Assembly (NCBI GenBank): GCA_027459845.1
Contig: DAIDGS010000160.1
Span: forward strand, 1-59,349
Length of the DNA: 59,349 bases
Direction: 5' to 3'
Source of the DNA: Vulcanimicrobiota bacterium
Lineage (GTDB): Bacteria; Vulcanimicrobiota; Vulcanimicrobiia; Vulcanimicrobiales; Vulcanimicrobiaceae
Under the pieces are notes generated by a model. It was not told the origin of the DNA and did no database searches. It saw only the letters and a program-made list of their open reading frames with translations. A program made the translations under genes and the position numbers. Below, piece by piece: positions 1-59,349 of the stretch. Within the stretch, counting starts at the first letter, position 1. Each line of letters opens with the position of its first letter.

Positions 1-276
1 GCGATCGTCGTCACCTTCGATGAGAACGGTGACGGCCGGTACGTCGGCTGCTGCGGAAACGATCCGCGCGATCCGGCCAATCGCGGCGGCGGCCGCATTC
101 CGACGATCGTCATCACCAACCACGGGCCGCGTCACCGCGTCGATTCGACGCCCTACAGCCACTACGCGCTGCTCCGGACCATCGAGGATGCCTTCGGAAT
201 CCACACGTACCTGCTGCGCGCCGGTGCGCCGGGCGTCGTTGCGATGTTGCCGCTCTTCGCCGCGCGCCCGCGGTAG
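1..276 (+). CDS. Phosphoesterase family protein, C-terminal part (5' truncated)
   Basis: The window opens inside this gene; 91 residues remain, in frame from base 1 to a TAG stop. The visible tail (ITNHGPRHRVDSTPYSHY, then LLRTIEDAFGI) is the typical end of the PF04185 phosphoesterase family, which holds non-specific phospholipase C and acid phosphatases of the alkaline-phosphatase fold. A DENGDG stretch near the start could bind metal. The catalytic N-terminal part lies outside the window, so the substrate cannot be judged. The monooxygenase gene follows after 9 bases and may be co-transcribed. The family call is fairly safe; the enzyme activity is inferred. Confidence 0.75.
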   Translation, partial: AIVVTFDENGDGRYVGCCGNDPRDPANRGGGRIPTIVITNHGPRHRVDSTPYSHYALLRTIEDAFGIHTYLLRAGAPGVVAMLPLFAARPR

Positions 277-285
277 GCCGGCGCG

Positions 286-1485
286 ATGACGACCTGCGTC
301 GTCGTCGGCGGAGGGCCGGCCGGGATGATGCTCGGATATCTGCTGGCACGTGCCGGCGTCGCGACCGTGGTGCTCGAGAAACACGCCGACTTTTTGCGCG
401 ATTTCCGCGGCGACACGATTCACCCCGCGACGCTGGCGCTGCTCGACCGGCTGGGATTGCGCGAAGCACTGCTGGCGTTGCCGCATCGCCGCGTCTATGC
501 CGTCGGCGGCTACGTCGGCGATCGGCGCCTGAAGGTGGCCGAGTACGACCATCTCGGCGACGGCTGCAACTTTCTCGCCTATCTGCCGCAGTGGGAGTTC
601 TTGAACTTCGTCGCGGAGCGCGCGCGCGCGCTCGAAGGCTTCGAACTGCGCATGGACAGCGAGGCGTTCGATCTGCTGCAGCGCGACGGGCGCGTCGGTG
701 GGGTGCGCGTGCGCGGTGCCGCGCAAACCTACGCGCTCGACGCCGATCTGGTGATCGCCGCGGACGGACGCGACTCGCGCCTGGCGGCGTTGGCCGGGTT
801 GCCGCGGCAGCGGCTGGGTGCGCCGATGGACGTACTGTGGTTCCACGTGCCGCGCGCGTCCGACGATCCGACCCAGGCGTTTGCGTGCGTGCGCGACGGG
901 ATACTGCTGGCAATGATCGATCGCGGGAGCTACTGGCAGTGCGCGCTCAACATCCGCAAGGATGCCTACGCCGCCTTGCGCGCGCGCGATCTCGGCGAAC
1001 TGCGGGCGCGGCTACGCGCCGCGGCGCCGTTTCTGGGCGATCGCGTCGAGGCGTTGCGCGACTGGGACGATCTCAAACTGCTGGAGGTGCGCGTCGAGCG
1101 GCTGCGCCGCTGGTACGCCGATGGATTGCTCTGCATCGGCGACGCCGCCCATGCGATGTCGCACGTCGCCGGGATCGGCATCAACCTGGCGATCGCCGAC
1201 GCCGCCGCGGCGGCGCGTCTGCTGGCGCCGCGGCTGCGCGCCGGCCGGGTGCGGCGCTGCGATCTGCGGGCGGTTCAGCGGCGCCGGATGTGGCCGGCAG
1301 TCGTCGCGCAGGGGCTGCAGCGGACGATCGCGCGCTGGGCAATCGTGCCGATCCTGGCGCGCGACGCCACTCCGCCCGTTCCCTTGGCGGCGCGGCTGCT
1401 CGACCGTTCGCGCCCGCTGCGGCGCGCGGCCGGCAGCCTCATCGGGTTGGGGGTTCGTCCGGAGCTGCCGCCGGCGGATCGCTGA
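286..1485 (+). CDS. FAD-dependent monooxygenase, PHBH-type (class A flavoprotein)
   Basis: A 399-residue Rossmann flavoprotein. The N-terminus carries VVGGGPAGMMLGYLLARAG (dinucleotide binding) followed by an acidic residue in VVLEKH. A DG motif (VIAADGRDSRLAALAG, about residue 160) and a GD motif (GDAAHAMSHVAGIGINLAIADA, about residue 285) complete the FAD and NAD(P)H signature of the p-hydroxybenzoate hydroxylase family. Such enzymes hydroxylate aromatic or polyketide substrates in the cytoplasm; the substrate here is unknown. It follows the truncated phosphoesterase by 9 bases. Its last 47 bases overlap the 3' end of the convergent PaiB-like gene. Confidence 0.88.
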   Translation: MTTCVVVGGGPAGMMLGYLLARAGVATVVLEKHADFLRDFRGDTIHPATLALLDRLGLREALLALPHRRVYAVGGYVGDRRLKVAEYDHLGDGCNFLAYLPQWEFLNFVAERARALEGFELRMDSEAFDLLQRDGRVGGVRVRGAAQTYALDADLVIAADGRDSRLAALAGLPRQRLGAPMDVLWFHVPRASDDPTQAFACVRDGILLAMIDRGSYWQCALNIRKDAYAALRARDLGELRARLRAAAPFLGDRVEALRDWDDLKLLEVRVERLRRWYADGLLCIGDAAHAMSHVAGIGINLAIADAAAAARLLAPRLRAGRVRRCDLRAVQRRRMWPAVVAQGLQRTIARWAIVPILARDATPPVPLAARLLDRSRPLRRAAGSLIGLGVRPELPPADR

Positions 1486-2086
1486 GCGCGCGCATCGCCG
1501 CCGCGCAGGCGCGATCGCCGGCACGCGCCGACGCGTCGAGATGCGCGATGACGCGCGCGCGGTCGGCGGCCGTGCGGTTCTGACTGAGCTTGGCCTTGGC
1601 GTGGAGCTGCTCGACGGCCAACTCGAACGCCACGATGCCGCGCAGATTCGCCTCGAGCACGTCGGCCGTCAGGCCTTGGACGCGCCATGCCTGCGGTCCG
1701 TCGCCTTCGAATCGCCGGCTGAGCGCGTCGACGACGTCGTAGCCGTCGATCGCGCGCAGGCGCCCTTCGGCGACGACCGCGCCATAGTTCCACGTCGGAA
1801 CGGTGTCGTACGGGCGCTCGTACCACGCCGCCGAGACATAGGCATGCGGCCCGAGGAACTGCACCGTGGCGCGCGCCGAGGCTTCGATCGCGCACGCGTG
1901 CGGGTTGGCGCGGGCCACGTGCCCGAGGATCGTGACGTTGGCGCCGTCGCGGCGCGCGAGCATCGGCAGGAACGTCGTCACGACGCCGTCGCCGTCGACG
2001 GTGATCAGCGTCCCAAACGGATAGCTCGCGATCAACTCGAGCGCCCACGCGAGATCGTCGCGGCGAAACGCCGGCGGCACGTACAT
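1439..2086 (-). CDS. FMN-binding PaiB-family protein
   Basis: A 215-residue protein starting MYVPPAFRRDDLAWALELI. It has the conserved split-barrel features of the PaiB family (FMN-binding negative transcriptional regulator, PF04299): YPFGTLIT near residue 25, FLGPHAYVSAAWY near residue 105 and VPTWNYGAV near residue 125. B. subtilis PaiB is linked to repression of sporulation and protease genes, but the family is mostly uncharacterised and flavin binding is the firmer prediction. It starts 5 bases after the histidine kinase stop, so it is probably the last gene of the ABC/two-component operon. Its 3' end overlaps the monooxygenase gene by 47 bases. Confidence 0.85.
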   Translation of the reverse strand: MYVPPAFRRDDLAWALELIASYPFGTLITVDGDGVVTTFLPMLARRDGANVTILGHVARANPHACAIEASARATVQFLGPHAYVSAAWYERPYDTVPTWNYGAVVAEGRLRAIDGYDVVDALSRRFEGDGPQAWRVQGLTADVLEANLRGIVAFELAVEQLHAKAKLSQNRTAADRARVIAHLDASARAGDRACAAAMRALSDPPAAAPDEPPTR

Positions 2087-2091
2087 GCGCG

Positions 2092-3513
2092 TTACTTCGC
2101 CGGCAGGGTCACTTCGACTTGCGTTTCGATTCCGGGCCGGCTAGTGATGGCGATGCGGCCGCCGGCGCGTTCCACCGCACGCTTGGCGATCGCGAGCCCG
2201 AGCCCCGAGCCCTCGATCGCGTCGCCGCCGCCTGCGGTCGGCGCACTGCCTCGGTAGAAGCGATCGTAGACGTGCTCGATTTCACTCGGCGTCATCCCAG
2301 GTCCGCGGTCGGTCACCACCACGCGCACCTGGCCGCCGTCGCGGGTGACGCCGACGTCGATCGGCGACTGCGGCGCATAGCGGATGGCGTTTTCGATGAT
2401 GTTCTTGATGGCCTCGCCCAGTTCGCCGCGATCGGCCTCGACCGGCGCCGGTCCGGCGGCGTGCAGGCGCAGCCGATCCTGGCCGGCCAGCGGTGCGAGC
2501 GTGCCGACCACGCGCGCCACCTCGTCGCTCAGATCGAACGACGCCACCGAGGCCGATTCGGGTTGATCCAGCCGGGCCAAGAAGATCAGCTTCTCGATGG
2601 TGATGCGCATGCGCCGGCTCTCGGCGAGCATCGTGGCGTAGAGACGTTGGACCGCGCTCTGATCGGCCACCGCTCCCGCGCGCAGCATGTCCAAGTAGCC
2701 CATCACCACGGTGAGCGGCGTGCGTAGTTCGTGCCCGGCGTCGGCGATAAACTGGCGCATCTGGGTTTCGTTGCGCTGGCGCTCGGCCGCCGCTGCGTTC
2801 AGGCGAAATGCAACGTCGTTATACGCCGAGGTGAGATCGGCGAACTCGAGGTTGCGCTCGAGTAGCGGCTCGGGCGTCAGGTCGCCGCCCGCGATGCGGC
2901 GTAGCGCGCGCGTCACGTCGCGTAGCGGCGCGATCGCGCGCGCGGTGATGCGCAGGCCCAGCAGCCACGCCAAAACGACCGCGATCGCGCCGGCCGGGAC
3001 CAGCACCGCGAAGTACACCGCCAGCAGATGGGAGATCGCGCGAATATCGGGCGTGACCACGATCAATCCATCCGGAACGCGTACCAGGCGCGGATGCAGC
3101 CCCAGCAGCATCTGCACGGCGTGGATCTTGCGATCGGCCACGATGCGAATCACGCGGCGCGTGGGCGGCGGTCGTGGCAACTCGCCGCTCGCGCGTGGGA
3201 GCGGTGGCGCGGGGAGCAGATTCGGCGGCGGTTCGAAGCCGTGGACGAAGACGTGAATCTGCGAGCGATCGAGCTCCTTGACGATGCGCGGTCCGTACTG
3301 CGCGAGGGTCAAACCTTGGCGGCGGTACTGCACGCTCAGCGCGCGTGCCTTTTGCGCGGCCGCATCGACCGACTGATCGAGCACGCCGGCGTAGAAGTGA
3401 AACGCCACCGCCGTCGCGACGCCCGCCACGATCGCGATCAGCGCGACCGCAAGGACCGCATACCCGAGGGCTAGGCGGCGACCGAACGCCGCGAAAGGTG
3501 GATTAGGGCGCAC
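2092..3513 (-). CDS. Two-component sensor histidine kinase
   Basis: A 473-residue inner-membrane kinase. A first membrane segment spans about residues 14-40 and a second about 162-187; the roughly 120 residues between them form a proline-rich periplasmic sensor. A HAMP domain follows, then HisKA with phosphoacceptor H261 in AGHELRTPLTVVMGYL, and an HATPase_c domain with an N-box (NIIENAIRYAP), a G1 box (DRGPGM) and a G2 box (GSGLGLAIAKRAVE). Its start overlaps the end of the response regulator gene by 11 bases, so the two form a cognate, translationally coupled pair. Position in the pump operon suggests it senses a substrate of, or stress relieved by, the exporter; that is inference. Confidence 0.93.
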   Translation of the reverse strand: MRPNPPFAAFGRRLALGYAVLAVALIAIVAGVATAVAFHFYAGVLDQSVDAAAQKARALSVQYRRQGLTLAQYGPRIVKELDRSQIHVFVHGFEPPPNLLPAPPLPRASGELPRPPPTRRVIRIVADRKIHAVQMLLGLHPRLVRVPDGLIVVTPDIRAISHLLAVYFAVLVPAGAIAVVLAWLLGLRITARAIAPLRDVTRALRRIAGGDLTPEPLLERNLEFADLTSAYNDVAFRLNAAAAERQRNETQMRQFIADAGHELRTPLTVVMGYLDMLRAGAVADQSAVQRLYATMLAESRRMRITIEKLIFLARLDQPESASVASFDLSDEVARVVGTLAPLAGQDRLRLHAAGPAPVEADRGELGEAIKNIIENAIRYAPQSPIDVGVTRDGGQVRVVVTDRGPGMTPSEIEHVYDRFYRGSAPTAGGGDAIEGSGLGLAIAKRAVERAGGRIAITSRPGIETQVEVTLPAK

Positions 3514-4186
3514 GCAGGGTGTATCCGGCGCCGCGCACCGTCTGGATCAGCGGCCGCGCGAAGCCGTCGTCGACCTTTCCGCGCAGGTACGAGATGTAGC
3601 GCTCGACCGCCCCGGTGCCGACCGACGCATCGTCGCCCCACACCAAGTCGAGCAGCTCGTCGCGCGTGTAGACCCGTTTGGGACGTTTCAGTAGCGTGAC
3701 CAAGAGGTTGTACTCGAGCGGCGAGAGATCGAGGCGCCGGCCATCGCGTTCGACCACGTGCTCGTCGAGATCGACGCGCAGCCCTTCGTACTGCAGGACC
3801 GAGCGGCGTTCGAGGTGCGGCCGGCGCAGCTTGGCGTCGACGTGCGCGAGCAGCTCGGAGACCTCGAACGGTTTGCTGAGGTAGTCGTCGGCACCGGCGC
3901 TCAGCCCTTCGACTTTGTCGTAGACTTCGCTGCGAGCGCTGAGCATGACGATCGGTGCGTCGGTCAGCCGGCGCAGCATCGGCAACAGCGCGATCCCGTC
4001 GACCTTGGGCATCATCACGTCGAGCACGATGAGATCCGGCGACCAGTCGCGTACCAGCGCCAGGCCGGCCGCACCGTCGCCGGCGCAGCGCACGATGTAG
4101 CCGCCGTGCGCCAGCGCTAGTTCGAGCAGTTCGCGGATGCGCGGCTCGTCGTCGATGACGGCCACGCGCGGCTGCGGCTCGCTCAT
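3503..4186 (-). CDS. OmpR/PhoB-family response regulator
   Basis: A 227-residue regulator. The receiver domain has the acidic pair in VIDDEPRIREL and phosphoacceptor D56 in LIVLDVMMPKVDG, followed by the conserved lysine of DDYLSKPFEVSELL. A C-terminal winged helix (LSPLEYNLLVTLLKRP, VYTRDELL, VERYISYLRGKV, IQTVRGAGYTL) binds DNA. I chose the ATG at 4186, which overlaps the permease stop (ATGA), because the frame stays open upstream but only this start gives a normal receiver N-terminus. It is coupled to the kinase downstream and probably controls its own operon. Confidence 0.93.
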   Translation of the reverse strand: MSEPQPRVAVIDDEPRIRELLELALAHGGYIVRCAGDGAAGLALVRDWSPDLIVLDVMMPKVDGIALLPMLRRLTDAPIVMLSARSEVYDKVEGLSAGADDYLSKPFEVSELLAHVDAKLRRPHLERRSVLQYEGLRVDLDEHVVERDGRRLDLSPLEYNLLVTLLKRPKRVYTRDELLDLVWGDDASVGTGAVERYISYLRGKVDDGFARPLIQTVRGAGYTLRAP

Positions 4187-5400
4187 TCGAAGCGCAGCGC
4201 CTCGATCGGGTTCAACTGCGCGGCGCGCTGCGCCGGATAGTAGCCGAAGAAGATGCCGACCAGCGCCGAGAACGCCACCGAGAGAACGACCGCGGCCGGC
4301 GGAATCTGGGTCGGCCAATGTGCGGCGAGCGCGATGGCGGTGGTGCCGGCGATGCCGACCACGACGCCGACCGCACCGCCGGCGGTCGCGAGCAGCGCGG
4401 CCTCGGCCAGAAACTGCCGCAGGATCGTGACGCCGCGCGCGCCGACCGACATACGCAGGCCGATTTCACGCGTGCGTTCGCTCACCGAGACCATCATGAT
4501 GTTCATGATGCCGATGCCGCCGACGATCAGCGAGACGGCCGCGACGCCGGCCAGCAAGAACTCGAGCACCGCACCGGTCGAGGCGGCCGCTTGGGCGATC
4601 GACTGCAGGTTGCGTACCTGGAAGTCGTCGGGCTGTCCGGGGGCGATCCGGTGGCGCGCCGCGAGCAGCGTGGTCGCTTCGTTCTGGACCGCGTCGATCA
4701 CGTTCGCGCTGGCCGCCGAGACCATCAGTTGATTGACGGTCGTCAGCCCGGTGAGCCGCTCCATGGCGGAGGTATAGGGGATCAGGACGGTGTCGTCCTG
4801 GTCTTGACCCATGCCGCTTTGCCCGAGCGGCGTCAAGGTGCCGATGACGGTGAACGGCACGCCCTTGATGAGCACCGTCGCGCCGATTGGGTTGCTGCCG
4901 TCGGGAAAGAGTTGCGCGATGACGGTTTGGCCGAGCACCGCGACCTTCGCTGCGGCCGCGTCGTCGCTCTGCGTGAAGAAGCGCCCGCTGGCCAGCGGCC
5001 ACGACTTGATAAACGTATACGAGGGCGCGACTCCGCTGACCGAGGTTTGCCAGTTGTTCTGTCCGGCGACGACCTGCGTGCGCAGCGTCACCAGCGGTGA
5101 GACCGCCGCGACGCCGGGCAGCGCCGCGATCGCCAGGCCGTCCTGCGGCGTGAGCGTCGAGGCGCCGCTGAATCCGCTGCGGGCGCCTCCCGCGGTGATG
5201 CTGCCGGGTTGGATCACGATCAGGTTGGCGCCGAGTTTCTGAATGTTGGTCTGCACCTGCGCGCTGGCACCGACGCCGATCGCGATGGTCACGATGACGG
5301 CCGCGACGCCGATGACGATGCCCAGCATCGTGAGCAGCGAGCGCGTGCGGTTGCGCACCAGCGCCGCCAGCGCCAGGCGCAGCGTTGCCGTGGCGTTCAT
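4183..5400 (-). CDS. MacB/FtsX-type ABC transporter permease
   Basis: A 405-residue permease of the type VII (mechanotransmission) ABC class. There is one membrane helix at about residues 20-45 ([22 protein letters not shown]), a large MacB_PCD periplasmic domain, and three C-terminal helices of the FtsX fold, beginning [21 protein letters not shown] with the conserved [14 protein letters not shown] loop. Unlike E. coli MacB, the ATPase is a separate protein. With the upstream adaptor it should form a tripartite system exporting a periplasmic substrate such as a drug, peptide or lipid. Start and stop overlap both neighbours by 4 bases. Confidence 0.92.
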
Positions 5401-6098
5401 GCGGCACGCTCGCGGTTCGGCGCGTCACCGACCACCAAGCCGTCGCGGAATGCGACCGTCCGGCGCGCGTGCGCCGCGATGTCGGGCTCGTGCGTCACCA
5501 GCATGATGGTAATGCCGGCTTCGGCATTGAGCCGCGCGAACAGCCGCATCACCTCGAGCGAGGTGGCCGTGTCGAGCGCGCCGGTCGGCTCGTCGGCCAG
5601 GATCAGCCCGGGGTTGTTGACCAGCGATCGCGCGATCGCAACGCGTTGCTGCTGACCGCCCGACATCTGATTTGGGTGATGTTTGGCCAGGTGCGCGATA
5701 CCGACGATCTCCATTTTTTCCAGCGCGATGCGCCGGCGTTCGGCTTCGGGGACGCCGGAGTAGACCATCGGAAGTTCGACGTTTTCGAGCGCGCTGGTGC
5801 GCGGCAGCAAGTTGTACGCCTGAAAGACGAAGCCGAGGCGCCGGCTGCGGATGTCGGCGCGCGCGTCGGCGTCGAGGTTCGATGCATCCGTGCCTTCGAA
5901 CGCATAGGTGCCGGCGGTCGGGGCGTCGAGCAGGCCGACGATGTGCATGAAGGTCGACTTGCCCGAACCCGAAGGTCCCATGACCGCGATGAACTCACCG
6001 GGTTCGATCGTCAGATCGACGCCGCGCAGCGCGGCCACTTCGGTATCGCCGAGCTGGTAGACTTTGCGCAGATCGCGCACCGCAACGACGGGCGTCAT
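5397..6098 (-). CDS. ABC transporter ATP-binding protein (MacB/LolD type)
   Basis: A 233-residue nucleotide-binding subunit. Walker A is GPSGSGKST (residues 41-49), the ABC signature is [15 protein letters not shown], Walker B is [12 protein letters not shown], and the H-loop lies in MLVTHEPD. The length and the signature are typical of the LolD/MacB-like class that powers FtsX-fold permeases. It begins one base after the adaptor stop and overlaps the permease start by 4 bases. It acts on the cytoplasmic face of the inner membrane. Confidence 0.94.
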
Positions 6099-6099
6099 C

Positions 6100-7614
6100 T
6101 CAGTGAATCCCGTGCAGGCCGCCGAGCGGCGGGCGACCGGCGGGGGCGTGTCCGCTCGTCGCTGCGGCGCGGCCGCTCGATCCGACGATCGCCGCGTCGC
6201 CCGGCGCGAGGGCGCCCGTCTGCAGCGGCGTCACGGCTGCCTGCGTGGTGGTGGTCAGCGCGACCGTCACCGGCACGCGCACCGGGAGTCCGCCGCGCAG
6301 CACGTAGATGCTGCCGCGCGAACCGGCCGCCGGCGCGGCGGCGCCGGCCGTCGCGGTGGTCGCGCCCCACGGCGAGGTACCGTGCGCCTGCGTCGGCATG
6401 CCCGGCCGCCACTGCAGCGCGGTGGTCGGGACGACCAGCGCGCCCTTGACGCCGGCCACGTCGATGGTGGCATTGGCGGTCATGCCTGGGAGCAGCTTGC
6501 CGGCCGCGTTGTCGACCAAGACGACCACGTCGTAGGTGACCACGTTGTTGACCGTCTGCGGGTTGATGCGCACCTGCGCGACCGTGCCCGTAAAGGTTTG
6601 ATTCGGATAGGCCAGCACCGAGAACGTGACCGGGTCGCCGGGCTTGACGTTCCCGATATCCGGTTCGCCGACGTTGATGTCGACTTCCATCTTGTGCAGG
6701 TCCTGAGCGATCGAGAAGAGGGTTGGGGTCTGCAGCGAGGCAGCCACCGTCTGTCCGACCGAGACGTCGCGGGCGACCACGGTGCCGTTGACCGGCGAAG
6801 TGATGACGGTGTGGCTCAGGTTGAGCTGATCCTGCGCGACGATCGCTTGCGCGGCCGTGACCGCGGCCTGCGCGGCCTGTGCGTCGGCGGCCTGTGCCGC
6901 CGCGCTCGAACCGGCCTGGCCGATGCTGGCCGACGCGGCTGCGGCCGCGGCGCGGGCCTGCGCGACCGCCGCCTGTGCGGCGGCAACGTCGCTGGCATCC
7001 TGGGCGACGGCCGCGCGATCGGCGTCGACCGCCGACTGCGCGAGGTAGCCTTGCGCCAGCAGCGCGTCGTCGCGCGTCAGCGTCGTCTGTGCCAGCGTCA
7101 GCGCGGCCTGGGTCTTGGCGACGTTGGCGGTGGCAGCGCCGATCGCGGCGGCTTGGGCGGCGCTGCTATCGTGTGCCACGCTGACGCTGGCGCTGCCACC
7201 CGAGGCGGTCGCCGCGGCGGCCGCTGCCTGCGCTTGCGCTTGCGCCAGCGCCGCCTTTGCTTGATCGAGCTGCGCCTGGAACGTGCTCGGGTCGAGCGTC
7301 GCCAGAACTTGGCCGGCTTTCACGGTGCTGTTGTAGTCGACGTAGAGATGCGCGATCGTTCCCGAGACCTGCGTGCCGACGGTGACGTCGTTTTGCGGAT
7401 TGACGGTGCCCGACGCGGTGACGTTTTGCACCAGGTCCTGCTGCGCGACCGGTGCGGTGACGTACTGCACGGTCGCCCGCGCCCGCACCAGCGTGGTGGC
7501 GATCAGCGCCAGCACGAGCAGTAACGCCGGCACCACCCAGAGCCAGCGCGAGCGCAAGCGGGCGAGCGTGGCGGCGAGCGCTGCGGGGCTGGTCGGGAAG
7601 ACGGTTGTCGTCAT
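6100..7614 (-). CDS. HlyD/MacA-family periplasmic adaptor (membrane fusion protein)
   Basis: A 504-residue adaptor. It has one N-terminal membrane anchor (about residues 24-46, WLWVVPALLLVLALIATTLV), a lipoyl-like half (ASGTVNPQNDVTVGTQVSG), an exceptionally alanine- and glutamine-rich helical hairpin (about residues 115-290), the second lipoyl half (VITSPVNGTVVARDVSVGQ) and a beta-barrel domain. The C-terminus is low-complexity Gly/Ala/Pro. It probably links the permease to an outer-membrane channel not encoded in this window. It is the first gene of a six-gene minus-strand operon; GAAGAAGC just upstream of the start is a plausible ribosome site. Confidence 0.9.
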   Translation of the reverse strand: MTTTVFPTSPAALAATLARLRSRWLWVVPALLLVLALIATTLVRARATVQYVTAPVAQQDLVQNVTASGTVNPQNDVTVGTQVSGTIAHLYVDYNSTVKAGQVLATLDPSTFQAQLDQAKAALAQAQAQAAAAAATASGGSASVSVAHDSSAAQAAAIGAATANVAKTQAALTLAQTTLTRDDALLAQGYLAQSAVDADRAAVAQDASDVAAAQAAVAQARAAAAAASASIGQAGSSAAAQAADAQAAQAAVTAAQAIVAQDQLNLSHTVITSPVNGTVVARDVSVGQTVAASLQTPTLFSIAQDLHKMEVDINVGEPDIGNVKPGDPVTFSVLAYPNQTFTGTVAQVRINPQTVNNVVTYDVVVLVDNAAGKLLPGMTANATIDVAGVKGALVVPTTALQWRPGMPTQAHGTSPWGATTATAGAAAPAAGSRGSIYVLRGGLPVRVPVTVALTTTTQAAVTPLQTGALAPGDAAIVGSSGRAAATSGHAPAGRPPLGGLHGIH

Positions 7615-7681
7615 AGCTTCTTCAGCCTAGGTTGCCTCGCTGACAGAAGCTGGAGAGCGTCGGCGAGACGATGAGAGCGCC

Positions 7682-8236
7682 ATGAGAAGGCTTCGCGGCG
7701 CTGGCACAAAACCAGCGCGCATGCTTCGTGGATTTGCGCTTGGCGTGGTGGTCGCGCTCGCCGGACTCGTGCTCGTGTGCTACGTCGGTATCGAGGCGGG
7801 CATGCTGCCGGCCAACGCCGACGCGCGTCCCCCGGCGCTGGAACGGTGGGCGGCGCGCACGTCGCTGCACGCAACCTTGCGGCGCGAAGCCAGCCGGGCT
7901 CCGAATCCGCTTCCGGCGACCGCCGCCAACGAGATCGCCGGCGTGAAGCTCTACGCCGGCAACTGTGCGGTCTGCCACGGTGCCGCGCACACGCGTCCCA
8001 ACAACATCGCGCGCGGGCTCTATCAGTTTCCGCCGCAGTTAGCCCGGTACGGCGTCGAAGACGATCCGGCCGGAATCGTGTACTGGAAAATTACGCACGG
8101 CATCCGCTTTACGGGGATGCCGTCGTTCGTTCGAACCCTTACCGATCGCCAGCGCTGGCAGTTGACGCTGTTCCTCCAGCAGATGAAGACGCTGACGCCG
8201 GCCGCGCAGCGCGCCTGGCTGGCGGTTAGCCCTTGA
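7682..8236 (+). CDS. Membrane-anchored class I cytochrome c
   Basis: A 184-residue protein with an N-terminal membrane anchor (about residues 17-38) and one haem-binding motif C95-A-V-C98-H99. A distal methionine in FTGMPSF near residue 146 is the likely sixth ligand. The spacing fits a monohaem periplasmic cytochrome c (PF13442) in electron transfer. ATG 7682 is preceded by no clear ribosome site; ATG 7721 (residue 14) would put the anchor at the extreme N-terminus and is equally possible. It is divergent from the adaptor gene, with 67 bases between them, and its 3' end overlaps the secreted-protein gene by 11 bases. Redox partner unknown. Confidence 0.88.
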   Translation: MRRLRGAGTKPARMLRGFALGVVVALAGLVLVCYVGIEAGMLPANADARPPALERWAARTSLHATLRREASRAPNPLPATAANEIAGVKLYAGNCAVCHGAAHTRPNNIARGLYQFPPQLARYGVEDDPAGIVYWKITHGIRFTGMPSFVRTLTDRQRWQLTLFLQQMKTLTPAAQRAWLAVSP

Positions 8237-8720
8237 CTTCCGGGGTCGCGACGAAGAGGTACTGATCGCGACCCGTCGCCGAGCTGTTCTGCAGCGGCAA
8301 CGTCATGCTGTTGCCGCTGACCTGGTTGGCGTAGATCTGTCCGTGGATCGCGCCGTTGGCATCGACGGTTCCGACCACGTGCACCCGGCCGTCCGGCTCC
8401 GCGCCCATGCCCATGTCCACGTTCGAGGGGCCGATGTCGAACCAAATGTAGTTTCCGTCGCGGCCGCCGGTCACTTGGACGAACGCTTTTTGATAGGCGT
8501 TGTGATAGTAGCCGCGGACGATGCCGGAGGGGAACATCTGCAGGTCGAGGTGACCGGCGATCGGATACTTCGAGCCGTACACCGGCGTGATCGCGGTTGC
8601 GTAGTGCGACTCGGTTGCCGAGCTTGCACTGCTCTGCGCGCGGGCGGCGGTGCCGGAGGCACCGACGATCAGCGCGAGGGCGGTCAGCGAGACGAGGATC
8701 GAGGTAACGGTGCGCTTCAT
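8226..8720 (-). CDS. Secreted protein of unknown function
   Basis: I do not recognise the family. The protein has 164 residues and a classical signal peptide (MKRTVTSILVSLTALALIVG, cleavage probably after ARA near residue 28). The mature part is beta-rich with many Gly, Tyr and Asn (SGIVRGYYHNAYQ, RDGNYIWFDIG, DANGAIHGQIYANQV), which resembles a small lipocalin- or avidin-like barrel; this is only an impression. The ATG at 8720 is preceded by AGAGGAACCACC, a good ribosome site. A TATAAT box lies about 100 bases upstream, so it is probably transcribed alone. Confidence 0.75.
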   Translation of the reverse strand: MKRTVTSILVSLTALALIVGASGTAARAQSSASSATESHYATAITPVYGSKYPIAGHLDLQMFPSGIVRGYYHNAYQKAFVQVTGGRDGNYIWFDIGPSNVDMGMGAEPDGRVHVVGTVDANGAIHGQIYANQVSGNSMTLPLQNSSATGRDQYLFVATPEVKG

Positions 8721-8820
8721 GGTGGTTCCTCTCGGCCGGGCGGCGCGGTGTTCTGGAGGTAGAGCGCTTCGGCGAGCGCGAACGTGACCCGGCTCGGCGA
8801 GGGAGCACGTTCTGAGAAGC

Positions 8821-8826
8821 ATTATA
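8821..8826 (-). promoter_or_regulatory. -10 box (TATAAT) for the secreted-protein gene
   Basis: Read on the minus strand, these bases are a perfect TATAAT preceded by TG. That would start a transcript near 8814, with a leader of about 94 nt before the ATG at 8720. I see no convincing -35 at 16-18 bases. The same AT-rich patch, rare in this sequence, could also serve the plus-strand gene starting at 8866. Confidence 0.5.
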
Positions 8827-8865
8827 CACTGGCTCGGCCTAGGGAAACCTGAGCCGCGGGTTGGA

Positions 8866-9180
8866 TTGCGGCCGCACCGCGACGTCGTCCTGCCCGAGCC
8901 GCTCGGCCCGGCGTTCGCGCGGACGCTGGCACTGTTCGACCGCGTGCTGGGCGCCAACGTCGCGCGCGCCGATGCGGCCGCCGGGCTGATCGAGGCCGGC
9001 TTCGGGCTGGTCAACAGCGAGCGTATTCGCGCCAGCGTCGAGGACGCCGGGAACGCGCATTCGCGCGTGCGCATCGAGGCAATTTTCCCGGCCGGTGCGA
9101 CGGCGGTCGCACGCTCGCGCGCGGTCGAGGCTTTGGCCGAGGCGCTGATCGAGGCCGGCGGTACGCCCGAGTCCGCTTAG
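8866..9180 (+). CDS. Conserved-looking hypothetical protein
   Basis: A 104-residue unrecognised protein. The reading frame has strongly G/C-ending codons like its neighbours and a plausible alpha/beta composition ([32 protein letters not shown], then [12 protein letters not shown]). The only usual start is TTG at 8866; the frame stays open upstream to about 8785 without ATG or GTG. It ends convergently with serS, the two stop codons overlapping. No domain can be named and there is no clear ribosome site, so the exact N-terminus is uncertain. Confidence 0.5.
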
Positions 9181-10466
9181 GGCGGCGCGATCCGGTCGAA
9201 CCCGCAGTACGGGATGAGGACGTTCGGGACGCGCACCGATCCGTCGGCTTGCTGGTAGTTTTCGAGCACGGCCAAGAGCGTACGCCCGATCGCAAGTCCC
9301 GATCCGTTGAGCGTGTGCAGCAGTTCGGGCCGCGCGCCGACGTCGCGCCGGAAACGTAGCTCGCTGCGGCGTGCCTGAAAGTCGGTGCAGTTGGAACACG
9401 AACTGATCTCGCGAAAGCTCGCCGAACTCGGAATCCACACTTCGAGGTCGTAGGTCTTGGCGGCGTTGAACCCGACGTCGCCGGCGCACAGCGCCATCAC
9501 GCGATACGGCAGCTCGAGTTCTTGCAGCAGCGACTCGGCGTCGTGCGTCAGCGTCTCGAGTGCGGCAAACGAATCCTCGGGAGCGCACAGCCACACCAAC
9601 TCGACCTTTTCGAACTGGTGCTGCCGAATCAGGCCGCGCGTATCTTTCCCGGCAGCGCCGGCCTCCTTGCGGAAGCACGGCGTGTAGGCGGCATAGCGGC
9701 GCGGCAACTCATCGGCGGCGAGGATCTCGCCGGCGTGCAGCGCGGTCAGCGGAACCTCCGCCGTCGGAATCAGAAAGAGATCGGCACTCGCGTCGGCAAA
9801 CATCGCGTCGGAGAACTTCGAAAGCTGTCCGGTCGACCACATGGTTGCGCGCGTGACCAAAAGTGGCGGTGCGACTTCGAGGTATCCGCGCGCCGCCGCG
9901 CGATCGAGAAAGTACGCGCCGATCGCGCGCGAGAGACGCGCGCCGGCACCGCGCAGCACCGTGAAGCGGCTGCCCGAGAGCTTGGCCGCACGCTCGAAAT
10001 CCAGGATACCCAGGCGCTCGCCCAACTCCCAGTGCGCCTTGGGTGCGAAGTCGAAGCGGCGGGGCGTGCCCCAGGTGCGCACGGTGACGTTGGCGTCGGC
10101 GGTTGCGCCGTCGGGCACCGCATCGTCGAGGACGTTTGGGGTGCTCTCCAGTAGCACGCGCAGTGGCGAGCCGGCGGCGTCGGGTGCCAGGCCTTTGGCG
10201 AGCGTATCGTGCGTTTCGATCGCGGCCGCCAGCTCCGCGATGCGCGGGCGCATCTCGCGCGCGGCGGCGGCTCTGTCGGCGGCACGCCCGATCTCGGCCG
10301 AGAGGCGATTCTTTTCGGCTTGCGCGCGTTCGAGCGCGGTGAGCGCGGCGCGATACTCGAGGTCGAGGCGCACGATCTCGTCGACGAACGCCGGATCGAG
10401 GCCGCGCCGAACGGCCGACCGTCGAACGCGGTCGGGATCGCGGCGTACGACGGCGATATCGAGCAT
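9177..10466 (-). CDS. serS: Seryl-tRNA synthetase
   Basis: A 429-residue class II synthetase that charges tRNA-Ser and tRNA-Sec. An N-terminal antiparallel coiled-coil arm (about residues 32-95) grips the tRNA long arm. The catalytic domain carries [15 protein letters not shown] (about 235-249), motif 2 around [20 protein letters not shown] (265-284) and motif 3 ([16 protein letters not shown]). I chose the ATG at 10466 ([12 protein letters not shown]), which matches the family N-terminus; the frame extends 29 codons upstream but that part overlaps the divergent moeA start. The leader is too short for a T-box. Confidence 0.96.
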
Positions 10467-10530
10467 CGAGTGCGCGCCATTAGGTTCGCAGCGCGCAAGC
10501 TCCTGGTGCGCGCGAGTCGAAGGAGCCTCC

Positions 10531-11766
10531 ATGGCCGCATCGCGCGCATTCATTGCGGAGCAGTTGGCGTCTCCCAGCGACGCGCTGACGCGCTTTCGCG
10601 CGCAGGTCGCGTCGGTACCCTGCGATCGCGAGACCGTATCGCTCGCGTCGGCGGCGGGGCGCGCGTTGGCCGCGCCGATCGCCGCCGAGGCCGCCTATCC
10701 CGACGCGCCGCGCGCGGCGATGGACGGCTTCGCGCTGCGCGCCGCCGACGTTCCCGGAACGCTACGCATCGTGGGTGAGGCGCGCATGGGCGCGGCACCC
10801 GCACGCGCGCTCGGCGCCGGTGAGGCGCTGGCGATTCCCACCGGCGCGATACTCCCAACCGGCGCCGACGCCGTCGTTGCGATCGAAGCGACGCAGGTGA
10901 CCGGCGCGACGGTCGCGGTTGTCGAGCCGGTAGAGGTGGGTGAAAACGTGCACCCGACCGGCTGCGACATGCGCCCCGGCGAGGTGCTGCTGATGCCGCC
11001 GCGCCGGCTCGATGCGGCGGCGGTCGGCCTGCTCGCGACGCTGGGCGTGACGGCCGTGCCGGTCTTCCGGCGCCCGATCGTGGGGCTGCTCTCCTGCGGT
11101 GACGAGTTGATCGCCCCCGAGCGTACCCCCCGGCCGGGGCAGATCCGCGATTCCAATCGCTTCGCGCTGGCCGCGGCCGTCGCCGCGCTCGGGGCCGAGC
11201 CGCGCCACCTGCCGATCGTCGGCGACGGCGAGGGCGAACTCGAAGCAGCACTGGCGGCGGGGGTGGCCGACTGCGACGCGGTGCTGGTCAGCGGCGGATC
11301 CTCGGTCGGCGAGCGCGATCGCACGCCGGCGGCGCTCGCTGCCCTGGGCCGGCCGGGCGTCATCGTACACGGGTTGCGCGTCAAGCCGGGGAAGCCGACC
11401 GTCCTCGGGGCGGTTGGGTCGAAGCCGGTGATCGGGCTGCCCGGAAACCCGGCCTCGGCGCTGCTGGTCTTCGATGCCGTCATCGCGCCGATCGTCGCGG
11501 CGCTGGTCGGAGCCCCGACCCAGCGCTCGGTCGTTGCGGCCCGGCTCGCCGCCCCGCTCGACGGTCGCCCGGGCTGGACGTGGTATGCCCCGGTACGGCT
11601 GGTTTGGCATGAGGACGGCACCGCTCTGGCGCATCCCCTCCCCCTGCGTTCGGCGTCGGTCAGCCTGCTGGCGCGCGCCGACGGGTACGTGGTGATCGCG
11701 GGAGCGCAACCGCACCACGCCGCCGGGAGTTCGGTGAACGTCGAGCGGTTTCTCGGAAGTCTCTGA
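10531..11766 (+). CDS. moeA: Molybdopterin molybdotransferase MoeA
   Basis: A 411-residue protein that inserts molybdate into adenylylated molybdopterin. It shows [11 protein letters not shown] (about residue 67), the MoCF_biosynth loop [13 protein letters not shown] (about 252), PGKPTVLG, and [13 protein letters not shown] (about 307), all diagnostic for MoeA/gephyrin E domains. The ATG at 10531 follows AGGAGCCTCC, a strong ribosome site; the same frame remains open far upstream but that stretch is the complement of serS. It leads an operon with hisC 14 bases downstream. moaC and mogA, for the same cofactor, lie at 41.4 kb. Confidence 0.95.
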
Positions 11767-11780
11767 AAGGTTCGCAACGC

Positions 11781-12878
11781 GTGATTCGTCCGGCCCCCGC
11801 GATCGAAGCCATCCCCGCGACCACGCCGTTCGTCGGTCCCGAGGAACTGATGCGCGAGCGCGGCCTGGCCGCGCTGGTGCGCTTGGGCGCCAACGAAAGT
11901 GCCTTTGGGCCGTCGCCTAAGGCGGTTGCTGCGATGGCTGGCGAGTTGGAACGCCTGTCGTGGTACGGCGATCCGGAATCGCTCGATCTGCGCGATGCGC
12001 TCGCGGCCAAACACGGCGTGCGCCCGGGCGAAATCGTCGTCGGCGCCGGGATCGACGACTTGATGGGCTTGGCGGTGCGCGCGTTCGTCGCTCCCGGCGC
12101 GCCGGCACTGACCACGCGCGGCTCGTATCCGACGCTGAACTATCACGTGATCGGCTACGGCGGGGACCTGCGCACGGTCGAGTATCGCTCCGACGGGCAT
12201 TTGGATTTCGAGGCAATCGCGGCTGCCGCCCGGGCCTGCCGCCCGGCCCTCGCCTACGTCGCCAACCCGGATAACCCCAGCGGGACGTTTGCCAGCGCGG
12301 CGGCGCTCGCGCAGTTGCGTTCCGCGCTACCGCCGGCGACGCTGCTGCTGCTCGACGAGGCGTACGCCGATTTCGTCGATCCGGTCGCGTTGCCGCCGCT
12401 GGAAATCGACGACGCAACGATTCGGTTGCGAACCTTTTCGAAGGCCTACGGAATGGCGGGCGCGCGCATCGGTTACGCGCTGATGAGCGAGCGCAACGCG
12501 CGGACCTTTCAAAAGATTCGGCTCCACTACGGGATCAATCGCACCGCGCAGATCGGGGCGCTGGCGTCGCTCGACGACACCGGCTTTTGCGACTGGGTGG
12601 TCGATCAGACGGCACGCGCGCGCGCCGACTATTACGCCTTGGCCCGCGACTTGGGCGCGGAATATATCCCCTCGCACACCAACTTCGTCTGCATCGATAT
12701 GCAGCGCGCCGATCGCGCGACGTACGTGATGGACGCGTTGCTTGCGCGCGGGGTCTGGATTCGCAAGCCGGGGGCGCCGCCGCTCGACCGTTACGTGCGC
12801 GTCAGCGCCGGAACCGAGCCGATGCGCCGCGCCTTTGCCGCCGCGCTGCGCGACGTTCTCGACGAGGTGCCGGCATGA
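11781..12878 (+). CDS. hisC: Histidinol-phosphate aminotransferase
   Basis: A 365-residue fold-type I PLP aminotransferase that converts imidazole-acetol phosphate and glutamate to histidinol phosphate. Key features: RLGANESAFGPSP (about residues 34-46), NPDNPSGT (162-169), LDEAYADFV (191-199) and the PLP lysine K221 in RTFSKAYGMAGARIGY. HisC-like enzymes often act also on phenylalanine/tyrosine precursors. No other his gene is nearby, so a broader aromatic or His role is possible. The start is GTG. Its stop overlaps the next start as ATGA. Confidence 0.9.
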   Translation: MIRPAPAIEAIPATTPFVGPEELMRERGLAALVRLGANESAFGPSPKAVAAMAGELERLSWYGDPESLDLRDALAAKHGVRPGEIVVGAGIDDLMGLAVRAFVAPGAPALTTRGSYPTLNYHVIGYGGDLRTVEYRSDGHLDFEAIAAAARACRPALAYVANPDNPSGTFASAAALAQLRSALPPATLLLLDEAYADFVDPVALPPLEIDDATIRLRTFSKAYGMAGARIGYALMSERNARTFQKIRLHYGINRTAQIGALASLDDTGFCDWVVDQTARARADYYALARDLGAEYIPSHTNFVCIDMQRADRATYVMDALLARGVWIRKPGAPPLDRYVRVSAGTEPMRRAFAAALRDVLDEVPA

Positions 12879-13603
12879 CGCGCTATGCGGTGCTCTCCGA
12901 CATCCACGGCAACTTGGAGTCGCTGCAGCACGCGCTGCAACTCGTCGATGCCGGCGAAGTGGTGATGACGCTCGGGGATACCGTCGGCTATGGCCCCAAT
13001 CCCAACGAATGCGTGCGCCTGATCCGCGCGCGCGCGACCCACTCGGTTCTAGGAAACCACGACTTGGCGGCGGCCGAGAGTTTCGGCATCGAATACTTCA
13101 ACGACGCCGCCAGAGAGGCGATCGCGTGGACGCAAGGCGTGCTCGATGGCGAAAATCGTGCCTGGCTCGACACCCTTCCCTACGAACTGCGCTTTCCCGA
13201 GTTTCTCTTGGTTCACGGCGCGCCGGTTGACTTCTTCGAGTACATTCTCGACAAGCCCGCGGCGGCGCACGCGTTCGCGCGAACCGACGCGACGATCACC
13301 TTCGTCGGGCACACCCACATCGCGCAGTATTGGACGTACGACCCCGACGGCAGCATCGGTCACCGCCACATGCAGCAGGGCGGGACGCTGGACCTCGAGC
13401 CCGGCACGCGCTACATCATCGACGTCGGAAGCATCGGTCAGCCACGCGATTTGAACCCCGAAGCGTCGTTCGTACGCTACGACGCGCAGCGGCGCCGAGT
13501 GGAGTGGGTGCGCTATCGCTATCCGATTCGCGACGTGCAGCAAAAAATTCACGCCGCGCATCTGCCGCCCTATCTGGCCGAACGCCTGAATGCCGGACGC
13601 TGA
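12875..13603 (+). CDS. Metallophosphoesterase (calcineurin-like)
   Basis: A 242-residue single-domain phosphoesterase. Metal ligands are visible in SDIHGNLESL (D9, H11), GDTVGYGPNP (D35), LGNHD (N61, H62, D63) and a late GHTHIAQYW. The arrangement matches the YfcE/ApaH-like group with SDIHGN at the extreme N-terminus. Possible substrates include cyclic nucleotides, dinucleotide polyphosphates or other phosphodiesters; the sequence does not decide. It is coupled to hisC through an ATGA overlap and overlaps the thioesterase start by 14 bases. Confidence 0.9.
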   Translation: MTRYAVLSDIHGNLESLQHALQLVDAGEVVMTLGDTVGYGPNPNECVRLIRARATHSVLGNHDLAAAESFGIEYFNDAAREAIAWTQGVLDGENRAWLDTLPYELRFPEFLLVHGAPVDFFEYILDKPAAAHAFARTDATITFVGHTHIAQYWTYDPDGSIGHRHMQQGGTLDLEPGTRYIIDVGSIGQPRDLNPEASFVRYDAQRRRVEWVRYRYPIRDVQQKIHAAHLPPYLAERLNAGR

Positions 13604-14057
13604 TACGGGGATGCCGGGCGGAGTTCCGTTCGACGACGGAAACTGCTTCGCGTGTGGACCCGAGAACGCGGCCGGGATGCATCTCGCGTTTGCACCTTCG
13701 CCCGAAGGGGCGACGTGCCGCGCGACGCTCGACGAGCGCTACCAGGGCTGGCGCGGCACCGTCCACGGCGGGATCGCGATGGCGCTGATCGATGAAGCGA
13801 TGGCGCACGCGGCCGGGTATGCCGGACATCGCGGCGTCACCGCCAGCGTGAGCGTACGATTTCGTCGCCCCGTACCGGTCGGCGAGCCGGTCGAGGTGAT
13901 CGGTCGCGTGACCTGGTCGCGCCGCAACGTTTTGGGTGTCGAAGCCGATATTCGCGACGCGCGCGGCACGCTGTTGGTGCACGGCGAAGGCAGCTTCGTT
14001 TCCAAGGGGCCGCTCTCGGCGGCCGCCGATCGCCGCAATCCGCAGATGCAGGGCTGA
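13590..14057 (+). CDS. PaaI-type hotdog thioesterase
   Basis: A 155-residue hotdog-fold protein. The family signature is GWRGTVHGGIAMALIDEAMAHAA (about residues 51-73), where the aspartate/glutamate pair in the long helix is catalytic in PaaI-like acyl-CoA thioesterases. NCFACGPENAAGMHL near the start is typical of a subgroup with a conserved N-terminal Cys motif. Substrate unknown. It overlaps the phosphoesterase gene by 14 bases; the in-frame ATG at 13611 would avoid the overlap. smpB follows after 6 bases. Confidence 0.87.
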   Translation: MPDADTGMPGGVPFDDGNCFACGPENAAGMHLAFAPSPEGATCRATLDERYQGWRGTVHGGIAMALIDEAMAHAAGYAGHRGVTASVSVRFRRPVPVGEPVEVIGRVTWSRRNVLGVEADIRDARGTLLVHGEGSFVSKGPLSAAADRRNPQMQG

Positions 14058-14063
14058 AGAACC

Positions 14064-14558
14064 GTGGCGAAAATGAAGGCGGCGCGCGTTGCTGCAGTGC
14101 AGGCGGCCAAGCATCGCGGCGAGCCGGCGATCGACAATCGCCGCGCGCGTCACGAGTATCACATCCTGGAGTCGCTCGAAGCGGGCTTGGTGCTCACCGG
14201 TACCGAGATCAAGTCGATTCGCGCCGGCGGCGTCAGCCTGAGCGAAGCCTACGCGCGGTTTCGCGATGGCGAGGCCTGGCTGCTCGGCATGCACGTGCCG
14301 CCCTATCAGCAGGGAAGTTTCTCCAATGTCGATCCCAACCGGCCGCGTAAACTGCTGCTGCACCGCGCCCAAATCGCGCATCTGCAGAGCCGGGTCGCCG
14401 AAGCGGGGCTGACGATCGTGCCGCTGCGCATGTACTTCACCCGCGGCATCGCCAAGGTCGAGCTCGGGCTGGCCAAGGGCAAGAAGCTCTGGGATAAGCG
14501 CGCCGACGTCGCCAAGCGCGACGTGCAACGCGAGATCGACCGGCACGTCCGCCGCTGA
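14064..14558 (+). CDS. smpB: SsrA-binding protein SmpB
   Basis: A 164-residue RNA-binding protein that delivers tmRNA to stalled ribosomes (trans-translation). Conserved pieces: NRRARHEYHILESLEAGLVL then TGTEIKSIRAGGVSL, the HVPPYQQG loop, and the basic C-terminal tail AKGKKLWDKRADVAKRD that mimics mRNA in the A site. The start is GTG at 14064. No tmRNA gene is recognisable in the 90 bases that follow or elsewhere in the window. Confidence 0.96.
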   Translation: MAKMKAARVAAVQAAKHRGEPAIDNRRARHEYHILESLEAGLVLTGTEIKSIRAGGVSLSEAYARFRDGEAWLLGMHVPPYQQGSFSNVDPNRPRKLLLHRAQIAHLQSRVAEAGLTIVPLRMYFTRGIAKVELGLAKGKKLWDKRADVAKRDVQREIDRHVRR

Positions 14559-14648
14559 CGCCCAGGCCCATGCTTGCCCTAAACTCGCGCCGGTAGAGTG
14601 TCGAAAACGTATGCGTACGTCGTCGGGATCATTTGAGATTACGGGTAT

Positions 14649-16208
14649 ATGCACGTCGGGGTGCGCGCCTTTATCGGGGCCGGTTTCGTTGGAGTTCTCG
14701 TCGCTGGATGTGTCGGCATCGGCGGGCGACCAACGCCTCGTGGCGTGCCGAATGCGCTGCACGCGCTCGGCACGCCGGGCGACACGATGTCGGCGGCGGC
14801 AAACACCATCGGACCGATCGCATTGGCCCCGTCGCGAGCCGATGTGTACGCGTTGGGTTCTGCGGGTGCCACCCGCGTTGCGATTTCCGAACCGGGATAC
14901 ACCGGCACCTTCAGCACGAGCGGCACCTGCGCGCGCACGGCAGCCATCGTTCCAAAGTCCGGCCGCGGCCCGGTGCTGCACGCGCTGATCGAGGGTCTCC
15001 ACGCCGGATCGTGCCGGATCGTGGTTGCCGATGCGGGCGGCCATCGAGCCACCCTCGGCGTGACCGTTACCAGCGCCACGCTTGCCCTTTCGAAGGGCTC
15101 GGTTGCGTCGAGCGGTCGATCGGTCGCGATATGGCTGCAGAGCGTGAACGGTGCTGCACCGCCGCGTCGGTTTCGGAGTCAGGCCGTGTCGGCGGTTCGC
15201 GCCTGTGCGGGCGGCTGTGCGATCGCGGGTCTTACCGCGCTGCCGGGCGTCGATGCGTACCTCGTGCGCGTGTATGACCGAGCCGCCGCCAAGGGTAACG
15301 TGCTTGCGGCGGGCTTGGCGCGGATCCACGTTCGCTTGGGCCGAACGGCGTTCGGTCGCAGCCAGCTCGGCGGGGTCGTGGGGCGGCTCGCATTTTCGCC
15401 CGACGGCGGTGCCTGCGCGATTACGACCGCCTGCTCCACCAGCGTGCAGTTGCAGATTATGGACGCCGATGGCGACGACATTGCAGGCTCGGCGCCCTAT
15501 GTCGATGCGGCGGCCTCGCCGGCTCCGGTGCTGCTCACCGTCCCCAACAGCGTCACGCTCGAAGATGCGTCGGGAGCCGCCGCCCCAACGACGATCTCCG
15601 CGCCGACGCAGAATTTGCTTGCAGCCGTTGTCTACAATGGAATGCTAGTTGTCTCCGGTCCTGGCGACCTGCCGGGTGGCGCTTTGAGTGTGAGCGCCGC
15701 GAGCGGTGTCGCGACCGCGACGTTCGGGCTCGCGCTTCGGCTCGCGCCGATCGAACTGAACGGCCCAGCTGCGGTGCTGTTTGGGCCGCCGAGTCAACCT
15801 GGCTACGACTACAGCGCGTCGCTCGATCCCAACAGCCCATCGGCGTCGTTCACCGTGAGCGAGGCGCAGTACGACGGGTCCTTCTCCATCGCACCCGCGT
15901 TTGCCACCGAGCCGGGATATGAGGGCTACTGTGAAGTGCCGCCCCCGGAAGAGCCGTCGGCGGCCTCCTTTGGGCTCAGTAGCGGCTCCGGGAGCGCAGT
16001 GCTCTCGGTGGTCGCGCCCGATCCGAGCAACTCAAGCGGGCTTTGCGGTGCACGGATCGAGGATGCGTTCGGCGGCGACAACGATGCAGTGCTCAACGTC
16101 GACGTCCAGCCCACCGCGACGCCCTTAGACTCGCGGGCTGCGCGGCGCGTGCCACCGCTTTCCCGTCCGCGCAGCGGCGGCGCGGTGCGCACACCCACCG
16201 CCCGGTAG
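14649..16208 (+). CDS. Predicted lipoprotein with repeated beta-sandwich-like segments
   Basis: I do not recognise a named family. The 519-residue protein has a short signal peptide ending in the lipobox VAGC (Cys21), so it is probably lipid-anchored. Two segments look related: about residues 79-142 (SEPGYTGTFSTSGTC, then GSCRIVVADAGGH) and about 402-490 (SEAQYDGSFSI, GYEGYCEV, GLCGARIEDAFGG). Both share a Y-x-G-x-F start and two cysteines, followed by a strand ending in V-x-V. This suggests a repeated Ig-like surface domain. It sits alone between smpB and tilS, unrelated to them, with 90-base gaps on both sides. Confidence 0.7.
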   Translation: MHVGVRAFIGAGFVGVLVAGCVGIGGRPTPRGVPNALHALGTPGDTMSAAANTIGPIALAPSRADVYALGSAGATRVAISEPGYTGTFSTSGTCARTAAIVPKSGRGPVLHALIEGLHAGSCRIVVADAGGHRATLGVTVTSATLALSKGSVASSGRSVAIWLQSVNGAAPPRRFRSQAVSAVRACAGGCAIAGLTALPGVDAYLVRVYDRAAAKGNVLAAGLARIHVRLGRTAFGRSQLGGVVGRLAFSPDGGACAITTACSTSVQLQIMDADGDDIAGSAPYVDAAASPAPVLLTVPNSVTLEDASGAAAPTTISAPTQNLLAAVVYNGMLVVSGPGDLPGGALSVSAASGVATATFGLALRLAPIELNGPAAVLFGPPSQPGYDYSASLDPNSPSASFTVSEAQYDGSFSIAPAFATEPGYEGYCEVPPPEEPSAASFGLSSGSGSAVLSVVAPDPSNSSGLCGARIEDAFGGDNDAVLNVDVQPTATPLDSRAARRVPPLSRPRSGGAVRTPTAR

Positions 16209-16298
16209 CATCGCGAAACCGCCGGGGCGCGCGGCGTACCGACCGCGCTCGGCGGTGCGCAGGCAATCCAGTGGCCGGGCGCGCAACAGCGGGAGACG

Positions 16299-17189
16299 AT
16301 GCGAGGAGCACGGAGCGATGCGACGCTCGAACGGACGATCGAACGCAGCGGTGCGATCCGGCGCGGCGAACGCATTGCGGTCGCCTGCAGCGGCGGCGTC
16401 GACTCGGTCGCGCTGGCGGCTGCGCTGCGCGCCCTCGCCGGACCGATGGAACTCACGCTGCGCCTGCTGCACGTCAATCATGCCCTGCGCGACTCGGCCT
16501 GGCAAGACGAGTGCGTCGTCTTACGGGTTGCGGCGGCGCTCGATCTCGAGTGCAGCGTGGTTGCGCTTGCGGCGCCCCCGCGCGACGAAGCCGGCTTGCG
16601 CGAGGCGCGCTACGCCGCCCTGATCGCTGCCGCGACGGAGTTCGGCGCCGGCTGCATCGCAACCGCGCATCACGCCCAGGATCAGAGCGAGACGGTGCTG
16701 TTGGCGCTCTTTCGCGGTGCCGGGCCGGACGGCTTGAGCGGCATGCGTCCGCGCCGGCGCCTGGCCGACGGCCTCGATCTGGCGCGGCCGTTGTTGCGCG
16801 TCGCGGCCGGCGACCTCGAGCGCTACGTACAGGTGCGCGGCCTTCCGTATGCGGTGGATCCCAGCAATCGCGACCGCGAACTGCGGCGCAACGCCGTCCG
16901 TCAAGCGCTCGCCGCACTGCGCCCGCTCTTTCCCGGGCTCGACGAAGCGGTGGCACGGGCGGCCGAGTTGACCGGGGACGAGCGCGAGGGGACGCCGCGC
17001 GCCGCGCTACGGCGGCGCGTGCGCGCACGGCTGGCCGCCGAAGCCGGGCTGCGCGATCTCGATTTCGCCCACGTCGAGTCGGCCGTGCGCACCCTCGAAC
17101 GCGGCGGCAGCGGCAGCTTCGACATGACCGCGGCGGTTCGGCTGCGGGTCGAACGCGGTGCGATCGCAGAGGTCGAACGGCGCGTGTGA
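16299..17189 (+). CDS. tilS: tRNA(Ile)-lysidine synthase TilS
   Basis: A 296-residue N-type ATP pyrophosphatase that modifies C34 of tRNA-Ile(CAU) with lysine. The PP-loop SGGVDSVALAAAL begins at residue 31; HVNHALRDSA, HHAQDQSETVLLALFRG and RPLLRV are family landmarks. It is shorter than E. coli TilS (about 430) and lacks most of the C-terminal tRNA-binding domain, as in several phyla. It is coupled to hpt through GTGA, the classic tilS-hpt-ftsH order. Confidence 0.93.
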   Translation: MRGARSDATLERTIERSGAIRRGERIAVACSGGVDSVALAAALRALAGPMELTLRLLHVNHALRDSAWQDECVVLRVAAALDLECSVVALAAPPRDEAGLREARYAALIAAATEFGAGCIATAHHAQDQSETVLLALFRGAGPDGLSGMRPRRRLADGLDLARPLLRVAAGDLERYVQVRGLPYAVDPSNRDRELRRNAVRQALAALRPLFPGLDEAVARAAELTGDEREGTPRAALRRRVRARLAAEAGLRDLDFAHVESAVRTLERGGSGSFDMTAAVRLRVERGAIAEVERRV

Positions 17190-17716
17190 GGGTCGTGTAC
17201 GATGCCGCCGCGATCGCAGCAGCGATCGCTCGCTTGGCCGCTGCAATCGCCGCCGACCATCGCGGGCAACCCCTGCTCCTGATCGGCGTGTTGAAGGGGG
17301 CGATGATGGTGGTTCCCGACCTCGCGCGCGCGCTGGCCGACGTTCCCGACGGTCCTAGCGAAATCGCCGTCGAGTACGTCTGCGCGGCGAGCTACGGCGC
17401 GGCGACGACCTCCCGAGCCAGCCTCGACCTGCAGCTCGATACGCGAGCCCCGATCGCGGGTAGATACGTGGTCGTGGTGGACGATATCGCCGATGGGGGC
17501 ATCACGCTTCAGGCGCTTCGAGCGCTCTTTCAAGCGCGCCGGCCGGCCCGGCTGCGCTGCTGTAGCCTCTTCGAGCGGACCGACCGGCGAACCGTCGATC
17601 CGCACCTCGATTATCCGGCGTTGCCGGTCCCGGGCAACTTCGTCGTAGGTTACGGTTTGGACTATCAGGAAAAGTACCGCAACCTGCCCTATCTCGCCGA
17701 GCTGTCGCCGAGCTGA
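17186..17716 (+). CDS. hpt: Hypoxanthine phosphoribosyltransferase
   Basis: A 176-residue purine salvage enzyme (hypoxanthine/guanine plus PRPP to IMP/GMP). The PRPP loop is VVVDDIADGGITLQALRAL (about residues 97-115), where the usual DTGxT reads DGGIT. LLIGVLKGAMMVVPDLARAL and VGYGLDYQEKYRNLPYL are strongly typical. The GTG start at 17186 overlaps the tilS stop by 4 bases. ftsH starts 31 bases downstream. Confidence 0.93.
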   Translation: MRVVYDAAAIAAAIARLAAAIAADHRGQPLLLIGVLKGAMMVVPDLARALADVPDGPSEIAVEYVCAASYGAATTSRASLDLQLDTRAPIAGRYVVVVDDIADGGITLQALRALFQARRPARLRCCSLFERTDRRTVDPHLDYPALPVPGNFVVGYGLDYQEKYRNLPYLAELSPS

Positions 17717-17747
17717 TCTCTAAGGAAGGCTAAACGCGTCACCGATC

Positions 17748-19667
17748 GTGCCCAAACATCTCCGTTCCATCCTCCTCGTCATCGTCGCCGTCGTCCTGGT
17801 CGTTCTGGCCGTCGAGCGCTTCGTTCAGCCGACCGCGACCGCGACCAGTCTCGATTACGGCGTCTTCTATCAGAAGCTGGCGTCGGGACAAATCGAGTCG
17901 TTTCACGCCGTCGGCCTTCAAGCGACCGGCCAACTGGCCGGCGGCGCGAAATACGCGGTTACCGTTCCGAATACCGATCAGGCCTTCGTCAACGAAGTCT
18001 ACAAGAAGGTCAAGAACATCTCGGCGATCAGCTTCCAGCAGCCGACCAACTCCGGCATCCTCAGCGGGTTGTGGCAGTTCTTCCCGATCGCGCTGATGAT
18101 CGGCGTGCTGTGGTTCTTCTTGCGCAACGCGCAGGCGGGCGGGAGCCAGGCGCTCTCGTTCGGGCGCTCGCGCGCCAAGATGCTCTCGGAGAACCGTCCC
18201 AAGGTGACCTTTGCCGACGTTGCCGGCGTCGATGAAGCCAAGGAGGAACTCGGCGAGATCGTCGACTTCCTGAAGTACCCCAAGAAGTATCAGGCGCTGG
18301 GTGCGCGGATTCCCAAGGGGGTATTGCTGCTCGGCCCGCCTGGCTCGGGCAAGACCCTGCTGGCGCGTGCCATCGCGGGCGAAGCCGGCGTGCCGTTCTT
18401 CTCGATCTCGGGCTCGGATTTCGTCGAGATGTTCGTCGGCGTCGGTGCGTCGCGCGTGCGCGACCTCTTCGACCAGGCGAAGAAATCGGCGCCGTGTATC
18501 GTCTTCATCGACGAGATCGACGCGGTCGGTCGTCAGCGCGGCGCCGGCTTGGGCGGCGGTCACGACGAGCGCGAGCAGACCCTCAACCAACTGCTGGTCG
18601 AGATGGACGGGTTCGATCAGAACACCGGCGTGATCTTGATCGCGGCCACCAACCGGCCCGACGTGCTCGATCCGGCGTTGCTGCGCCCCGGGCGCTTCGA
18701 TCGCCAGATCGTCGTCGATCGTGCCGACTTCCGCGGGCGCCAAAAGATCCTCGAAGTGCATGCGCGCAACAAGCCGCTTTCCAAGGAAGTCGAACTCGAA
18801 ACGCTGGCCAAACGGACGCCCGGTTTCTCCGGCGCCGACTTGGAGAACTTGCTGAACGAAGCGGCGCTACTGGCCGCGCGCAAAAATAAGAATGCCATCG
18901 AGATGAAGGACTGCGACGAAGCGATCGATCGCGTGATGGTTGGACCGGAGCGCAAGTCGACGGTGATGTCGGCGAAGGAAAAGGAGATCACCGCCTATCA
19001 CGAGTCCGGTCATGCCATCGTCGGCGGGCTGCTCGACAAGGCCGATCCGGTGCACAAGGTGACGATCATTCCGCGCGGGATGGCGATGGGGTTGACCTGG
19101 TCGCTGCCCGAGGACGACCGTCACAGCCAGACCAAGGAAGAGTTACTGGCGCAGATCACGATGTCGCTGGGCGGCCGCCTCTCCGAAGAGATCAAGTTCG
19201 GCGACGTGACGACCGGTGCCAGCAACGACTTCCAGAAGGCCACCGAACTGGCGCGCCGGATGGTGACGCAGTATGGGATGAGCGATCTCGGGCCGATTCA
19301 GTTCGGTCGCGGGAGCCACCAGGTCTTTCTGGGGCGCGACTTCGGCGAGGAACGCAACTACTCCGAAGAGGTCGCCAGCAAGATCGACGGCGAGGTGCGC
19401 CGCATCATCGAATCCAGCTACGCGCGCGGGCGTGAAATCCTCAACGAGAACTGGTCGAAGGTCGAACGCATGGTCGCCGCGCTGTTGGAGTACGAAACCG
19501 TCGAGGCCGACGAAGTGCGCGCGATCATCGAGGGGCGTCCGTACGATCGCACTGCGGGCGGTGTGGCCGCGCCGCCGGCGCCCGACCTCGAGCGCGCTCC
19601 GGCCGAAGAGCCGGCGCGCGAGAAGCCGGCGCGCATCCCGCCCACGATTTCGCCGGAACCGGCATGA
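17748..19667 (+). CDS. ftsH: ATP-dependent zinc metalloprotease FtsH
   Basis: A 639-residue membrane AAA+ protease for quality control and regulatory proteolysis. Two membrane segments (about residues 6-24 and 107-126) flank a small periplasmic domain. Walker A is GPPGSGKT (196-203), Walker [10 protein letters not shown] (251-259), the pore loop is in [10 protein letters not shown], and the zinc site is H418-E419-S-G-H422. The C-terminus is a Pro/Glu/Ala-rich tail. The start is GTG, with AAGGAAGG about 18 bases upstream. Its stop overlaps the first M16-like gene. Confidence 0.97.
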
Positions 19668-20962
19668 CTCGGCGCGGGGTCGCACTCGCCGCTGCGGGAC
19701 TGCTCGCGTCGGCGCTGCTGGCCGCGCCTTGCGCTGCCAGCGACGCGCAGAGCGGCTCGCTGCCGCGCGGCGGTAGCTACGTCATCTCGCGAGATCCGGG
19801 CATCGCTGCCGCCGCCGTGACGCTGTGGTTCCGTGCGCCCAGCGCCGGCTACGACGATGCGACTCCCGGGATCGCGCGGCTTGCCGCGACCGCAGCAGCG
19901 GCGGCGCCGCTGATCAGCGGGCGCAGCCTCGCCGAGTTCGTGCACGACGCCGGCGGTACGCTGCAGATCAACGCCTACCCCGATATCGTCGGCATCGATG
20001 CGGTCGTCCCATCGACCGCCGCGCGCCGCACGGTTGCGGCGTTGACGGCCGCTTTCTTCGCGCCGCGCATCGATGCCGCCGCCATGCAAGCGGCGCGGCG
20101 CGACACCGCCGTAGCCAGCGTCGAGCAGCGCTACTCGTCGACGTTGGCCCTTCACAACGCGGTCTTTGCCGCGTTGTTCGCATCGGGACCGGCGCACTAT
20201 CCGCCGGTGCCGTTCGCGCTCGCCGCACTTACGCACATCACCACCGCGCAGGTCGTCGCGTTCGCGCAGCGCGCGTTTCGCTCCGGGAACGCCGTGCTCG
20301 CAATGGCCGGAAACGTGGACTCCTCGGCGATTACCGCCGTGACCGACGGTGCCGGTGCGTCGACGATGGACGCGCCGCACGACTCGCCGCTGACGGCCGC
20401 GCCGGCGTCGGCCAGCGTCAGCGGCGCCATCGACGGCGTCGGCATCGGATGGGTCGGCCCGCCGATCGCCGACGAGCGCGCCGCGACGGCGCTCGATTTC
20501 GTGGCCGACTATCTCTTTCGCGACGGCACCGGCGTGATTGCGCGGTTGCTCGCGCGCGAGCAGCCCGCGAGTTACGCCACCGGCCAGTTCATCACGCTGC
20601 ACGATCCAGGCGTGATGCTGGTGACGCTCGAAGGCGGCGCCGACGCGAAGGCTAAAGCGCTGGTGCTGGCCGCGGTCGACCGGATGCGTCGCCCGCTCGA
20701 TCCGACCGCGTTTGCCGCTGCGCGCGAGGCGTTTCTCTACCATCTGGCGACCGACACGCAACTGCCGCAGGAACAAGCCGACAATCTGGGCTGGTACGCG
20801 GTCGAAGGCAATCCGGCGTATGCGCCCGGGAGCGCGAGCGGGATGTACCGGCAGATCGCGCGCGGGCTCGATGCCGCCTATGTGGCGTCGGTCGTGCGCC
20901 GTTACTTGAGCAGCCCGGTCGTGATCACGATGGCACCGGCGGTACGGGAGTCGGCATCGTGA
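19664..20962 (+). CDS. M16-family peptidase-like protein, zinc motif absent
   Basis: A 432-residue secreted protein with a signal peptide (LAAAGLLASALLAAPCAAS). The overall pattern matches the M16 (insulinase/PqqF) two-domain fold: FRAPSAGYDDATPGIARLAA, then LAEFVHDAGGTLQINAYPDI, and later AFAQRAFRSGNAVLAMAGNV. The catalytic HxxEH expected near residue 70 is replaced by IARLAATA, so it should not be a zinc protease by itself. In two-subunit M16 systems one partner lacks the motif, but the next gene lacks it as well. Coupled to ftsH (ATGA) and to the next gene (GTGA). Confidence 0.8.
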   Translation: MTRRGVALAAAGLLASALLAAPCAASDAQSGSLPRGGSYVISRDPGIAAAAVTLWFRAPSAGYDDATPGIARLAATAAAAAPLISGRSLAEFVHDAGGTLQINAYPDIVGIDAVVPSTAARRTVAALTAAFFAPRIDAAAMQAARRDTAVASVEQRYSSTLALHNAVFAALFASGPAHYPPVPFALAALTHITTAQVVAFAQRAFRSGNAVLAMAGNVDSSAITAVTDGAGASTMDAPHDSPLTAAPASASVSGAIDGVGIGWVGPPIADERAATALDFVADYLFRDGTGVIARLLAREQPASYATGQFITLHDPGVMLVTLEGGADAKAKALVLAAVDRMRRPLDPTAFAAAREAFLYHLATDTQLPQEQADNLGWYAVEGNPAYAPGSASGMYRQIARGLDAAYVASVVRRYLSSPVVITMAPAVRESAS

Positions 20963-22287
20963 GACGTTCCTTTCTCCTCGCCGTCGCACTCGCGTGCGTG
21001 GTGCCGGTCGGCGCGCGTGCGGCGACCGGCGTGCCGCCGCCGGTCCTCGAACGCTACGGTGCGGTGACGATCGTGCGGCAGGACGATCCGCTCGGTCACC
21101 TGGTGGGCGTCGAGTACGTGCTCGAGGCCGGCCTGGATCGCGAGACGATGCATCAGAGCGGGCTGGCCGCGCTCACCGCCGCGACGGTGCTGCGAACGCC
21201 GGTCGCCGTTGCGCCCGGAAGCGCGCCGGTGCCACTCGAGCGCGCGATTGCCGACCGCGGCGGATCGATCGATTACGTGGTCGACCCGCACGACGTACGG
21301 TTTTATCTGGAGATTTTGAGCCGGGACGCACCGGCGGCGCTGCAATGCTTCGCGCAGGCGCTGCGCGCGCCCGATTTTAGTCCCGCGACGCTGCGGGCGG
21401 CGCGTAGCGCGCTGGCGGCGCGGATCGCCGAGCATCAAAACAGCGCACTGCAGGTCGGGCTCGATATGCTCGATCGCGCCGATGCCAAGAACGCCAATGC
21501 CGGGTTGCCCGCGCTCGGTGACGTCGCTTCGCTGGCGCGCTTGCTCCCCAACGACGTCGCGACGTTCTACCACACGTTCTACCGCCGGGGCGGCAGCGTC
21601 GTGAGTGCGGTCGGACGCACCGACCGCGTCGCGCCGGAGTCGTTGCGCGCGCTGGCCGATGCGCTGCCGGCCGGATCGTCGCAGGCGGTACCGAGCGGAG
21701 TCGAGCGACTGCGCGGTCTCTCGCGCGAACTGATCGCGCACCGCAGCGTCGCGTCGCCGTGGCTGGTCGCGCAGTACCCGGCGCCCGGCATCGACTCAAA
21801 GGACTTTGGCCCGATGTTGGTGCTGGCCGCCTTCGTGCGGCGCACGCTCTCGGATATTGCGGGGATTCCGGGCGTGGTGACGCAGTCGTTCGCCGCGCGT
21901 GCTACCGGTGCGGTCTATAGCTACGACCGCACTCCGGCGCGCATGGTGCTCTATGTGAACGGTGCGATCGGCGATCCCAGCCGCACCTTCGCAACCGCGC
22001 TCTCGGTCGTCAACATCCTCTCGCAGACCAAGCTCAAGGGTTCGATCCAACGCTTCAAGACGGTTGCCGCCGGGAACTTCGCGATCGGCGCCACCGACTT
22101 GGAGTCGCGCGCCTGGTTGGCGGCGGTCTTTGCGCAATCCGGCGGATCGCCCGACTTTCTCGATCGCGCGCTGACCGCCATCGCCGCAACGACCCCGCAG
22201 GACGTCCAGCGCGTTGCGCGACGCTATCTGGGAAATCCGACCGTCGCGCTGGTTCTACCGCGCGACGGCGTTCCGCTCGGCCAGTAG
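20959..22287 (+). CDS. Second M16-family-like protein, zinc motif absent
   Basis: A 442-residue paralogue-like neighbour of the preceding protein, with a signal peptide (MRRSFLLAVALACVVPVGAR). M16 features include the central AFVRRTLSDIAGIPGVVTQS and a C-terminal TTPQDVQRVARRYLGNPTVA. At the catalytic position the sequence is HQSGLAALTAATVL, keeping one His but not HxxEH. It probably pairs with the previous protein in the periplasm as a structural or chaperone-like complex. The start is GTG, overlapping the previous stop. Confidence 0.8.
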   Translation: MRRSFLLAVALACVVPVGARAATGVPPPVLERYGAVTIVRQDDPLGHLVGVEYVLEAGLDRETMHQSGLAALTAATVLRTPVAVAPGSAPVPLERAIADRGGSIDYVVDPHDVRFYLEILSRDAPAALQCFAQALRAPDFSPATLRAARSALAARIAEHQNSALQVGLDMLDRADAKNANAGLPALGDVASLARLLPNDVATFYHTFYRRGGSVVSAVGRTDRVAPESLRALADALPAGSSQAVPSGVERLRGLSRELIAHRSVASPWLVAQYPAPGIDSKDFGPMLVLAAFVRRTLSDIAGIPGVVTQSFAARATGAVYSYDRTPARMVLYVNGAIGDPSRTFATALSVVNILSQTKLKGSIQRFKTVAAGNFAIGATDLESRAWLAAVFAQSGGSPDFLDRALTAIAATTPQDVQRVARRYLGNPTVALVLPRDGVPLGQ

Positions 22288-22302
22288 CGCTCGCGCATCG
22301 GC

Positions 22303-23418
22303 GTGCGCGTCGCGCTCGTTCACGATTATCTCAATCAGCGCGGCGGAGCCGAGCGGGTCTTCGCGCATATCGCCGCGGCATGGCCCGAGGCGCCGGTCTT
22401 TACCGCACTCTACGACCCGAAGGCGACCGGCGACCTGATCGATCCGAAGCGCGTCGTGGTCTCGTCGCTCGCGCGCGTTCCGTTCGCCAATCGCGCCTTT
22501 CGATTGCTGGCGCCGTTCTATCCGAGCGCCTTCGAGCGCTTCGATCTGAGCGGCTACGACACCATCGTGAGTTCGACCACGGCGTGGGCCAAGGGCGTGA
22601 TCGTGCCGCCCGGTGCGGTCCACGTCTGTTACATCAATACGGTCAGCCGCTTCGCATTCGCCTACGACGAGTACGTCGGCGGCTTGCAGCGCACGCGCGG
22701 TGCCGCGCTGACGGCGCGGTTGGCGCGCCCGCTGGTGGATCGCCTGATTGCCTGGGACCGGCGGGCGGCGGCCCGCCCGACGCAGTTCGTCGCGAACTCG
22801 CGCAACGTCGCCGAGCGCGTCCGGCGCTACTACGGCCGCGACGCCGAGGTGCTGCACTGCCCGGTCGATCTCGATCGCTTTTCGATCGGTTCGGGGCGCG
22901 TCGACTACTTCGCCATCGTATCGCGCCTGCTGCCCTACAAGCACGTCGACCGCGCCATTGCCGCCGCGCAACTCGCCGGGGTCAGGCTGATGGTCGCCGG
23001 CACCGGACCGGCGGAAGGGGCGCTGCGCGCGCTCGCCCGCGGCACGACGACGACGCTGCTCGGCCACGTTCCCGACCGTGCGCTCAACGAACTGATCGGG
23101 AATGCGCGCGCCGTGATCCTTCCGGGCGAGGAAGACTTCGGCTTGGTGCCGCTCGAGGCGGCGGCCGCCGGACGTCCGACCATCGCGCTACGGCGTGGCG
23201 GTGCGCTGGAAACCGTGATCGAAGGCGAGACCGGCAGTTTCTTCGATCGGCCCGACGCGGAATCGTTGGCGGCGGTCTTGCGCGCCTTCGATCCCGAGCG
23301 CTTTACGGCGGCGCGCCTGCGCGCGCACGCCGAGGCGTTTTCACCGGCACGCTTCGTGGAGCGACTGCGTGCCATCGTCGCCGCGGCGCGCACCCGGCCC
23401 GGCACCGCGCCGGGCTGA
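22303..23418 (+). CDS. GT4-family glycosyltransferase
   Basis: A 371-residue GT-B glycosyltransferase. It opens RVALVHDYLNQRGGAERVFA, a sequence typical of the GT4 group that assembles polysaccharides, and has the donor-site region PGEEDFGLVPLEAAAAGRP (about residues 272-290), where the E-x7-E motif sits. It has no membrane segment and probably works at the cytoplasmic face. The start is GTG at 22303, 15 bases after the M16-like gene. A further sugar transferase follows. Confidence 0.88.
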   Translation: MRVALVHDYLNQRGGAERVFAHIAAAWPEAPVFTALYDPKATGDLIDPKRVVVSSLARVPFANRAFRLLAPFYPSAFERFDLSGYDTIVSSTTAWAKGVIVPPGAVHVCYINTVSRFAFAYDEYVGGLQRTRGAALTARLARPLVDRLIAWDRRAAARPTQFVANSRNVAERVRRYYGRDAEVLHCPVDLDRFSIGSGRVDYFAIVSRLLPYKHVDRAIAAAQLAGVRLMVAGTGPAEGALRALARGTTTTLLGHVPDRALNELIGNARAVILPGEEDFGLVPLEAAAAGRPTIALRRGGALETVIEGETGSFFDRPDAESLAAVLRAFDPERFTAARLRAHAEAFSPARFVERLRAIVAAARTRPGTAPG

Positions 23419-23425
23419 GCGGTTC

Positions 23426-24565
23426 GTGCATTTCCTACGGCGGCTGCGGCCGCTCCCGAAGACGCCGATCGCCGACCCGGCGCTGGCGCGCACGCGCCTG
23501 GGGGCGGTGCGCGAAGACCACGGGCGTTTCGCGGCGCTGCGTAACGCGCGCGTACTGATCTATTGGCCGCACGGTCTCGGCGACTGGGCGACCCTCGGAG
23601 CGGTGGCGCCGCTGCTCGAACCGAGCAATCGTTATGCCATCACGCGCTTTGGCGACGACTACGCGAGCCTGTTCCACGATAACCCGATCCTGCGCCCGCT
23701 CTACAGCGGCGTGCGCGTGCCGGGCGACGGTGCGGCGCAAGGCGCGCGGCACCTCGGAGTTACCCTGGCCCACTGCGACGGTCGCAAGGTGCACCTCGCG
23801 CTGCCGGAACCCCTCGACGAAGCGATTGCAGCGTTCGCACCGGAAGTCTTGTTGTGGAGCGATTATCCAGAGACCGAAGGACGTACGCCCTTTCCGTATC
23901 ACACCAAAGCGCGCAACTTGGCGCGCCGGCTGGTCTGCGCCGAACGCTTGCGCGGTTTCGATCTGGGCGCGCCGCTGCCCAACGCGATCGACTTTTCCCC
24001 CGCACCCGAGGCGCTGCGTGCGGTCGATGCACGGCTTGGCGCAGCCGGCTTTTCGGGGACGCGGATCGGGCTGCTCTCGCGCACCGGGTTCACCGCGCCG
24101 CGCAAGAACTGGGGAGACGGTCGCCAGGCGCGTGCCTTTGTCGCCGCCATGCGTGCGCGCGGCTTCCGCTTCGTCTCGATGGACGACGAGGCGTTGGGAG
24201 AGAACGTCGTCGGATTTCGCGCGCTCTTCGGCGACCTGCCGCTACCGTTCGCACGCGTGCTCAACGCGCTCCTCGCGCGCAGCGAACTGGTCGTCGGTGT
24301 CCCGGCCGGGCCGTTTCACGTCGCCATGGCGCGCGGCGGCATTCCGACGGTCGGGATCTGGATCGCCCATCATCCCGACTGGTACGACGAACCCAACGCC
24401 GTCAGCGTGCATCTGGTTGCGCGCTTCGTGCGCGAGCGTGGCTTTCACCGTCGCGCCGCCACCGTGACGAAGCCGCCGGCACTGCGCCATCGCATCGAGT
24501 ACCTCGAGAGCGCGGAGGTCCCGGCCGATGCGGCGATCGCCGCCGCCGAGCAGGTGCTGCGCTAA
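23426..24565 (+). CDS. GT9/heptosyltransferase-like protein
   Basis: A 379-residue protein resembling GT9 heptosyltransferases. The N-terminal half has YWPHGLGDWATLGAVAPLLE, the C-terminal half FARVLNALLARSELVVGVPAG and PFHVAMARGGIPTVGIW, the usual nucleotide-sugar binding side. It may extend lipopolysaccharide or another envelope glycan. I placed the start at GTG 23426, 7 bases after the previous gene; an ATG at 23369 would overlap that gene by 50 bases with a Pro/Arg-rich extension. The convergent CPBP gene ends 13 bases downstream. Confidence 0.78.
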   Translation: MHFLRRLRPLPKTPIADPALARTRLGAVREDHGRFAALRNARVLIYWPHGLGDWATLGAVAPLLEPSNRYAITRFGDDYASLFHDNPILRPLYSGVRVPGDGAAQGARHLGVTLAHCDGRKVHLALPEPLDEAIAAFAPEVLLWSDYPETEGRTPFPYHTKARNLARRLVCAERLRGFDLGAPLPNAIDFSPAPEALRAVDARLGAAGFSGTRIGLLSRTGFTAPRKNWGDGRQARAFVAAMRARGFRFVSMDDEALGENVVGFRALFGDLPLPFARVLNALLARSELVVGVPAGPFHVAMARGGIPTVGIWIAHHPDWYDEPNAVSVHLVARFVRERGFHRRAATVTKPPALRHRIEYLESAEVPADAAIAAAEQVLR

Positions 24566-24578
24566 GTCGTGCGGCCCC

Positions 24579-25337
24579 TTACGTGACCAGGTGCGGAAAG
24601 AAAAAGAGCGCCGCGATCGAGAGCGCGTTGAAGATGCCGTGCGTGACCATCGAGGCCCACGCGTTGCGCGAGCGATAGTATACGGCGCACAGGATCATTC
24701 CACCGAGCGCCAGCGGCACGGCGGCGTACGCATCGCCGTGCGCCGCACCGAACAGGATGCCGCTGAGCAGCGCGCCCGTCCAAAATCCGCCGTAGCGCAA
24801 TCCTAAGTTGAAGAAGAAGAGCCGGAAGACCGTCTCTTCGAAGAACGGTGCGAGGACGATTGCATAGACAGAGAGCAGGCCGATCGAGAGTGGATCGTGG
24901 AGGTCTTTGAACACCAGGACGGCACTCTGCTGATGCGAGGAGTGCAGGAGCAAATCGATCGCGGAGGCCAAGCCGTCGGCAACCACGACCATCGCGATCG
25001 CGCCGAGCAGTGCGATTCCGAGCGTTCGCGCCGACGGAGCGCGAAAGCCCAGCGCGCGCAGCGGCATCCGCGCCAGTTTGGGCAACGCGAAGAGGATCAG
25101 CAGCACGGCCGGTGCTTCGAATGCGATCTGCAGGATCAACCCAAGGTCGAACAGGCGCGGACTCATCCGTACGCCGCCGCCGTTGAGCGTCGCCGCGGTA
25201 CGCAGTCCGGCCACCAGCACCACGACGATCAGCGCCGTCATGATCGCGGCCAGTAGCCACGTCCAAACGCCGGTAAAGCTACTGCGCGGCCAGCGCGTCG
25301 GCCAGGCGGGCGAAGTCGGCGAGATCGAGTCGTTCAC
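24579..25337 (-). CDS. CPBP-family intramembrane metalloprotease
   Basis: A 252-residue polytopic membrane protein of the CAAX protease/Abi family. The glutamate motif EETVFRLFFFNLGLRYGG, an FGAAHGDAYAAV histidine and HGIFNALS form the expected intramembrane active site. About seven hydrophobic segments are visible. Cellular substrate unknown. The GTG at 25337 is preceded by GGAG at good spacing; this start makes it overlap the end of rsmA by 59 bases. A later ATG (before TALIVVVLVAG) would remove the overlap but leave the first helix shorter. Confidence 0.82.
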   Translation of the reverse strand: MNDSISPTSPAWPTRWPRSSFTGVWTWLLAAIMTALIVVVLVAGLRTAATLNGGGVRMSPRLFDLGLILQIAFEAPAVLLILFALPKLARMPLRALGFRAPSARTLGIALLGAIAMVVVADGLASAIDLLLHSSHQQSAVLVFKDLHDPLSIGLLSVYAIVLAPFFEETVFRLFFFNLGLRYGGFWTGALLSGILFGAAHGDAYAAVPLALGGMILCAVYYRSRNAWASMVTHGIFNALSIAALFFFPHLVT

Positions 25338-26115
25338 CGCGTTGCTCCGAAGGTAGGTTGCATGCAGCGATGGCGCGCTCGACGACCGCGCGCTCGCAGC
25401 CGAGAGCCAGCGCCAAACCGTTCGCCAGCGTTTTGCGCCGGTACGCGAACGCGGCCCGCACGACCTTCCGAAAGAGTGCCGGATCGTGCGGCCGGACGGC
25501 CGGTTCCGCGCGCCGTTCGAGTACCACGACGCTGGAGTGCACTTTCGGCGCCGGGTAGAAGGCGGCCGGCGCAAGCGTGAATGCGGTTTCGACGTGCATC
25601 GCGACCTGCACGGCGATCGAAAGGCTTCCGTACGCCGCGGTGCCGGGCCGCGCGGCGAAACGCTCGGCGACGTCTTTTTGCACCATGACCACGATGCGCT
25701 CGGGGCCGTTCGGCATTTCGACCAACTGCGTGACCAGCGGCGTCGCAACGTTATAGGGCAAGTTCCCGGCGGCGCGCCACGGGCCGTCGGCGGCAAAGGC
25801 GCCGAAGTCGAAGGTCAGCGCGTCGGCTTCGATCGTGCGAACCGACGCGAGCCGATCGTGCGCGCGCAGAATCTCGATCAAGTCGCGATCGATCTCGAGG
25901 GCGGTGATCTCGGCGCCGCCGGCAACCAGCGCCGCCGTCAGCACCCCGGTGCCGGCCCCAATTTCGAGCACGCGGCGGGGCGGTGCGAATGCGGACAGGG
26001 TGAGGTCGGCGATGCGTTGCGTTGCGCCGGCGTCGAGCAAGAAGTTTTGCCCGAAGCGTTTTTTGGGATGCACTCCGCGCCGCGCGAGGAGCGCGCGGGG
26101 ATGCGGCGCGCTCAC
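25279..26115 (-). CDS. rsmA: 16S rRNA (adenine1518/1519-N6)-dimethyltransferase RsmA (KsgA)
   Basis: A 278-residue SAM-dependent enzyme that dimethylates two adjacent adenines in helix 45 of 16S rRNA. Conserved features: KKRFGQNFLLDAGATQRI, the SAM loop LEIGAGTGVLTAALV, the acidic ALEIDRDL and the catalytic NLPYNVATPLV. The start overlaps the stop of the G5/3D gene (ATGA), so it is translated with a cell-wall gene. The pairing of rsmA with a G5/3D-domain (YabE-like) gene is known from Gram-positives. Confidence 0.96.
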   Translation of the reverse strand: MSAPHPRALLARRGVHPKKRFGQNFLLDAGATQRIADLTLSAFAPPRRVLEIGAGTGVLTAALVAGGAEITALEIDRDLIEILRAHDRLASVRTIEADALTFDFGAFAADGPWRAAGNLPYNVATPLVTQLVEMPNGPERIVVMVQKDVAERFAARPGTAAYGSLSIAVQVAMHVETAFTLAPAAFYPAPKVHSSVVVLERRAEPAVRPHDPALFRKVVRAAFAYRRKTLANGLALALGCERAVVERAIAACNLPSEQRGERLDLADFARLADALAAQ

Positions 26116-26963
26116 TTCACGCGGTAGACGATGATGTCGCGCCGGCCGAAGCGAATTGCGTCGTCGAGCGAGTTGAATCCCAAATCGATGCGCGAGCCGC
26201 GAATCGCTCCGCCGGTATCGCCGGCGATCGCGAAGCCGTAGCCCGGAATAAAGAGCTTGGTGCCCAGTGGAATCACCGACGGATCGACGGCGACGATTCC
26301 GTGCCCGGCCGGCCGGCCGATTGCGGTGATCCCGCTGCAGCCCGCGCAGTCGGCCGTGTACGCGGTCGCGATCATATGCATTGCGCGACTTGCAATTTCG
26401 TAGGTCTTGTCGACGCCGCGTCCGGCGATCGCCGCCAACGCGTCGTAGCGGCCCGCGCCCTCGGCAATAATGCGCGTTTTTGGGGTGCGCGCGACGTGCG
26501 CTGCGATGACCGTACGTTTGATCGCACCGCCGTTGACCTGCGTGAAGCGAATGGTGACGTCGCGTTCGCCGGTACGGCCTGGCGCGATGACGCGCGATGC
26601 ACCGGTATCGAGCGAGAAATCGAGGCGGCGAATGGTCTTGTGTGCGATCGGTTGGCGTTCGTTACGCTGCCAGACGAGCACGCGCGTGACGCGCACGATG
26701 CCGTGCGGCGGCACGGCGGCGGCCAATCCTGGATCGACGCTGTCGTGCGCTCCTAGGCGCACGTGCGCCTCTTCGAGCAACGCGCCGACGTCGGGCGCCG
26801 AACTGTGAACGGCGATGCGCTCGGTCGGCGTGACGATGGTCACGGGAACCGGAGCCGCCGAGGCGGCCGTCGGCCGCGCAAAGTATCCGGCCACGGCGAG
26901 GCCGGCGGTAAGAACGCTGACGGCCAGTGCGTAGCGTGCCGTCGAGGAATCGCGTCCTATCAA
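26112..26963 (-). CDS. G5/3D-domain cell-wall protein (YabE-like)
   Basis: A 283-residue exported protein with an N-terminal membrane/signal segment. A DUF348-like region (about residues 40-90) is followed by a G5-type segment (RTGERDVTIRFTQVNGGAIK) and a C-terminal 3D domain with three aspartates in GIVAVDPSVIPLGTKLFI, AGDTGG and RIDLGF. 3D domains occur in lytic transglycosylases such as MltA and in YabE/YocH autolysins, so peptidoglycan cleavage is likely. The start is TTG 26963 with AAAGGAA 9 bases upstream. A leader of about 217 nt precedes it; see the riboswitch candidate. Confidence 0.85.
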   Translation of the reverse strand: MIGRDSSTARYALAVSVLTAGLAVAGYFARPTAASAAPVPVTIVTPTERIAVHSSAPDVGALLEEAHVRLGAHDSVDPGLAAAVPPHGIVRVTRVLVWQRNERQPIAHKTIRRLDFSLDTGASRVIAPGRTGERDVTIRFTQVNGGAIKRTVIAAHVARTPKTRIIAEGAGRYDALAAIAGRGVDKTYEIASRAMHMIATAYTADCAGCSGITAIGRPAGHGIVAVDPSVIPLGTKLFIPGYGFAIAGDTGGAIRGSRIDLGFNSLDDAIRFGRRDIIVYRVK

Positions 26964-27192
26964 CCCGATGTTCCTTTCTGTTTCGATTCACGTGCACGGC
27001 CACGGCACACCACGAACGGGGGCGATGCTCGCGTGAATCTCGCTTGGGGCCGGGCGCTCGCGCGCTCCGGGGGCTGACGGATCCGAAAACTGGAAACGCC
27101 AAGGTTCGTGCAGCTGGGCGGTCCCCGCGGGGACGCGGCCCGGCGCTGCCGGTCGGCTGCCGGAACGGCAACCGGATGTCCCCGGCACTATA
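26964..27192 (-). promoter_or_regulatory. Promoter and structured leader of the G5/3D gene; possible c-di-AMP riboswitch
   Basis: On the minus strand TGCTATAGT (27195-27187) is an extended -10 box, giving a leader of about 217 nt before the TTG start. The leader contains CGGATCCGTCAGC (27084-27072), one base different from the CGAATCCGTCAGC of the B. subtilis ydaO riboswitch, downstream of GCGGGGACC and GCACGAACC, which resemble its other conserved patches. GCCGGGC (27144-27138) can pair with GCCCGGC (27055-27049) to close the domain. ydaO-type switches often control cell-wall hydrolases. The match is partial and made by eye. Confidence 0.4.
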
Positions 27193-27307
27193 GCACGCCC
27201 GGCGAGCGGGTGCACTATGCTCAAAGTATCAGCTTGTGGAGGTCCACCCTTCTTTTCAGCACGGATGCCGCAGGCACGGGCGATTTTGCCTGGAAGGCAG
27301 GGCTTTC

Positions 27308-28459
27308 GTGAGGTCGCTGCGGCTCGGATTCTTCACCGAGGTCTATCACCCGGTCGTCAACGGCGTGGTCGCGTCGGTCGACGCGCTGGCGGCCGGGCTG
27401 CGCGAACGCAGCCATCAGGTGTACTGCTTTGCGCCGCGCGTCCCCGGCTACGACGACGGGCACTCGGTCTATCGCATGCCCTCGCTGCCGCTTCCGACGC
27501 GCACGCCGTACCGATTGACGCTGCCGCTGGTCAGCCGGCGCAACGTGAACACCGTCATCAAGCGCCTGGCGTTGATCCACGTCCACTCGCCGTTCGTCAC
27601 CGGATGGATGGGGATGCGGTACGCGCGGCGCTACGGTATGCCGTTGGTCTACACGTATCACACCCAACTCGAGGCCTACGCGCACTACGTTCCGTTTGAA
27701 CCGAATGCGACGCGCTACGCGGCCTCGCAACTGACGCGCACCTTTGCCAACGCCGCCGATGCAGTGGTCGTGCCGACGCCCGCGATGGCGGCGCGCCTAC
27801 GCGATCTTGGGGTGACCGCGCGCATCGAGGTGGTGCCCAGCGGCATCGACGTACGCCACTTCGGCTCGGGACGACGCGATGCCGCGTGGCGGCGGCGGGC
27901 CGGCGCCGGCGCGGGCGACCGGCTCATCCTGTGCGTCTGCCGGCTCGCCAAAGAGAAGAACGTCGAGCTGCTCTTCGAGGCGCTGGCGCATGCCGACGAT
28001 CCGACGCTGCGCTTGGGAATCGCCGGCGACGGCCCGGCGCGCGAGGAACTGGAGCAGCGGGCGAGCGAGTGCGGGGTGGCGGAGCGCGTGCGCTTCATGG
28101 GGGTCGTCGACCGGGCCGACCTGCCCGATCTCTATGCCAGCGCCGACGCCTTCGTGATGCCGAGCACCACCGAGACGCAGGGCCTCGTGCAGGTCGAGGC
28201 GCTCGCGGCCGGCATTCCGGTGATCGCCGCCGACGCACCGCAGAACCGCCAGGTGCTGGGCGAGGCCGGGATCGTGATCGCGCCCAACGCGCGCGCGTTC
28301 GCCGGCGCGCTCGCCCAGGTTCCGGCGTGCCCCGACCCGCTCGAAGCCGCCCGCTGGCGCGCGGCCGCGCAGCGGTTTGCGATCGAGGCACAGATCGAGC
28401 GCATGGAAGCGCTCTACGATAGCCTGATCCCGGTAGCGGCGATCCCCGACTCGGCTTGA
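27308..28459 (+). CDS. GT4-family glycosyltransferase (MgtA/PimB-like)
   Basis: A 383-residue GT-B enzyme. RLGFFTEVYHPVVNGVVASV at the N-terminus, HVHSPFVTGWMG, YHTQLEAYAHYVPF and the donor motif STTETQGLVQVEALAAGIPV (E-x7-E) are typical of the GT4 group acting on lipid acceptors such as diacylglycerol or phosphatidylinositol mannosides. The GTG at 27308 gives the canonical start. The 344 bases upstream hold the divergent leader of the G5/3D gene, the short hairpin-forming repeat GTGGAGGTCCAC, and no other gene. The SOS-type promoter lies directly after its stop. Confidence 0.87.
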   Translation: MRSLRLGFFTEVYHPVVNGVVASVDALAAGLRERSHQVYCFAPRVPGYDDGHSVYRMPSLPLPTRTPYRLTLPLVSRRNVNTVIKRLALIHVHSPFVTGWMGMRYARRYGMPLVYTYHTQLEAYAHYVPFEPNATRYAASQLTRTFANAADAVVVPTPAMAARLRDLGVTARIEVVPSGIDVRHFGSGRRDAAWRRRAGAGAGDRLILCVCRLAKEKNVELLFEALAHADDPTLRLGIAGDGPAREELEQRASECGVAERVRFMGVVDRADLPDLYASADAFVMPSTTETQGLVQVEALAAGIPVIAADAPQNRQVLGEAGIVIAPNARAFAGALAQVPACPDPLEAARWRAAAQRFAIEAQIERMEALYDSLIPVAAIPDSA

Positions 28460-28485
28460 TTGCGAACGTATGTTCGTAGTATACT
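28456..28485 (+). promoter_or_regulatory. Sigma-70-type promoter with embedded SOS (LexA) operator
   Basis: TTGATT (28456-28461) and TATACT (28480-28485) are separated by 18 bases. The spacer contains the perfect palindrome CGAACGTATGTTCG (28463-28476), which fits the Gram-positive-type LexA/DinR consensus CGAAC-N4-GTTCG. An operator between -35 and -10 is the classic arrangement of LexA repression. The expected start is near 28492, leaving a very short leader with GAGGA before the ATG at 28507. lexA itself is not in the window. Confidence 0.8.
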
Positions 28486-28506
28486 CGGGTTGAGGAACCA
28501 ACGAAC

Positions 28507-28935
28507 ATGCGCAGCACCGGCCACCGTCCCGAGTCCATCGACGCCACCGTCGTCGCGGCCGCGGATATCCACGGGCGGGGGGTCGCGTATGCCCGGCTGC
28601 GGTCGCCCGGCGGCGAGCGCGTGGTGCGCGTACCCTTCGATCTCCCGAACGAGGCGCGCAACGTCCCGCACGCGGTCGGCTACGTCGCGGCGACTGCGGT
28701 CGCCGGAACGCTGGCGGCGCGCGGCATTCGCCGGGCGGTCTTCCACCTCGACGACCCCGACGTCGTCGACGATCTCAACGGCCGGCGCGGCGTACCGCCG
28801 GCGCTGGTGCTGCCGTACGTGCGGCTGAAGTGCGCGCTCAACGCCTTCGAGCGCTGCGGCGTCGCGCTTGCGAGCGGCGAGGACGATCTGCGCCAGCGCG
28901 CCCGCGCCGAGGTTGCGGTGAACGTGGCCGCGTAA
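28507..28935 (+). CDS. RNase H-like fold protein, probably SOS-controlled
   Basis: A 142-residue protein that looks like a small RNase H-type domain: an N-terminal strand pair (VVAAADIHGRGVAYARL), a helix (YVAATAVAGTLAARG), a strand with acidic residues (AVFHLDDPDVVDDLNG) and a C-terminal helix (LPYVRLKCALNAFERCGV). The usual catalytic Asp and Glu positions are not clearly kept, so nuclease activity is doubtful. It is the first gene behind the SOS-type promoter and precedes a DNA glycosylase by 9 bases, which suggests a DNA-damage role. The fold call is by eye. Confidence 0.6.
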   Translation: MRSTGHRPESIDATVVAAADIHGRGVAYARLRSPGGERVVRVPFDLPNEARNVPHAVGYVAATAVAGTLAARGIRRAVFHLDDPDVVDDLNGRRGVPPALVLPYVRLKCALNAFERCGVALASGEDDLRQRARAEVAVNVAA

Positions 28936-28944
28936 GCGGCAGCG

Positions 28945-29586
28945 ATGCACCTTCGTCCGCTGCGCGCGCGCACGCTTCCTATAGAGACATGTGCGCTGGC
29001 ACGCGCGCTGATCGGGTCTATCCTCGTCAGCGAGTCGGCCGCGGGCCGCTCGGCCGGTCGCATCGTCGAAACCGAAGCCTACCCGCCGGACGATCCGGCC
29101 TGCCACGCACGCGTCGGCAAGACCGAGCGCAACGCCACGCTCTTCGGCCCACCGCTGCGCGCCTACGTCTATCTCGCGTACGGCAGTGCGTTCTGCTTCA
29201 ATCTCGCCAGCGAGCCGTCCGGGGTCGGTGCCGGCGTGCTGGTGCGCGCGCTCGAGCCGCTCGACGGCGTCGCGCTGATGCGCGCGCGGCGCGGCGGTGC
29301 GCGCGAGCGCGACCTCTGTCGCGGTCCGGGGCGCCTCTGCCGGGCGCTCGCGATCGACCGGCGCGACGACGGCGTAGCGCTCTTTTCGGCCGGGAGGCTG
29401 TGGCTGGCGCAGCCGGATCGTCCGGTCGGAGCGCTAGCCGCGAGCGCGCGGATCGGTATTGCCCGAGCGGCCAAGCGGCGCCTGCGCTTCTTCGACGCGT
29501 CCAGCGCGTACGTCAGCGGCTCGGCCACCTTGAACCACCACCCGCGCTGTGTTATATTGAGGCCGTCGCGCAGCTCTACGGGCTGA
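28945..29586 (+). CDS. DNA-3-methyladenine glycosylase (AAG/MPG family)
   Basis: A 213-residue base-excision glycosylase that removes alkylated purines. Family motifs: LARALIGSILV, GRIVETEAYPPDDPACHAR (with the catalytic Glu), RNATLFGPPLRAYVYLAYG, and GVGAGVLVRALEPLDG. The C-terminal part (CRGPGRLCRALAI) matches the family's substrate pocket. It lies 9 bases after the RNase H-like gene, apparently in the same SOS-controlled operon; control by LexA would be notable, since alkylation glycosylases usually belong to the Ada response. The rho promoter overlaps its 3' end. Confidence 0.92.
   Translation: MHLRPLRARTLPIETCALARALIGSILVSESAAGRSAGRIVETEAYPPDDPACHARVGKTERNATLFGPPLRAYVYLAYGSAFCFNLASEPSGVGAGVLVRALEPLDGVALMRARRGGARERDLCRGPGRLCRALAIDRRDDGVALFSAGRLWLAQPDRPVGALAASARIGIARAAKRRLRFFDASSAYVSGSATLNHHPRCVILRPSRSSTG
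29530..29558 (+). promoter_or_regulatory. Promoter of rho, with a leader of about 160 nt
   Basis: TTGAAC (29530-29535) and TATATT (29553-29558) with a 17-base spacer form one of the best sigma-70-type promoters in the window, inside the end of the glycosylase gene. Transcription would start near 29565, about 164 nt before the rho ATG. The leader holds a GTCGCG...CGCGAC helix (around 29564-29596) and no obvious ribosome site near 29729. Rho in E. coli represses itself through its leader, so this leader may serve the same purpose. Confidence 0.6.
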
Positions 29587-29728
29587 ACGTCGCGACGTTT
29601 TCCAGCTTCCTCCACGCCCACGCCGGTATAACACGAAGGCAGCCCCGCCTCGTCGTAGTGCCGCTCGACGTGCGCGACGCCACGAGAGAGATACTCCTCT
29701 GCAAACGGAACATCGTCCCAACGACAAC

Positions 29729-31132
<1,404 letters not shown>

Positions 31133-31887
31133 GCCGCAGCGCGACGGTGCCGTGCGGCTCAACGCATACCTGGCGCACGCCGGAGTGGCGTCGCGGCGTG
31201 CCGCCGACGGCCTGATCGCGCGCGGCATGGTGCGCGTCAACGGCCGCACGGTGACGGCGCTGGGCACGCGCGTGCAGCCGGGCGATCGCGTCGACGTGAG
31301 CGGCACGCCGGTAGCGAGCGCGACCGAATCGGTCTATTTGGTCTTGCACAAGCCGGTCGGGGTGATGACGACGCTGCGCGATCCGCAGGGGCGCCGCACG
31401 ATCGTCGACCTCTTGCCGCGCGGCCCGCGCGTCGTTCCGGTCGGCCGGCTCGACTTCGACACTTCAGGCATCCTGCTGCTCACCAACGACGGCGCCTTGA
31501 CGCACCGCTTGCTCCATCCGCGCTTCGGCGTCGAGAAGACCTACCGCGCGACCATCGCCGGTCGCCTGACCGGCGACGACGTGCACGCCCTCGGAGCCGG
31601 GGTCGACTTGGGAGCCGTCCACGCATCGGAAGCCAAGGTTCGGGTGGTTGCCGTTCGGCGCGATCACTCGATCGTCGATCTGACGGTGCACGAGGGCCGC
31701 AACCGCCAGGTGCGCCGCATGTTCGAAGCGCTTGGCCACCCCGTGCTGGCGCTGACGCGACTGCGCTTTGGGCCGGTTGCGCTCGGCGATCTTCCGGTCG
31801 GCGCCACGCGGGCGCTGCACCCGCGGGAACTGGCCGCGCTCCGGCGCGTTCGCGAGGACGCGCCATCCGATCAGAGAAGCGAGTAGG

Positions 31888-32718
31888 GTGCTCGCTTCGC
31901 GCAGTTCCGACTCGCACCGCACCGTCGTGCGCCTGGCCAACGGCGCAACCTTCGGCGGAACCGAGCTGGCGATTTGCGCCGGGCCCTGCTCGGTTGAATC
32001 CGAAGCGCAGATTGCGGCCACCGCGGAAGCCGTGGCGCGCGCGGGCGGCAACGTGCTGCGCGGTGGTGCCTTCAAGCCGCGCACGTCGCCTTACGCTTTC
32101 CAGGGCTTGGGGCCGGAGGGTTTGACGCTGCTCGAAGCCGCCGCGCGCGCCAACGGTCTCGCGATTCTCACCGAAGTGCTGGACCCGCGTGACGTCGAGA
32201 CGGTCGCGGCACGTGCCGACATGCTGCAGATCGGCGCGCGCAACATGCAGAACTTCGCGCTCCTGCGCGAGGTCGGCGTGGCGCGCAAGCCGGTGCTGCT
32301 CAAGCGCGGCTTCGCGGCCACCGTCGACGAGTGGTTGATGGCGGCCGAGTACTTGCTGCTCGAGGGCAATCCGCACGTCGTACTCTGCGAGCGCGGCATT
32401 CGCTCGTTCGATCCCGCGACCCGCAACGTGCTCGATCTGACGGTCGTGCCGCTGCTGCGCGCACGCACGCACCTGCCGGTGATCGTCGATCCCTCGCATG
32501 GGACCGGCGTCGCCGCGCTGGTTGCCCCGATGACGCTGGCCGCGGTCGCCGCCGGTGCCGACGGCGTGCTGATCGAGGTGCACCCCGAGCCCGAGCGGGC
32601 GGCGTCGGACGGTGCGCAGTCGCTGACGCCGGCTGCCTTCGACGCCCTGGTCGCGCGGCTGGCTCCACTCGCCGAGGCGGTCGGGCGAACGCTGCCGGTG
32701 GCGCGCGCGCGGGTCTGA
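31888..32718 (+). CDS. aroF: 3-deoxy-7-phosphoheptulonate synthase (DAHP synthase, type I-beta)
   Basis: A 276-residue enzyme joining PEP and erythrose 4-phosphate in the first step of aromatic amino acid synthesis. It shows CAGPCSVESEAQI, LRGGAFKPRTSPYAFQG, QIGARNMQNF, LLKRGFAAT, ERGIRSFDPATRN and the metal-binding VIVDPSHGTG. It lacks the extra regulatory ACT or chorismate-mutase domain of some relatives, so it may be feedback-insensitive or regulated by a partner. The GTG at 31888 starts one base after the rluB stop. Confidence 0.94.
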   Translation: MLASRSSDSHRTVVRLANGATFGGTELAICAGPCSVESEAQIAATAEAVARAGGNVLRGGAFKPRTSPYAFQGLGPEGLTLLEAAARANGLAILTEVLDPRDVETVAARADMLQIGARNMQNFALLREVGVARKPVLLKRGFAATVDEWLMAAEYLLLEGNPHVVLCERGIRSFDPATRNVLDLTVVPLLRARTHLPVIVDPSHGTGVAALVAPMTLAAVAAGADGVLIEVHPEPERAASDGAQSLTPAAFDALVARLAPLAEAVGRTLPVARARV

Positions 32719-32854
32719 AAAGGGCGGGCCATTCACCGCCGCCAAGACGCCAAGATGAGAGTCGGCTGTGAAAGCGCGGCCACCGCCCCGTAGCCCGTTA
32801 CGTCCCGACCCCGCGAAACGTTCGCATGCTAACGAACTCCACCACGAGGTATCC

Positions 32855-34216
32855 ATGAAACGCGCTCTGTCCATCCTCACGACCGCCGCAGTGCTCCTCG
32901 CCGGAGCCCTGGCCCCGGCCCAAGCCCAGTACGCCAACCAGTTCACGCCGGCTAAGCTGGTGCGCGAGGGTAAGACCAGCAAACCGATTGCGGGGACCGG
33001 CACCGTGATCGTGCAGGTTCAGGTCAATGCCGACGGCACCCACAAGGCGATCAAGGTGTTGCACTCGAGCAACGGCGGCGACAACGCCGCCGCCATGGAC
33101 ATCGCGCAGAACTCGACCTACCGCACCGCGTTTCGCGGCAAGAAGCCGGTGACGTCGTTCTACGATTTCACCCTCAAGTTCCACGGCCGCTCGGTGGCCA
33201 ACGTCGAGGGGTTGGGCGGAGCGAGCAGCCCGATCGCGCAGAAGATCGCCACCCTGATCAGCCAGCAGAAGTACGCCGAGGCCAAGGCGCAGGCCACCGC
33301 GGCGCTACTGGCAACGCCGAGCGATCAGCTGCGCGAGTTGCTGGGAGTCGCCGACGCGCAGAGCAACGATTTCACCGGTGCGGCGCACGCGTTCGACAAC
33401 GTCGCGAACATCACCAAGCAGTTCCGGCTGATCGCCGGGCAGAGCTATGCGAACGCTGCCGTCAAGGCCTCGACCAACGACCCGGCCCAGGCGTTGGCGT
33501 GGGCGCAGAAGGCGGCCGCGATGACCCCCGGCACCAACGCGCAGTACGCGCTCGGCGTCGCGCAGCTCGCCAACAAGCAGTATGCGGCGGCGCTTGCGAC
33601 GCTCAAGGCCGTGCACGCCAACGCGTTCGCCGACCCCAAGACGCCGACGAACGCCAAGGTCGCGATCGACTCCTCGCTGCTGGCGGCCTACACCGCGAGC
33701 GGCGACACCGCCGACGCGACCGCCACCGCCAACGAAGTCAAGCAGCTCGACCCGACCAGCACGCTGCCGGCGCGGGTGCTCGGCAACGCGCTGCTGCAGG
33801 CCGGCGTCGCGGCCGAGAAGGCTAAGGACCAAGCGAGCGCGCTCAAGGATTTCGAACAGGCCGCTGCGCAGGGCGATCCGCAGGTTGCCGTCACAGGCAA
33901 CACGCAAGCGGCGTTCCTCATGTTACGGGAGAAAAAGCCGGACTATAAGGCCGTCCAGGGATACGCTCAGAAGGCCCTGGCGATCAAGCCCGACGATCCG
34001 ACCGCACTCTACGCCGAAGGGATTGCGCTGACCGGTATCTGGGCAACCGTCAGCCACAACGATGCCGATAAGAAAGCCGCCCTCGCGTCGCTGGGCAAGG
34101 CCGATCAACTTGCCAAGGCGGCGGGCAACGAAGCCCTGTCGCTCTCGATCGAAGGGTTCATCAAACAGAATCTTGGCAAAGCCGCCGCTGCCGGCGGGCC
34201 GGGGGGCGGGCGGTAG
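32855..34216 (+). CDS. Secreted protein with TonB-C-like domain and TPR repeats
   Basis: A 453-residue periplasmic protein. The signal peptide is MKRALSILTTAAVLLAGALA, cut near AQA. Residues about 45-110 (GTGTVIVQVQVNADGTHKAI, FYDFTLKF) resemble the TonB C-terminal beta-alpha-beta domain; the rest is a chain of Ala-rich TPR-like helix pairs (YAEAKAQATAALLATP, YALGVAQLANKQYAAALATL, ALAIKPDDPTALYAEG), ending in a Gly-rich tail. It has no membrane anchor, so it is not a normal TonB. ATG 32855 is preceded by CGAGGTATCC. It lies upstream of the exb operon and may bind the same partners. Confidence 0.7.
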   Translation: MKRALSILTTAAVLLAGALAPAQAQYANQFTPAKLVREGKTSKPIAGTGTVIVQVQVNADGTHKAIKVLHSSNGGDNAAAMDIAQNSTYRTAFRGKKPVTSFYDFTLKFHGRSVANVEGLGGASSPIAQKIATLISQQKYAEAKAQATAALLATPSDQLRELLGVADAQSNDFTGAAHAFDNVANITKQFRLIAGQSYANAAVKASTNDPAQALAWAQKAAAMTPGTNAQYALGVAQLANKQYAAALATLKAVHANAFADPKTPTNAKVAIDSSLLAAYTASGDTADATATANEVKQLDPTSTLPARVLGNALLQAGVAAEKAKDQASALKDFEQAAAQGDPQVAVTGNTQAAFLMLREKKPDYKAVQGYAQKALAIKPDDPTALYAEGIALTGIWATVSHNDADKKAALASLGKADQLAKAAGNEALSLSIEGFIKQNLGKAAAAGGPGGGR

Positions 34217-34259
34217 ACCAAGGACTTTCAGCGGGGCTGGGCCAAAGGGTCGGCCTCAC

Positions 34260-34286
34260 GGAGAGCGGCGTCGCCGCCGCTACTCC
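34260..34286 (+). terminator. Hairpin between the TPR gene and exbB
   Basis: GGAG-A-GCGGCG then loop TCGC then CGCCGC-TA-CTCC folds into a strong imperfect stem 44 bases after the TPR gene stop and 61 bases before exbB. There is no T-run, so it may be a Rho-independent attenuator, an mRNA-stability stem or simply a processing site. The rest of the 131-base gap shows nothing recognisable. Confidence 0.4.
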
Positions 34287-34347
34287 TTAGCATTGTCCAG
34301 CGCACACACTTCACTCGTGATGAACGTCCGGAAGGGATCGGAACACC

Positions 34348-35016
34348 GTGTTTAATGGATTCTTGGGCATGATGCGACAGGGCGGCTGGGATATGTGGCT
34401 GCTCCTCGCCATCTCGGTCATCGGGCTTGCCGTCGTGTTGGAGCGGCTGTGGTTCTTCATGTCGCAGCACGGCGACACCAAAGGCTTGCTGAAGACGCTT
34501 GGTCAGAAGATCGCCGCCGACGATTTGAACGGCGCCATCGCCTACTGCAAACAGCAGAGCGGCATGCTGCCGCGCATCCTCGAGTTCGGGTTGAAGCGCG
34601 GCGAGAAGAATCGCGCCGACATCACCGACGCGCTCTCGATCGCGCTGATGGAACACCTCAACGCGCTCGAGCGTAACCTCGGCGTGATCGGTACCATCGC
34701 CGTCATCGCCCCGTTCGTCGGTCTCTTCGGAACGGTGCTCGGCATCATCCGGGCCTTCCAGGACATCGCGCTGAAGGGCAACTCGACCCCGGCCGTGGTC
34801 GCGGCCGGCGTCTCCGAAGCGCTGATCACGACCGCCACCGGTCTGATCATCGCCGTCGTCGCGGTCGTGTTCTTCAACTACTTCAAGTCGCGCATCAAGA
34901 CGTACAATCAAGAGATGATCGTGGCCGCCAACCAGCTCGCCGAAATGCTGCACTTCCACAATACGGGAGCCCCGATTCCGACCGATCTCTATCAGCCGGC
35001 CAAAGCAACTAAGTAG
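34348..35016 (+). CDS. exbB: MotA/TolQ/ExbB proton channel family protein
   Basis: A 222-residue inner-membrane protein with three membrane segments: about residues 14-33, 107-130 (GTIAVIAPFVGLFGTVLGII) and 150-172. The APFVGLFGTVLGIIRAF stretch is the family's proton-channel signature. Together with ExbD it turns proton-motive force into movement of TonB. GTG start with GGAAGG 13-18 bases upstream. The exbD, exbD, tonB genes follow at 17-23 base intervals and form a unit with it. Confidence 0.94.
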   Translation: MFNGFLGMMRQGGWDMWLLLAISVIGLAVVLERLWFFMSQHGDTKGLLKTLGQKIAADDLNGAIAYCKQQSGMLPRILEFGLKRGEKNRADITDALSIALMEHLNALERNLGVIGTIAVIAPFVGLFGTVLGIIRAFQDIALKGNSTPAVVAAGVSEALITTATGLIIAVVAVVFFNYFKSRIKTYNQEMIVAANQLAEMLHFHNTGAPIPTDLYQPAKATK

Positions 35017-35039
35017 CTCTTTCGAAACGAGGCGCAATC

Positions 35040-35450
35040 GTGGGACTGCTCTCGGCAAAGGGCGACCAAGAGGTCATGGCGGAGATCAACATCACGCCAT
35101 TCACCGACGTGTTGCTCGTTTTGCTCATCATCTTCATGATCTTGGCCGCGCTTGTCACTCCGCCCGGTTTCGAAAAGCAACTGGCGAACAAGAGTAACAC
35201 GAACTCGACCAACAACAAGAATCAGCACGACATCAACGTGATCGTGAACGACAAGGGTGTGATCTTCGTGGACGGCACGAAGACCAACCAGAGCGGGATC
35301 TATCGCGTGATGTACGATGAATCGAAGAAAAAGCCCAACCATCACGTTTCGATCATCGGTGATGCCAAGGCCCCGTACGGGGTGATCATTCGGATTCTCG
35401 ACGCCGCTAAGCGAGCCGGACTAGAAGATGTCGGCTTCGTTACATCCTAA
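35040..35450 (+). CDS. exbD: ExbD/TolR family protein (first copy)
   Basis: A 136-residue protein with a short cytoplasmic N-terminus, one membrane helix containing the essential aspartate in NITPFTDVLLVLLIIFMILA (about residues 17-36), and a periplasmic domain (HHVSIIGDAKAPYGVIIRIL). It is a part of the proton channel stator. Start GTG. The periplasmic part carries an Asn/Thr/Lys-rich loop (NKSNTNSTNNKNQHD) unlike the second copy, so the two may form heteromeric stators. Confidence 0.93.
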   Translation: MGLLSAKGDQEVMAEINITPFTDVLLVLLIIFMILAALVTPPGFEKQLANKSNTNSTNNKNQHDINVIVNDKGVIFVDGTKTNQSGIYRVMYDESKKKPNHHVSIIGDAKAPYGVIIRILDAAKRAGLEDVGFVTS

Positions 35451-35468
35451 AGTGGAGGTTTAGACAGC

Positions 35469-35891
35469 GTGGCTGTTTCGACAGGCGGAGGCGAAGATGA
35501 GGTAATGTCGACTATCAACATCACGCCCTTTACGGACGTGTTGCTGGTACTCCTGATTATCTTCATCATTCTCGCTTCGGTAACCAAAGAGCCCAAGCTG
35601 CCCGACGCCTACAATAGGGAGAAGGTGCAGCCGTCGCAGATCGTGGTGATCATCGATGCGAAGAGCAACATTCAGATCGGATCGAACCAAGTTCCCGTCC
35701 CCGACCTGAAGGCGGCGTTCGCAACCATTCAGCAGCAGACCGACAATAAGTTTCGCAGCGTGATCATCAAGGCCGATCCGGCCGCGCATTACGGCGTGAT
35801 CCTCCAGGTGATGGACGCGGCCAAACAGGCAAATCTCAACGACTTTGGGCTGGCGAACCACACGATTGGGACGCCGGAGGGGCAGTCGTAG
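35469..35891 (+). CDS. exbD: ExbD/TolR family protein (second copy)
   Basis: A 140-residue homologue of the previous protein. The membrane helix again holds the functional Asp in NITPFTDVLLVLLIIFIILA, and the periplasmic domain ends with the family's typical HYGVILQVMDAAKQANLND. Start GTG with GGAGG upstream. Two exbD genes beside one exbB are common in Bacteroidetes- and Myxococcus-like systems, where the two ExbD proteins form a heterodimer. Confidence 0.93.
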   Translation: MAVSTGGGEDEVMSTINITPFTDVLLVLLIIFIILASVTKEPKLPDAYNREKVQPSQIVVIIDAKSNIQIGSNQVPVPDLKAAFATIQQQTDNKFRSVIIKADPAAHYGVILQVMDAAKQANLNDFGLANHTIGTPEGQS

Positions 35892-35898
35892 ATCGTCC

Positions 35899-36651
35899 AT
35901 GGCAACGAACCAACCAAAACCACCGACCAAGCCCAAAAAAGATCGCTCGTTCATTACGACGGGCGAGCAGGTTCGCAACGTCATCGGCATCGCGTTCCTG
36001 ATCTCGATTCTGGTCCACTTGGCGCTCTCGCCGTTCTTCCCCGACATCACGCAGCATCACGAGTCGCAGCAAGTCGAGAAGGTCTCGGTCGCCAAGAAGA
36101 TCATCGTGCACACGCCGCCCCCGCCGACGCCGACACCGCCGCCGACGCCGACGCCGCCGCCGCCCAAGGCGACGCCGCCGCCCAAGCCGCAGAAGGTGAC
36201 GCCGCCGCAGCCGCACCTGCACGTGCATCTGGTGAAGTCGCACAACGCGGCCAGTACCTCGTCGACGCAGCAGCAAGTCGCCAACCCGCCCGGCACCGAA
36301 AACGGCGTTCCGGCCGGAACGGCGACCGCCGGGCCGCCGGTTCCGACCGCGTCGCCGACGCCGGCCTGCGCCGATCCGAACCACGATGCGACCGTCACCA
36401 ATCCGATGTCGCCCGACTACCCCGATTCGGCCCGCGAGCTTAATCTCGGCCCGGTCAACGTCGAAGTCGAGGTGACCGTCGGCTCGAACGGAAATCTGAT
36501 CGATGCCAAGATCTACAAGAGCGCCAACAACATGGCCCTCGATCAGTCGGCCTTGCGCGCGGCCCGTCAGTCGACCTACGCGCCCAAGGTGGTGAACTGC
36601 GTTCCGACGCGCGGAACGTACCTCTTCGTCGCGAGTTTCCAGCCTAACTGA
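35899..36651 (+). CDS. tonB: TonB-family energy transducer
   Basis: A 250-residue protein: Lys-rich N-terminus, one membrane helix (about residues 27-46, VIGIAFLISILVHLALSPF), a proline-rich linker of PTP/PPP repeats (about 70-120) that spans the periplasm, and a C-terminal TonB domain (VNVEVEVTVGSNGNLIDAKIY). ATG 35899 lies 7 bases after exbD2. It should couple the ExbBD channel to outer-membrane receptors; no receptor gene lies in the window. A strong hairpin follows the gene. Confidence 0.92.
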   Translation: MATNQPKPPTKPKKDRSFITTGEQVRNVIGIAFLISILVHLALSPFFPDITQHHESQQVEKVSVAKKIIVHTPPPPTPTPPPTPTPPPPKATPPPKPQKVTPPQPHLHVHLVKSHNAASTSSTQQQVANPPGTENGVPAGTATAGPPVPTASPTPACADPNHDATVTNPMSPDYPDSARELNLGPVNVEVEVTVGSNGNLIDAKIYKSANNMALDQSALRAARQSTYAPKVVNCVPTRGTYLFVASFQPN

Positions 36652-36680
36652 TCGGCGGCGCACTGCCGCGACCGGTGACC

Positions 36681-36713
36681 GAACGGGCGCTCTCCGAAAG
36701 GGAGCGCCCGTTC
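36681..36713 (+). terminator. Perfect hairpin after the exb-tonB operon
   Basis: GAACGGGCGCTC pairs exactly with GAGCGCCCGTTC (12 bp), with a CC-GAAA-GG inner tip and one bulged T. It begins 29 bases after the tonB stop. Only a weak T-stretch follows, so termination may be partial, letting the next TonB-like gene be read through. Confidence 0.6.
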
Positions 36714-36735
36714 GCGTTGACAAGCCAAGGACGCG

Positions 36736-37359
36736 ATGGATTCACGGCGCACCCGACGCATTCTCTGGCTGGCGCTGCTCCTGTCGCTGGCCGTTCACGC
36801 GCTGATCGCGCTGAACGTGCATCCGCAGCGTGAGCCCGCCACGCCGGGCGTCGAACGCGTCTTCATCGAGCGTCGTCCGCTGGTGATCGCCAAGGCACCG
36901 ACCCCGCCGCCGACGCCGCGCCCGACGCCCAGGCCGGTTGCCTCGCCCGCGCCCGCGGTCTCCGCGCCGCCGCACGCCAAGCCGCGCGGCACCGGGCACG
37001 GTCGCGCCAGTTCGCCGCCGGCCAGACCGGCTGCGCCCACGCCGTCGCCGCGCCCGGTGCCCAGCGCTCCGACCTGCACGCAGACCTCGGCGCCGGCGGC
37101 GCTGCTGGCAACGCCGTCACCGCCGATCCTCCCGGTCGCGGCGCGCGCGGCCGGCACCAGCGGGACGACGATCGTTACCGTCGCGCTCGACCCTCACGGG
37201 ACGGTGATCGGTACGTCGCTGGCGCAGAGCAGCGGCAACCCGGCGCTCGATGCGATCGCGACGCAGTTGGCCGTACAAGCCCGCTACGCGCCCGCGGTTC
37301 GGGCCTGCCGGGCGGTCGCCGGAACCTATGCGTTCAGCGTCGAGTTCGCGGCGTGGTGA
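36736..37359 (+). CDS. Second TonB-like protein
   Basis: A 207-residue relative of TonB: a membrane helix at about residues 9-26 (ILWLALLLSLAVHALIAL), a long Pro/Ala linker with PTP repeats, and a compact C-terminal TonB-like domain (GTTIVTVALDPHGTVIGTSL, YAPAVRACRAVAGTYAF). It is shorter than the first TonB and has a different linker, so it may serve another receptor set or act with the TPR protein. ATG 36736 with AAGGACGCG upstream; it lies 84 bases after tonB. Confidence 0.83.
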   Translation: MDSRRTRRILWLALLLSLAVHALIALNVHPQREPATPGVERVFIERRPLVIAKAPTPPPTPRPTPRPVASPAPAVSAPPHAKPRGTGHGRASSPPARPAAPTPSPRPVPSAPTCTQTSAPAALLATPSPPILPVAARAAGTSGTTIVTVALDPHGTVIGTSLAQSSGNPALDAIATQLAVQARYAPAVRACRAVAGTYAFSVEFAAW

Positions 37360-37375
37360 GCGCCACGCGTCTGGG

Positions 37376-37762
37376 CTAGAGCATCCCCATGTCGCGCAGC
37401 AGCCGCAGCGTATCGATGTAGCGCTGCAGGGTGTTGCGCGTCTCGTCGTCCAGGTCCAGGAAGGCGACGCCGGTGCGGTAGCGCTGCAGCAGTGCGTCGT
37501 ACTGCGACCAGCGCACCACTCCGCGCAGCCGAAGGATGGGTTGCCGGTCGCCGCGCAACTCGAGTTGCACGCTCAGCGGCGCTTCGCGCGCGAGTTCCGC
37601 ATTGGTCAGCATCGCCATGCCGCCGATCGCGATGTCGTACGTCTCGGTGAACTCCGGCGCAAACTCATCGCCGATCGTGTATGAGACCAAGAGCATGTCG
37701 CCGACGCGCTGGAAACGGCGCTCGGTTTGGTCGCTTTCGCCCTCGGTGTGGACGCGCTCCAT
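37376..37762 (-). CDS. PilZ-domain protein
   Basis: A 128-residue single-domain protein resembling PilZ c-di-GMP receptors. The N-terminal RRFQRV gives the RxxxR motif (R15, R19), and DIAIGGMAM (43-51) is the second motif, but the usual serine of (D/N)xSxxG is alanine here. Binding of c-di-GMP is therefore likely but not certain. HD-GYP-type genes at 40.2 and 45.3 kb make c-di-GMP signalling plausible for this organism. It is transcribed away from uppP and ends convergently with the second TonB-like gene. Confidence 0.78.
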   Translation of the reverse strand: MERVHTEGESDQTERRFQRVGDMLLVSYTIGDEFAPEFTETYDIAIGGMAMLTNAELAREAPLSVQLELRGDRQPILRLRGVVRWSQYDALLQRYRTGVAFLDLDDETRNTLQRYIDTLRLLRDMGML

Positions 37763-37842
37763 CGAGTCGCGCCTTATGGCGCGTGGTCGTCCAATCCTTC
37801 CCGCGGAAGGCTGCGCGGCGCGTCTGGGCGTAACCGTCGCCC

Positions 37843-38700
37843 GTGACCTTCATCCAGTCCCTTGGGCTCGCGCTGCTTCAGGGCGTCAGCGAGCTCTTTC
37901 CGATCTCCAGCCTGGGCCACACGATCCTCGTTCCGGCCGTGCTCCAGTGGCACAACATCGATCGCGCATCGCCGACCTTCCTGGCCTTCGTCGTCGTGCT
38001 GCACCTCGGCACCGCCGTTGCGTTGCTGATCTTCTATCGCCGGCGCTGGGTGGCGATCGTGCGGGCGCTGGTCGCCAGCGTCGTGCGCGGCCGGCTCAGC
38101 GACGATCCCGACGAGCGCTTCGGGTGGCTGCTGGTGGTCGGCACGATTCCGGTTGGAATCCTGGGCGTGCTCTTTCAGAAAAGCGTGACCGCGTTGCTCG
38201 GCTCGCCCGCCTGGGCCGCACTCTTCCTGTTTGCCAACGGGTTGATCATGTTCTTCGGCGAGTACCTGCGCCGGCGCGAACTGGCGGCCGGGCGCCGCGA
38301 CGTGCGCGTCGAGCGCATGAGCTACGGAAAGAGCGTGGTCATCGGGCTCGCTCAGTCGCTGGCGCTGCTGCCCGGCATTTCGCGCTCGGGAACCTCGATG
38401 GTTGCGGGATTGCTCTGCGATCTCGACCACGAGGATGCGGCGCGCTTCTCGTTCATGCTGGCGACGCCGGTCATCCTGGCCGCCGCGCTGCTCGAGACGC
38501 CGCGTCTGTTCGCTCCCGGCGCGCACGGGATCGCGCTCGAGGCGGTCCTCGGGGGCATCGTCGCCGGACTCGCAGCTTACGCGTCGGTCGCGTTTCTCAC
38601 CCGTTACTTCACCTCGAACGACTTGCGCCCGTTTGGCTGGTACTGCACCGTAGCCGGGGCGCTGTGCTTCGTCCTCGCCATCAAGGGAGTCATCGTATGA
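37843..38700 (+). CDS. uppP: Undecaprenyl-diphosphatase UppP (BacA)
   Basis: A 285-residue polytopic membrane enzyme that dephosphorylates undecaprenyl pyrophosphate, recycling the lipid carrier for peptidoglycan and other glycans. Motif 1 is LLQGVSELFPISSLGH (residues 11-26), motif 2 LPGISRSGTSMVAGLL (about 172-187); both contain the catalytic Glu and Arg/Ser residues. About eight membrane segments are visible. Start GTG at 37843. It overlaps the next small membrane gene by 4 bases. Confidence 0.95.
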   Translation: MTFIQSLGLALLQGVSELFPISSLGHTILVPAVLQWHNIDRASPTFLAFVVVLHLGTAVALLIFYRRRWVAIVRALVASVVRGRLSDDPDERFGWLLVVGTIPVGILGVLFQKSVTALLGSPAWAALFLFANGLIMFFGEYLRRRELAAGRRDVRVERMSYGKSVVIGLAQSLALLPGISRSGTSMVAGLLCDLDHEDAARFSFMLATPVILAAALLETPRLFAPGAHGIALEAVLGGIVAGLAAYASVAFLTRYFTSNDLRPFGWYCTVAGALCFVLAIKGVIV

Positions 38701-38891
38701 AAGCCCTCGCGTACGTTCTCGCACTCGTCTTCTTCGTGCTCGGCATCCTCTACGGGATGGGAAAGATCGAGTTCCTCACGCGATCGGGCACCGCGCATCC
38801 CTCGCACGTCTCGCATCTGATCCTGTGCTGGGTGATTGCGCTGCTCTGCCTGATTTGGGCGCGCTTCCAGGGGGCTCCAGCCCGCCGCTAA
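38697..38891 (+). CDS. Small two-helix membrane protein
   Basis: A 64-residue unrecognised protein translated from an ATGA overlap with uppP. It has two hydrophobic segments (about residues 3-21, ALAYVLALVFFVLGILYGM; and 41-56, LILCWVIALLCLIWARF) linked by a polar loop with several His. The tight coupling to uppP suggests a function in the same membrane or a partner of UppP. No motif identifies it. Confidence 0.72.
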   Translation: MKALAYVLALVFFVLGILYGMGKIEFLTRSGTAHPSHVSHLILCWVIALLCLIWARFQGAPARR

Positions 38892-39313
38892 CCGCCACCC
38901 GCTCGTCGCGCCGCATCGTGCGGCGCTCCTGCTACGCCGCGCTCGCGGCACCTTCAGTGGAAGTTGACCTCCGTGTCAATGCCGCTCGCGTCGGAGTCCC
39001 CCGCGCCACCGCCGCATCCGCCGCCGGGCGCGCAGAATCGCTCTCGCGGCTCAGGGCGTCGCTCGCCGTGCCACTCGGCGTCGCGGTGCGCCGCGCCTCG
39101 GCAGCAGATGCAACGGGGCGCTGGCGCGGGGAGTCGTCACAAGCGAGGCGTGCGACGTTTTCGCAAAAGCCAGGAGGGCGAATTCCTTTTGCACGTTGCG
39201 AAAACGCGCCCGAGCAGGAGCGAGCAGGAGGCGAGCGACGAGCGTCCTCGCGGTGACGACTCCCCGTGCCGGCGCCGCCGAAGCGCAGCGGCCCGAAGCG
39301 CAGGCGGCGCGCC
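38892..39313. other. 422-base gene-free stretch between convergent genes
   Basis: No reading frame here has believable codon use or protein character. The stretch contains TTGAC-N6-GTCAA (38964-38979), a long nested palindrome (39128-39265, listed separately) and two tandem copies of CGAGCAGGAG (39211-39230). In such a compact genome a gap this long between convergent genes stands out and may hold an untranslated RNA or a dispersed repeat. Neither strand has a clear promoter. Confidence 0.5.
39128..39265. repeat. Nested long palindrome
   Basis: GGGGAGTCGTCAC (39128-39140) is mirrored perfectly by GTGACGACTCCCC (39253-39265). Inside, CGTTTTCGCAA (39156-39166) pairs with TTGCGAAAACG (39196-39206), and GCAAAAG (39163-39169) can alternatively pair with CTTTTGC (39186-39192). 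The outer, inner and alternative arms would form a branched cruciform or RNA. The structure looks like a dispersed intergenic repeat or a small RNA; copies elsewhere in the genome cannot be checked here. Confidence 0.7.
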
Positions 39314-40228
39314 TTACTTTTTGGCGATCAGGTAGATTTCGTACGGGTGCGGCGCGAGCACTTCGACGTTCGGGCGGGCGTTGGCGACGATCCCCTCGAT
39401 GTCGGCGAGCCGCTGCTCGGTGGTCTGCACGATGACCAGTGGGTAGGCATCGGCCGCCGAGAGCACGCTGGCGAGCGCGCGTGCGTAGGCCGGCGGGTCG
39501 GCGGCGCGGGCGCCGAAGAGTGAATCGCGATAGGCGTGCTCGATGGTGAAGTAGGGATTGCCTTGCCACCACGCCTCCCACATCCAGATGCGCGCGTCCG
39601 CGCTGCGGAACGAGTTGCGCGCCGGCGGTGCGAGGAAGAGCGCGTCGGCGCGCTGGGCCTCGACGGTGGTCAGCACGTCGGTCTGGCGAATCGTGTTGTG
39701 CCGCATGTTGGCGACCACCCACGCCTCGGTCTCGCGGATGTACGACCACGCCAACTCGCTCGGCGCGACGTCGGGCATGTCGTCGGGGTTTTGGGTCTTT
39801 TGCAGCCAGTAGCAGAAGGTGCGCCACAGCCCGAGGATCGCCAAGCCGGTCTGCCCGTCGCTGCGCAGGTTGCGCACGTTGTCGTGCCACACGCTCAGGT
39901 AGACGCACTGTTCTTCGGAGAAGAAGACGCCTTCCCACGCCTTAAAGGTGTCGAGCGAGTAGATGCGCCCGGGCAGCATCTCGACGATCTCGCCGACTTC
40001 GGAATCGCGCAGGATCGTGAGGTCGTTGGCGACGATGCCCTCGCCGACGCGCACGAACCACTCCAGCAGGTCGCCGCCGTGCACCGCGATGCCGTGGCGC
40101 TTGAGGTAGTTCAAGTGAGTGGGCAGGCCCATGAACGGGTCGACCATGCTGGCACAACCGTTGCGCTGCAGGATCTCGTGCAGTCGTGAGGGCGAGATCC
40201 GCCGGGTGCGTTCCTGAAGCTCGATCAC
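39314..40228 (-). CDS. D12-class DNA adenine methylase-like protein, catalytic motif degenerate
   Basis: A 304-residue protein. SMVDPFMGLPTHLNYLKRHG (about residues 28-46) looks like the SAM-binding motif I of D12 adenine methylases, GIVANDL (65-71) like the following acidic loop, and the C-terminal region ends YEIYLIAKK as in Dam-type enzymes. The catalytic motif position DALFLAPPARNSF (195-207) has APPA in place of DPPY, so methylation is doubtful. GTG start overlaps the HD-like gene's stop (GTGA). I place the fold by resemblance only. Confidence 0.55.
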   Translation of the reverse strand: MIELQERTRRISPSRLHEILQRNGCASMVDPFMGLPTHLNYLKRHGIAVHGGDLLEWFVRVGEGIVANDLTILRDSEVGEIVEMLPGRIYSLDTFKAWEGVFFSEEQCVYLSVWHDNVRNLRSDGQTGLAILGLWRTFCYWLQKTQNPDDMPDVAPSELAWSYIRETEAWVVANMRHNTIRQTDVLTTVEAQRADALFLAPPARNSFRSADARIWMWEAWWQGNPYFTIEHAYRDSLFGARAADPPAYARALASVLSAADAYPLVIVQTTEQRLADIEGIVANARPNVEVLAPHPYEIYLIAKK

Positions 40229-41385
40229 GCGCGCACCTTGGCCGTCTCGAGGATCGCCCGCACGACGGCGGGATCGAACTGGGTTCCGGCTGCGCCGTCG
40301 ATGCGGTCCTTGTGATCCAACCCGGTGTATGCGATCGCCGCCGCCAAAACGGCGGCGGCGCGCGGGATCGCCTTCTGCCGCAGCCCGTGCGGCTTGCCGC
40401 TGCCGTCGAACCACTCGGCGCGTGCGCCCACGATCGCGGCGACCGGCGCCAGCGCGGCGATGCCGTCGAGCATCGCGGCGGCGGCGAGGGCGTGGGCGGC
40501 GCGATCGTCGATTCCCAAGCGCGCGAGCGGATCAAACGCGGCTTCGCTGCGCTCGACCACGGCCGGCGTGCTGGTCACTTCGCCGGCGCCGTAGATGCGC
40601 GCGGCGATGGCCAGCGCGTTGCGTTCGACCGGGGCGAGATCGAGGATCGCGGCGGCGCCCTCGCTCAGCCGCGCGACGCGCTGCCAGCGGCCGTCGACGC
40701 CGAGATGGGCGTCGATGCGATCGGCGATGCGATCGAGCAGGGTGGCGTGTGCGTCTGCGAGCACCGGGGCCAGCGCGTCGAGCGGCGGCGCGACCGCCGC
40801 GACCTCACCGCCGACGGTGTGAAACCACATCGTGAACGTACGGGCCATCTCCGGTGAATAGGCGCGCCCGGCGCCGTCGGTCACGAAACCGAGAGATTCC
40901 TCGGGATCGTCGCACGCCACGAAGGCGCTTGCCAGCGCCAGCACCACGGCTGCGCGCGGGATGCCGTGCCAACGCAGTTGATCGGGATAGCCGGTGCCGT
41001 CCCAGCGTTCGGCCTGCCAGCGGATCAAGTCGGCGGTCGCGGGCGGCAACTCGGCGATCGTTTCGGCGATGCGGGCACCCTGGGCCGGAACGTCCCAGTC
41101 CTCCATGCGCGCGATGCGTTCCGGAAGCGTCTCGCCGGCGCGGTGCGCGCGATTGCCGATGGCGCCGACCGCGTGAAGCAGTCCCGCAAAGTAGAGCGCG
41201 TCGGTGAGATCGGGGGCGATGCCGGCGACGCCGGCCAGCGAGACGGCCGTCGCTGCAACCCTGCCGGAGGTTTGGGGACGGCAACCTCGGGCCGCATCGC
41301 CGACCGCGCCATAGAGTGCCAGGAGGTCGGCGAGCAGGCGCTGCTGCGCCCGAGGATCGCCGCCGGTGTCCTGGAATAGCGTCAT
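40225..41385 (-). CDS. Tandem HD-GYP-like protein, metal dyad degenerate
   Basis: A 386-residue protein with two HD-GYP-like halves. The first keeps ERWDGTGYPDQLRWHGIPRA (about residues 126-145) but has LLHAVGA (69-75) where HDIGK is expected. The second has WFDGSGKPHGLRQKAIPRAA near residue 330. The metal-binding His-Asp pairs are largely lost, so it probably does not hydrolyse c-di-GMP. It may bind nucleotides or act as a scaffold for the downstream methylase-like protein, to which it is coupled. The ATG lies about 5 nt after the predicted transcript start. Confidence 0.72.
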   Translation of the reverse strand: MTLFQDTGGDPRAQQRLLADLLALYGAVGDAARGCRPQTSGRVAATAVSLAGVAGIAPDLTDALYFAGLLHAVGAIGNRAHRAGETLPERIARMEDWDVPAQGARIAETIAELPPATADLIRWQAERWDGTGYPDQLRWHGIPRAAVVLALASAFVACDDPEESLGFVTDGAGRAYSPEMARTFTMWFHTVGGEVAAVAPPLDALAPVLADAHATLLDRIADRIDAHLGVDGRWQRVARLSEGAAAILDLAPVERNALAIAARIYGAGEVTSTPAVVERSEAAFDPLARLGIDDRAAHALAAAAMLDGIAALAPVAAIVGARAEWFDGSGKPHGLRQKAIPRAAAVLAAAIAYTGLDHKDRIDGAAGTQFDPAVVRAILETAKVRA

Positions 41386-41395
41386 CGTCGTAGCC

Positions 41396-41406
41396 GATTA
41401 TATAGT
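41396..41406. promoter_or_regulatory. Overlapping divergent promoters, likely leaderless transcripts
   Basis: The 24-base gap between the HD-like gene (start 41385, minus) and moaC (start 41410, plus) contains GATTATATAGT. On the minus strand ATTATA reads as a perfect TATAAT (41402-41397), giving a start only about 5 nt from the ATG. On the plus strand GATTAT or TATATA would place transcript starts at 41408-41411, on or next to the GTG of moaC. Neither gene has room for a ribosome site. Confidence 0.5.
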
Positions 41407-41409
41407 GCC

Positions 41410-41877
41410 GTGCCGAAACCCTCACATATTTCCGCCGACGGCAGCATTTCCATGGTCGACGTCTCGGGCAAGACTCCGTCGGTACGGACCGCACGGGCCG
41501 AAGCCTACGTCCGCATGAGTGCCGCCGCCCGTACCGCCGTCACCGAGGCAACGCTCTCGAAGGGTGACGCTTTGGTGACCGCGCAAGTCGCCGGAATCAT
41601 GGCCGCCAAGCAGACCGCCGGGCTGATCCCGCTCGCGCATCCGTTGGCGCTCGCCACGGTGGACGTGCAGTTTGCGTGGGTCGAGGACGGCTTGCACGTG
41701 ACCGCGACGGCGACCACCGTCGGGCCGACCGGCGTCGAGCTGGAGGCGATGGTGGCGGTGACGGTCGCGGCGCTCACGCTTTACGACATGACCAAAGCGG
41801 TCGATCGCGCCATCCGCATCGACGGCGTACGGCTGCTCGCCAAAAGCGGCGGCAAGAGCGGCGCATGGCAGGCATGA
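41410..41877 (+). CDS. moaC: Cyclic pyranopterin monophosphate synthase MoaC
   Basis: A 155-residue enzyme that converts the MoaA product into cyclic pyranopterin monophosphate in molybdenum cofactor synthesis. Landmarks: SMVDVSGKTPSVRTARAEA, AGIMAAKQTAGLIPLAHPL, GVELEAMVAVTVAALTLYDM and the tail LLAKSGGKSG. Start GTG 41410 with no ribosome site. moaA is not in the window. mogA is coupled to it by an ATGA overlap, and four folate genes follow. Confidence 0.95.
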   Translation: MPKPSHISADGSISMVDVSGKTPSVRTARAEAYVRMSAAARTAVTEATLSKGDALVTAQVAGIMAAKQTAGLIPLAHPLALATVDVQFAWVEDGLHVTATATTVGPTGVELEAMVAVTVAALTLYDMTKAVDRAIRIDGVRLLAKSGGKSGAWQA

Positions 41878-42356
41878 ATGCGGCCACGGCGCTGATCGTG
41901 CTGTCGGATCGCGCGGCTTCGGGCGAGCGGCCGGATCGCTGCTTGGAAGCGATGCGCGAGATGCTCGGCGCCGCCTACCCGATCGTGCGCGAACGCATCC
42001 TCCCCGACGATCCGAGCGCGCTGCAGGCCGAGCTCATCGAGCTGGCCGATGCCGGCAGCGCCGGGCTGATTCTCACCAGCGGCGGAACCGGCGTGGGTGC
42101 GCGCGACCGCACGCCGCAGGCGACCGCGGCGATTCTCGACTACGAAGTTCCGGGTATCCCCGAGGCGATTCGAGCGGCCTCGGTGCCGCTGATCGCCACC
42201 GCGATGCTCTCGCGCGCGGTGGCCGGCGTACGGCATCGCACGCTGATCGTCAACCTCCCGGGCAGCCCGCGCGCGGTGCGCGAATCGTTGGCGGTGGTGC
42301 TGCCGGTCATTCCGCACGCGCTCGAACTGCTGGCCGGCGAGTCGCCCGACGGATGA
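41874..42356 (+). CDS. mogA: Molybdopterin adenylyltransferase (MogA/MoaB family)
   Basis: A 160-residue protein of the MoCF_biosynth domain that adenylylates molybdopterin before MoeA inserts Mo. LTSGGTGVGARDRTPQAT (about residues 69-86) and VNLPGSPRAVRESL are diagnostic. I chose ATG 41874, overlapping the moaC stop; ATG 41865 adds three residues. The family members MogA and MoaB cannot be separated confidently by eye. folC follows with a 4-base overlap. Confidence 0.92.
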   Translation: MNAATALIVLSDRAASGERPDRCLEAMREMLGAAYPIVRERILPDDPSALQAELIELADAGSAGLILTSGGTGVGARDRTPQATAAILDYEVPGIPEAIRAASVPLIATAMLSRAVAGVRHRTLIVNLPGSPRAVRESLAVVLPVIPHALELLAGESPDG

Positions 42357-43681
42357 GTTCGCCCGCCTACGCGCGCGCCGAAGCCTATCTGCTGGCGACG
42401 ATCGGCGAAGTCGCCTCGCCGCGCACCGCGTACAAGCTCGACCGCATGCGCGCGCTGCTGCACCGCTTGGACGATCCGCAGCGCGCCTATCCGAGCGTGC
42501 ACGTCGCGGGCACCAGCGGCAAGGGGTCGACCGCAACGCTGATCGCCGCCGCATTGGCCGCCGCCGGTAAGCGTACCGCGCTGCACACCAAACCGCATCT
42601 CGCCTCGATGACCGAGCGCGTGGTCGTCGACAGCGCGCCGATTTCGCCGGAGCGTTTCGGCGCGCTGCTGGACGAGATGATGCCGGCGATCGAGGCCGTG
42701 GTCGCGACCTTCGGGCGCCCGACCTACTACGAAACGCTGCTGGCGCTCGCGCTGCTGCACTTCGCACAGGCGCACGTCGACGTCGCCGTGATCGAGGCCG
42801 GTTTGGGCGGCCGGCTGGACGGAACCAACGTGATCGTTCCCGAGGTCGCGGCGATCACGTCGATCGGGTTCGATCACACCGAGGTGCTCGGCGATACGTT
42901 GAGCGCGATTGCGCGCGAGAAGGCCGGCATCGCGAAACCGGGCGTCCCGCTGGTGGTCGCTCCGGTCGACGCCGAGGCGCGGGCCGCGATCGGCGTGGTT
43001 GCGGCCGAGGCCGGCGCGCCGGTGATCGACGTCGAGCCGGTGGTGCGCGTCGAGGCGCTCGAACGCACGCCGCGCGGCCAGCGCCTGGACGCGCTGACGG
43101 CGCGCGGAACCTACCGCATCCGGCTGCCGCTGGCCGGCGCCTTTCAGCGCCGCAACGTCGCGACCGCGCTCGCGGTGCTCGAGGCGTTGCCGGCGGCGCT
43201 GCGGCCCGCGCTCGCGGCGGTCGAGCGCGGTTTCGAACGCGTCGCGATTCCCGGACGGATGGAGGTGATCGGCGACGATCCGCCGGTCGTCTTCGACATC
43301 GCGCACAACCCCGAGAAAATGGCACAGCTGCGCGCGGCGCTGCACGAGCGCTTTCCGGGCCGCGCGCTACGCTACGTCGTGGCCGTCTCCGAAGGGAAGG
43401 ACGCTCCCGGGCTGGTCGCGCTGCTGCGCGATGCGGCGAGCGTGACGTTCACGCGCTTTGATGCGGCAGGGCGGAGCGCGATTGCGCCGATGCGGCTTAG
43501 CGCGATCGCGCGCGGACTCGGCATCGGCAGCCGCGAAATCGAGGACCCGCGCGAAGCGCTGCACGTCGCGCGCGCGACCGCGGCGTACGACGACGTGGTG
43601 ATCGTTACCGGATCGACGTTCATCGTCGCGACGTTGCGCGCGTGGTGGTCGCAAGAGCGTGTCGCGATTCCGATCCGCTGA
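42353..43681 (+). CDS. folC: Bifunctional folylpolyglutamate/dihydrofolate synthase
   Basis: A 442-residue Mur-ligase-fold enzyme that adds glutamate to dihydropteroate or folates. The P-loop is VHVAGTSGKGSTATLIAAAL (about residues 49-68), followed by TKPHLASMTERV, the second ATPase motif VAVIEAGLGGRLDGTNV, and DIAHNPEKMAQLRAAL. It shares an ATGA overlap with mogA and leads the folP, folB, folK genes. Both Moco and folate begin from GTP-derived pterins, so the operon groups pterin cofactors. Confidence 0.95.
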   Translation: MSSPAYARAEAYLLATIGEVASPRTAYKLDRMRALLHRLDDPQRAYPSVHVAGTSGKGSTATLIAAALAAAGKRTALHTKPHLASMTERVVVDSAPISPERFGALLDEMMPAIEAVVATFGRPTYYETLLALALLHFAQAHVDVAVIEAGLGGRLDGTNVIVPEVAAITSIGFDHTEVLGDTLSAIAREKAGIAKPGVPLVVAPVDAEARAAIGVVAAEAGAPVIDVEPVVRVEALERTPRGQRLDALTARGTYRIRLPLAGAFQRRNVATALAVLEALPAALRPALAAVERGFERVAIPGRMEVIGDDPPVVFDIAHNPEKMAQLRAALHERFPGRALRYVVAVSEGKDAPGLVALLRDAASVTFTRFDAAGRSAIAPMRLSAIARGLGIGSREIEDPREALHVARATAAYDDVVIVTGSTFIVATLRAWWSQERVAIPIR

Positions 43682-44519
43682 TCCCACGGCCCTGACGGTG
43701 CGCGACCTCCACTTGGCGTGGGGCCGCCGCACCTACGTCATGGGCATCGTCAACGTCACGCCGGATTCGTTCTCGGGCGACGGGCGGTCGTGCTGCGAGG
43801 CGGCGGTGGCGCACGCCCTCGCGCAGTACGCCGCCGGTGCCGATCTGCTCGACGTCGGCGGCGAGTCGACGCGGCCGGGCTACGTTGCGGTCGAGACTGC
43901 GATCGAGATCGAGCGGGTGGTGCCGGTGATCCGCGCGGTGCGCGCGCAGTTGCCGGGCGTACCGATCTCGATCGATACCTATAAACCGGCGGTGGCGCGC
44001 GCGGCCGCCGATGCGGGGGCCGACATCATCAACTCGATTTGGGGCGCGGCCGACGACCTTCTGGCGCTCGCGTCCGAGCGCGCTATGCCGCTGATCGCGA
44101 TGCACAACCGCACCGAGCGCACCTATCCGCGTGGCGTGGTTGCCGAGGTCGTCGCCGAGTTGGCGGCCTGGGCCTCGCGCGCGCGCGGCTATGGCCTCGG
44201 GCCCGAGCGGCTCTGGCTCGATCCCGGGATCGGCTTCGGCAAGACGGCCGATCACAACGTCGCGATGCTCGCGCAGCTCGAACGGGTTACCGGCCTCGGG
44301 CATCCGGTGCTGATCGGGACGTCGCGCAAGTCGTCGATCGGCAGGCTGACCGGCCGCGCGGTCGGCGAACGTTTGGCCGGATCGCTGGCGGCGACCGCCC
44401 TGGCGGTGGCGGCCGGCGCCGACGTGGTGCGCGTCCACGACGTTGCCGCGACGCGCGACGCGGTCGCGGTTGCCGACGCGGTGGTGCGCGACTGGAGGCC
44501 GGCCGGATGGACCGAATAA
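43659..44519 (+). CDS. folP: Dihydropteroate synthase
   Basis: A 286-residue TIM-barrel enzyme joining p-aminobenzoate to dihydropterin pyrophosphate; sulfonamides target this step. Signature segments: MGIVNVTPDSFSGDGR, LLDVGGESTRPG, and WLDPGIGFGKTADHNVAML with ADVVRVHDV. The GTG at 43659 overlaps folC by 23 bases; a second GTG at 43698 (RDLHLAWGRRTYV) gives a more usual N-terminus with no overlap. Its stop overlaps folB by 13 bases. Confidence 0.95.
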   Translation: MSRFRSADPTALTVRDLHLAWGRRTYVMGIVNVTPDSFSGDGRSCCEAAVAHALAQYAAGADLLDVGGESTRPGYVAVETAIEIERVVPVIRAVRAQLPGVPISIDTYKPAVARAAADAGADIINSIWGAADDLLALASERAMPLIAMHNRTERTYPRGVVAEVVAELAAWASRARGYGLGPERLWLDPGIGFGKTADHNVAMLAQLERVTGLGHPVLIGTSRKSSIGRLTGRAVGERLAGSLAATALAVAAGADVVRVHDVAATRDAVAVADAVVRDWRPAGWTE

Positions 44520-44866
44520 CGCTGCGCGGCGTGCGCGCCAATGGACGCCACGGCAACGACCCGGGCGAGCGCGATCGCGCGCAGCCCTTCGACCTCGATC
44601 TCGCGATCGAACTCGATCTGGCGGCCGCCGCGCGCTCCGACGATCTGCGCGATACGCTCGATTACGCCGCGCTGGCGCGTCGCGTCGTCGCGATCGTCGA
44701 GCAGACCTCGTACCGGCTGCTCGAACGACTCGCCGCCGACGTCGCGGCCGCGCTGCTCGACGACGCGCGCGTGCGCCGCGTCGAGGTGACGATCGCCAAG
44801 CCCGGCCTGCTGGCGGGTGCGACGCCGGCGGTGACGCTGGTGCGCGCGCGCGCGGCGAACCCGTGA
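44507..44866 (+). CDS. folB: Dihydroneopterin aldolase
   Basis: A 119-residue enzyme converting dihydroneopterin to 6-hydroxymethyl-dihydropterin. It shows the family start ITLRGVRANGRHGNDPGERD, then SDDLRDTLDYAALARRV and the catalytic lysine in VTIAKPGLL. ATG 44507 lies inside the end of folP. Its stop overlaps the folK start as GTGA, so the last two genes are coupled. Confidence 0.93.
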   Translation: MDRITLRGVRANGRHGNDPGERDRAQPFDLDLAIELDLAAAARSDDLRDTLDYAALARRVVAIVEQTSYRLLERLAADVAAALLDDARVRRVEVTIAKPGLLAGATPAVTLVRARAANP

Positions 44867-45342
44867 GCGTCCGCGCCTATATCGGCGTCGGCGCCAACCT
44901 CGGCGATCCGCAGGCGACCGTCGCCGCGGCGCTGGAGGCGCTGACCGCGCTCGGGCGGGTGACGGCGCGCTCGTCGTGCTATCGCACGCAACCCTGGGGA
45001 AAGCGCGACCAGCCATACTTCGTCAACGCCGTCGCGGCGCTCGAGACCGATCTCGCCCCGCGCGCGCTGCTGACCGCGCTTCAAGGGCTCGAGCGGCGCT
45101 TCGGCCGCATCCCCGGCGAGCGCTGGGGGCCGCGCGCGCTCGATCTCGACATCTTGACCTACGGCGACGTGCGAATTGCCGAACCCGACCTGTGCGTGCC
45201 GCACCCTCGCCTGCGCGAGCGGGCCTTCGTCTTGGTTCCGCTGGCCGAGATCGATCCGGCCTGGGCGGCCGCGCGCGACGCGCTCGCCGACGACGCGACC
45301 GTCGAAGCGCTCACGCCGGAAGGTAGAGCTTGCGATCGATGA
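44863..45342 (+). CDS. folK: 2-amino-4-hydroxy-6-hydroxymethyldihydropteridine pyrophosphokinase
   Basis: A 159-residue HPPK that activates hydroxymethyl-dihydropterin with ATP. Family features: AYIGVGANLGDPQATV, FVNAVAALETDLAP, GERWGPRALDLDILTYGD (the HPPK signature with Mg-binding aspartates) and VPHPRLRERAFVLVPLAEI. Start GTG 44863, overlapping folB. Its last 32 bases overlap the convergent GAF/HD-GYP gene. Confidence 0.95.
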   Translation: MSVRAYIGVGANLGDPQATVAAALEALTALGRVTARSSCYRTQPWGKRDQPYFVNAVAALETDLAPRALLTALQGLERRFGRIPGERWGPRALDLDILTYGDVRIAEPDLCVPHPRLRERAFVLVPLAEIDPAWAAARDALADDATVEALTPEGRACDR

Positions 45343-47074
45343 AGACGTCGAGCAAGCGGCCATCGACCTTGCCGCGGTCGACGAACTCCTTCTGCAAAAT
45401 GTCGAGCGCGCGCTCGGCCGACATCCCCTTCTTGTATGGCCGGTCGGAGGCGGTGAGCGCGTCGAAGACGTCGCTGATCGTCATCATGCGCACCTGCGGC
45501 ACGATCTCGGCACCGGCCAGCTTGCGGGGATAGCCGGTACCGTCGAGGTGTTCGTGGTGCCCGTAGGCCAGTTCGGCAACCGCGCGCCACGGCGTCTCGG
45601 TCCACGGAATCTCGCGCAGGAAGAGAAACGACTGGGTCACGTGTTCCTGCATGCGCGCCCGCTCGTCGTCGGAGAGCGAGCCGCGCGGAATCGTGAGATA
45701 CTCGTACTCGTTTTGATCCAGCAGCGCACGCGGTTCGTCGAGGTCGCGGTAGCGCCGCTCGATTGCCGCCCGTAAAGCTTCGTCGCCGGCGCTGCCGACC
45801 ACGTTGGGCTCGTTGGCACCGACCACTTTTTCGAGCAGCGCGCGCAGTTCGGCACGTTCGGCCTCGGAGCCCGCCTGTTCGATCGCCAGCAAGAAACGCA
45901 GCCGGATGGCGTCCAAGCGGCCGTCCGGGAGCTTTTTGGATTTGCCGAAGATGTATTCCGGAACGGCCACCTTACCGAAGTCGTGCAGCAGCGCCGCGTA
46001 ACGCACCTCGCGGATCTGGTCGGCGGTAAAGTGCAGGTCGGCGAGTTCGCCGGTCTCGATCCCGTTGATCGCCTCGGCCTGCGCGACGGTCAGCGCCGCG
46101 ACCCGCTCGGAGTGGCCTTGCGTCGACTTGTCGCGCACTTCGATCGCCTTGACCGAGGCGCGCACGAAGCGTTCGAAGAGGTTTTGGATGGCATCGACCA
46201 GCCGCGCGTTCTCCATGGCGACGGCGGCCTGCGACGCCAGCGCGCTCAAGACCGTCTCCTGGTGATCGTCGAACGCGCTGACGATCTCCTCGGTATGTTC
46301 GGGCGATTCGAGCACGGTCTCGAAGCTCGGCTTGTGGTTGATCAGCTGAATCGCGCCGATCGTATCGCCGTTGACGTTGCGCATCGGCACGCAGAGAATC
46401 GATTTGGTGCGATAGCGATTCGAATCGTCGAAGGCGCGGTTGAAGCGATACGGTGCCTGCGGCGGAATCGCATAGGCGTCGTCGATGCGGACGGTATCGG
46501 CGGTGACGGCCACGTAGCCCGCGATCGAGGTGGTCGAGAGCGGCAGCAGCAGGTCCATCATCCGGCCGTCGTCGTTGGGACCGGTCTGCGCGACCGCGAA
46601 GCGCAAGCGCCGCTCGCCGTCGTGCTCCTCGATCACGTAGAGGCTCCCGGCATCGGCGCTCGTCAACTCGCGCGCCTTGCGAACGATCATGCGCTGCAGC
46701 ACGCCGAGATCGCGCGTCGACGAGAGCGCGCGCGCGATCGCCAGCAGGTCGTCCCCTTCGTGCGCGGAGCGTTCGGCGCTGCGCACGGCGTCGAGGTGGG
46801 AGGCGGTGCGAATCGCGCTTAGCAGCGACGCACGCGTCAGCGGCGGATGCAGGACCGCCGCGACGCCGGGCTCGCGTTCGATCCAGGCGAGCGCCGGTTC
46901 GTCGGGCGCGGCGACCACGATCGCGCTGGCCGGCGGGGCGCCGACCGAGGCGATCCCGCCGCGCTCGTGCAGGCGCGCGAAGTCGACCGCAAGGACGGTC
47001 ACGCCGGCGCTGGCGAGCAGATCGGCAAGATCGCCGAGCGGGACGTCGTGAGGGTGCAAGACGATGGGCGCCAC
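45311..47074 (-). CDS. GAF and HD-GYP domain protein (likely c-di-GMP phosphodiesterase)
   Basis: A 587-residue cytoplasmic sensor. The N-terminal 100 residues resemble a degenerate receiver domain, followed by a GAF domain (about 115-290, with SILCVPMRNVNGDTIGAIQL), and a C-terminal HD-GYP domain with LLHDFGKVAVPEYI (about 364-377), HHEHLDGTGYPRKL (about 505) and DVFDALTASDRPYKK. Unlike the protein at 40.2 kb it keeps the metal-binding HD pair, so c-di-GMP hydrolysis is likely. Start GTG 47074; its 5' end overlaps the divergent AccB-like gene by 11 bases, and its 3' end overlaps folK. Confidence 0.9.
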   Translation of the reverse strand: MAPIVLHPHDVPLGDLADLLASAGVTVLAVDFARLHERGGIASVGAPPASAIVVAAPDEPALAWIEREPGVAAVLHPPLTRASLLSAIRTASHLDAVRSAERSAHEGDDLLAIARALSSTRDLGVLQRMIVRKARELTSADAGSLYVIEEHDGERRLRFAVAQTGPNDDGRMMDLLLPLSTTSIAGYVAVTADTVRIDDAYAIPPQAPYRFNRAFDDSNRYRTKSILCVPMRNVNGDTIGAIQLINHKPSFETVLESPEHTEEIVSAFDDHQETVLSALASQAAVAMENARLVDAIQNLFERFVRASVKAIEVRDKSTQGHSERVAALTVAQAEAINGIETGELADLHFTADQIREVRYAALLHDFGKVAVPEYIFGKSKKLPDGRLDAIRLRFLLAIEQAGSEAERAELRALLEKVVGANEPNVVGSAGDEALRAAIERRYRDLDEPRALLDQNEYEYLTIPRGSLSDDERARMQEHVTQSFLFLREIPWTETPWRAVAELAYGHHEHLDGTGYPRKLAGAEIVPQVRMMTISDVFDALTASDRPYKKGMSAERALDILQKEFVDRGKVDGRLLDVFIDRKLYLPA

Positions 47075-47558
47075 GAGGCTTGACTACTTCGCCGCGGAGG
47101 TGGGCGAGGTCCGGCTGGGTGCGGCGCGAATGCGTAGGAGCATGCCCGACCAGGAGATCGGCCCCGGTACGCGCGTGCGCCGGCTGGCCGAGTTTTTGAC
47201 GCACAGCGATGCGGTGCGCGTGCGCATCGTGCGCCCGGCGAGCGATGTTGAGGTTGCCCGCGCGGTGCGCGCCGCCCCGTCCTCGCCCAACCCCACGGGC
47301 GAAGCGGCGGCCGCCGACGCCGAGCCGGCCCGCGTCGAAACCATCGTCGCCGACCTGGTCGGCGTCTTTCGCTTGGGTCGCCCGACGCCGGCCGAAGGAG
47401 CGGTGCTCGCCGGCGATCGCGAACTGGGATACGTCGAGGCACTGGGCATCCGCAACCCGGTGCGCAGCCGCGGCGCCGGGCGGATCGTCGCCATCGCGGC
47501 CGCCGACGGCGCCCCGGTCGAGTTTGGACAACCGCTCTTTCTGCTCGATCGCGGCTGA
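47064..47558 (+). CDS. AccB-like protein without the biotin-acceptor lysine
   Basis: A 164-residue protein at the usual place of accB, before accC. The N-terminal half (RVRRLAEFLTHSDAVRVRIV) and Ala/Pro linker are AccB-like; the C-terminal half is a biotinyl/lipoyl fold ending VEFGQPLFLLDRG. At the acceptor site the expected EAMKMxNE reads EALGIRNP, with G128 where the biotinylated Lys should be. It cannot carry biotin and may be a structural or regulatory subunit. ATG 47064 has GAGGG about 9 bases upstream; it overlaps the divergent GAF/HD-GYP start by 11 bases. Confidence 0.75.
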   Translation: MGATRLDYFAAEVGEVRLGAARMRRSMPDQEIGPGTRVRRLAEFLTHSDAVRVRIVRPASDVEVARAVRAAPSSPNPTGEAAAADAEPARVETIVADLVGVFRLGRPTPAEGAVLAGDRELGYVEALGIRNPVRSRGAGRIVAIAAADGAPVEFGQPLFLLDRG

Positions 47559-47585
47559 GCGGAATCGCCGAAGAGGGAACGCGTC

Positions 47586-48965
47586 ATCTTCAAGAAAGTT
47601 TTGATCGCCAACCGTGGCGAGATCGCGCTACGGATCAATCGGGCCGCGCAAGAACTCGGCGTCCGGACGGTCGCGGTCTTCTCGCAGGCCGATCGCGAGT
47701 CGCTGCACGTGCGTCAGGCCGACGAGGCATTTTGCGTCGGGCCCGGGCCGGTGCCGCGCTCCTACCTCAACATCCCCAACATCATCTCGACGGCGCTGAT
47801 CACCGGCTGCGACGCGATCCATCCGGGTTACGGCTTCCTCTCCGAGAACGCGCGCTTTGCCGAGATCTGCGCCGACCACGGCCTGACCTTCATCGGACCG
47901 ACGCCGGCCGTCATCGCGGCGATGGGCGACAAGGCGACGGCCAAGCGCGTGATGCACGAGGCCGGCGTCGCGACGACGCCCGGCACCGGCATCCTGGCCG
48001 ACGCCGCCGAAGCGCGCGAGGCCGCCGCGCGCGTCGGGTATCCGGTGTTGATCAAAGCGACCGCTGGCGGCGGTGGTAAAGGCATGCGCGCCGTCGAGAG
48101 CGCCTCCGAGATCGAGCGCGCCTTCGCCTCGGCAACCGCCGAGGCCGAAGCGAGTTTCAAAGACGGTCGCGTCTACATGGAGAAGCTGATCGCCGCTCCC
48201 CGCCACATCGAGGTGCAGGTGCTGGCCGACGGCTTCGGTACGGTGCTGCACCTGGGCGAGCGCGACTGTTCGATGCAGAAACCCTCGCATCAAAAGTTGA
48301 TCGAAGAGGCCCCGGCGCCCAACCTCTCGCCGCGCGCGCGCGACGCGCTCCATGCCATGGCGGTGCGCGCCTGCAAGCACGTCGGCTATACCAACGCCGG
48401 CACGCTCGAGTTCCTGGTGTCGGGCGACGACGTGTACTTCATGGAGATGAACACGCGCATCCAAGTCGAGCATCCGGTCACCGAACTGGTCTACGGGATC
48501 GACTTGGTCAAGGAGCAGATTCGCATCGCCGCCGGGGAACCGCTGGGATACGCGCAGGCGGATTTGGTCGCGCGCGGGCATGCCATCGAGTGCCGCGTCA
48601 ATGCCGAAGACCCCGCCAACGGCTTTGCCCCGCAGGCCGGAACGCTCAGCACCGTGGTATTCCCCGGAGGACCCGGCGTGCGCGTCGACACGCACATTTT
48701 CAGCGGCGCGAGCGTGCCGCCGTACTACGACTCGATGCTGGCCAAGATCGTCGCACACGGCGACACCCGCGACACCGCGATCGCGCGGATGGAGCGCGCG
48801 CTACGCGAGACCGTGATCGAAGGCGTCAATACGACCATCGATGCCTGCCTGCGCCTGCTCGGCACCGAGGCGTTCCGCACGGGCGTCTACGACATCGGTT
48901 TCATCCCCTCGATGATGCACGACCTTCGCGACGGCGCGATGGTGGCGTCGCAAAGCGAACGCTAG
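47586..48965 (+). CDS. accC: Acetyl-CoA carboxylase biotin carboxylase subunit, apparent AUC start
   Basis: A 459-residue ATP-grasp enzyme that carboxylates biotin for fatty-acid synthesis. Landmarks: LIANRGEIALRI, KATAGGGGKGMRAV (about residue 158), HIEVQVLADG, and MEMNTRIQVEHPVTEL. Read from ATC at 47586 the protein begins (M)FKKVLIANRGEIALR, the exact family N-terminus, and GAGGG (47573-47577) lies 8 bases before it. No ATG, GTG or CTG exists between the previous stop and this point; TTG at 47601 would cut off FKKVL and sits 23 bases from the ribosome site. So AUC initiation (or a one-base error) is likely. Confidence 0.9.
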   Translation: MFKKVLIANRGEIALRINRAAQELGVRTVAVFSQADRESLHVRQADEAFCVGPGPVPRSYLNIPNIISTALITGCDAIHPGYGFLSENARFAEICADHGLTFIGPTPAVIAAMGDKATAKRVMHEAGVATTPGTGILADAAEAREAAARVGYPVLIKATAGGGGKGMRAVESASEIERAFASATAEAEASFKDGRVYMEKLIAAPRHIEVQVLADGFGTVLHLGERDCSMQKPSHQKLIEEAPAPNLSPRARDALHAMAVRACKHVGYTNAGTLEFLVSGDDVYFMEMNTRIQVEHPVTELVYGIDLVKEQIRIAAGEPLGYAQADLVARGHAIECRVNAEDPANGFAPQAGTLSTVVFPGGPGVRVDTHIFSGASVPPYYDSMLAKIVAHGDTRDTAIARMERALRETVIEGVNTTIDACLRLLGTEAFRTGVYDIGFIPSMMHDLRDGAMVASQSER

Positions 48966-48969
48966 CACG

Positions 48970-49371
48970 ATGACCTGGCGACGCCTGGGGCGCGAGCAGA
49001 GTTTGCAGGCGCTCTATTCGATTGCGATCGGCCGGCGCGAACCGGCCGCGGCGATCGACGAAGTCGTCGGTGCGCGCGCCGGTTCCGCGCAGCGCACCTT
49101 CGTGCGCGAGTTGGTGCTCGGAACGCTGGCCTATGCCTCGCAGGCCGACGCGATCGTCGCGCCGCTGCTCGAAGGCTGGTCGCTCGAACGCCTGCCGACC
49201 ATCGATCGCCTGGTGCTTCAAATGGCGACCTACGAGTTGCGGGAACGGCCGCAGACGCCGGCCGCCGTCGCGATCAACGAGGCGGTCGAGTTGGCCAAGC
49301 GCTTCTCAACCGAAGACTCGGGCCGGTTCGTCAACGGCGTGTTGAGTGCCGTCGCCGATGTCCAAGGCTAA
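48970..49371 (+). CDS. nusB: Transcription antitermination factor NusB
   Basis: A 133-residue all-helical protein acting with NusE in rRNA antitermination. REQSLQALYSIAIGR at the N-terminus, TIDRLVLQMATYELRERPQT and the C-terminal AINEAVELAKRFSTEDSGRFVNG are the family signatures. ATG 48970 lies 4 bases after accC, reproducing the accC-nusB order of many Gram-positives. The PBP gene overlaps its end. Confidence 0.95.
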   Translation: MTWRRLGREQSLQALYSIAIGRREPAAAIDEVVGARAGSAQRTFVRELVLGTLAYASQADAIVAPLLEGWSLERLPTIDRLVLQMATYELRERPQTPAAVAINEAVELAKRFSTEDSGRFVNGVLSAVADVQG

Positions 49372-51472
49372 GGCGCGCGCCGGCGGTCGCCGGCGCTGGC
49401 GCGGCTATCTGGTCGCGCTACTGCTGATCGTGCTGTTCGCCTGCGGAACGCTGGCCGGTCTGGTCGCGTCGTATGCGCGGAATCTGCCGAACATCAGCCG
49501 GATGGCCGACTATCAGCCGGCCAGCGCCACGCGGCTCTTTGCCAGCGACGGAACGTTGCTCGCCTCGGTGTACAAGCAAAATCGCGTCTGGGTTCCAATC
49601 GCCAAGATCCCGCCGGTCGTTCGCGAGGCGTTCATCGCCAACGAGGACCGGACGTTTTACACCAACGACGGTGTCGACTTCGTCAGTATTCTGCGCGCCG
49701 CCATCGCCGATCTCACGCATCAGGAGTTTCAGGGCGCCTCGACGATCACGCAGCAACTCGCGCGCCGGCTCTTTCTCAACGATCAGATCAGCATCTCGCG
49801 CAAGATTCAAGAAGCGCTGCTGGCGATGGAGATCGACCGGCTCTACACCAAGGACGAAATCCTCGAGCGCTACCTGAACATCATCTACCTGGGCGCCGGA
49901 GCGTACGGCGTCGATGCGGCGGCCCATACCTACTTCGGGCGCGATATCGGTAAGGTGACGCTCGGACAGGCGGCGATGCTGGCCGGCGTCGTCGCGGCGC
50001 CGTCGGACTACTCGCCCTTCAGCAGTCTGACGCTGGCGCGCGAACGACAGCGCCACGTGCTCGAGCGCATGGCGGCCAACGGGTACATCACCGCGGCGCA
50101 GGCGTCCGCCGCCGCGGCCGCGCCGGTGGGGTTGATCGCGCCGCGACCGCCCGGACTGCAGGGCTACCGCTATCCTTGGTTCACCACCTACGCGATCGCC
50201 CGGTTGGAGAAGATCTTCGGCAAGGACGCCGTGGAAGAGGGTGGGCTGCAGGTTCAAACGACGCTCGACCCGCGGATGGAACGGCTGGCGCAGAGCGCGG
50301 TGTCGTGGGGCGTTCGCGAGGCGCTTGCCGAGGGTATCGACGGCCACCAAGCGGCCTTGGTCGCCATCCGGCCGTCGACCGGACAGATCGTGGCGATGAT
50401 CGGCGGCAATCACTTCTCGCTCGACGATCAGTTCAACCGTGCCTGGCAGGCGCGGCGCCAGCCCGGATCGTCGTTCAAGGCGTACGTCTACACGGCGGCG
50501 ATCGACTCGGGGCTGACGCCGGCCACGATCTTCGACGATACCCCGACCAGCTATCCGATGGGCGACGGCACTACCTGGTCGCCCAAGGACGACGACGACC
50601 GCTTCATGGGACCGATCACGATGCGCACCGCGCTCGCGCTCTCGCGCAACGTGGTCGCGGTCAAGGTTGCCGCGCGCGTCGGGCTCGACAAGGTGATCGC
50701 CTACGCGCACCGCATGGGCGTGACCGCGCCGCTGCAACCGAACCTCTCGCTCGCCCTCGGCTCCTCCGGTGTCTCGGTGCTGGATCAAGCCAGCGGCTAC
50801 TCGACCTTGGCCGATCAAGGCCTGCACGTCGATCCGACGCCGTTTCGGGTGGTCCGCGATGCGCTCGGCAACGTGGTGCTCGACGATCGCTATCCGCAGG
50901 CCACCGACGTCGTCAGCGCCGGAACCGCCTTCTTGGTCACCTCGATGCTCGAGGACGTCATCACGCACGGTACCGGCTATCCCAACGCGATCATCGGCCG
51001 GCCGGCCGCCGGCAAAACCGGGACCACGTCCGACTTTCGCGACGCCTGGTTCGTGGGCTATACGCCCGACCTGGTGACTGCGGTCTGGCTCGGCAACGAC
51101 AACTACTCGCGCATGAACGAATCCTACGGCGGCGACATTCCGGCGCGCATCTGGGCGCGCTTCATGAAAGGCGCGCTCAAGGGAACGCCACCGCACCCCT
51201 TTGCGGTCCCCAGTGACGTCGTCCGGGTCGCGACGTGCCGCGGCGGATACGAGTATTTTCTCGACGGCACGCAGCCCGAGGCGTGCGCGCGACCGGCCGT
51301 CGTCAGGCGTGCGGCCGTCGTGCCGACCGTCGCGCCGACTGCGAGCGCGGCACCGGCGAGCGCCTCGCCGCCGCCCAACAGCGTCGGTGACGGCACGCAC
51401 TACGTGCGGCTGGCATCGCCGGCCGCACCGCCGAGCGCCGCGCCGGCGCCGCTTCCGAGCGCGTCGCCGTGA
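49358..51472 (+). CDS. Class A penicillin-binding protein (PBP1A-type)
   Basis: A 704-residue bifunctional peptidoglycan synthase. A membrane anchor (about residues 17-40) precedes the GT51 glycosyltransferase domain with the catalytic Glu in ANEDRTFYTNDGVDF and STITQQLARRLFL. The transpeptidase domain has the serine motif PGSSFKAYVYTAA (SxxK), SRN, and KTGTTSDFRDAWFVG. The C-terminus is a Pro/Ala/Ser-rich tail. I used ATG 49358; GTG 49346 adds four residues. It overlaps nusB by 14 bases and xseA by 4 bases. Confidence 0.94.
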   Translation: MSKAKARAGGRRRWRGYLVALLLIVLFACGTLAGLVASYARNLPNISRMADYQPASATRLFASDGTLLASVYKQNRVWVPIAKIPPVVREAFIANEDRTFYTNDGVDFVSILRAAIADLTHQEFQGASTITQQLARRLFLNDQISISRKIQEALLAMEIDRLYTKDEILERYLNIIYLGAGAYGVDAAAHTYFGRDIGKVTLGQAAMLAGVVAAPSDYSPFSSLTLARERQRHVLERMAANGYITAAQASAAAAAPVGLIAPRPPGLQGYRYPWFTTYAIARLEKIFGKDAVEEGGLQVQTTLDPRMERLAQSAVSWGVREALAEGIDGHQAALVAIRPSTGQIVAMIGGNHFSLDDQFNRAWQARRQPGSSFKAYVYTAAIDSGLTPATIFDDTPTSYPMGDGTTWSPKDDDDRFMGPITMRTALALSRNVVAVKVAARVGLDKVIAYAHRMGVTAPLQPNLSLALGSSGVSVLDQASGYSTLADQGLHVDPTPFRVVRDALGNVVLDDRYPQATDVVSAGTAFLVTSMLEDVITHGTGYPNAIIGRPAAGKTGTTSDFRDAWFVGYTPDLVTAVWLGNDNYSRMNESYGGDIPARIWARFMKGALKGTPPHPFAVPSDVVRVATCRGGYEYFLDGTQPEACARPAVVRRAAVVPTVAPTASAAPASASPPPNSVGDGTHYVRLASPAAPPSAAPAPLPSASP

Positions 51473-52821
51473 ACCCCGATCGCACGGCCGCGACGACGGT
51501 CGAACGGATCACCGTTCGTGAGTTCACCACGCGGATGAAACGCTTGATCGAGCGGCAAGCGACGCTTCAGCGCATCGAGATCGTCGGCGAGGTGAGCGGC
51601 TGGCTCGCGCATACGAACGGGTACGTCTACTTCGATCTCAAGGGCGACGGTGCGCTCCTGAAGTGCGTCGTCTTTCCGCGCTACGTGGACGGGCTGACCG
51701 CGGCCAAGAACGGCGACCAGATCGTCGCCGCCGGGCGCGTCGCCGTGTGGGAGGCCGACAGTCGCTATCAACTTGCCGTCGAGCGCGTCGAGTTGCTCGG
51801 GGTCGGCGCCATCGCCGCCAAGGTCGAGGCGCTCCGCCGTCGGCTACAGGCCGAGGGACTCTTCGAACTCGCGCGCAAACGCGCGGTCGCGCGCCTTCCG
51901 CACCGGGTCGCGCTGATTTCGGCGCGCGGTCAAGGTGCCAACGATTTCCAATCGATCCTGCGCGAGCGCGCGCCCAACGTTGCCGTGCTCTTCGTCGAAA
52001 CGCGCGTTCAAGGCGAGGGCGCCGAAATCGACATCGCCGACGCGCTCGATCGCGCTTCGCACACCGACGTCGACGCGATCGTCCTGCTGCGTGGCGGTGG
52101 ATCGTACGAGGAACGCTACCCGTTCAATACCGAGCCGGTTGCGCGCGCCATCTTTCGCGCCCGCCATCCGGTGATCACCGCGATCGGCCACGCCGGCGAC
52201 CGGCACGTCGCCGACGAGGTCGCCGACGCAGTCTACAAGACGCCGACCGACGTTGCCAGTTACATCGCGCAGTCGTGGCTCGAGGTCGGCACGTTTTTGA
52301 GCAACTCCGCGCAACGGCTCGACCGTCGAATGGAGGAACTGCTCGCGCGCGTTTGGCAGCGCTTCGACGCGAGTGCCGGATCGCTCCGTCGCACCGTCGA
52401 CCTGATGCTGGCGCACGTTCAAGAGCGGCTATCGCAGCGCGACGCGCGGCTCGATCGCGCGAGTCCGCAGGGGCGGCTTGCACGCTACGAATCCCGTATG
52501 GCCGCGTTACGCTCCGCGCTCGAGGCGTGGCCGGCGCCGGCCCTGGCGGCAGCCGGCGCGCGTCTCGCGCGCGCCGACGAACGCCTCGCAGCCGCAATCG
52601 ACGCGTCGCTCGCGCGCTGCGACGAGCGCCTGTGGCTCCTGGAGGCCAACCTTGCCGGCAACGATCCGGCCAAACCGCTCGAACGCGGCTACGCGATCGT
52701 GACGCGCGAGCAGCGGGTGTTGCGCGACGCGCGCGAGGTGACCGCTGCCGACCGCATCGCGGTGCGGCTCTTTCACGGGAGCCTGCAGGCGCTGGTCGAA
52801 GAGGTGAACGATGACGACTGA
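51469..52821 (+). CDS. xseA: Exodeoxyribonuclease VII large subunit
   Basis: A 450-residue catalytic subunit of exonuclease VII, which degrades single-stranded DNA from both ends. The N-terminal OB domain (RIEIVGEVSGWLAHTNGYVY) is followed by the catalytic region (RVALISARGQGANDFQ, VLLRGGGSYEE) and long C-terminal helices that bind XseB. The usual length is 400-450. GTG 51469 overlaps the PBP stop by 4 bases and its end overlaps xseB by 11 bases. Confidence 0.95.
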   Translation: MNPDRTAATTVERITVREFTTRMKRLIERQATLQRIEIVGEVSGWLAHTNGYVYFDLKGDGALLKCVVFPRYVDGLTAAKNGDQIVAAGRVAVWEADSRYQLAVERVELLGVGAIAAKVEALRRRLQAEGLFELARKRAVARLPHRVALISARGQGANDFQSILRERAPNVAVLFVETRVQGEGAEIDIADALDRASHTDVDAIVLLRGGGSYEERYPFNTEPVARAIFRARHPVITAIGHAGDRHVADEVADAVYKTPTDVASYIAQSWLEVGTFLSNSAQRLDRRMEELLARVWQRFDASAGSLRRTVDLMLAHVQERLSQRDARLDRASPQGRLARYESRMAALRSALEAWPAPALAAAGARLARADERLAAAIDASLARCDERLWLLEANLAGNDPAKPLERGYAIVTREQRVLRDAREVTAADRIAVRLFHGSLQALVEEVNDDD

Positions 52822-53020
52822 GGACTCGGCGAAGGGTTTCGACGGGAAGCTCGACCGTATCGACGCGATCGTCAAAGAACTCGAAGGTGGACGGATCGGG
52901 CTCGAACGCGCGGTCGAGCTCTTCAAGGAGGGCAAGACGCTCGTGCGCGACTGCGAGGCGACCCTCAAGGCGGCGCGCGAAACCGTCGCGCGGGCGACCG
53001 CCGAACCGGGCACGACGTAG
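52811..53020 (+). CDS. xseB: Exodeoxyribonuclease VII small subunit
   Basis: A 69-residue helical protein. FDGKLDRIDAIVKELEGGRI then GLERAVELFKEGKTLVRDCE is the complete XseB signature, where the hydrophobic heptads form the coiled coil that wraps XseA. The overlap with xseA suggests translational coupling to keep the subunits in proportion. The usual next gene of this cluster (tlyA) is separated by about 245 bases, which hold a gene on the other strand. Confidence 0.94.
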   Translation: MTTEDSAKGFDGKLDRIDAIVKELEGGRIGLERAVELFKEGKTLVRDCEATLKAARETVARATAEPGTT

Positions 53021-53033
53021 CGCCGGCGCGACC

Positions 53034-53204
53034 TCAGCGGTGACCGAGATGCCACCCATGCAGCGGGCAAGGATACGGCGCCAGCCCCTTGCTGGTGCGC
53101 GGGATGGCGCGCTCGGCCAGCTTCTTAGTGGCGAACGCCGCCTTCGGCGCGCCGGTCCGGTTGAAGCAGGAGCGCGGTCCGCCCGATTTCCGTTCCGAAG
53201 CCAT
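53034..53204 (-). CDS. Small zinc-finger-like protein (56 aa), antisense in the xseB-tlyA gap
   Basis: Read on the minus strand, an ATG at 53204 with GGAG 5 bases upstream opens a 56-codon frame to a TGA. The protein is basic and ends TSKGLAPYPCPLHGWHLGHR. Its layout (Lys/Arg-rich helix with KKLAERAI, then a Tyr-Pro-Cys turn followed by GWHLGHR) strongly recalls small conserved proteins with a C-x-x-C/H-GWHL finger. Another Cys is at residue 13. No function is known to me. Opposite-strand reading frames in the same stretch look artificial, which favours this one. Confidence 0.65.
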   Translation of the reverse strand: MASERKSGGPRSCFNRTGAPKAAFATKKLAERAIPRTSKGLAPYPCPLHGWHLGHR

Positions 53205-53264
53205 CGCGGCTCCGACTTAAGCGCGGCTCGATGCGTTTTCCTCCGCGACGCCGAAGCCAACGCG

Positions 53265-54044
53265 GTGCCTTCGATCCGTCTCGATGCCGCCGTCGCCGAA
53301 CGTATCGGCGTGACGCGCTCGCACGCGCGCAGCCTGATCATGGAGGGACGCGTGCGCGTCGGCGGCACGGTGGTCACCAAAGCCGGCCAGAGCGTGCGTC
53401 CCGACGCCGCGATCGACGTCGCGCAGCCGCGCCGTTTCGCGAGTCGTGGCGGCGAGAAGCTCGAGGCCGCCTTGATCGCCTTCGGCATCGACGTCGCCGG
53501 CGTGCAGGCGCTCGACGTCGGCGCGTCGACCGGCGGCTTTACCGACGCGCTGCTGCAGCGCGGGGCGGCCGCGGTGACGGCGCTCGACGTCGGATACGGG
53601 CAACTCGACTGGCGGCTGCGCGGCGATCCGCGCGTGCGCGTGATCGAGCGCACCAACTTTCGGCATCTGCCCGACGATGCGTTTCCCGACGGCTTCGATC
53701 TGATCGCGATCGACGCGTCGTTCATCTCGTTGCGGATGTTGGTACCGCGCGCGCTCGTCTACCTGCGTCCGCACGGCCGGATCGTGGCGCTGGTCAAACC
53801 GCAGTTCGAAGCCGGGCGCGAGGCGGTCGCGCGCGGTGGCGTGGTGCGCGACGCGGCCGTGCATCGCACCGTCCTGCGGACGTTGCGCGACGATTTGGCC
53901 CGGCTCGGTGCGATCGTCCGCGCGGCGATCCCGTCGCCGCTGGTTGGGCCGGCCGGCAACCGCGAGTTTCTGATCGCGATCGAGCGCCACGGTGAGGCGC
54001 TCGACGACGCCGCGCTCGACGCCGCGGTCGAGGCGGCCCCATGA
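53265..54044 (+). CDS. tlyA: TlyA-family rRNA methyltransferase
   Basis: A 259-residue protein with an N-terminal S4 domain (PSIRLDAAVAERIGVTRSHA, about residues 2-60) and an FtsJ-type SAM-dependent methylase domain (VQALDVGASTGGFTDALLQR, AVTALDVGYGQLDW, LVKPQFEAGREAV). Homologues 2'-O-methylate 16S and 23S rRNA; mycobacterial TlyA also affects capreomycin sensitivity. The GTG at 53265 is inferred from the domain start; no ribosome site is visible, and the frame runs open upstream through xseB. It overlaps nadK by 4 bases. Confidence 0.9.
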   Translation: MPSIRLDAAVAERIGVTRSHARSLIMEGRVRVGGTVVTKAGQSVRPDAAIDVAQPRRFASRGGEKLEAALIAFGIDVAGVQALDVGASTGGFTDALLQRGAAAVTALDVGYGQLDWRLRGDPRVRVIERTNFRHLPDDAFPDGFDLIAIDASFISLRMLVPRALVYLRPHGRIVALVKPQFEAGREAVARGGVVRDAAVHRTVLRTLRDDLARLGAIVRAAIPSPLVGPAGNREFLIAIERHGEALDDAALDAAVEAAP

Positions 54045-54901
54045 GCGCCGCACCGGAAACCGTCGCACTCTACATCGATTCCGCGCGCGAGCACGCCCGC
54101 AGCATGGCGGCGCGCATCGAGGCGAGCTTTCGCCGCAGCGGCGCGCAAGTCGTGGTCGTGCCGGCCGAGCGCGGTACGGCCGAGCCCGCCGCCGCAGCGG
54201 CGATCGCCGGGGCGAAAGTCTTGATCGCAATCGGCGGCGACGGAACGCTGCTGCGCGCGGCGCGCGCCGCGGTCGACGTCGCCGTGCCGTTGCTGGGCGT
54301 GAACACCGGACGCTTGGGTTTCTTGACCGAGCTCGATCAGGACGATCCGCGCTTGGACGCGCTTCCCGAGTTGGTCGGCAGCGGGCTGATCGTGCGTCCG
54401 CGTATCGCGCTGGCCGCGTCGTACGAAGGGCGCACGTTCTTCGCGCTCAACGACGTCGTCGTGCGCAAGGGTGAGGTGTCGCGCATCGTGCCCTTTGGAC
54501 TGCGCTTCGACGACGACGCAGCCAGCAACATTCCGGCCGACGGCATCTGCGTGGCTACGCCAACCGGATCGACGGCCTACTTCCTCTCGGCCGGTGGATC
54601 GATCATCTCACCCGGCGTCGATGCCTTCGGCGTCGTTCCGCTGCTGCCGCATACGCTCTTCTCGCGCCCGCTGATCGTCGGTGCGGATTCGCGCATCGAA
54701 ATCACCTGCGATTCGCAGATCGCGCAAGCGCACCTCGAGTGCGACGGCGACGTTCTGGCCGACATCGCGCCGGGTTCGAGCGTGACCATAGGGCGCTATC
54801 CCAAGCCGGTGCTCTTTGCGCGCGTCTCGCCGTTCCACTTCTTCGAGCGGCTCGAGGCCAAGATGCTCTGGGGGGTTTCCATCAAGGACCGCCCGCGGTA
54901 G
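54041..54901 (+). CDS. nadK: NAD kinase
   Basis: A 286-residue enzyme making NADP from NAD. The kinase signature GGDGTLLRAARA begins at residue 65, NTGRLGFLTE follows, and TPTGSTAYFLSAGGSIISP is the second conserved loop with the NAD-binding residues. ATG 54041 overlaps the tlyA stop. recN begins 16 bases after its end. Confidence 0.95.
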   Translation: MSAAPETVALYIDSAREHARSMAARIEASFRRSGAQVVVVPAERGTAEPAAAAAIAGAKVLIAIGGDGTLLRAARAAVDVAVPLLGVNTGRLGFLTELDQDDPRLDALPELVGSGLIVRPRIALAASYEGRTFFALNDVVVRKGEVSRIVPFGLRFDDDAASNIPADGICVATPTGSTAYFLSAGGSIISPGVDAFGVVPLLPHTLFSRPLIVGADSRIEITCDSQIAQAHLECDGDVLADIAPGSSVTIGRYPKPVLFARVSPFHFFERLEAKMLWGVSIKDRPR

Positions 54902-54917
54902 AGGTATCGCGCAGAGC

Positions 54918-56582
54918 ATGCTGCGGCAGTTGGAGATCGTCGATTACGGCCTGATCGAGCGCGCCGAGATCGCCTTCGGGGACGGTGCCACCGTGTTCAC
55001 GGGTGAGACCGGTTCGGGCAAGACGATGCTGCTGGGGGCGCTCGGATTCGCGCTCGGTGAACGTGCCGAACCCGACGTGGTCCGTGCGGGAGCCGCGAAG
55101 GCCGTCGTGACGCTGCGCTTCGATCCCGACCCGGCGCTGCGCCGGCAGTTGGACGCCGACGGCTTCGCACTCGATCCCGACGAGGACGCCACGATCGTGC
55201 GCGAGGTCGCGGTCGCCGGGCGTTCGGCGTTGCGGCTCAACGGCCGGCCGGCGACCGCCGCCTACGTGCGCGAGCTGGCCGCGTCGATCGCCGAAATCGT
55301 CGGCCAGCACGATGCGCAGCGTCTGCTGAGCGCGAACTTCCACCGGGACGCCCTCGATCGCTTCGGCGGCGCGGCGGCGCGGTCGGCCGCCGAAGCCGTG
55401 GCGCGCGCGCGCAGCGAACTCGACGCGTTGCTGGCGCAGGAGCGCGAGATCGAGCGTTCGGCCGCGACCGCGCACGAACGCGCCGTCGCGGCGCGCGCGT
55501 TGCTCGACGACGTCGAACCGGCGGCGTTGACGCTGGGCGAGGATCGGCAGGTGCGCGAGCGGTTGCGCGTGCTCGATGACGCCGAGCGCATCGGCGGCGC
55601 GCTGCGTCAAGCGCACGAAGCGCTGGCCGGCGACGAGGGCGGCGCGATCGGCGCCCTGGGTGCGGCGGCGCACGCCCTGCACGGGATTGCCGGCGTCGGC
55701 ACGGAGTTGGCGGCGTTGGCCGAGCGCACCACCGCGCTGCAGAGCGACGCACGCGACGTCGCGACCGCGATCGCGCGCGCGCTCGACGCCGTCGTCGACG
55801 ATCCGGTCGCACTCGAAGCGCTCAACGCGCGCTCCTCCGAGATCGAGCGCCTGACGCGACGCTACGGCGGTTCGATCGAGGCGGTGTTGGCCGCAGCGGA
55901 AGCCGCGCGGGCGACGCTCGATGCCGACGCCGACCGCGACGCTCAGGCTGCGGCGGCTACGGCCGCGATCGCGCGCGCCCGGCACGCGCTGGTCGGCGCG
56001 GCCGCCGAGCTCACGGCGATCCGCGCTGCGGCCGCGCGCGGGCTCGAAGCGAGCATCGGGCCCGAGCTCGCGGCGATGGCGCTCGGTTCGGCGCGCTTTT
56101 CCGTCGCGCTCGAACCGCTCGACGAGATCGGGGCGCACGGTGCCGAGCGCGTGCTCTTCAGCTTCGCGGCCAACGCGGGTCAGCCGCTTCGGCCGCTGGC
56201 GCGGGTCGCCTCGGGCGGCGAACGCGCGCGCGTGCTGCTGGGGCTGATCCTGACGATGACCGAACGCGACGACGGCGTCGCTCTGGTGTTCGACGAGGTC
56301 GATGCCGGAATCGGCGGCGCGACGGCCGTGGCGGTCGGGCAGCGCATCGCGCGCCTGGCGCAGGTCGCGCAGGTGCTGTGCATCACGCATCTCGCGCAGA
56401 TCGCGACCGCCGGCCGGCGCCACTACGTGCTGGAGAAACGCGAGGCGCGCGACGCCACGACGATCGGCGTGCGCGAACTCACCACGCCCGCCGAGCGCGA
56501 AGCGGAGATCGCCCGCATGCTTTCGGGCGAAGCGCACCCGGTCGCGCTGCAACACGCCCGTGCCCTATTAGAAGGTCGTTAG
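54918..56582 (+). CDS. recN: DNA repair protein RecN
   Basis: A 554-residue SMC-like ATPase of double-strand-break repair. The P-loop TGETGSGKTMLLGALGFAL starts at residue 28; QHDAQRLLSANFHRD, a central Ala/Arg-rich coiled coil (about 160-370), the ABC signature ASGGERARVLLGLIL and Walker B ALVFDEVDAGIGG follow. ATG 54918 matches the family start (MLRQLEIVDYGLIE). RecN is SOS-controlled in many bacteria, but I see no GAAC-N4-GTTC box before it; it lies inside the operon. Confidence 0.96.
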   Translation: MLRQLEIVDYGLIERAEIAFGDGATVFTGETGSGKTMLLGALGFALGERAEPDVVRAGAAKAVVTLRFDPDPALRRQLDADGFALDPDEDATIVREVAVAGRSALRLNGRPATAAYVRELAASIAEIVGQHDAQRLLSANFHRDALDRFGGAAARSAAEAVARARSELDALLAQEREIERSAATAHERAVAARALLDDVEPAALTLGEDRQVRERLRVLDDAERIGGALRQAHEALAGDEGGAIGALGAAAHALHGIAGVGTELAALAERTTALQSDARDVATAIARALDAVVDDPVALEALNARSSEIERLTRRYGGSIEAVLAAAEAARATLDADADRDAQAAAATAAIARARHALVGAAAELTAIRAAAARGLEASIGPELAAMALGSARFSVALEPLDEIGAHGAERVLFSFAANAGQPLRPLARVASGGERARVLLGLILTMTERDDGVALVFDEVDAGIGGATAVAVGQRIARLAQVAQVLCITHLAQIATAGRRHYVLEKREARDATTIGVRELTTPAEREAEIARMLSGEAHPVALQHARALLEGR

Positions 56583-56620
56583 GTGCGAATCAAAGCGTCG
56601 CGTTGCGGGTAGTGAGCAGT

Positions 56621-57163
56621 ATGCGGATGCGAACGATGGGATTTGGTCTGGTCGCGCTCACGATCGCGGCCCTCGTCCTCGGACTGGTCGGATGCTCGGC
56701 CGCGCAGGCGCGCGGCGTCGCCGCCACCACGCCGGTCTACATACACATGAACGGTGCGAACCACTTTCTCGAGCCGCTGGTCGCGGTGGCGCCCGGTCAG
56801 CCGGTCGTCTTCGTCAATCAGGATACCGGCGGCGCCCACACGATTGTCGGCTACGACCCGCTAACCGGCGCCAAGAATCCAGCGATTAACGGACTGGTGC
56901 AGCGCTCGAAGGGTGCCGGCCAGCCTGCCTCAACCTACACGGTGCGCTTCGCCAAGGCCGGTTTCTACAGCTACTACTGCTCGGTGCATGCGCGACTCGC
57001 CAAGACGTTCGGCGGCGCGGTGCAGCCGGCGTATCGCAACGGCGTCGGAGGGTTCAAAGGCGCGATGGCCGGCACGATCGTCGTGACCTCCGATCCGGCC
57101 TTACTGGCTGCCGACCCGCCCAGCACCAAGCTCGAGGAACTCCCAGGCTTCTTCGGCGGCTAG
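56621..57163 (+). CDS. Cupredoxin-like lipoprotein
   Basis: A 180-residue predicted lipoprotein with the lipobox LVGC (Cys25). The mature part resembles a plastocyanin/azurin-like cupredoxin: a strand with QPVVFVNQDTGGAHTIVG (H73) and a C-terminal FYSYYCSVHARL (C120, H123), three of the four usual type 1 copper ligands. The distal Met ligand is not evident after H123. It probably carries electrons or copper in the periplasm. ATG 56621 follows recN by 38 bases. A hairpin overlaps its stop. Confidence 0.8.
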   Translation: MRMRTMGFGLVALTIAALVLGLVGCSAAQARGVAATTPVYIHMNGANHFLEPLVAVAPGQPVVFVNQDTGGAHTIVGYDPLTGAKNPAINGLVQRSKGAGQPASTYTVRFAKAGFYSYYCSVHARLAKTFGGAVQPAYRNGVGGFKGAMAGTIVVTSDPALLAADPPSTKLEELPGFFGG

Positions 57164-57178
57164 CCCGCCGGGCTAGCC
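57158..57178. terminator. Bidirectional hairpin holding both stop codons
   Basis: GGCTAGCCC, loop GCC, GGGCTAGCC forms a perfect 9-bp stem. The TAG stop of the cupredoxin gene (57161-57163) lies in one arm and, on the other strand, the TAG stop of pyk (57175-57173) in the other. It is the only sequence between the two convergent genes and may act as terminator in both directions. Confidence 0.6.
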
Positions 57179-58606
57179 GATGGTGTGGATTTTGAGCACG
57201 TTGGTGCCGCCCGCCCCGACGGGAATTCCGGTCGTGAAGGCGATACAGTCGCCGGCCGAGACCAGGCCGGCGGCGACCATCTCGCGCTCGGTCATGTAGA
57301 TCAGCACGTCGAACGACGCGTAGGGCTCGATCAGCAGCGACTCGACGCCCCACACCAGCGCCAGACGGCGCGCCACGTGCGGGTCCGGGGTGAGTGCGAC
57401 GATGCGCGCCTGCGGGCGGAATGCCGCGATGTGGTGCGCGGTGTTGCCGGTGGTCGTTCCGGTGACGATGTAGGCGATGTCGAGTTCGGCGCTGGCGCGG
57501 GTCGCCGCCTCGGCGATCGAGGTCGCGATGGTGGGCTCGCCCGAGAGCCGGCGGTCGCGCAAGTTGGAGTGCGGATAGGTTTTTTCGACCTCGCGCGCGA
57601 TCTCGGCCATCGTGCGCACCGCTTCGGTGGGATAGGCGCCGCGCGCCGTTTCGCCCGAGAGCATCACCGCATCGGTGCCGTCTAAGATGGCGTTGGCGAC
57701 GTCGGTGGCCTCGGCGCGCGTCGGACGCGACGACGAAATCATCGACTCCAACATCTGCGTCGCCGTCACCACCGGCTTGCTGGCGCGGTTGCAGCGCGCG
57801 ATGATGTCCTTCTGCACCATCGGGACGGTTTGGATCGGCACTTCGGTTCCGAGATCGCCGCGCGCGACCATGATCGCATCGGCGGCTTTGACGATCGCGT
57901 CGAGATCCTCCAGCGCCTCGTGCTTCTCGATCTTGGCGATGACCGGCGTGTTCTTCCCGCGCTCGGCGATGAACGCTTTGACCTTCTTTACGTCGTCTGC
58001 CGAGCGTACGAACGAGATCGCGACGTAGTCGACCCCCTGCTCGAGTCCGAAGGCGAGAAACTCGAAGTCGCGCGGGGTCACCGACGTCACGTTGAGCGTC
58101 CCGTCGGGGTAGTTGATGCCCTGCGTTGAGCGCAGGTCGCCGCCGAACTCGACGGTGGTGCGGATCTCGGTCGAGGTCTTGTCGAGAATCCGCAACGTAA
58201 TCGCACCGTCCTGAAGGTAGATGCGGTTGCCGACGCTGACGTCGTTGGCCAGATCGGGGTAGTTGACGCCGACGCGCTCGGCCGTCCCTTCGACCGATGC
58301 GTCGGTCGTCAGCATGAAGGATGCACCGCGTTCGAGCCGCACCGAGGCTGCGTCGCCGGCCAGCCTCGCGGTGCGGACCTTCGGACCGGGAAGGTCTTGC
58401 AAGATCGCAACGTGGATGCCGAGATCGTGCGCGATCGCGCGCACGTCGCGCATGACCTGCGCGTGCTCGTCGGGAGTTCCGTGCGAGAAGTTCAAGCGCA
58501 CCACGTTCGCGCCCGCGATGAAGAGCGAACGCAGGATGGCGGGGTCACGCGACGCCGGGCCGACGGTCGCAATGATCTTCGTGCGTTTTTGTAGGATCGG
58601 TTCCAT
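57173..58606 (-). CDS. pyk: Pyruvate kinase
   Basis: A 477-residue glycolytic enzyme converting PEP and ADP to pyruvate and ATP. Diagnostic parts: KRTKIIATVGPAS near the start, FSHGTPDEH, VARGDLGTEVPIQTVPMVQK, and ATQMLESMISSSRPTRAEAT followed by DAVMLSGETARGAYP. The length is normal. The ATG at 58606 is preceded by no strong ribosome site. It stands alone, convergent to the cupredoxin gene and divergent from the truncated TonB-like gene. Confidence 0.97.
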   Translation of the reverse strand: MEPILQKRTKIIATVGPASRDPAILRSLFIAGANVVRLNFSHGTPDEHAQVMRDVRAIAHDLGIHVAILQDLPGPKVRTARLAGDAASVRLERGASFMLTTDASVEGTAERVGVNYPDLANDVSVGNRIYLQDGAITLRILDKTSTEIRTTVEFGGDLRSTQGINYPDGTLNVTSVTPRDFEFLAFGLEQGVDYVAISFVRSADDVKKVKAFIAERGKNTPVIAKIEKHEALEDLDAIVKAADAIMVARGDLGTEVPIQTVPMVQKDIIARCNRASKPVVTATQMLESMISSSRPTRAEATDVANAILDGTDAVMLSGETARGAYPTEAVRTMAEIAREVEKTYPHSNLRDRRLSGEPTIATSIAEAATRASAELDIAYIVTGTTTGNTAHHIAAFRPQARIVALTPDPHVARRLALVWGVESLLIEPYASFDVLIYMTEREMVAAGLVSAGDCIAFTTGIPVGAGGTNVLKIHTIG

Positions 58607-58671
58607 GGGGGAGTTCAGCTTGCGCGCCGGCGTCGGCAGGCTCCTGTCCGACCGTCCGTAAAGGAGCGCTC

Positions 58672-59349
58672 GTGAGCTTTCGGCGCGACCCTATCGACCG
58701 ACGGTATCCCGAGCGTCTGACCGCAAGTACCGTCGCCTCGCTCGTCTTGCACGCGCTCTTCGCCGTGCTGTTCTTTGCGGTTGCGCTGACGTCGTCCCAG
58801 CAGGGTGCCACCGAACGGGTTTCGGGTGCCGAGACGGTCACCTTCGAGCGGCGCTCGCCGGTGGTGCTGGCGCGCGCACCGGCGGCTCCGCAGGCCGCCG
58901 CACCGGTGCCGCACGTGCCGCGCATCGCGCCGTTGCGCCACGCGCCGGTCACGCAGCCGCGCGCGCAGCACCTGCCGCAGAACCTGCACGAGCTGGCGCG
59001 CAACGTCCCGAGCGCGCCGCCCAATCCGCGGCCGATCCCGCAGCGCAGCGCGCAACCGGCCCCGCAACCGACCCGGTTCGTGTACGAGCCGAATCCGGCC
59101 AACGCACTGCCGGCGGCGCCGCTGAGCATTCCGACGGTCGCCCCGCTGGCGGTCGCCGTATCGCCGCCACCGAGCGCGCGGCCGTCACCCGCTCCGACCG
59201 CGCGTCCGACCCGCGCGCCCAGTCCTCAACCGCCGGCACCAACCCGCGCCCCGAGCCCGAAGCCCGCGGTCGCCGCCGCCGTTCGTCCGACGCTGCGCCC
59301 CTCGCCGCTGCCGACCGCGGCGCCGCCGACCGCGCCGCCGCACGCAACG
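58672..59349 (+). CDS. TonB-like/proline-rich membrane protein (3' truncated)
   Basis: 226 residues are present before the window ends, without a stop. GTG 58672 has a perfect AAAGGAG at 58661-58667. A membrane segment at about residues 20-40 (TVASLVLHALFAVLFFAVAL) is followed by a very long Pro/Ala/Arg/Thr linker with PTRAPSP-like repeats. This layout matches the two TonB-like proteins at 36 kb; the C-terminal receptor-binding domain must lie beyond the window. It is probably a third TonB-type transducer, but without that domain this is inference. Confidence 0.7.
   Translation, partial: MSFRRDPIDRRYPERLTASTVASLVLHALFAVLFFAVALTSSQQGATERVSGAETVTFERRSPVVLARAPAAPQAAAPVPHVPRIAPLRHAPVTQPRAQHLPQNLHELARNVPSAPPNPRPIPQRSAQPAPQPTRFVYEPNPANALPAAPLSIPTVAPLAVAVSPPPSARPSPAPTARPTRAPSPQPPAPTRAPSPKPAVAAAVRPTLRPSPLPTAAPPTAPPHAT

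Follow-up and report, generated by a model that had tools for sequence, protein, structure and literature searches.

In SOS regulons of the Bacillus subtilis type, the Gram-positive LexA operator has the consensus CGAACRNRYGTTYG, and in Bacillus lexA and yneA are arranged divergently. Base-excision glycosylases are also found under SOS control, i.e., in the SOS-controlled uracil-DNA glycosylase operons COG1573-COG4277 (PMC8565304) and in the SOS-linked alkA-ogt of M. tuberculosis (PMC8151990). For Eremiobacterota, a lineage of soil bacteria about which little is known, an incomplete literature search found no paper on LexA or its operator, and a similarly limited and incomplete search found no SOS-controlled glycosylase of the MPG type. 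The locus described here is located in a window of 59,349 nucleotides, the whole stretch of DNA that was analyzed (contig DAIDGS010000160.1 of a Vulcanimicrobiota bacterium, assembly GCA_027459845.1), and comprises the following features:

28456-28485, + strand: sigma-70-type promoter TTGATT-18 nt-TATACT, identified by consensus scan, with -35 and -10 at a constant distance from the box in 82 distinct promoters
28463-28476, + strand: putative LexA operator CGAACGTATGTTCG in the promoter spacer, assigned from its sequence, genome enrichment, siting at SOS genes and occurrence in 61/62 relatives' loci
28507-28935, + strand: gene for a 142-aa protein of predicted RNase HI fold (AlphaFold2, Foldseek), from a lineage-specific family with relatives in the class only; probable main conserved target of the operator
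28945-29586, + strand: gene for a DNA-3-methyladenine glycosylase (MPG/AAG; PF02245), second gene of the operon, 9 nt after the first

The box CGAACGTATGTTCG is the sole zero-mismatch CGAACN4GTTCG in the window and occupies the spacer between TTGATT (28456-28461) and TATACT (28480-28485), upstream of both genes. This placement within an 18-base spacer, already proposed in the initial annotation, agrees with the sequence and with the consensus scan, by which two such promoters were detected in the region compared to 0.1 expected. The -35 element shares bases with the stop codon of the glycosyltransferase gene that lies upstream (27308-28459), and the two downstream open reading frames, of 142 and 213 aa, are separated by 9 nt. 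The box had also been described as a perfect 14-base palindrome; however, only 12 of the 14 bases are palindromic, namely the two arms (CGAAC/GTTCG) and the inner TA, and positions 6 and 9 (G/T) break the symmetry. Sites with no more than one mismatch to CGAACN4GTTCG occurred eight times in the window versus 5.9 times expected, which is chance level. The one-mismatch boxes elsewhere in the window were therefore discounted, and only the exact site was taken to carry meaning. The 3' end of MPG harbours a second sigma-70-like promoter at 29530-29558, TTGAAC-17-TATATT with TG ahead of the -10, from which rho (start at 29729 or 29831) is probably transcribed.

Throughout the genome (2.72 Mb on 205 contigs), CGAACN4GTTCG was found at 23 sites versus 2 for the reversed control, and the looser CRAACN4GTTYG at 38 versus 4. 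The four-base core between the arms varies among these copies. As about ten of the 23 sites are located inside genes, where they may be idle, the pattern alone does not prove function. The initial annotation had suggested looking for the box at lexA and recA of the same genome, and it occurs at both: one copy lies between lexA, whose product comprises LexA_DNA_bind and Peptidase_S24 domains, and a divergent LysM gene, and another, a 14-mer identical to that of the window, 39 nt before ftsY, behind which RecA is encoded. Further boxes precede an imuA-like gene by 17 nt, followed by an imuB-like gene (IMS_C), the B12-dependent ribonucleotide reductase gene nrdJ by 66 nt and the Lhr helicase gene lhr by 36 nt; the name imuA-like is based on position and resemblance, as the protein itself has no Pfam match. 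This ribonucleotide reductase (L035:478-5196) also contains an intein with a LAGLIDADG domain.

Within the class, at least one and usually two or three boxes were located close upstream of lexA in all 23 genomes tested, a count in which CRAAC-N4-GTTYG was accepted as well as, in a few genomes, one additional change (no more than one mismatch to CGAACN4GTTCG). In other classes of the phylum, seven lexA-like genes had no such box, and the looser CRAACN4GTTYG pattern was not enriched in four genomes tested outside the class; in some class genomes its excess over the control was small. A perfect box was present upstream of recA in all genomes tested of family f1 (15/15) and family f2 (2/2), and the recA of family f3 had no box within 1.5 kb. 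In four genomes (G008, G024, G053, G057) a second RecA-like gene, imuA-type by position, has a box nearby. Most f1 genomes share a fixed box core (CGAACAGGAGTTCG) upstream of recA (loci L204-L219), unlike the alternating purine-pyrimidine cores at other SOS genes. In addition, in the genome of the window a LexA-box-like palindrome was observed 24 nt before the first of two istA/istB-like transposase genes (IS21-type, by sequence resemblance), with copies at L025:2413-2426 and 5343-5356 (palindrome within ATCGCGAACATCCGTTCGCGAT) and near contig ends in L242, L243, L248, L249 and L251. This palindrome may reflect SOS-controlled transposition or may merely be part of the element's own inverted repeat.

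At the gene for the 142-aa protein, a zero-mismatch box was present in 61 of the 62 relatives' loci with readable upstream DNA, and the remaining one (L072) carried a single mismatch. A second collection, which overlaps the first in part and in which most record titles read Candidatus Eremiobacterota or Eremiobacteria, yielded perfect boxes in 41/41. Two records (L136, L139) have the locus of Eremiobacterota under the title 'Rhodospirillales bacterium' and probably represent mislabelled bins. Among 82 distinct box-anchored promoters, the ten arm positions hold 1.9-2.0 bits each, and the -35 (TTGAC-like) and -10 (TAtaAT-like) elements occur at a constant place; most other flanking columns hold less than 0.4 bit, and therefore the surrounding DNA has drifted while box and promoter were held. 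Operator sequence, placement, conservation and operon structure can be read directly from the DNA. The variable four-base core and the genomic copies within coding sequence would be in line with a chance match or with the operator of another repressor, in which case the operon would be outside the SOS response. However, the near-universal conservation of the box in the promoter, the presence of the motif at lexA and other SOS genes and its lack of enrichment in classes whose lexA has no box make this extremely improbable, and chance in particular is ruled out by the enrichment of both patterns together with the conservation over the 82 promoters. The LexA-type SOS operator that had initially been claimed is thus upheld by enrichment (23 versus 2), siting at lexA/recA and conservation (61/62), and, as judged by sequence comparison, the box almost certainly functions as an operator for LexA, its CRAAC-N4-GTTYG type being the one employed in this class of Eremiobacterota.

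The second gene encodes a genuine MPG, as had been annotated: its 213-aa product scored 193 bits with PF02245 (cut-off 27) and 183 bits with NCBIfam NF002003 (cut-off 182). Its tight coupling to the first gene in families f1 and f2, where the MPG match starts -5 to +58 nt from the stop of the small gene in 45/51 loci, could indicate that the actual SOS cargo is MPG, with the small protein as its helper or a leader gene. However, six f1 loci lacking an adjoining MPG (L037, L038, L044, L081, L082, L085) keep both box and small gene. In family f3, the next gene after the small one lies on the opposite strand wherever its call is clear (e.g., L230, L231, L232, L234), and MPG, which lacks its own perfect box, is located about 1-9 kb beyond. 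MPG is also present in only part of the class. As the box persists irrespective of whether MPG is nearby, it is the small gene to which SOS control is tied, and MPG falls under this control through its location. The MPG-less loci retaining box and small gene rule out MPG as the main target, and a role of MPG as the actual cargo appears very improbable. We consider it highly probable that the small gene is the main conserved SOS target and MPG a passenger. The proposed SOS control of the operon was hence supported, but the emphasis placed on the glycosylase was not.

Relatives of the 142-aa protein were identified in 63 of 78 related genomes, and a profile search found them in 105/149 genomes of the phylum, all within the class and nearly always in single copy. 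A mobile origin was rejected, as phage and plasmid records contained no relatives. The window protein has no known domain in Pfam (including RNase_H and RVT_3), PHROGs or PADLOC and only sub-threshold matches in NCBIfam; RVT_3 was matched by 5/60 relatives, at best with 6e-5. A PDB search with the single protein gave no match, and a search with the family profile only a weak one to RNase H1 (E 0.41). Because the box is conserved in practically every relative examined, the protein very probably belongs to the standard DNA-damage response of these bacteria, and the family very probably represents a previously undescribed, lineage-specific SOS gene.

The initial annotation had called the protein RNase H-like and pointed to structure prediction against RNase H folds. 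An AlphaFold2 model built from 42 sequences (pLDDT 87.9, pTM 0.83) displayed the secondary-structure order b-b-b-a-b-a-a-b-a, and its top Foldseek match was the H. salinarum RNase H1 4e19 (E 6e-8, TM 0.72/0.77); all of the best 50 matches listed were either RNase H proteins or RNase H domain-containing reverse transcriptases. On the basis of this model, we confidently assign the protein to the RNase HI fold. The active site was read from a sequence alignment to the genome's own RNase HI, which is separately encoded and has intact catalytic motifs. Of the catalytic carboxylates D-E-D-D, only D83 is clearly conserved. The gapless alignment sets position 82 on the catalytic aspartate, and residue 83 was assigned by a one-residue shift because this makes the D-x-x-L-V spacing match. 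The helix-A glutamate position is occupied by G, A or S in the family (A56 and G58 at this site in the window protein, G58 at the position itself), and the first and last catalytic aspartate positions are variable. Y104 and C109 are invariant and N112 is nearly so, and the protein is basic (pI 9.3). The earlier term therefore holds for the fold but not for the activity, for which most RNase HI catalytic carboxylates are missing in the alignment; 'RNase H-like' would accordingly describe what the protein resembles rather than what it does.

The fold, together with residue 83 being acidic in 60/60 members, D89 in 98%, positions 56, 127 and 135 in 77% each and D20 being present in 33/60, would also be compatible with an active nuclease whose catalytic site is rearranged, under the regulation set out below. 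Such a site could consist of D20, E56, D83 and D127, or be a new one on D83, Y104, C109 and N112, with RNA-DNA hybrids or damaged DNA as substrates during the SOS response. However, in the window protein the site of the helix-A glutamate is occupied by A56 and G58, D20 and D127 are not retained in family f3, and a true RNase HI is already encoded in the genome, so that we regard a nuclease as unlikely. For the specific role of a non-catalytic, nucleic-acid-binding SOS effector, we see about an even chance.

Taken as a whole, the combination of LexA operator, small gene as target and non-cutting binder is the explanation we consider likely. LexA binding and damage induction at the locus are both predicted from sequence: LexA on the box would cover the spacer between -35 and -10 and block transcription, and upon DNA damage RecA-stimulated LexA self-cleavage would release the promoter. 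The conserved output would be the 142-aa protein with the RNase HI fold. Where MPG is directly behind, as in most members of two families, its co-induction would contribute base-excision repair of alkylated purines. The small protein itself would most likely bind nucleic acid, either RNA-DNA hybrid or the DNA of stalled forks, without classical RNase H cutting, and may serve in repair as an accessory or a blocking factor. More tentatively, and with slightly less than even confidence, we propose that it is a new core SOS effector of the whole class, i.e., a damage-induced nucleic-acid binder with an RNase HI fold that has lost the greater part of its catalytic site, and with a LexA operator among the most tightly conserved in these genomes. 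For a phylum whose members are known almost only through metagenomes, the analysis defines a specific LexA operator and part of the SOS gene set, and it places an undescribed protein family in the DNA-damage response from its regulation alone. It also indicates a route for MPG into SOS control, namely by position behind a gene of the SOS response. Should RNA-DNA hybrids or stalled forks prove to be where the small protein acts, it would represent an SOS effector of a new kind.

Compared with known systems, the locus resembles Bacillus subtilis-type LexA/SOS regulons in the arm sequence, in the position of the box within the promoter and in the presence of boxes at lexA with a divergent LysM gene, at recA and at error-prone polymerase genes, but differs in belonging to another phylum and in having an extra, lineage-specific target with an RNase HI fold. 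The 142-aa protein shares the fold and secondary-structure order of RNase HI (RnhA; H. salinarum 4e19, the M. tuberculosis Rv2228c domain 3hst, E. coli) and the aspartate at the end of strand 4. Unlike RNase HI, its family has G, A or S in place of the helix-A glutamate, variable first and last catalytic aspartates, the newly conserved Y104/C109/N112 and a putative SOS promoter. Like the COG1573-COG4277 (PMC8565304) and alkA-ogt (PMC8151990) operons, the locus would place a base-excision glycosylase under SOS control; here, however, the glycosylase is an unrelated MPG/AAG and most probably a passenger behind another SOS gene.
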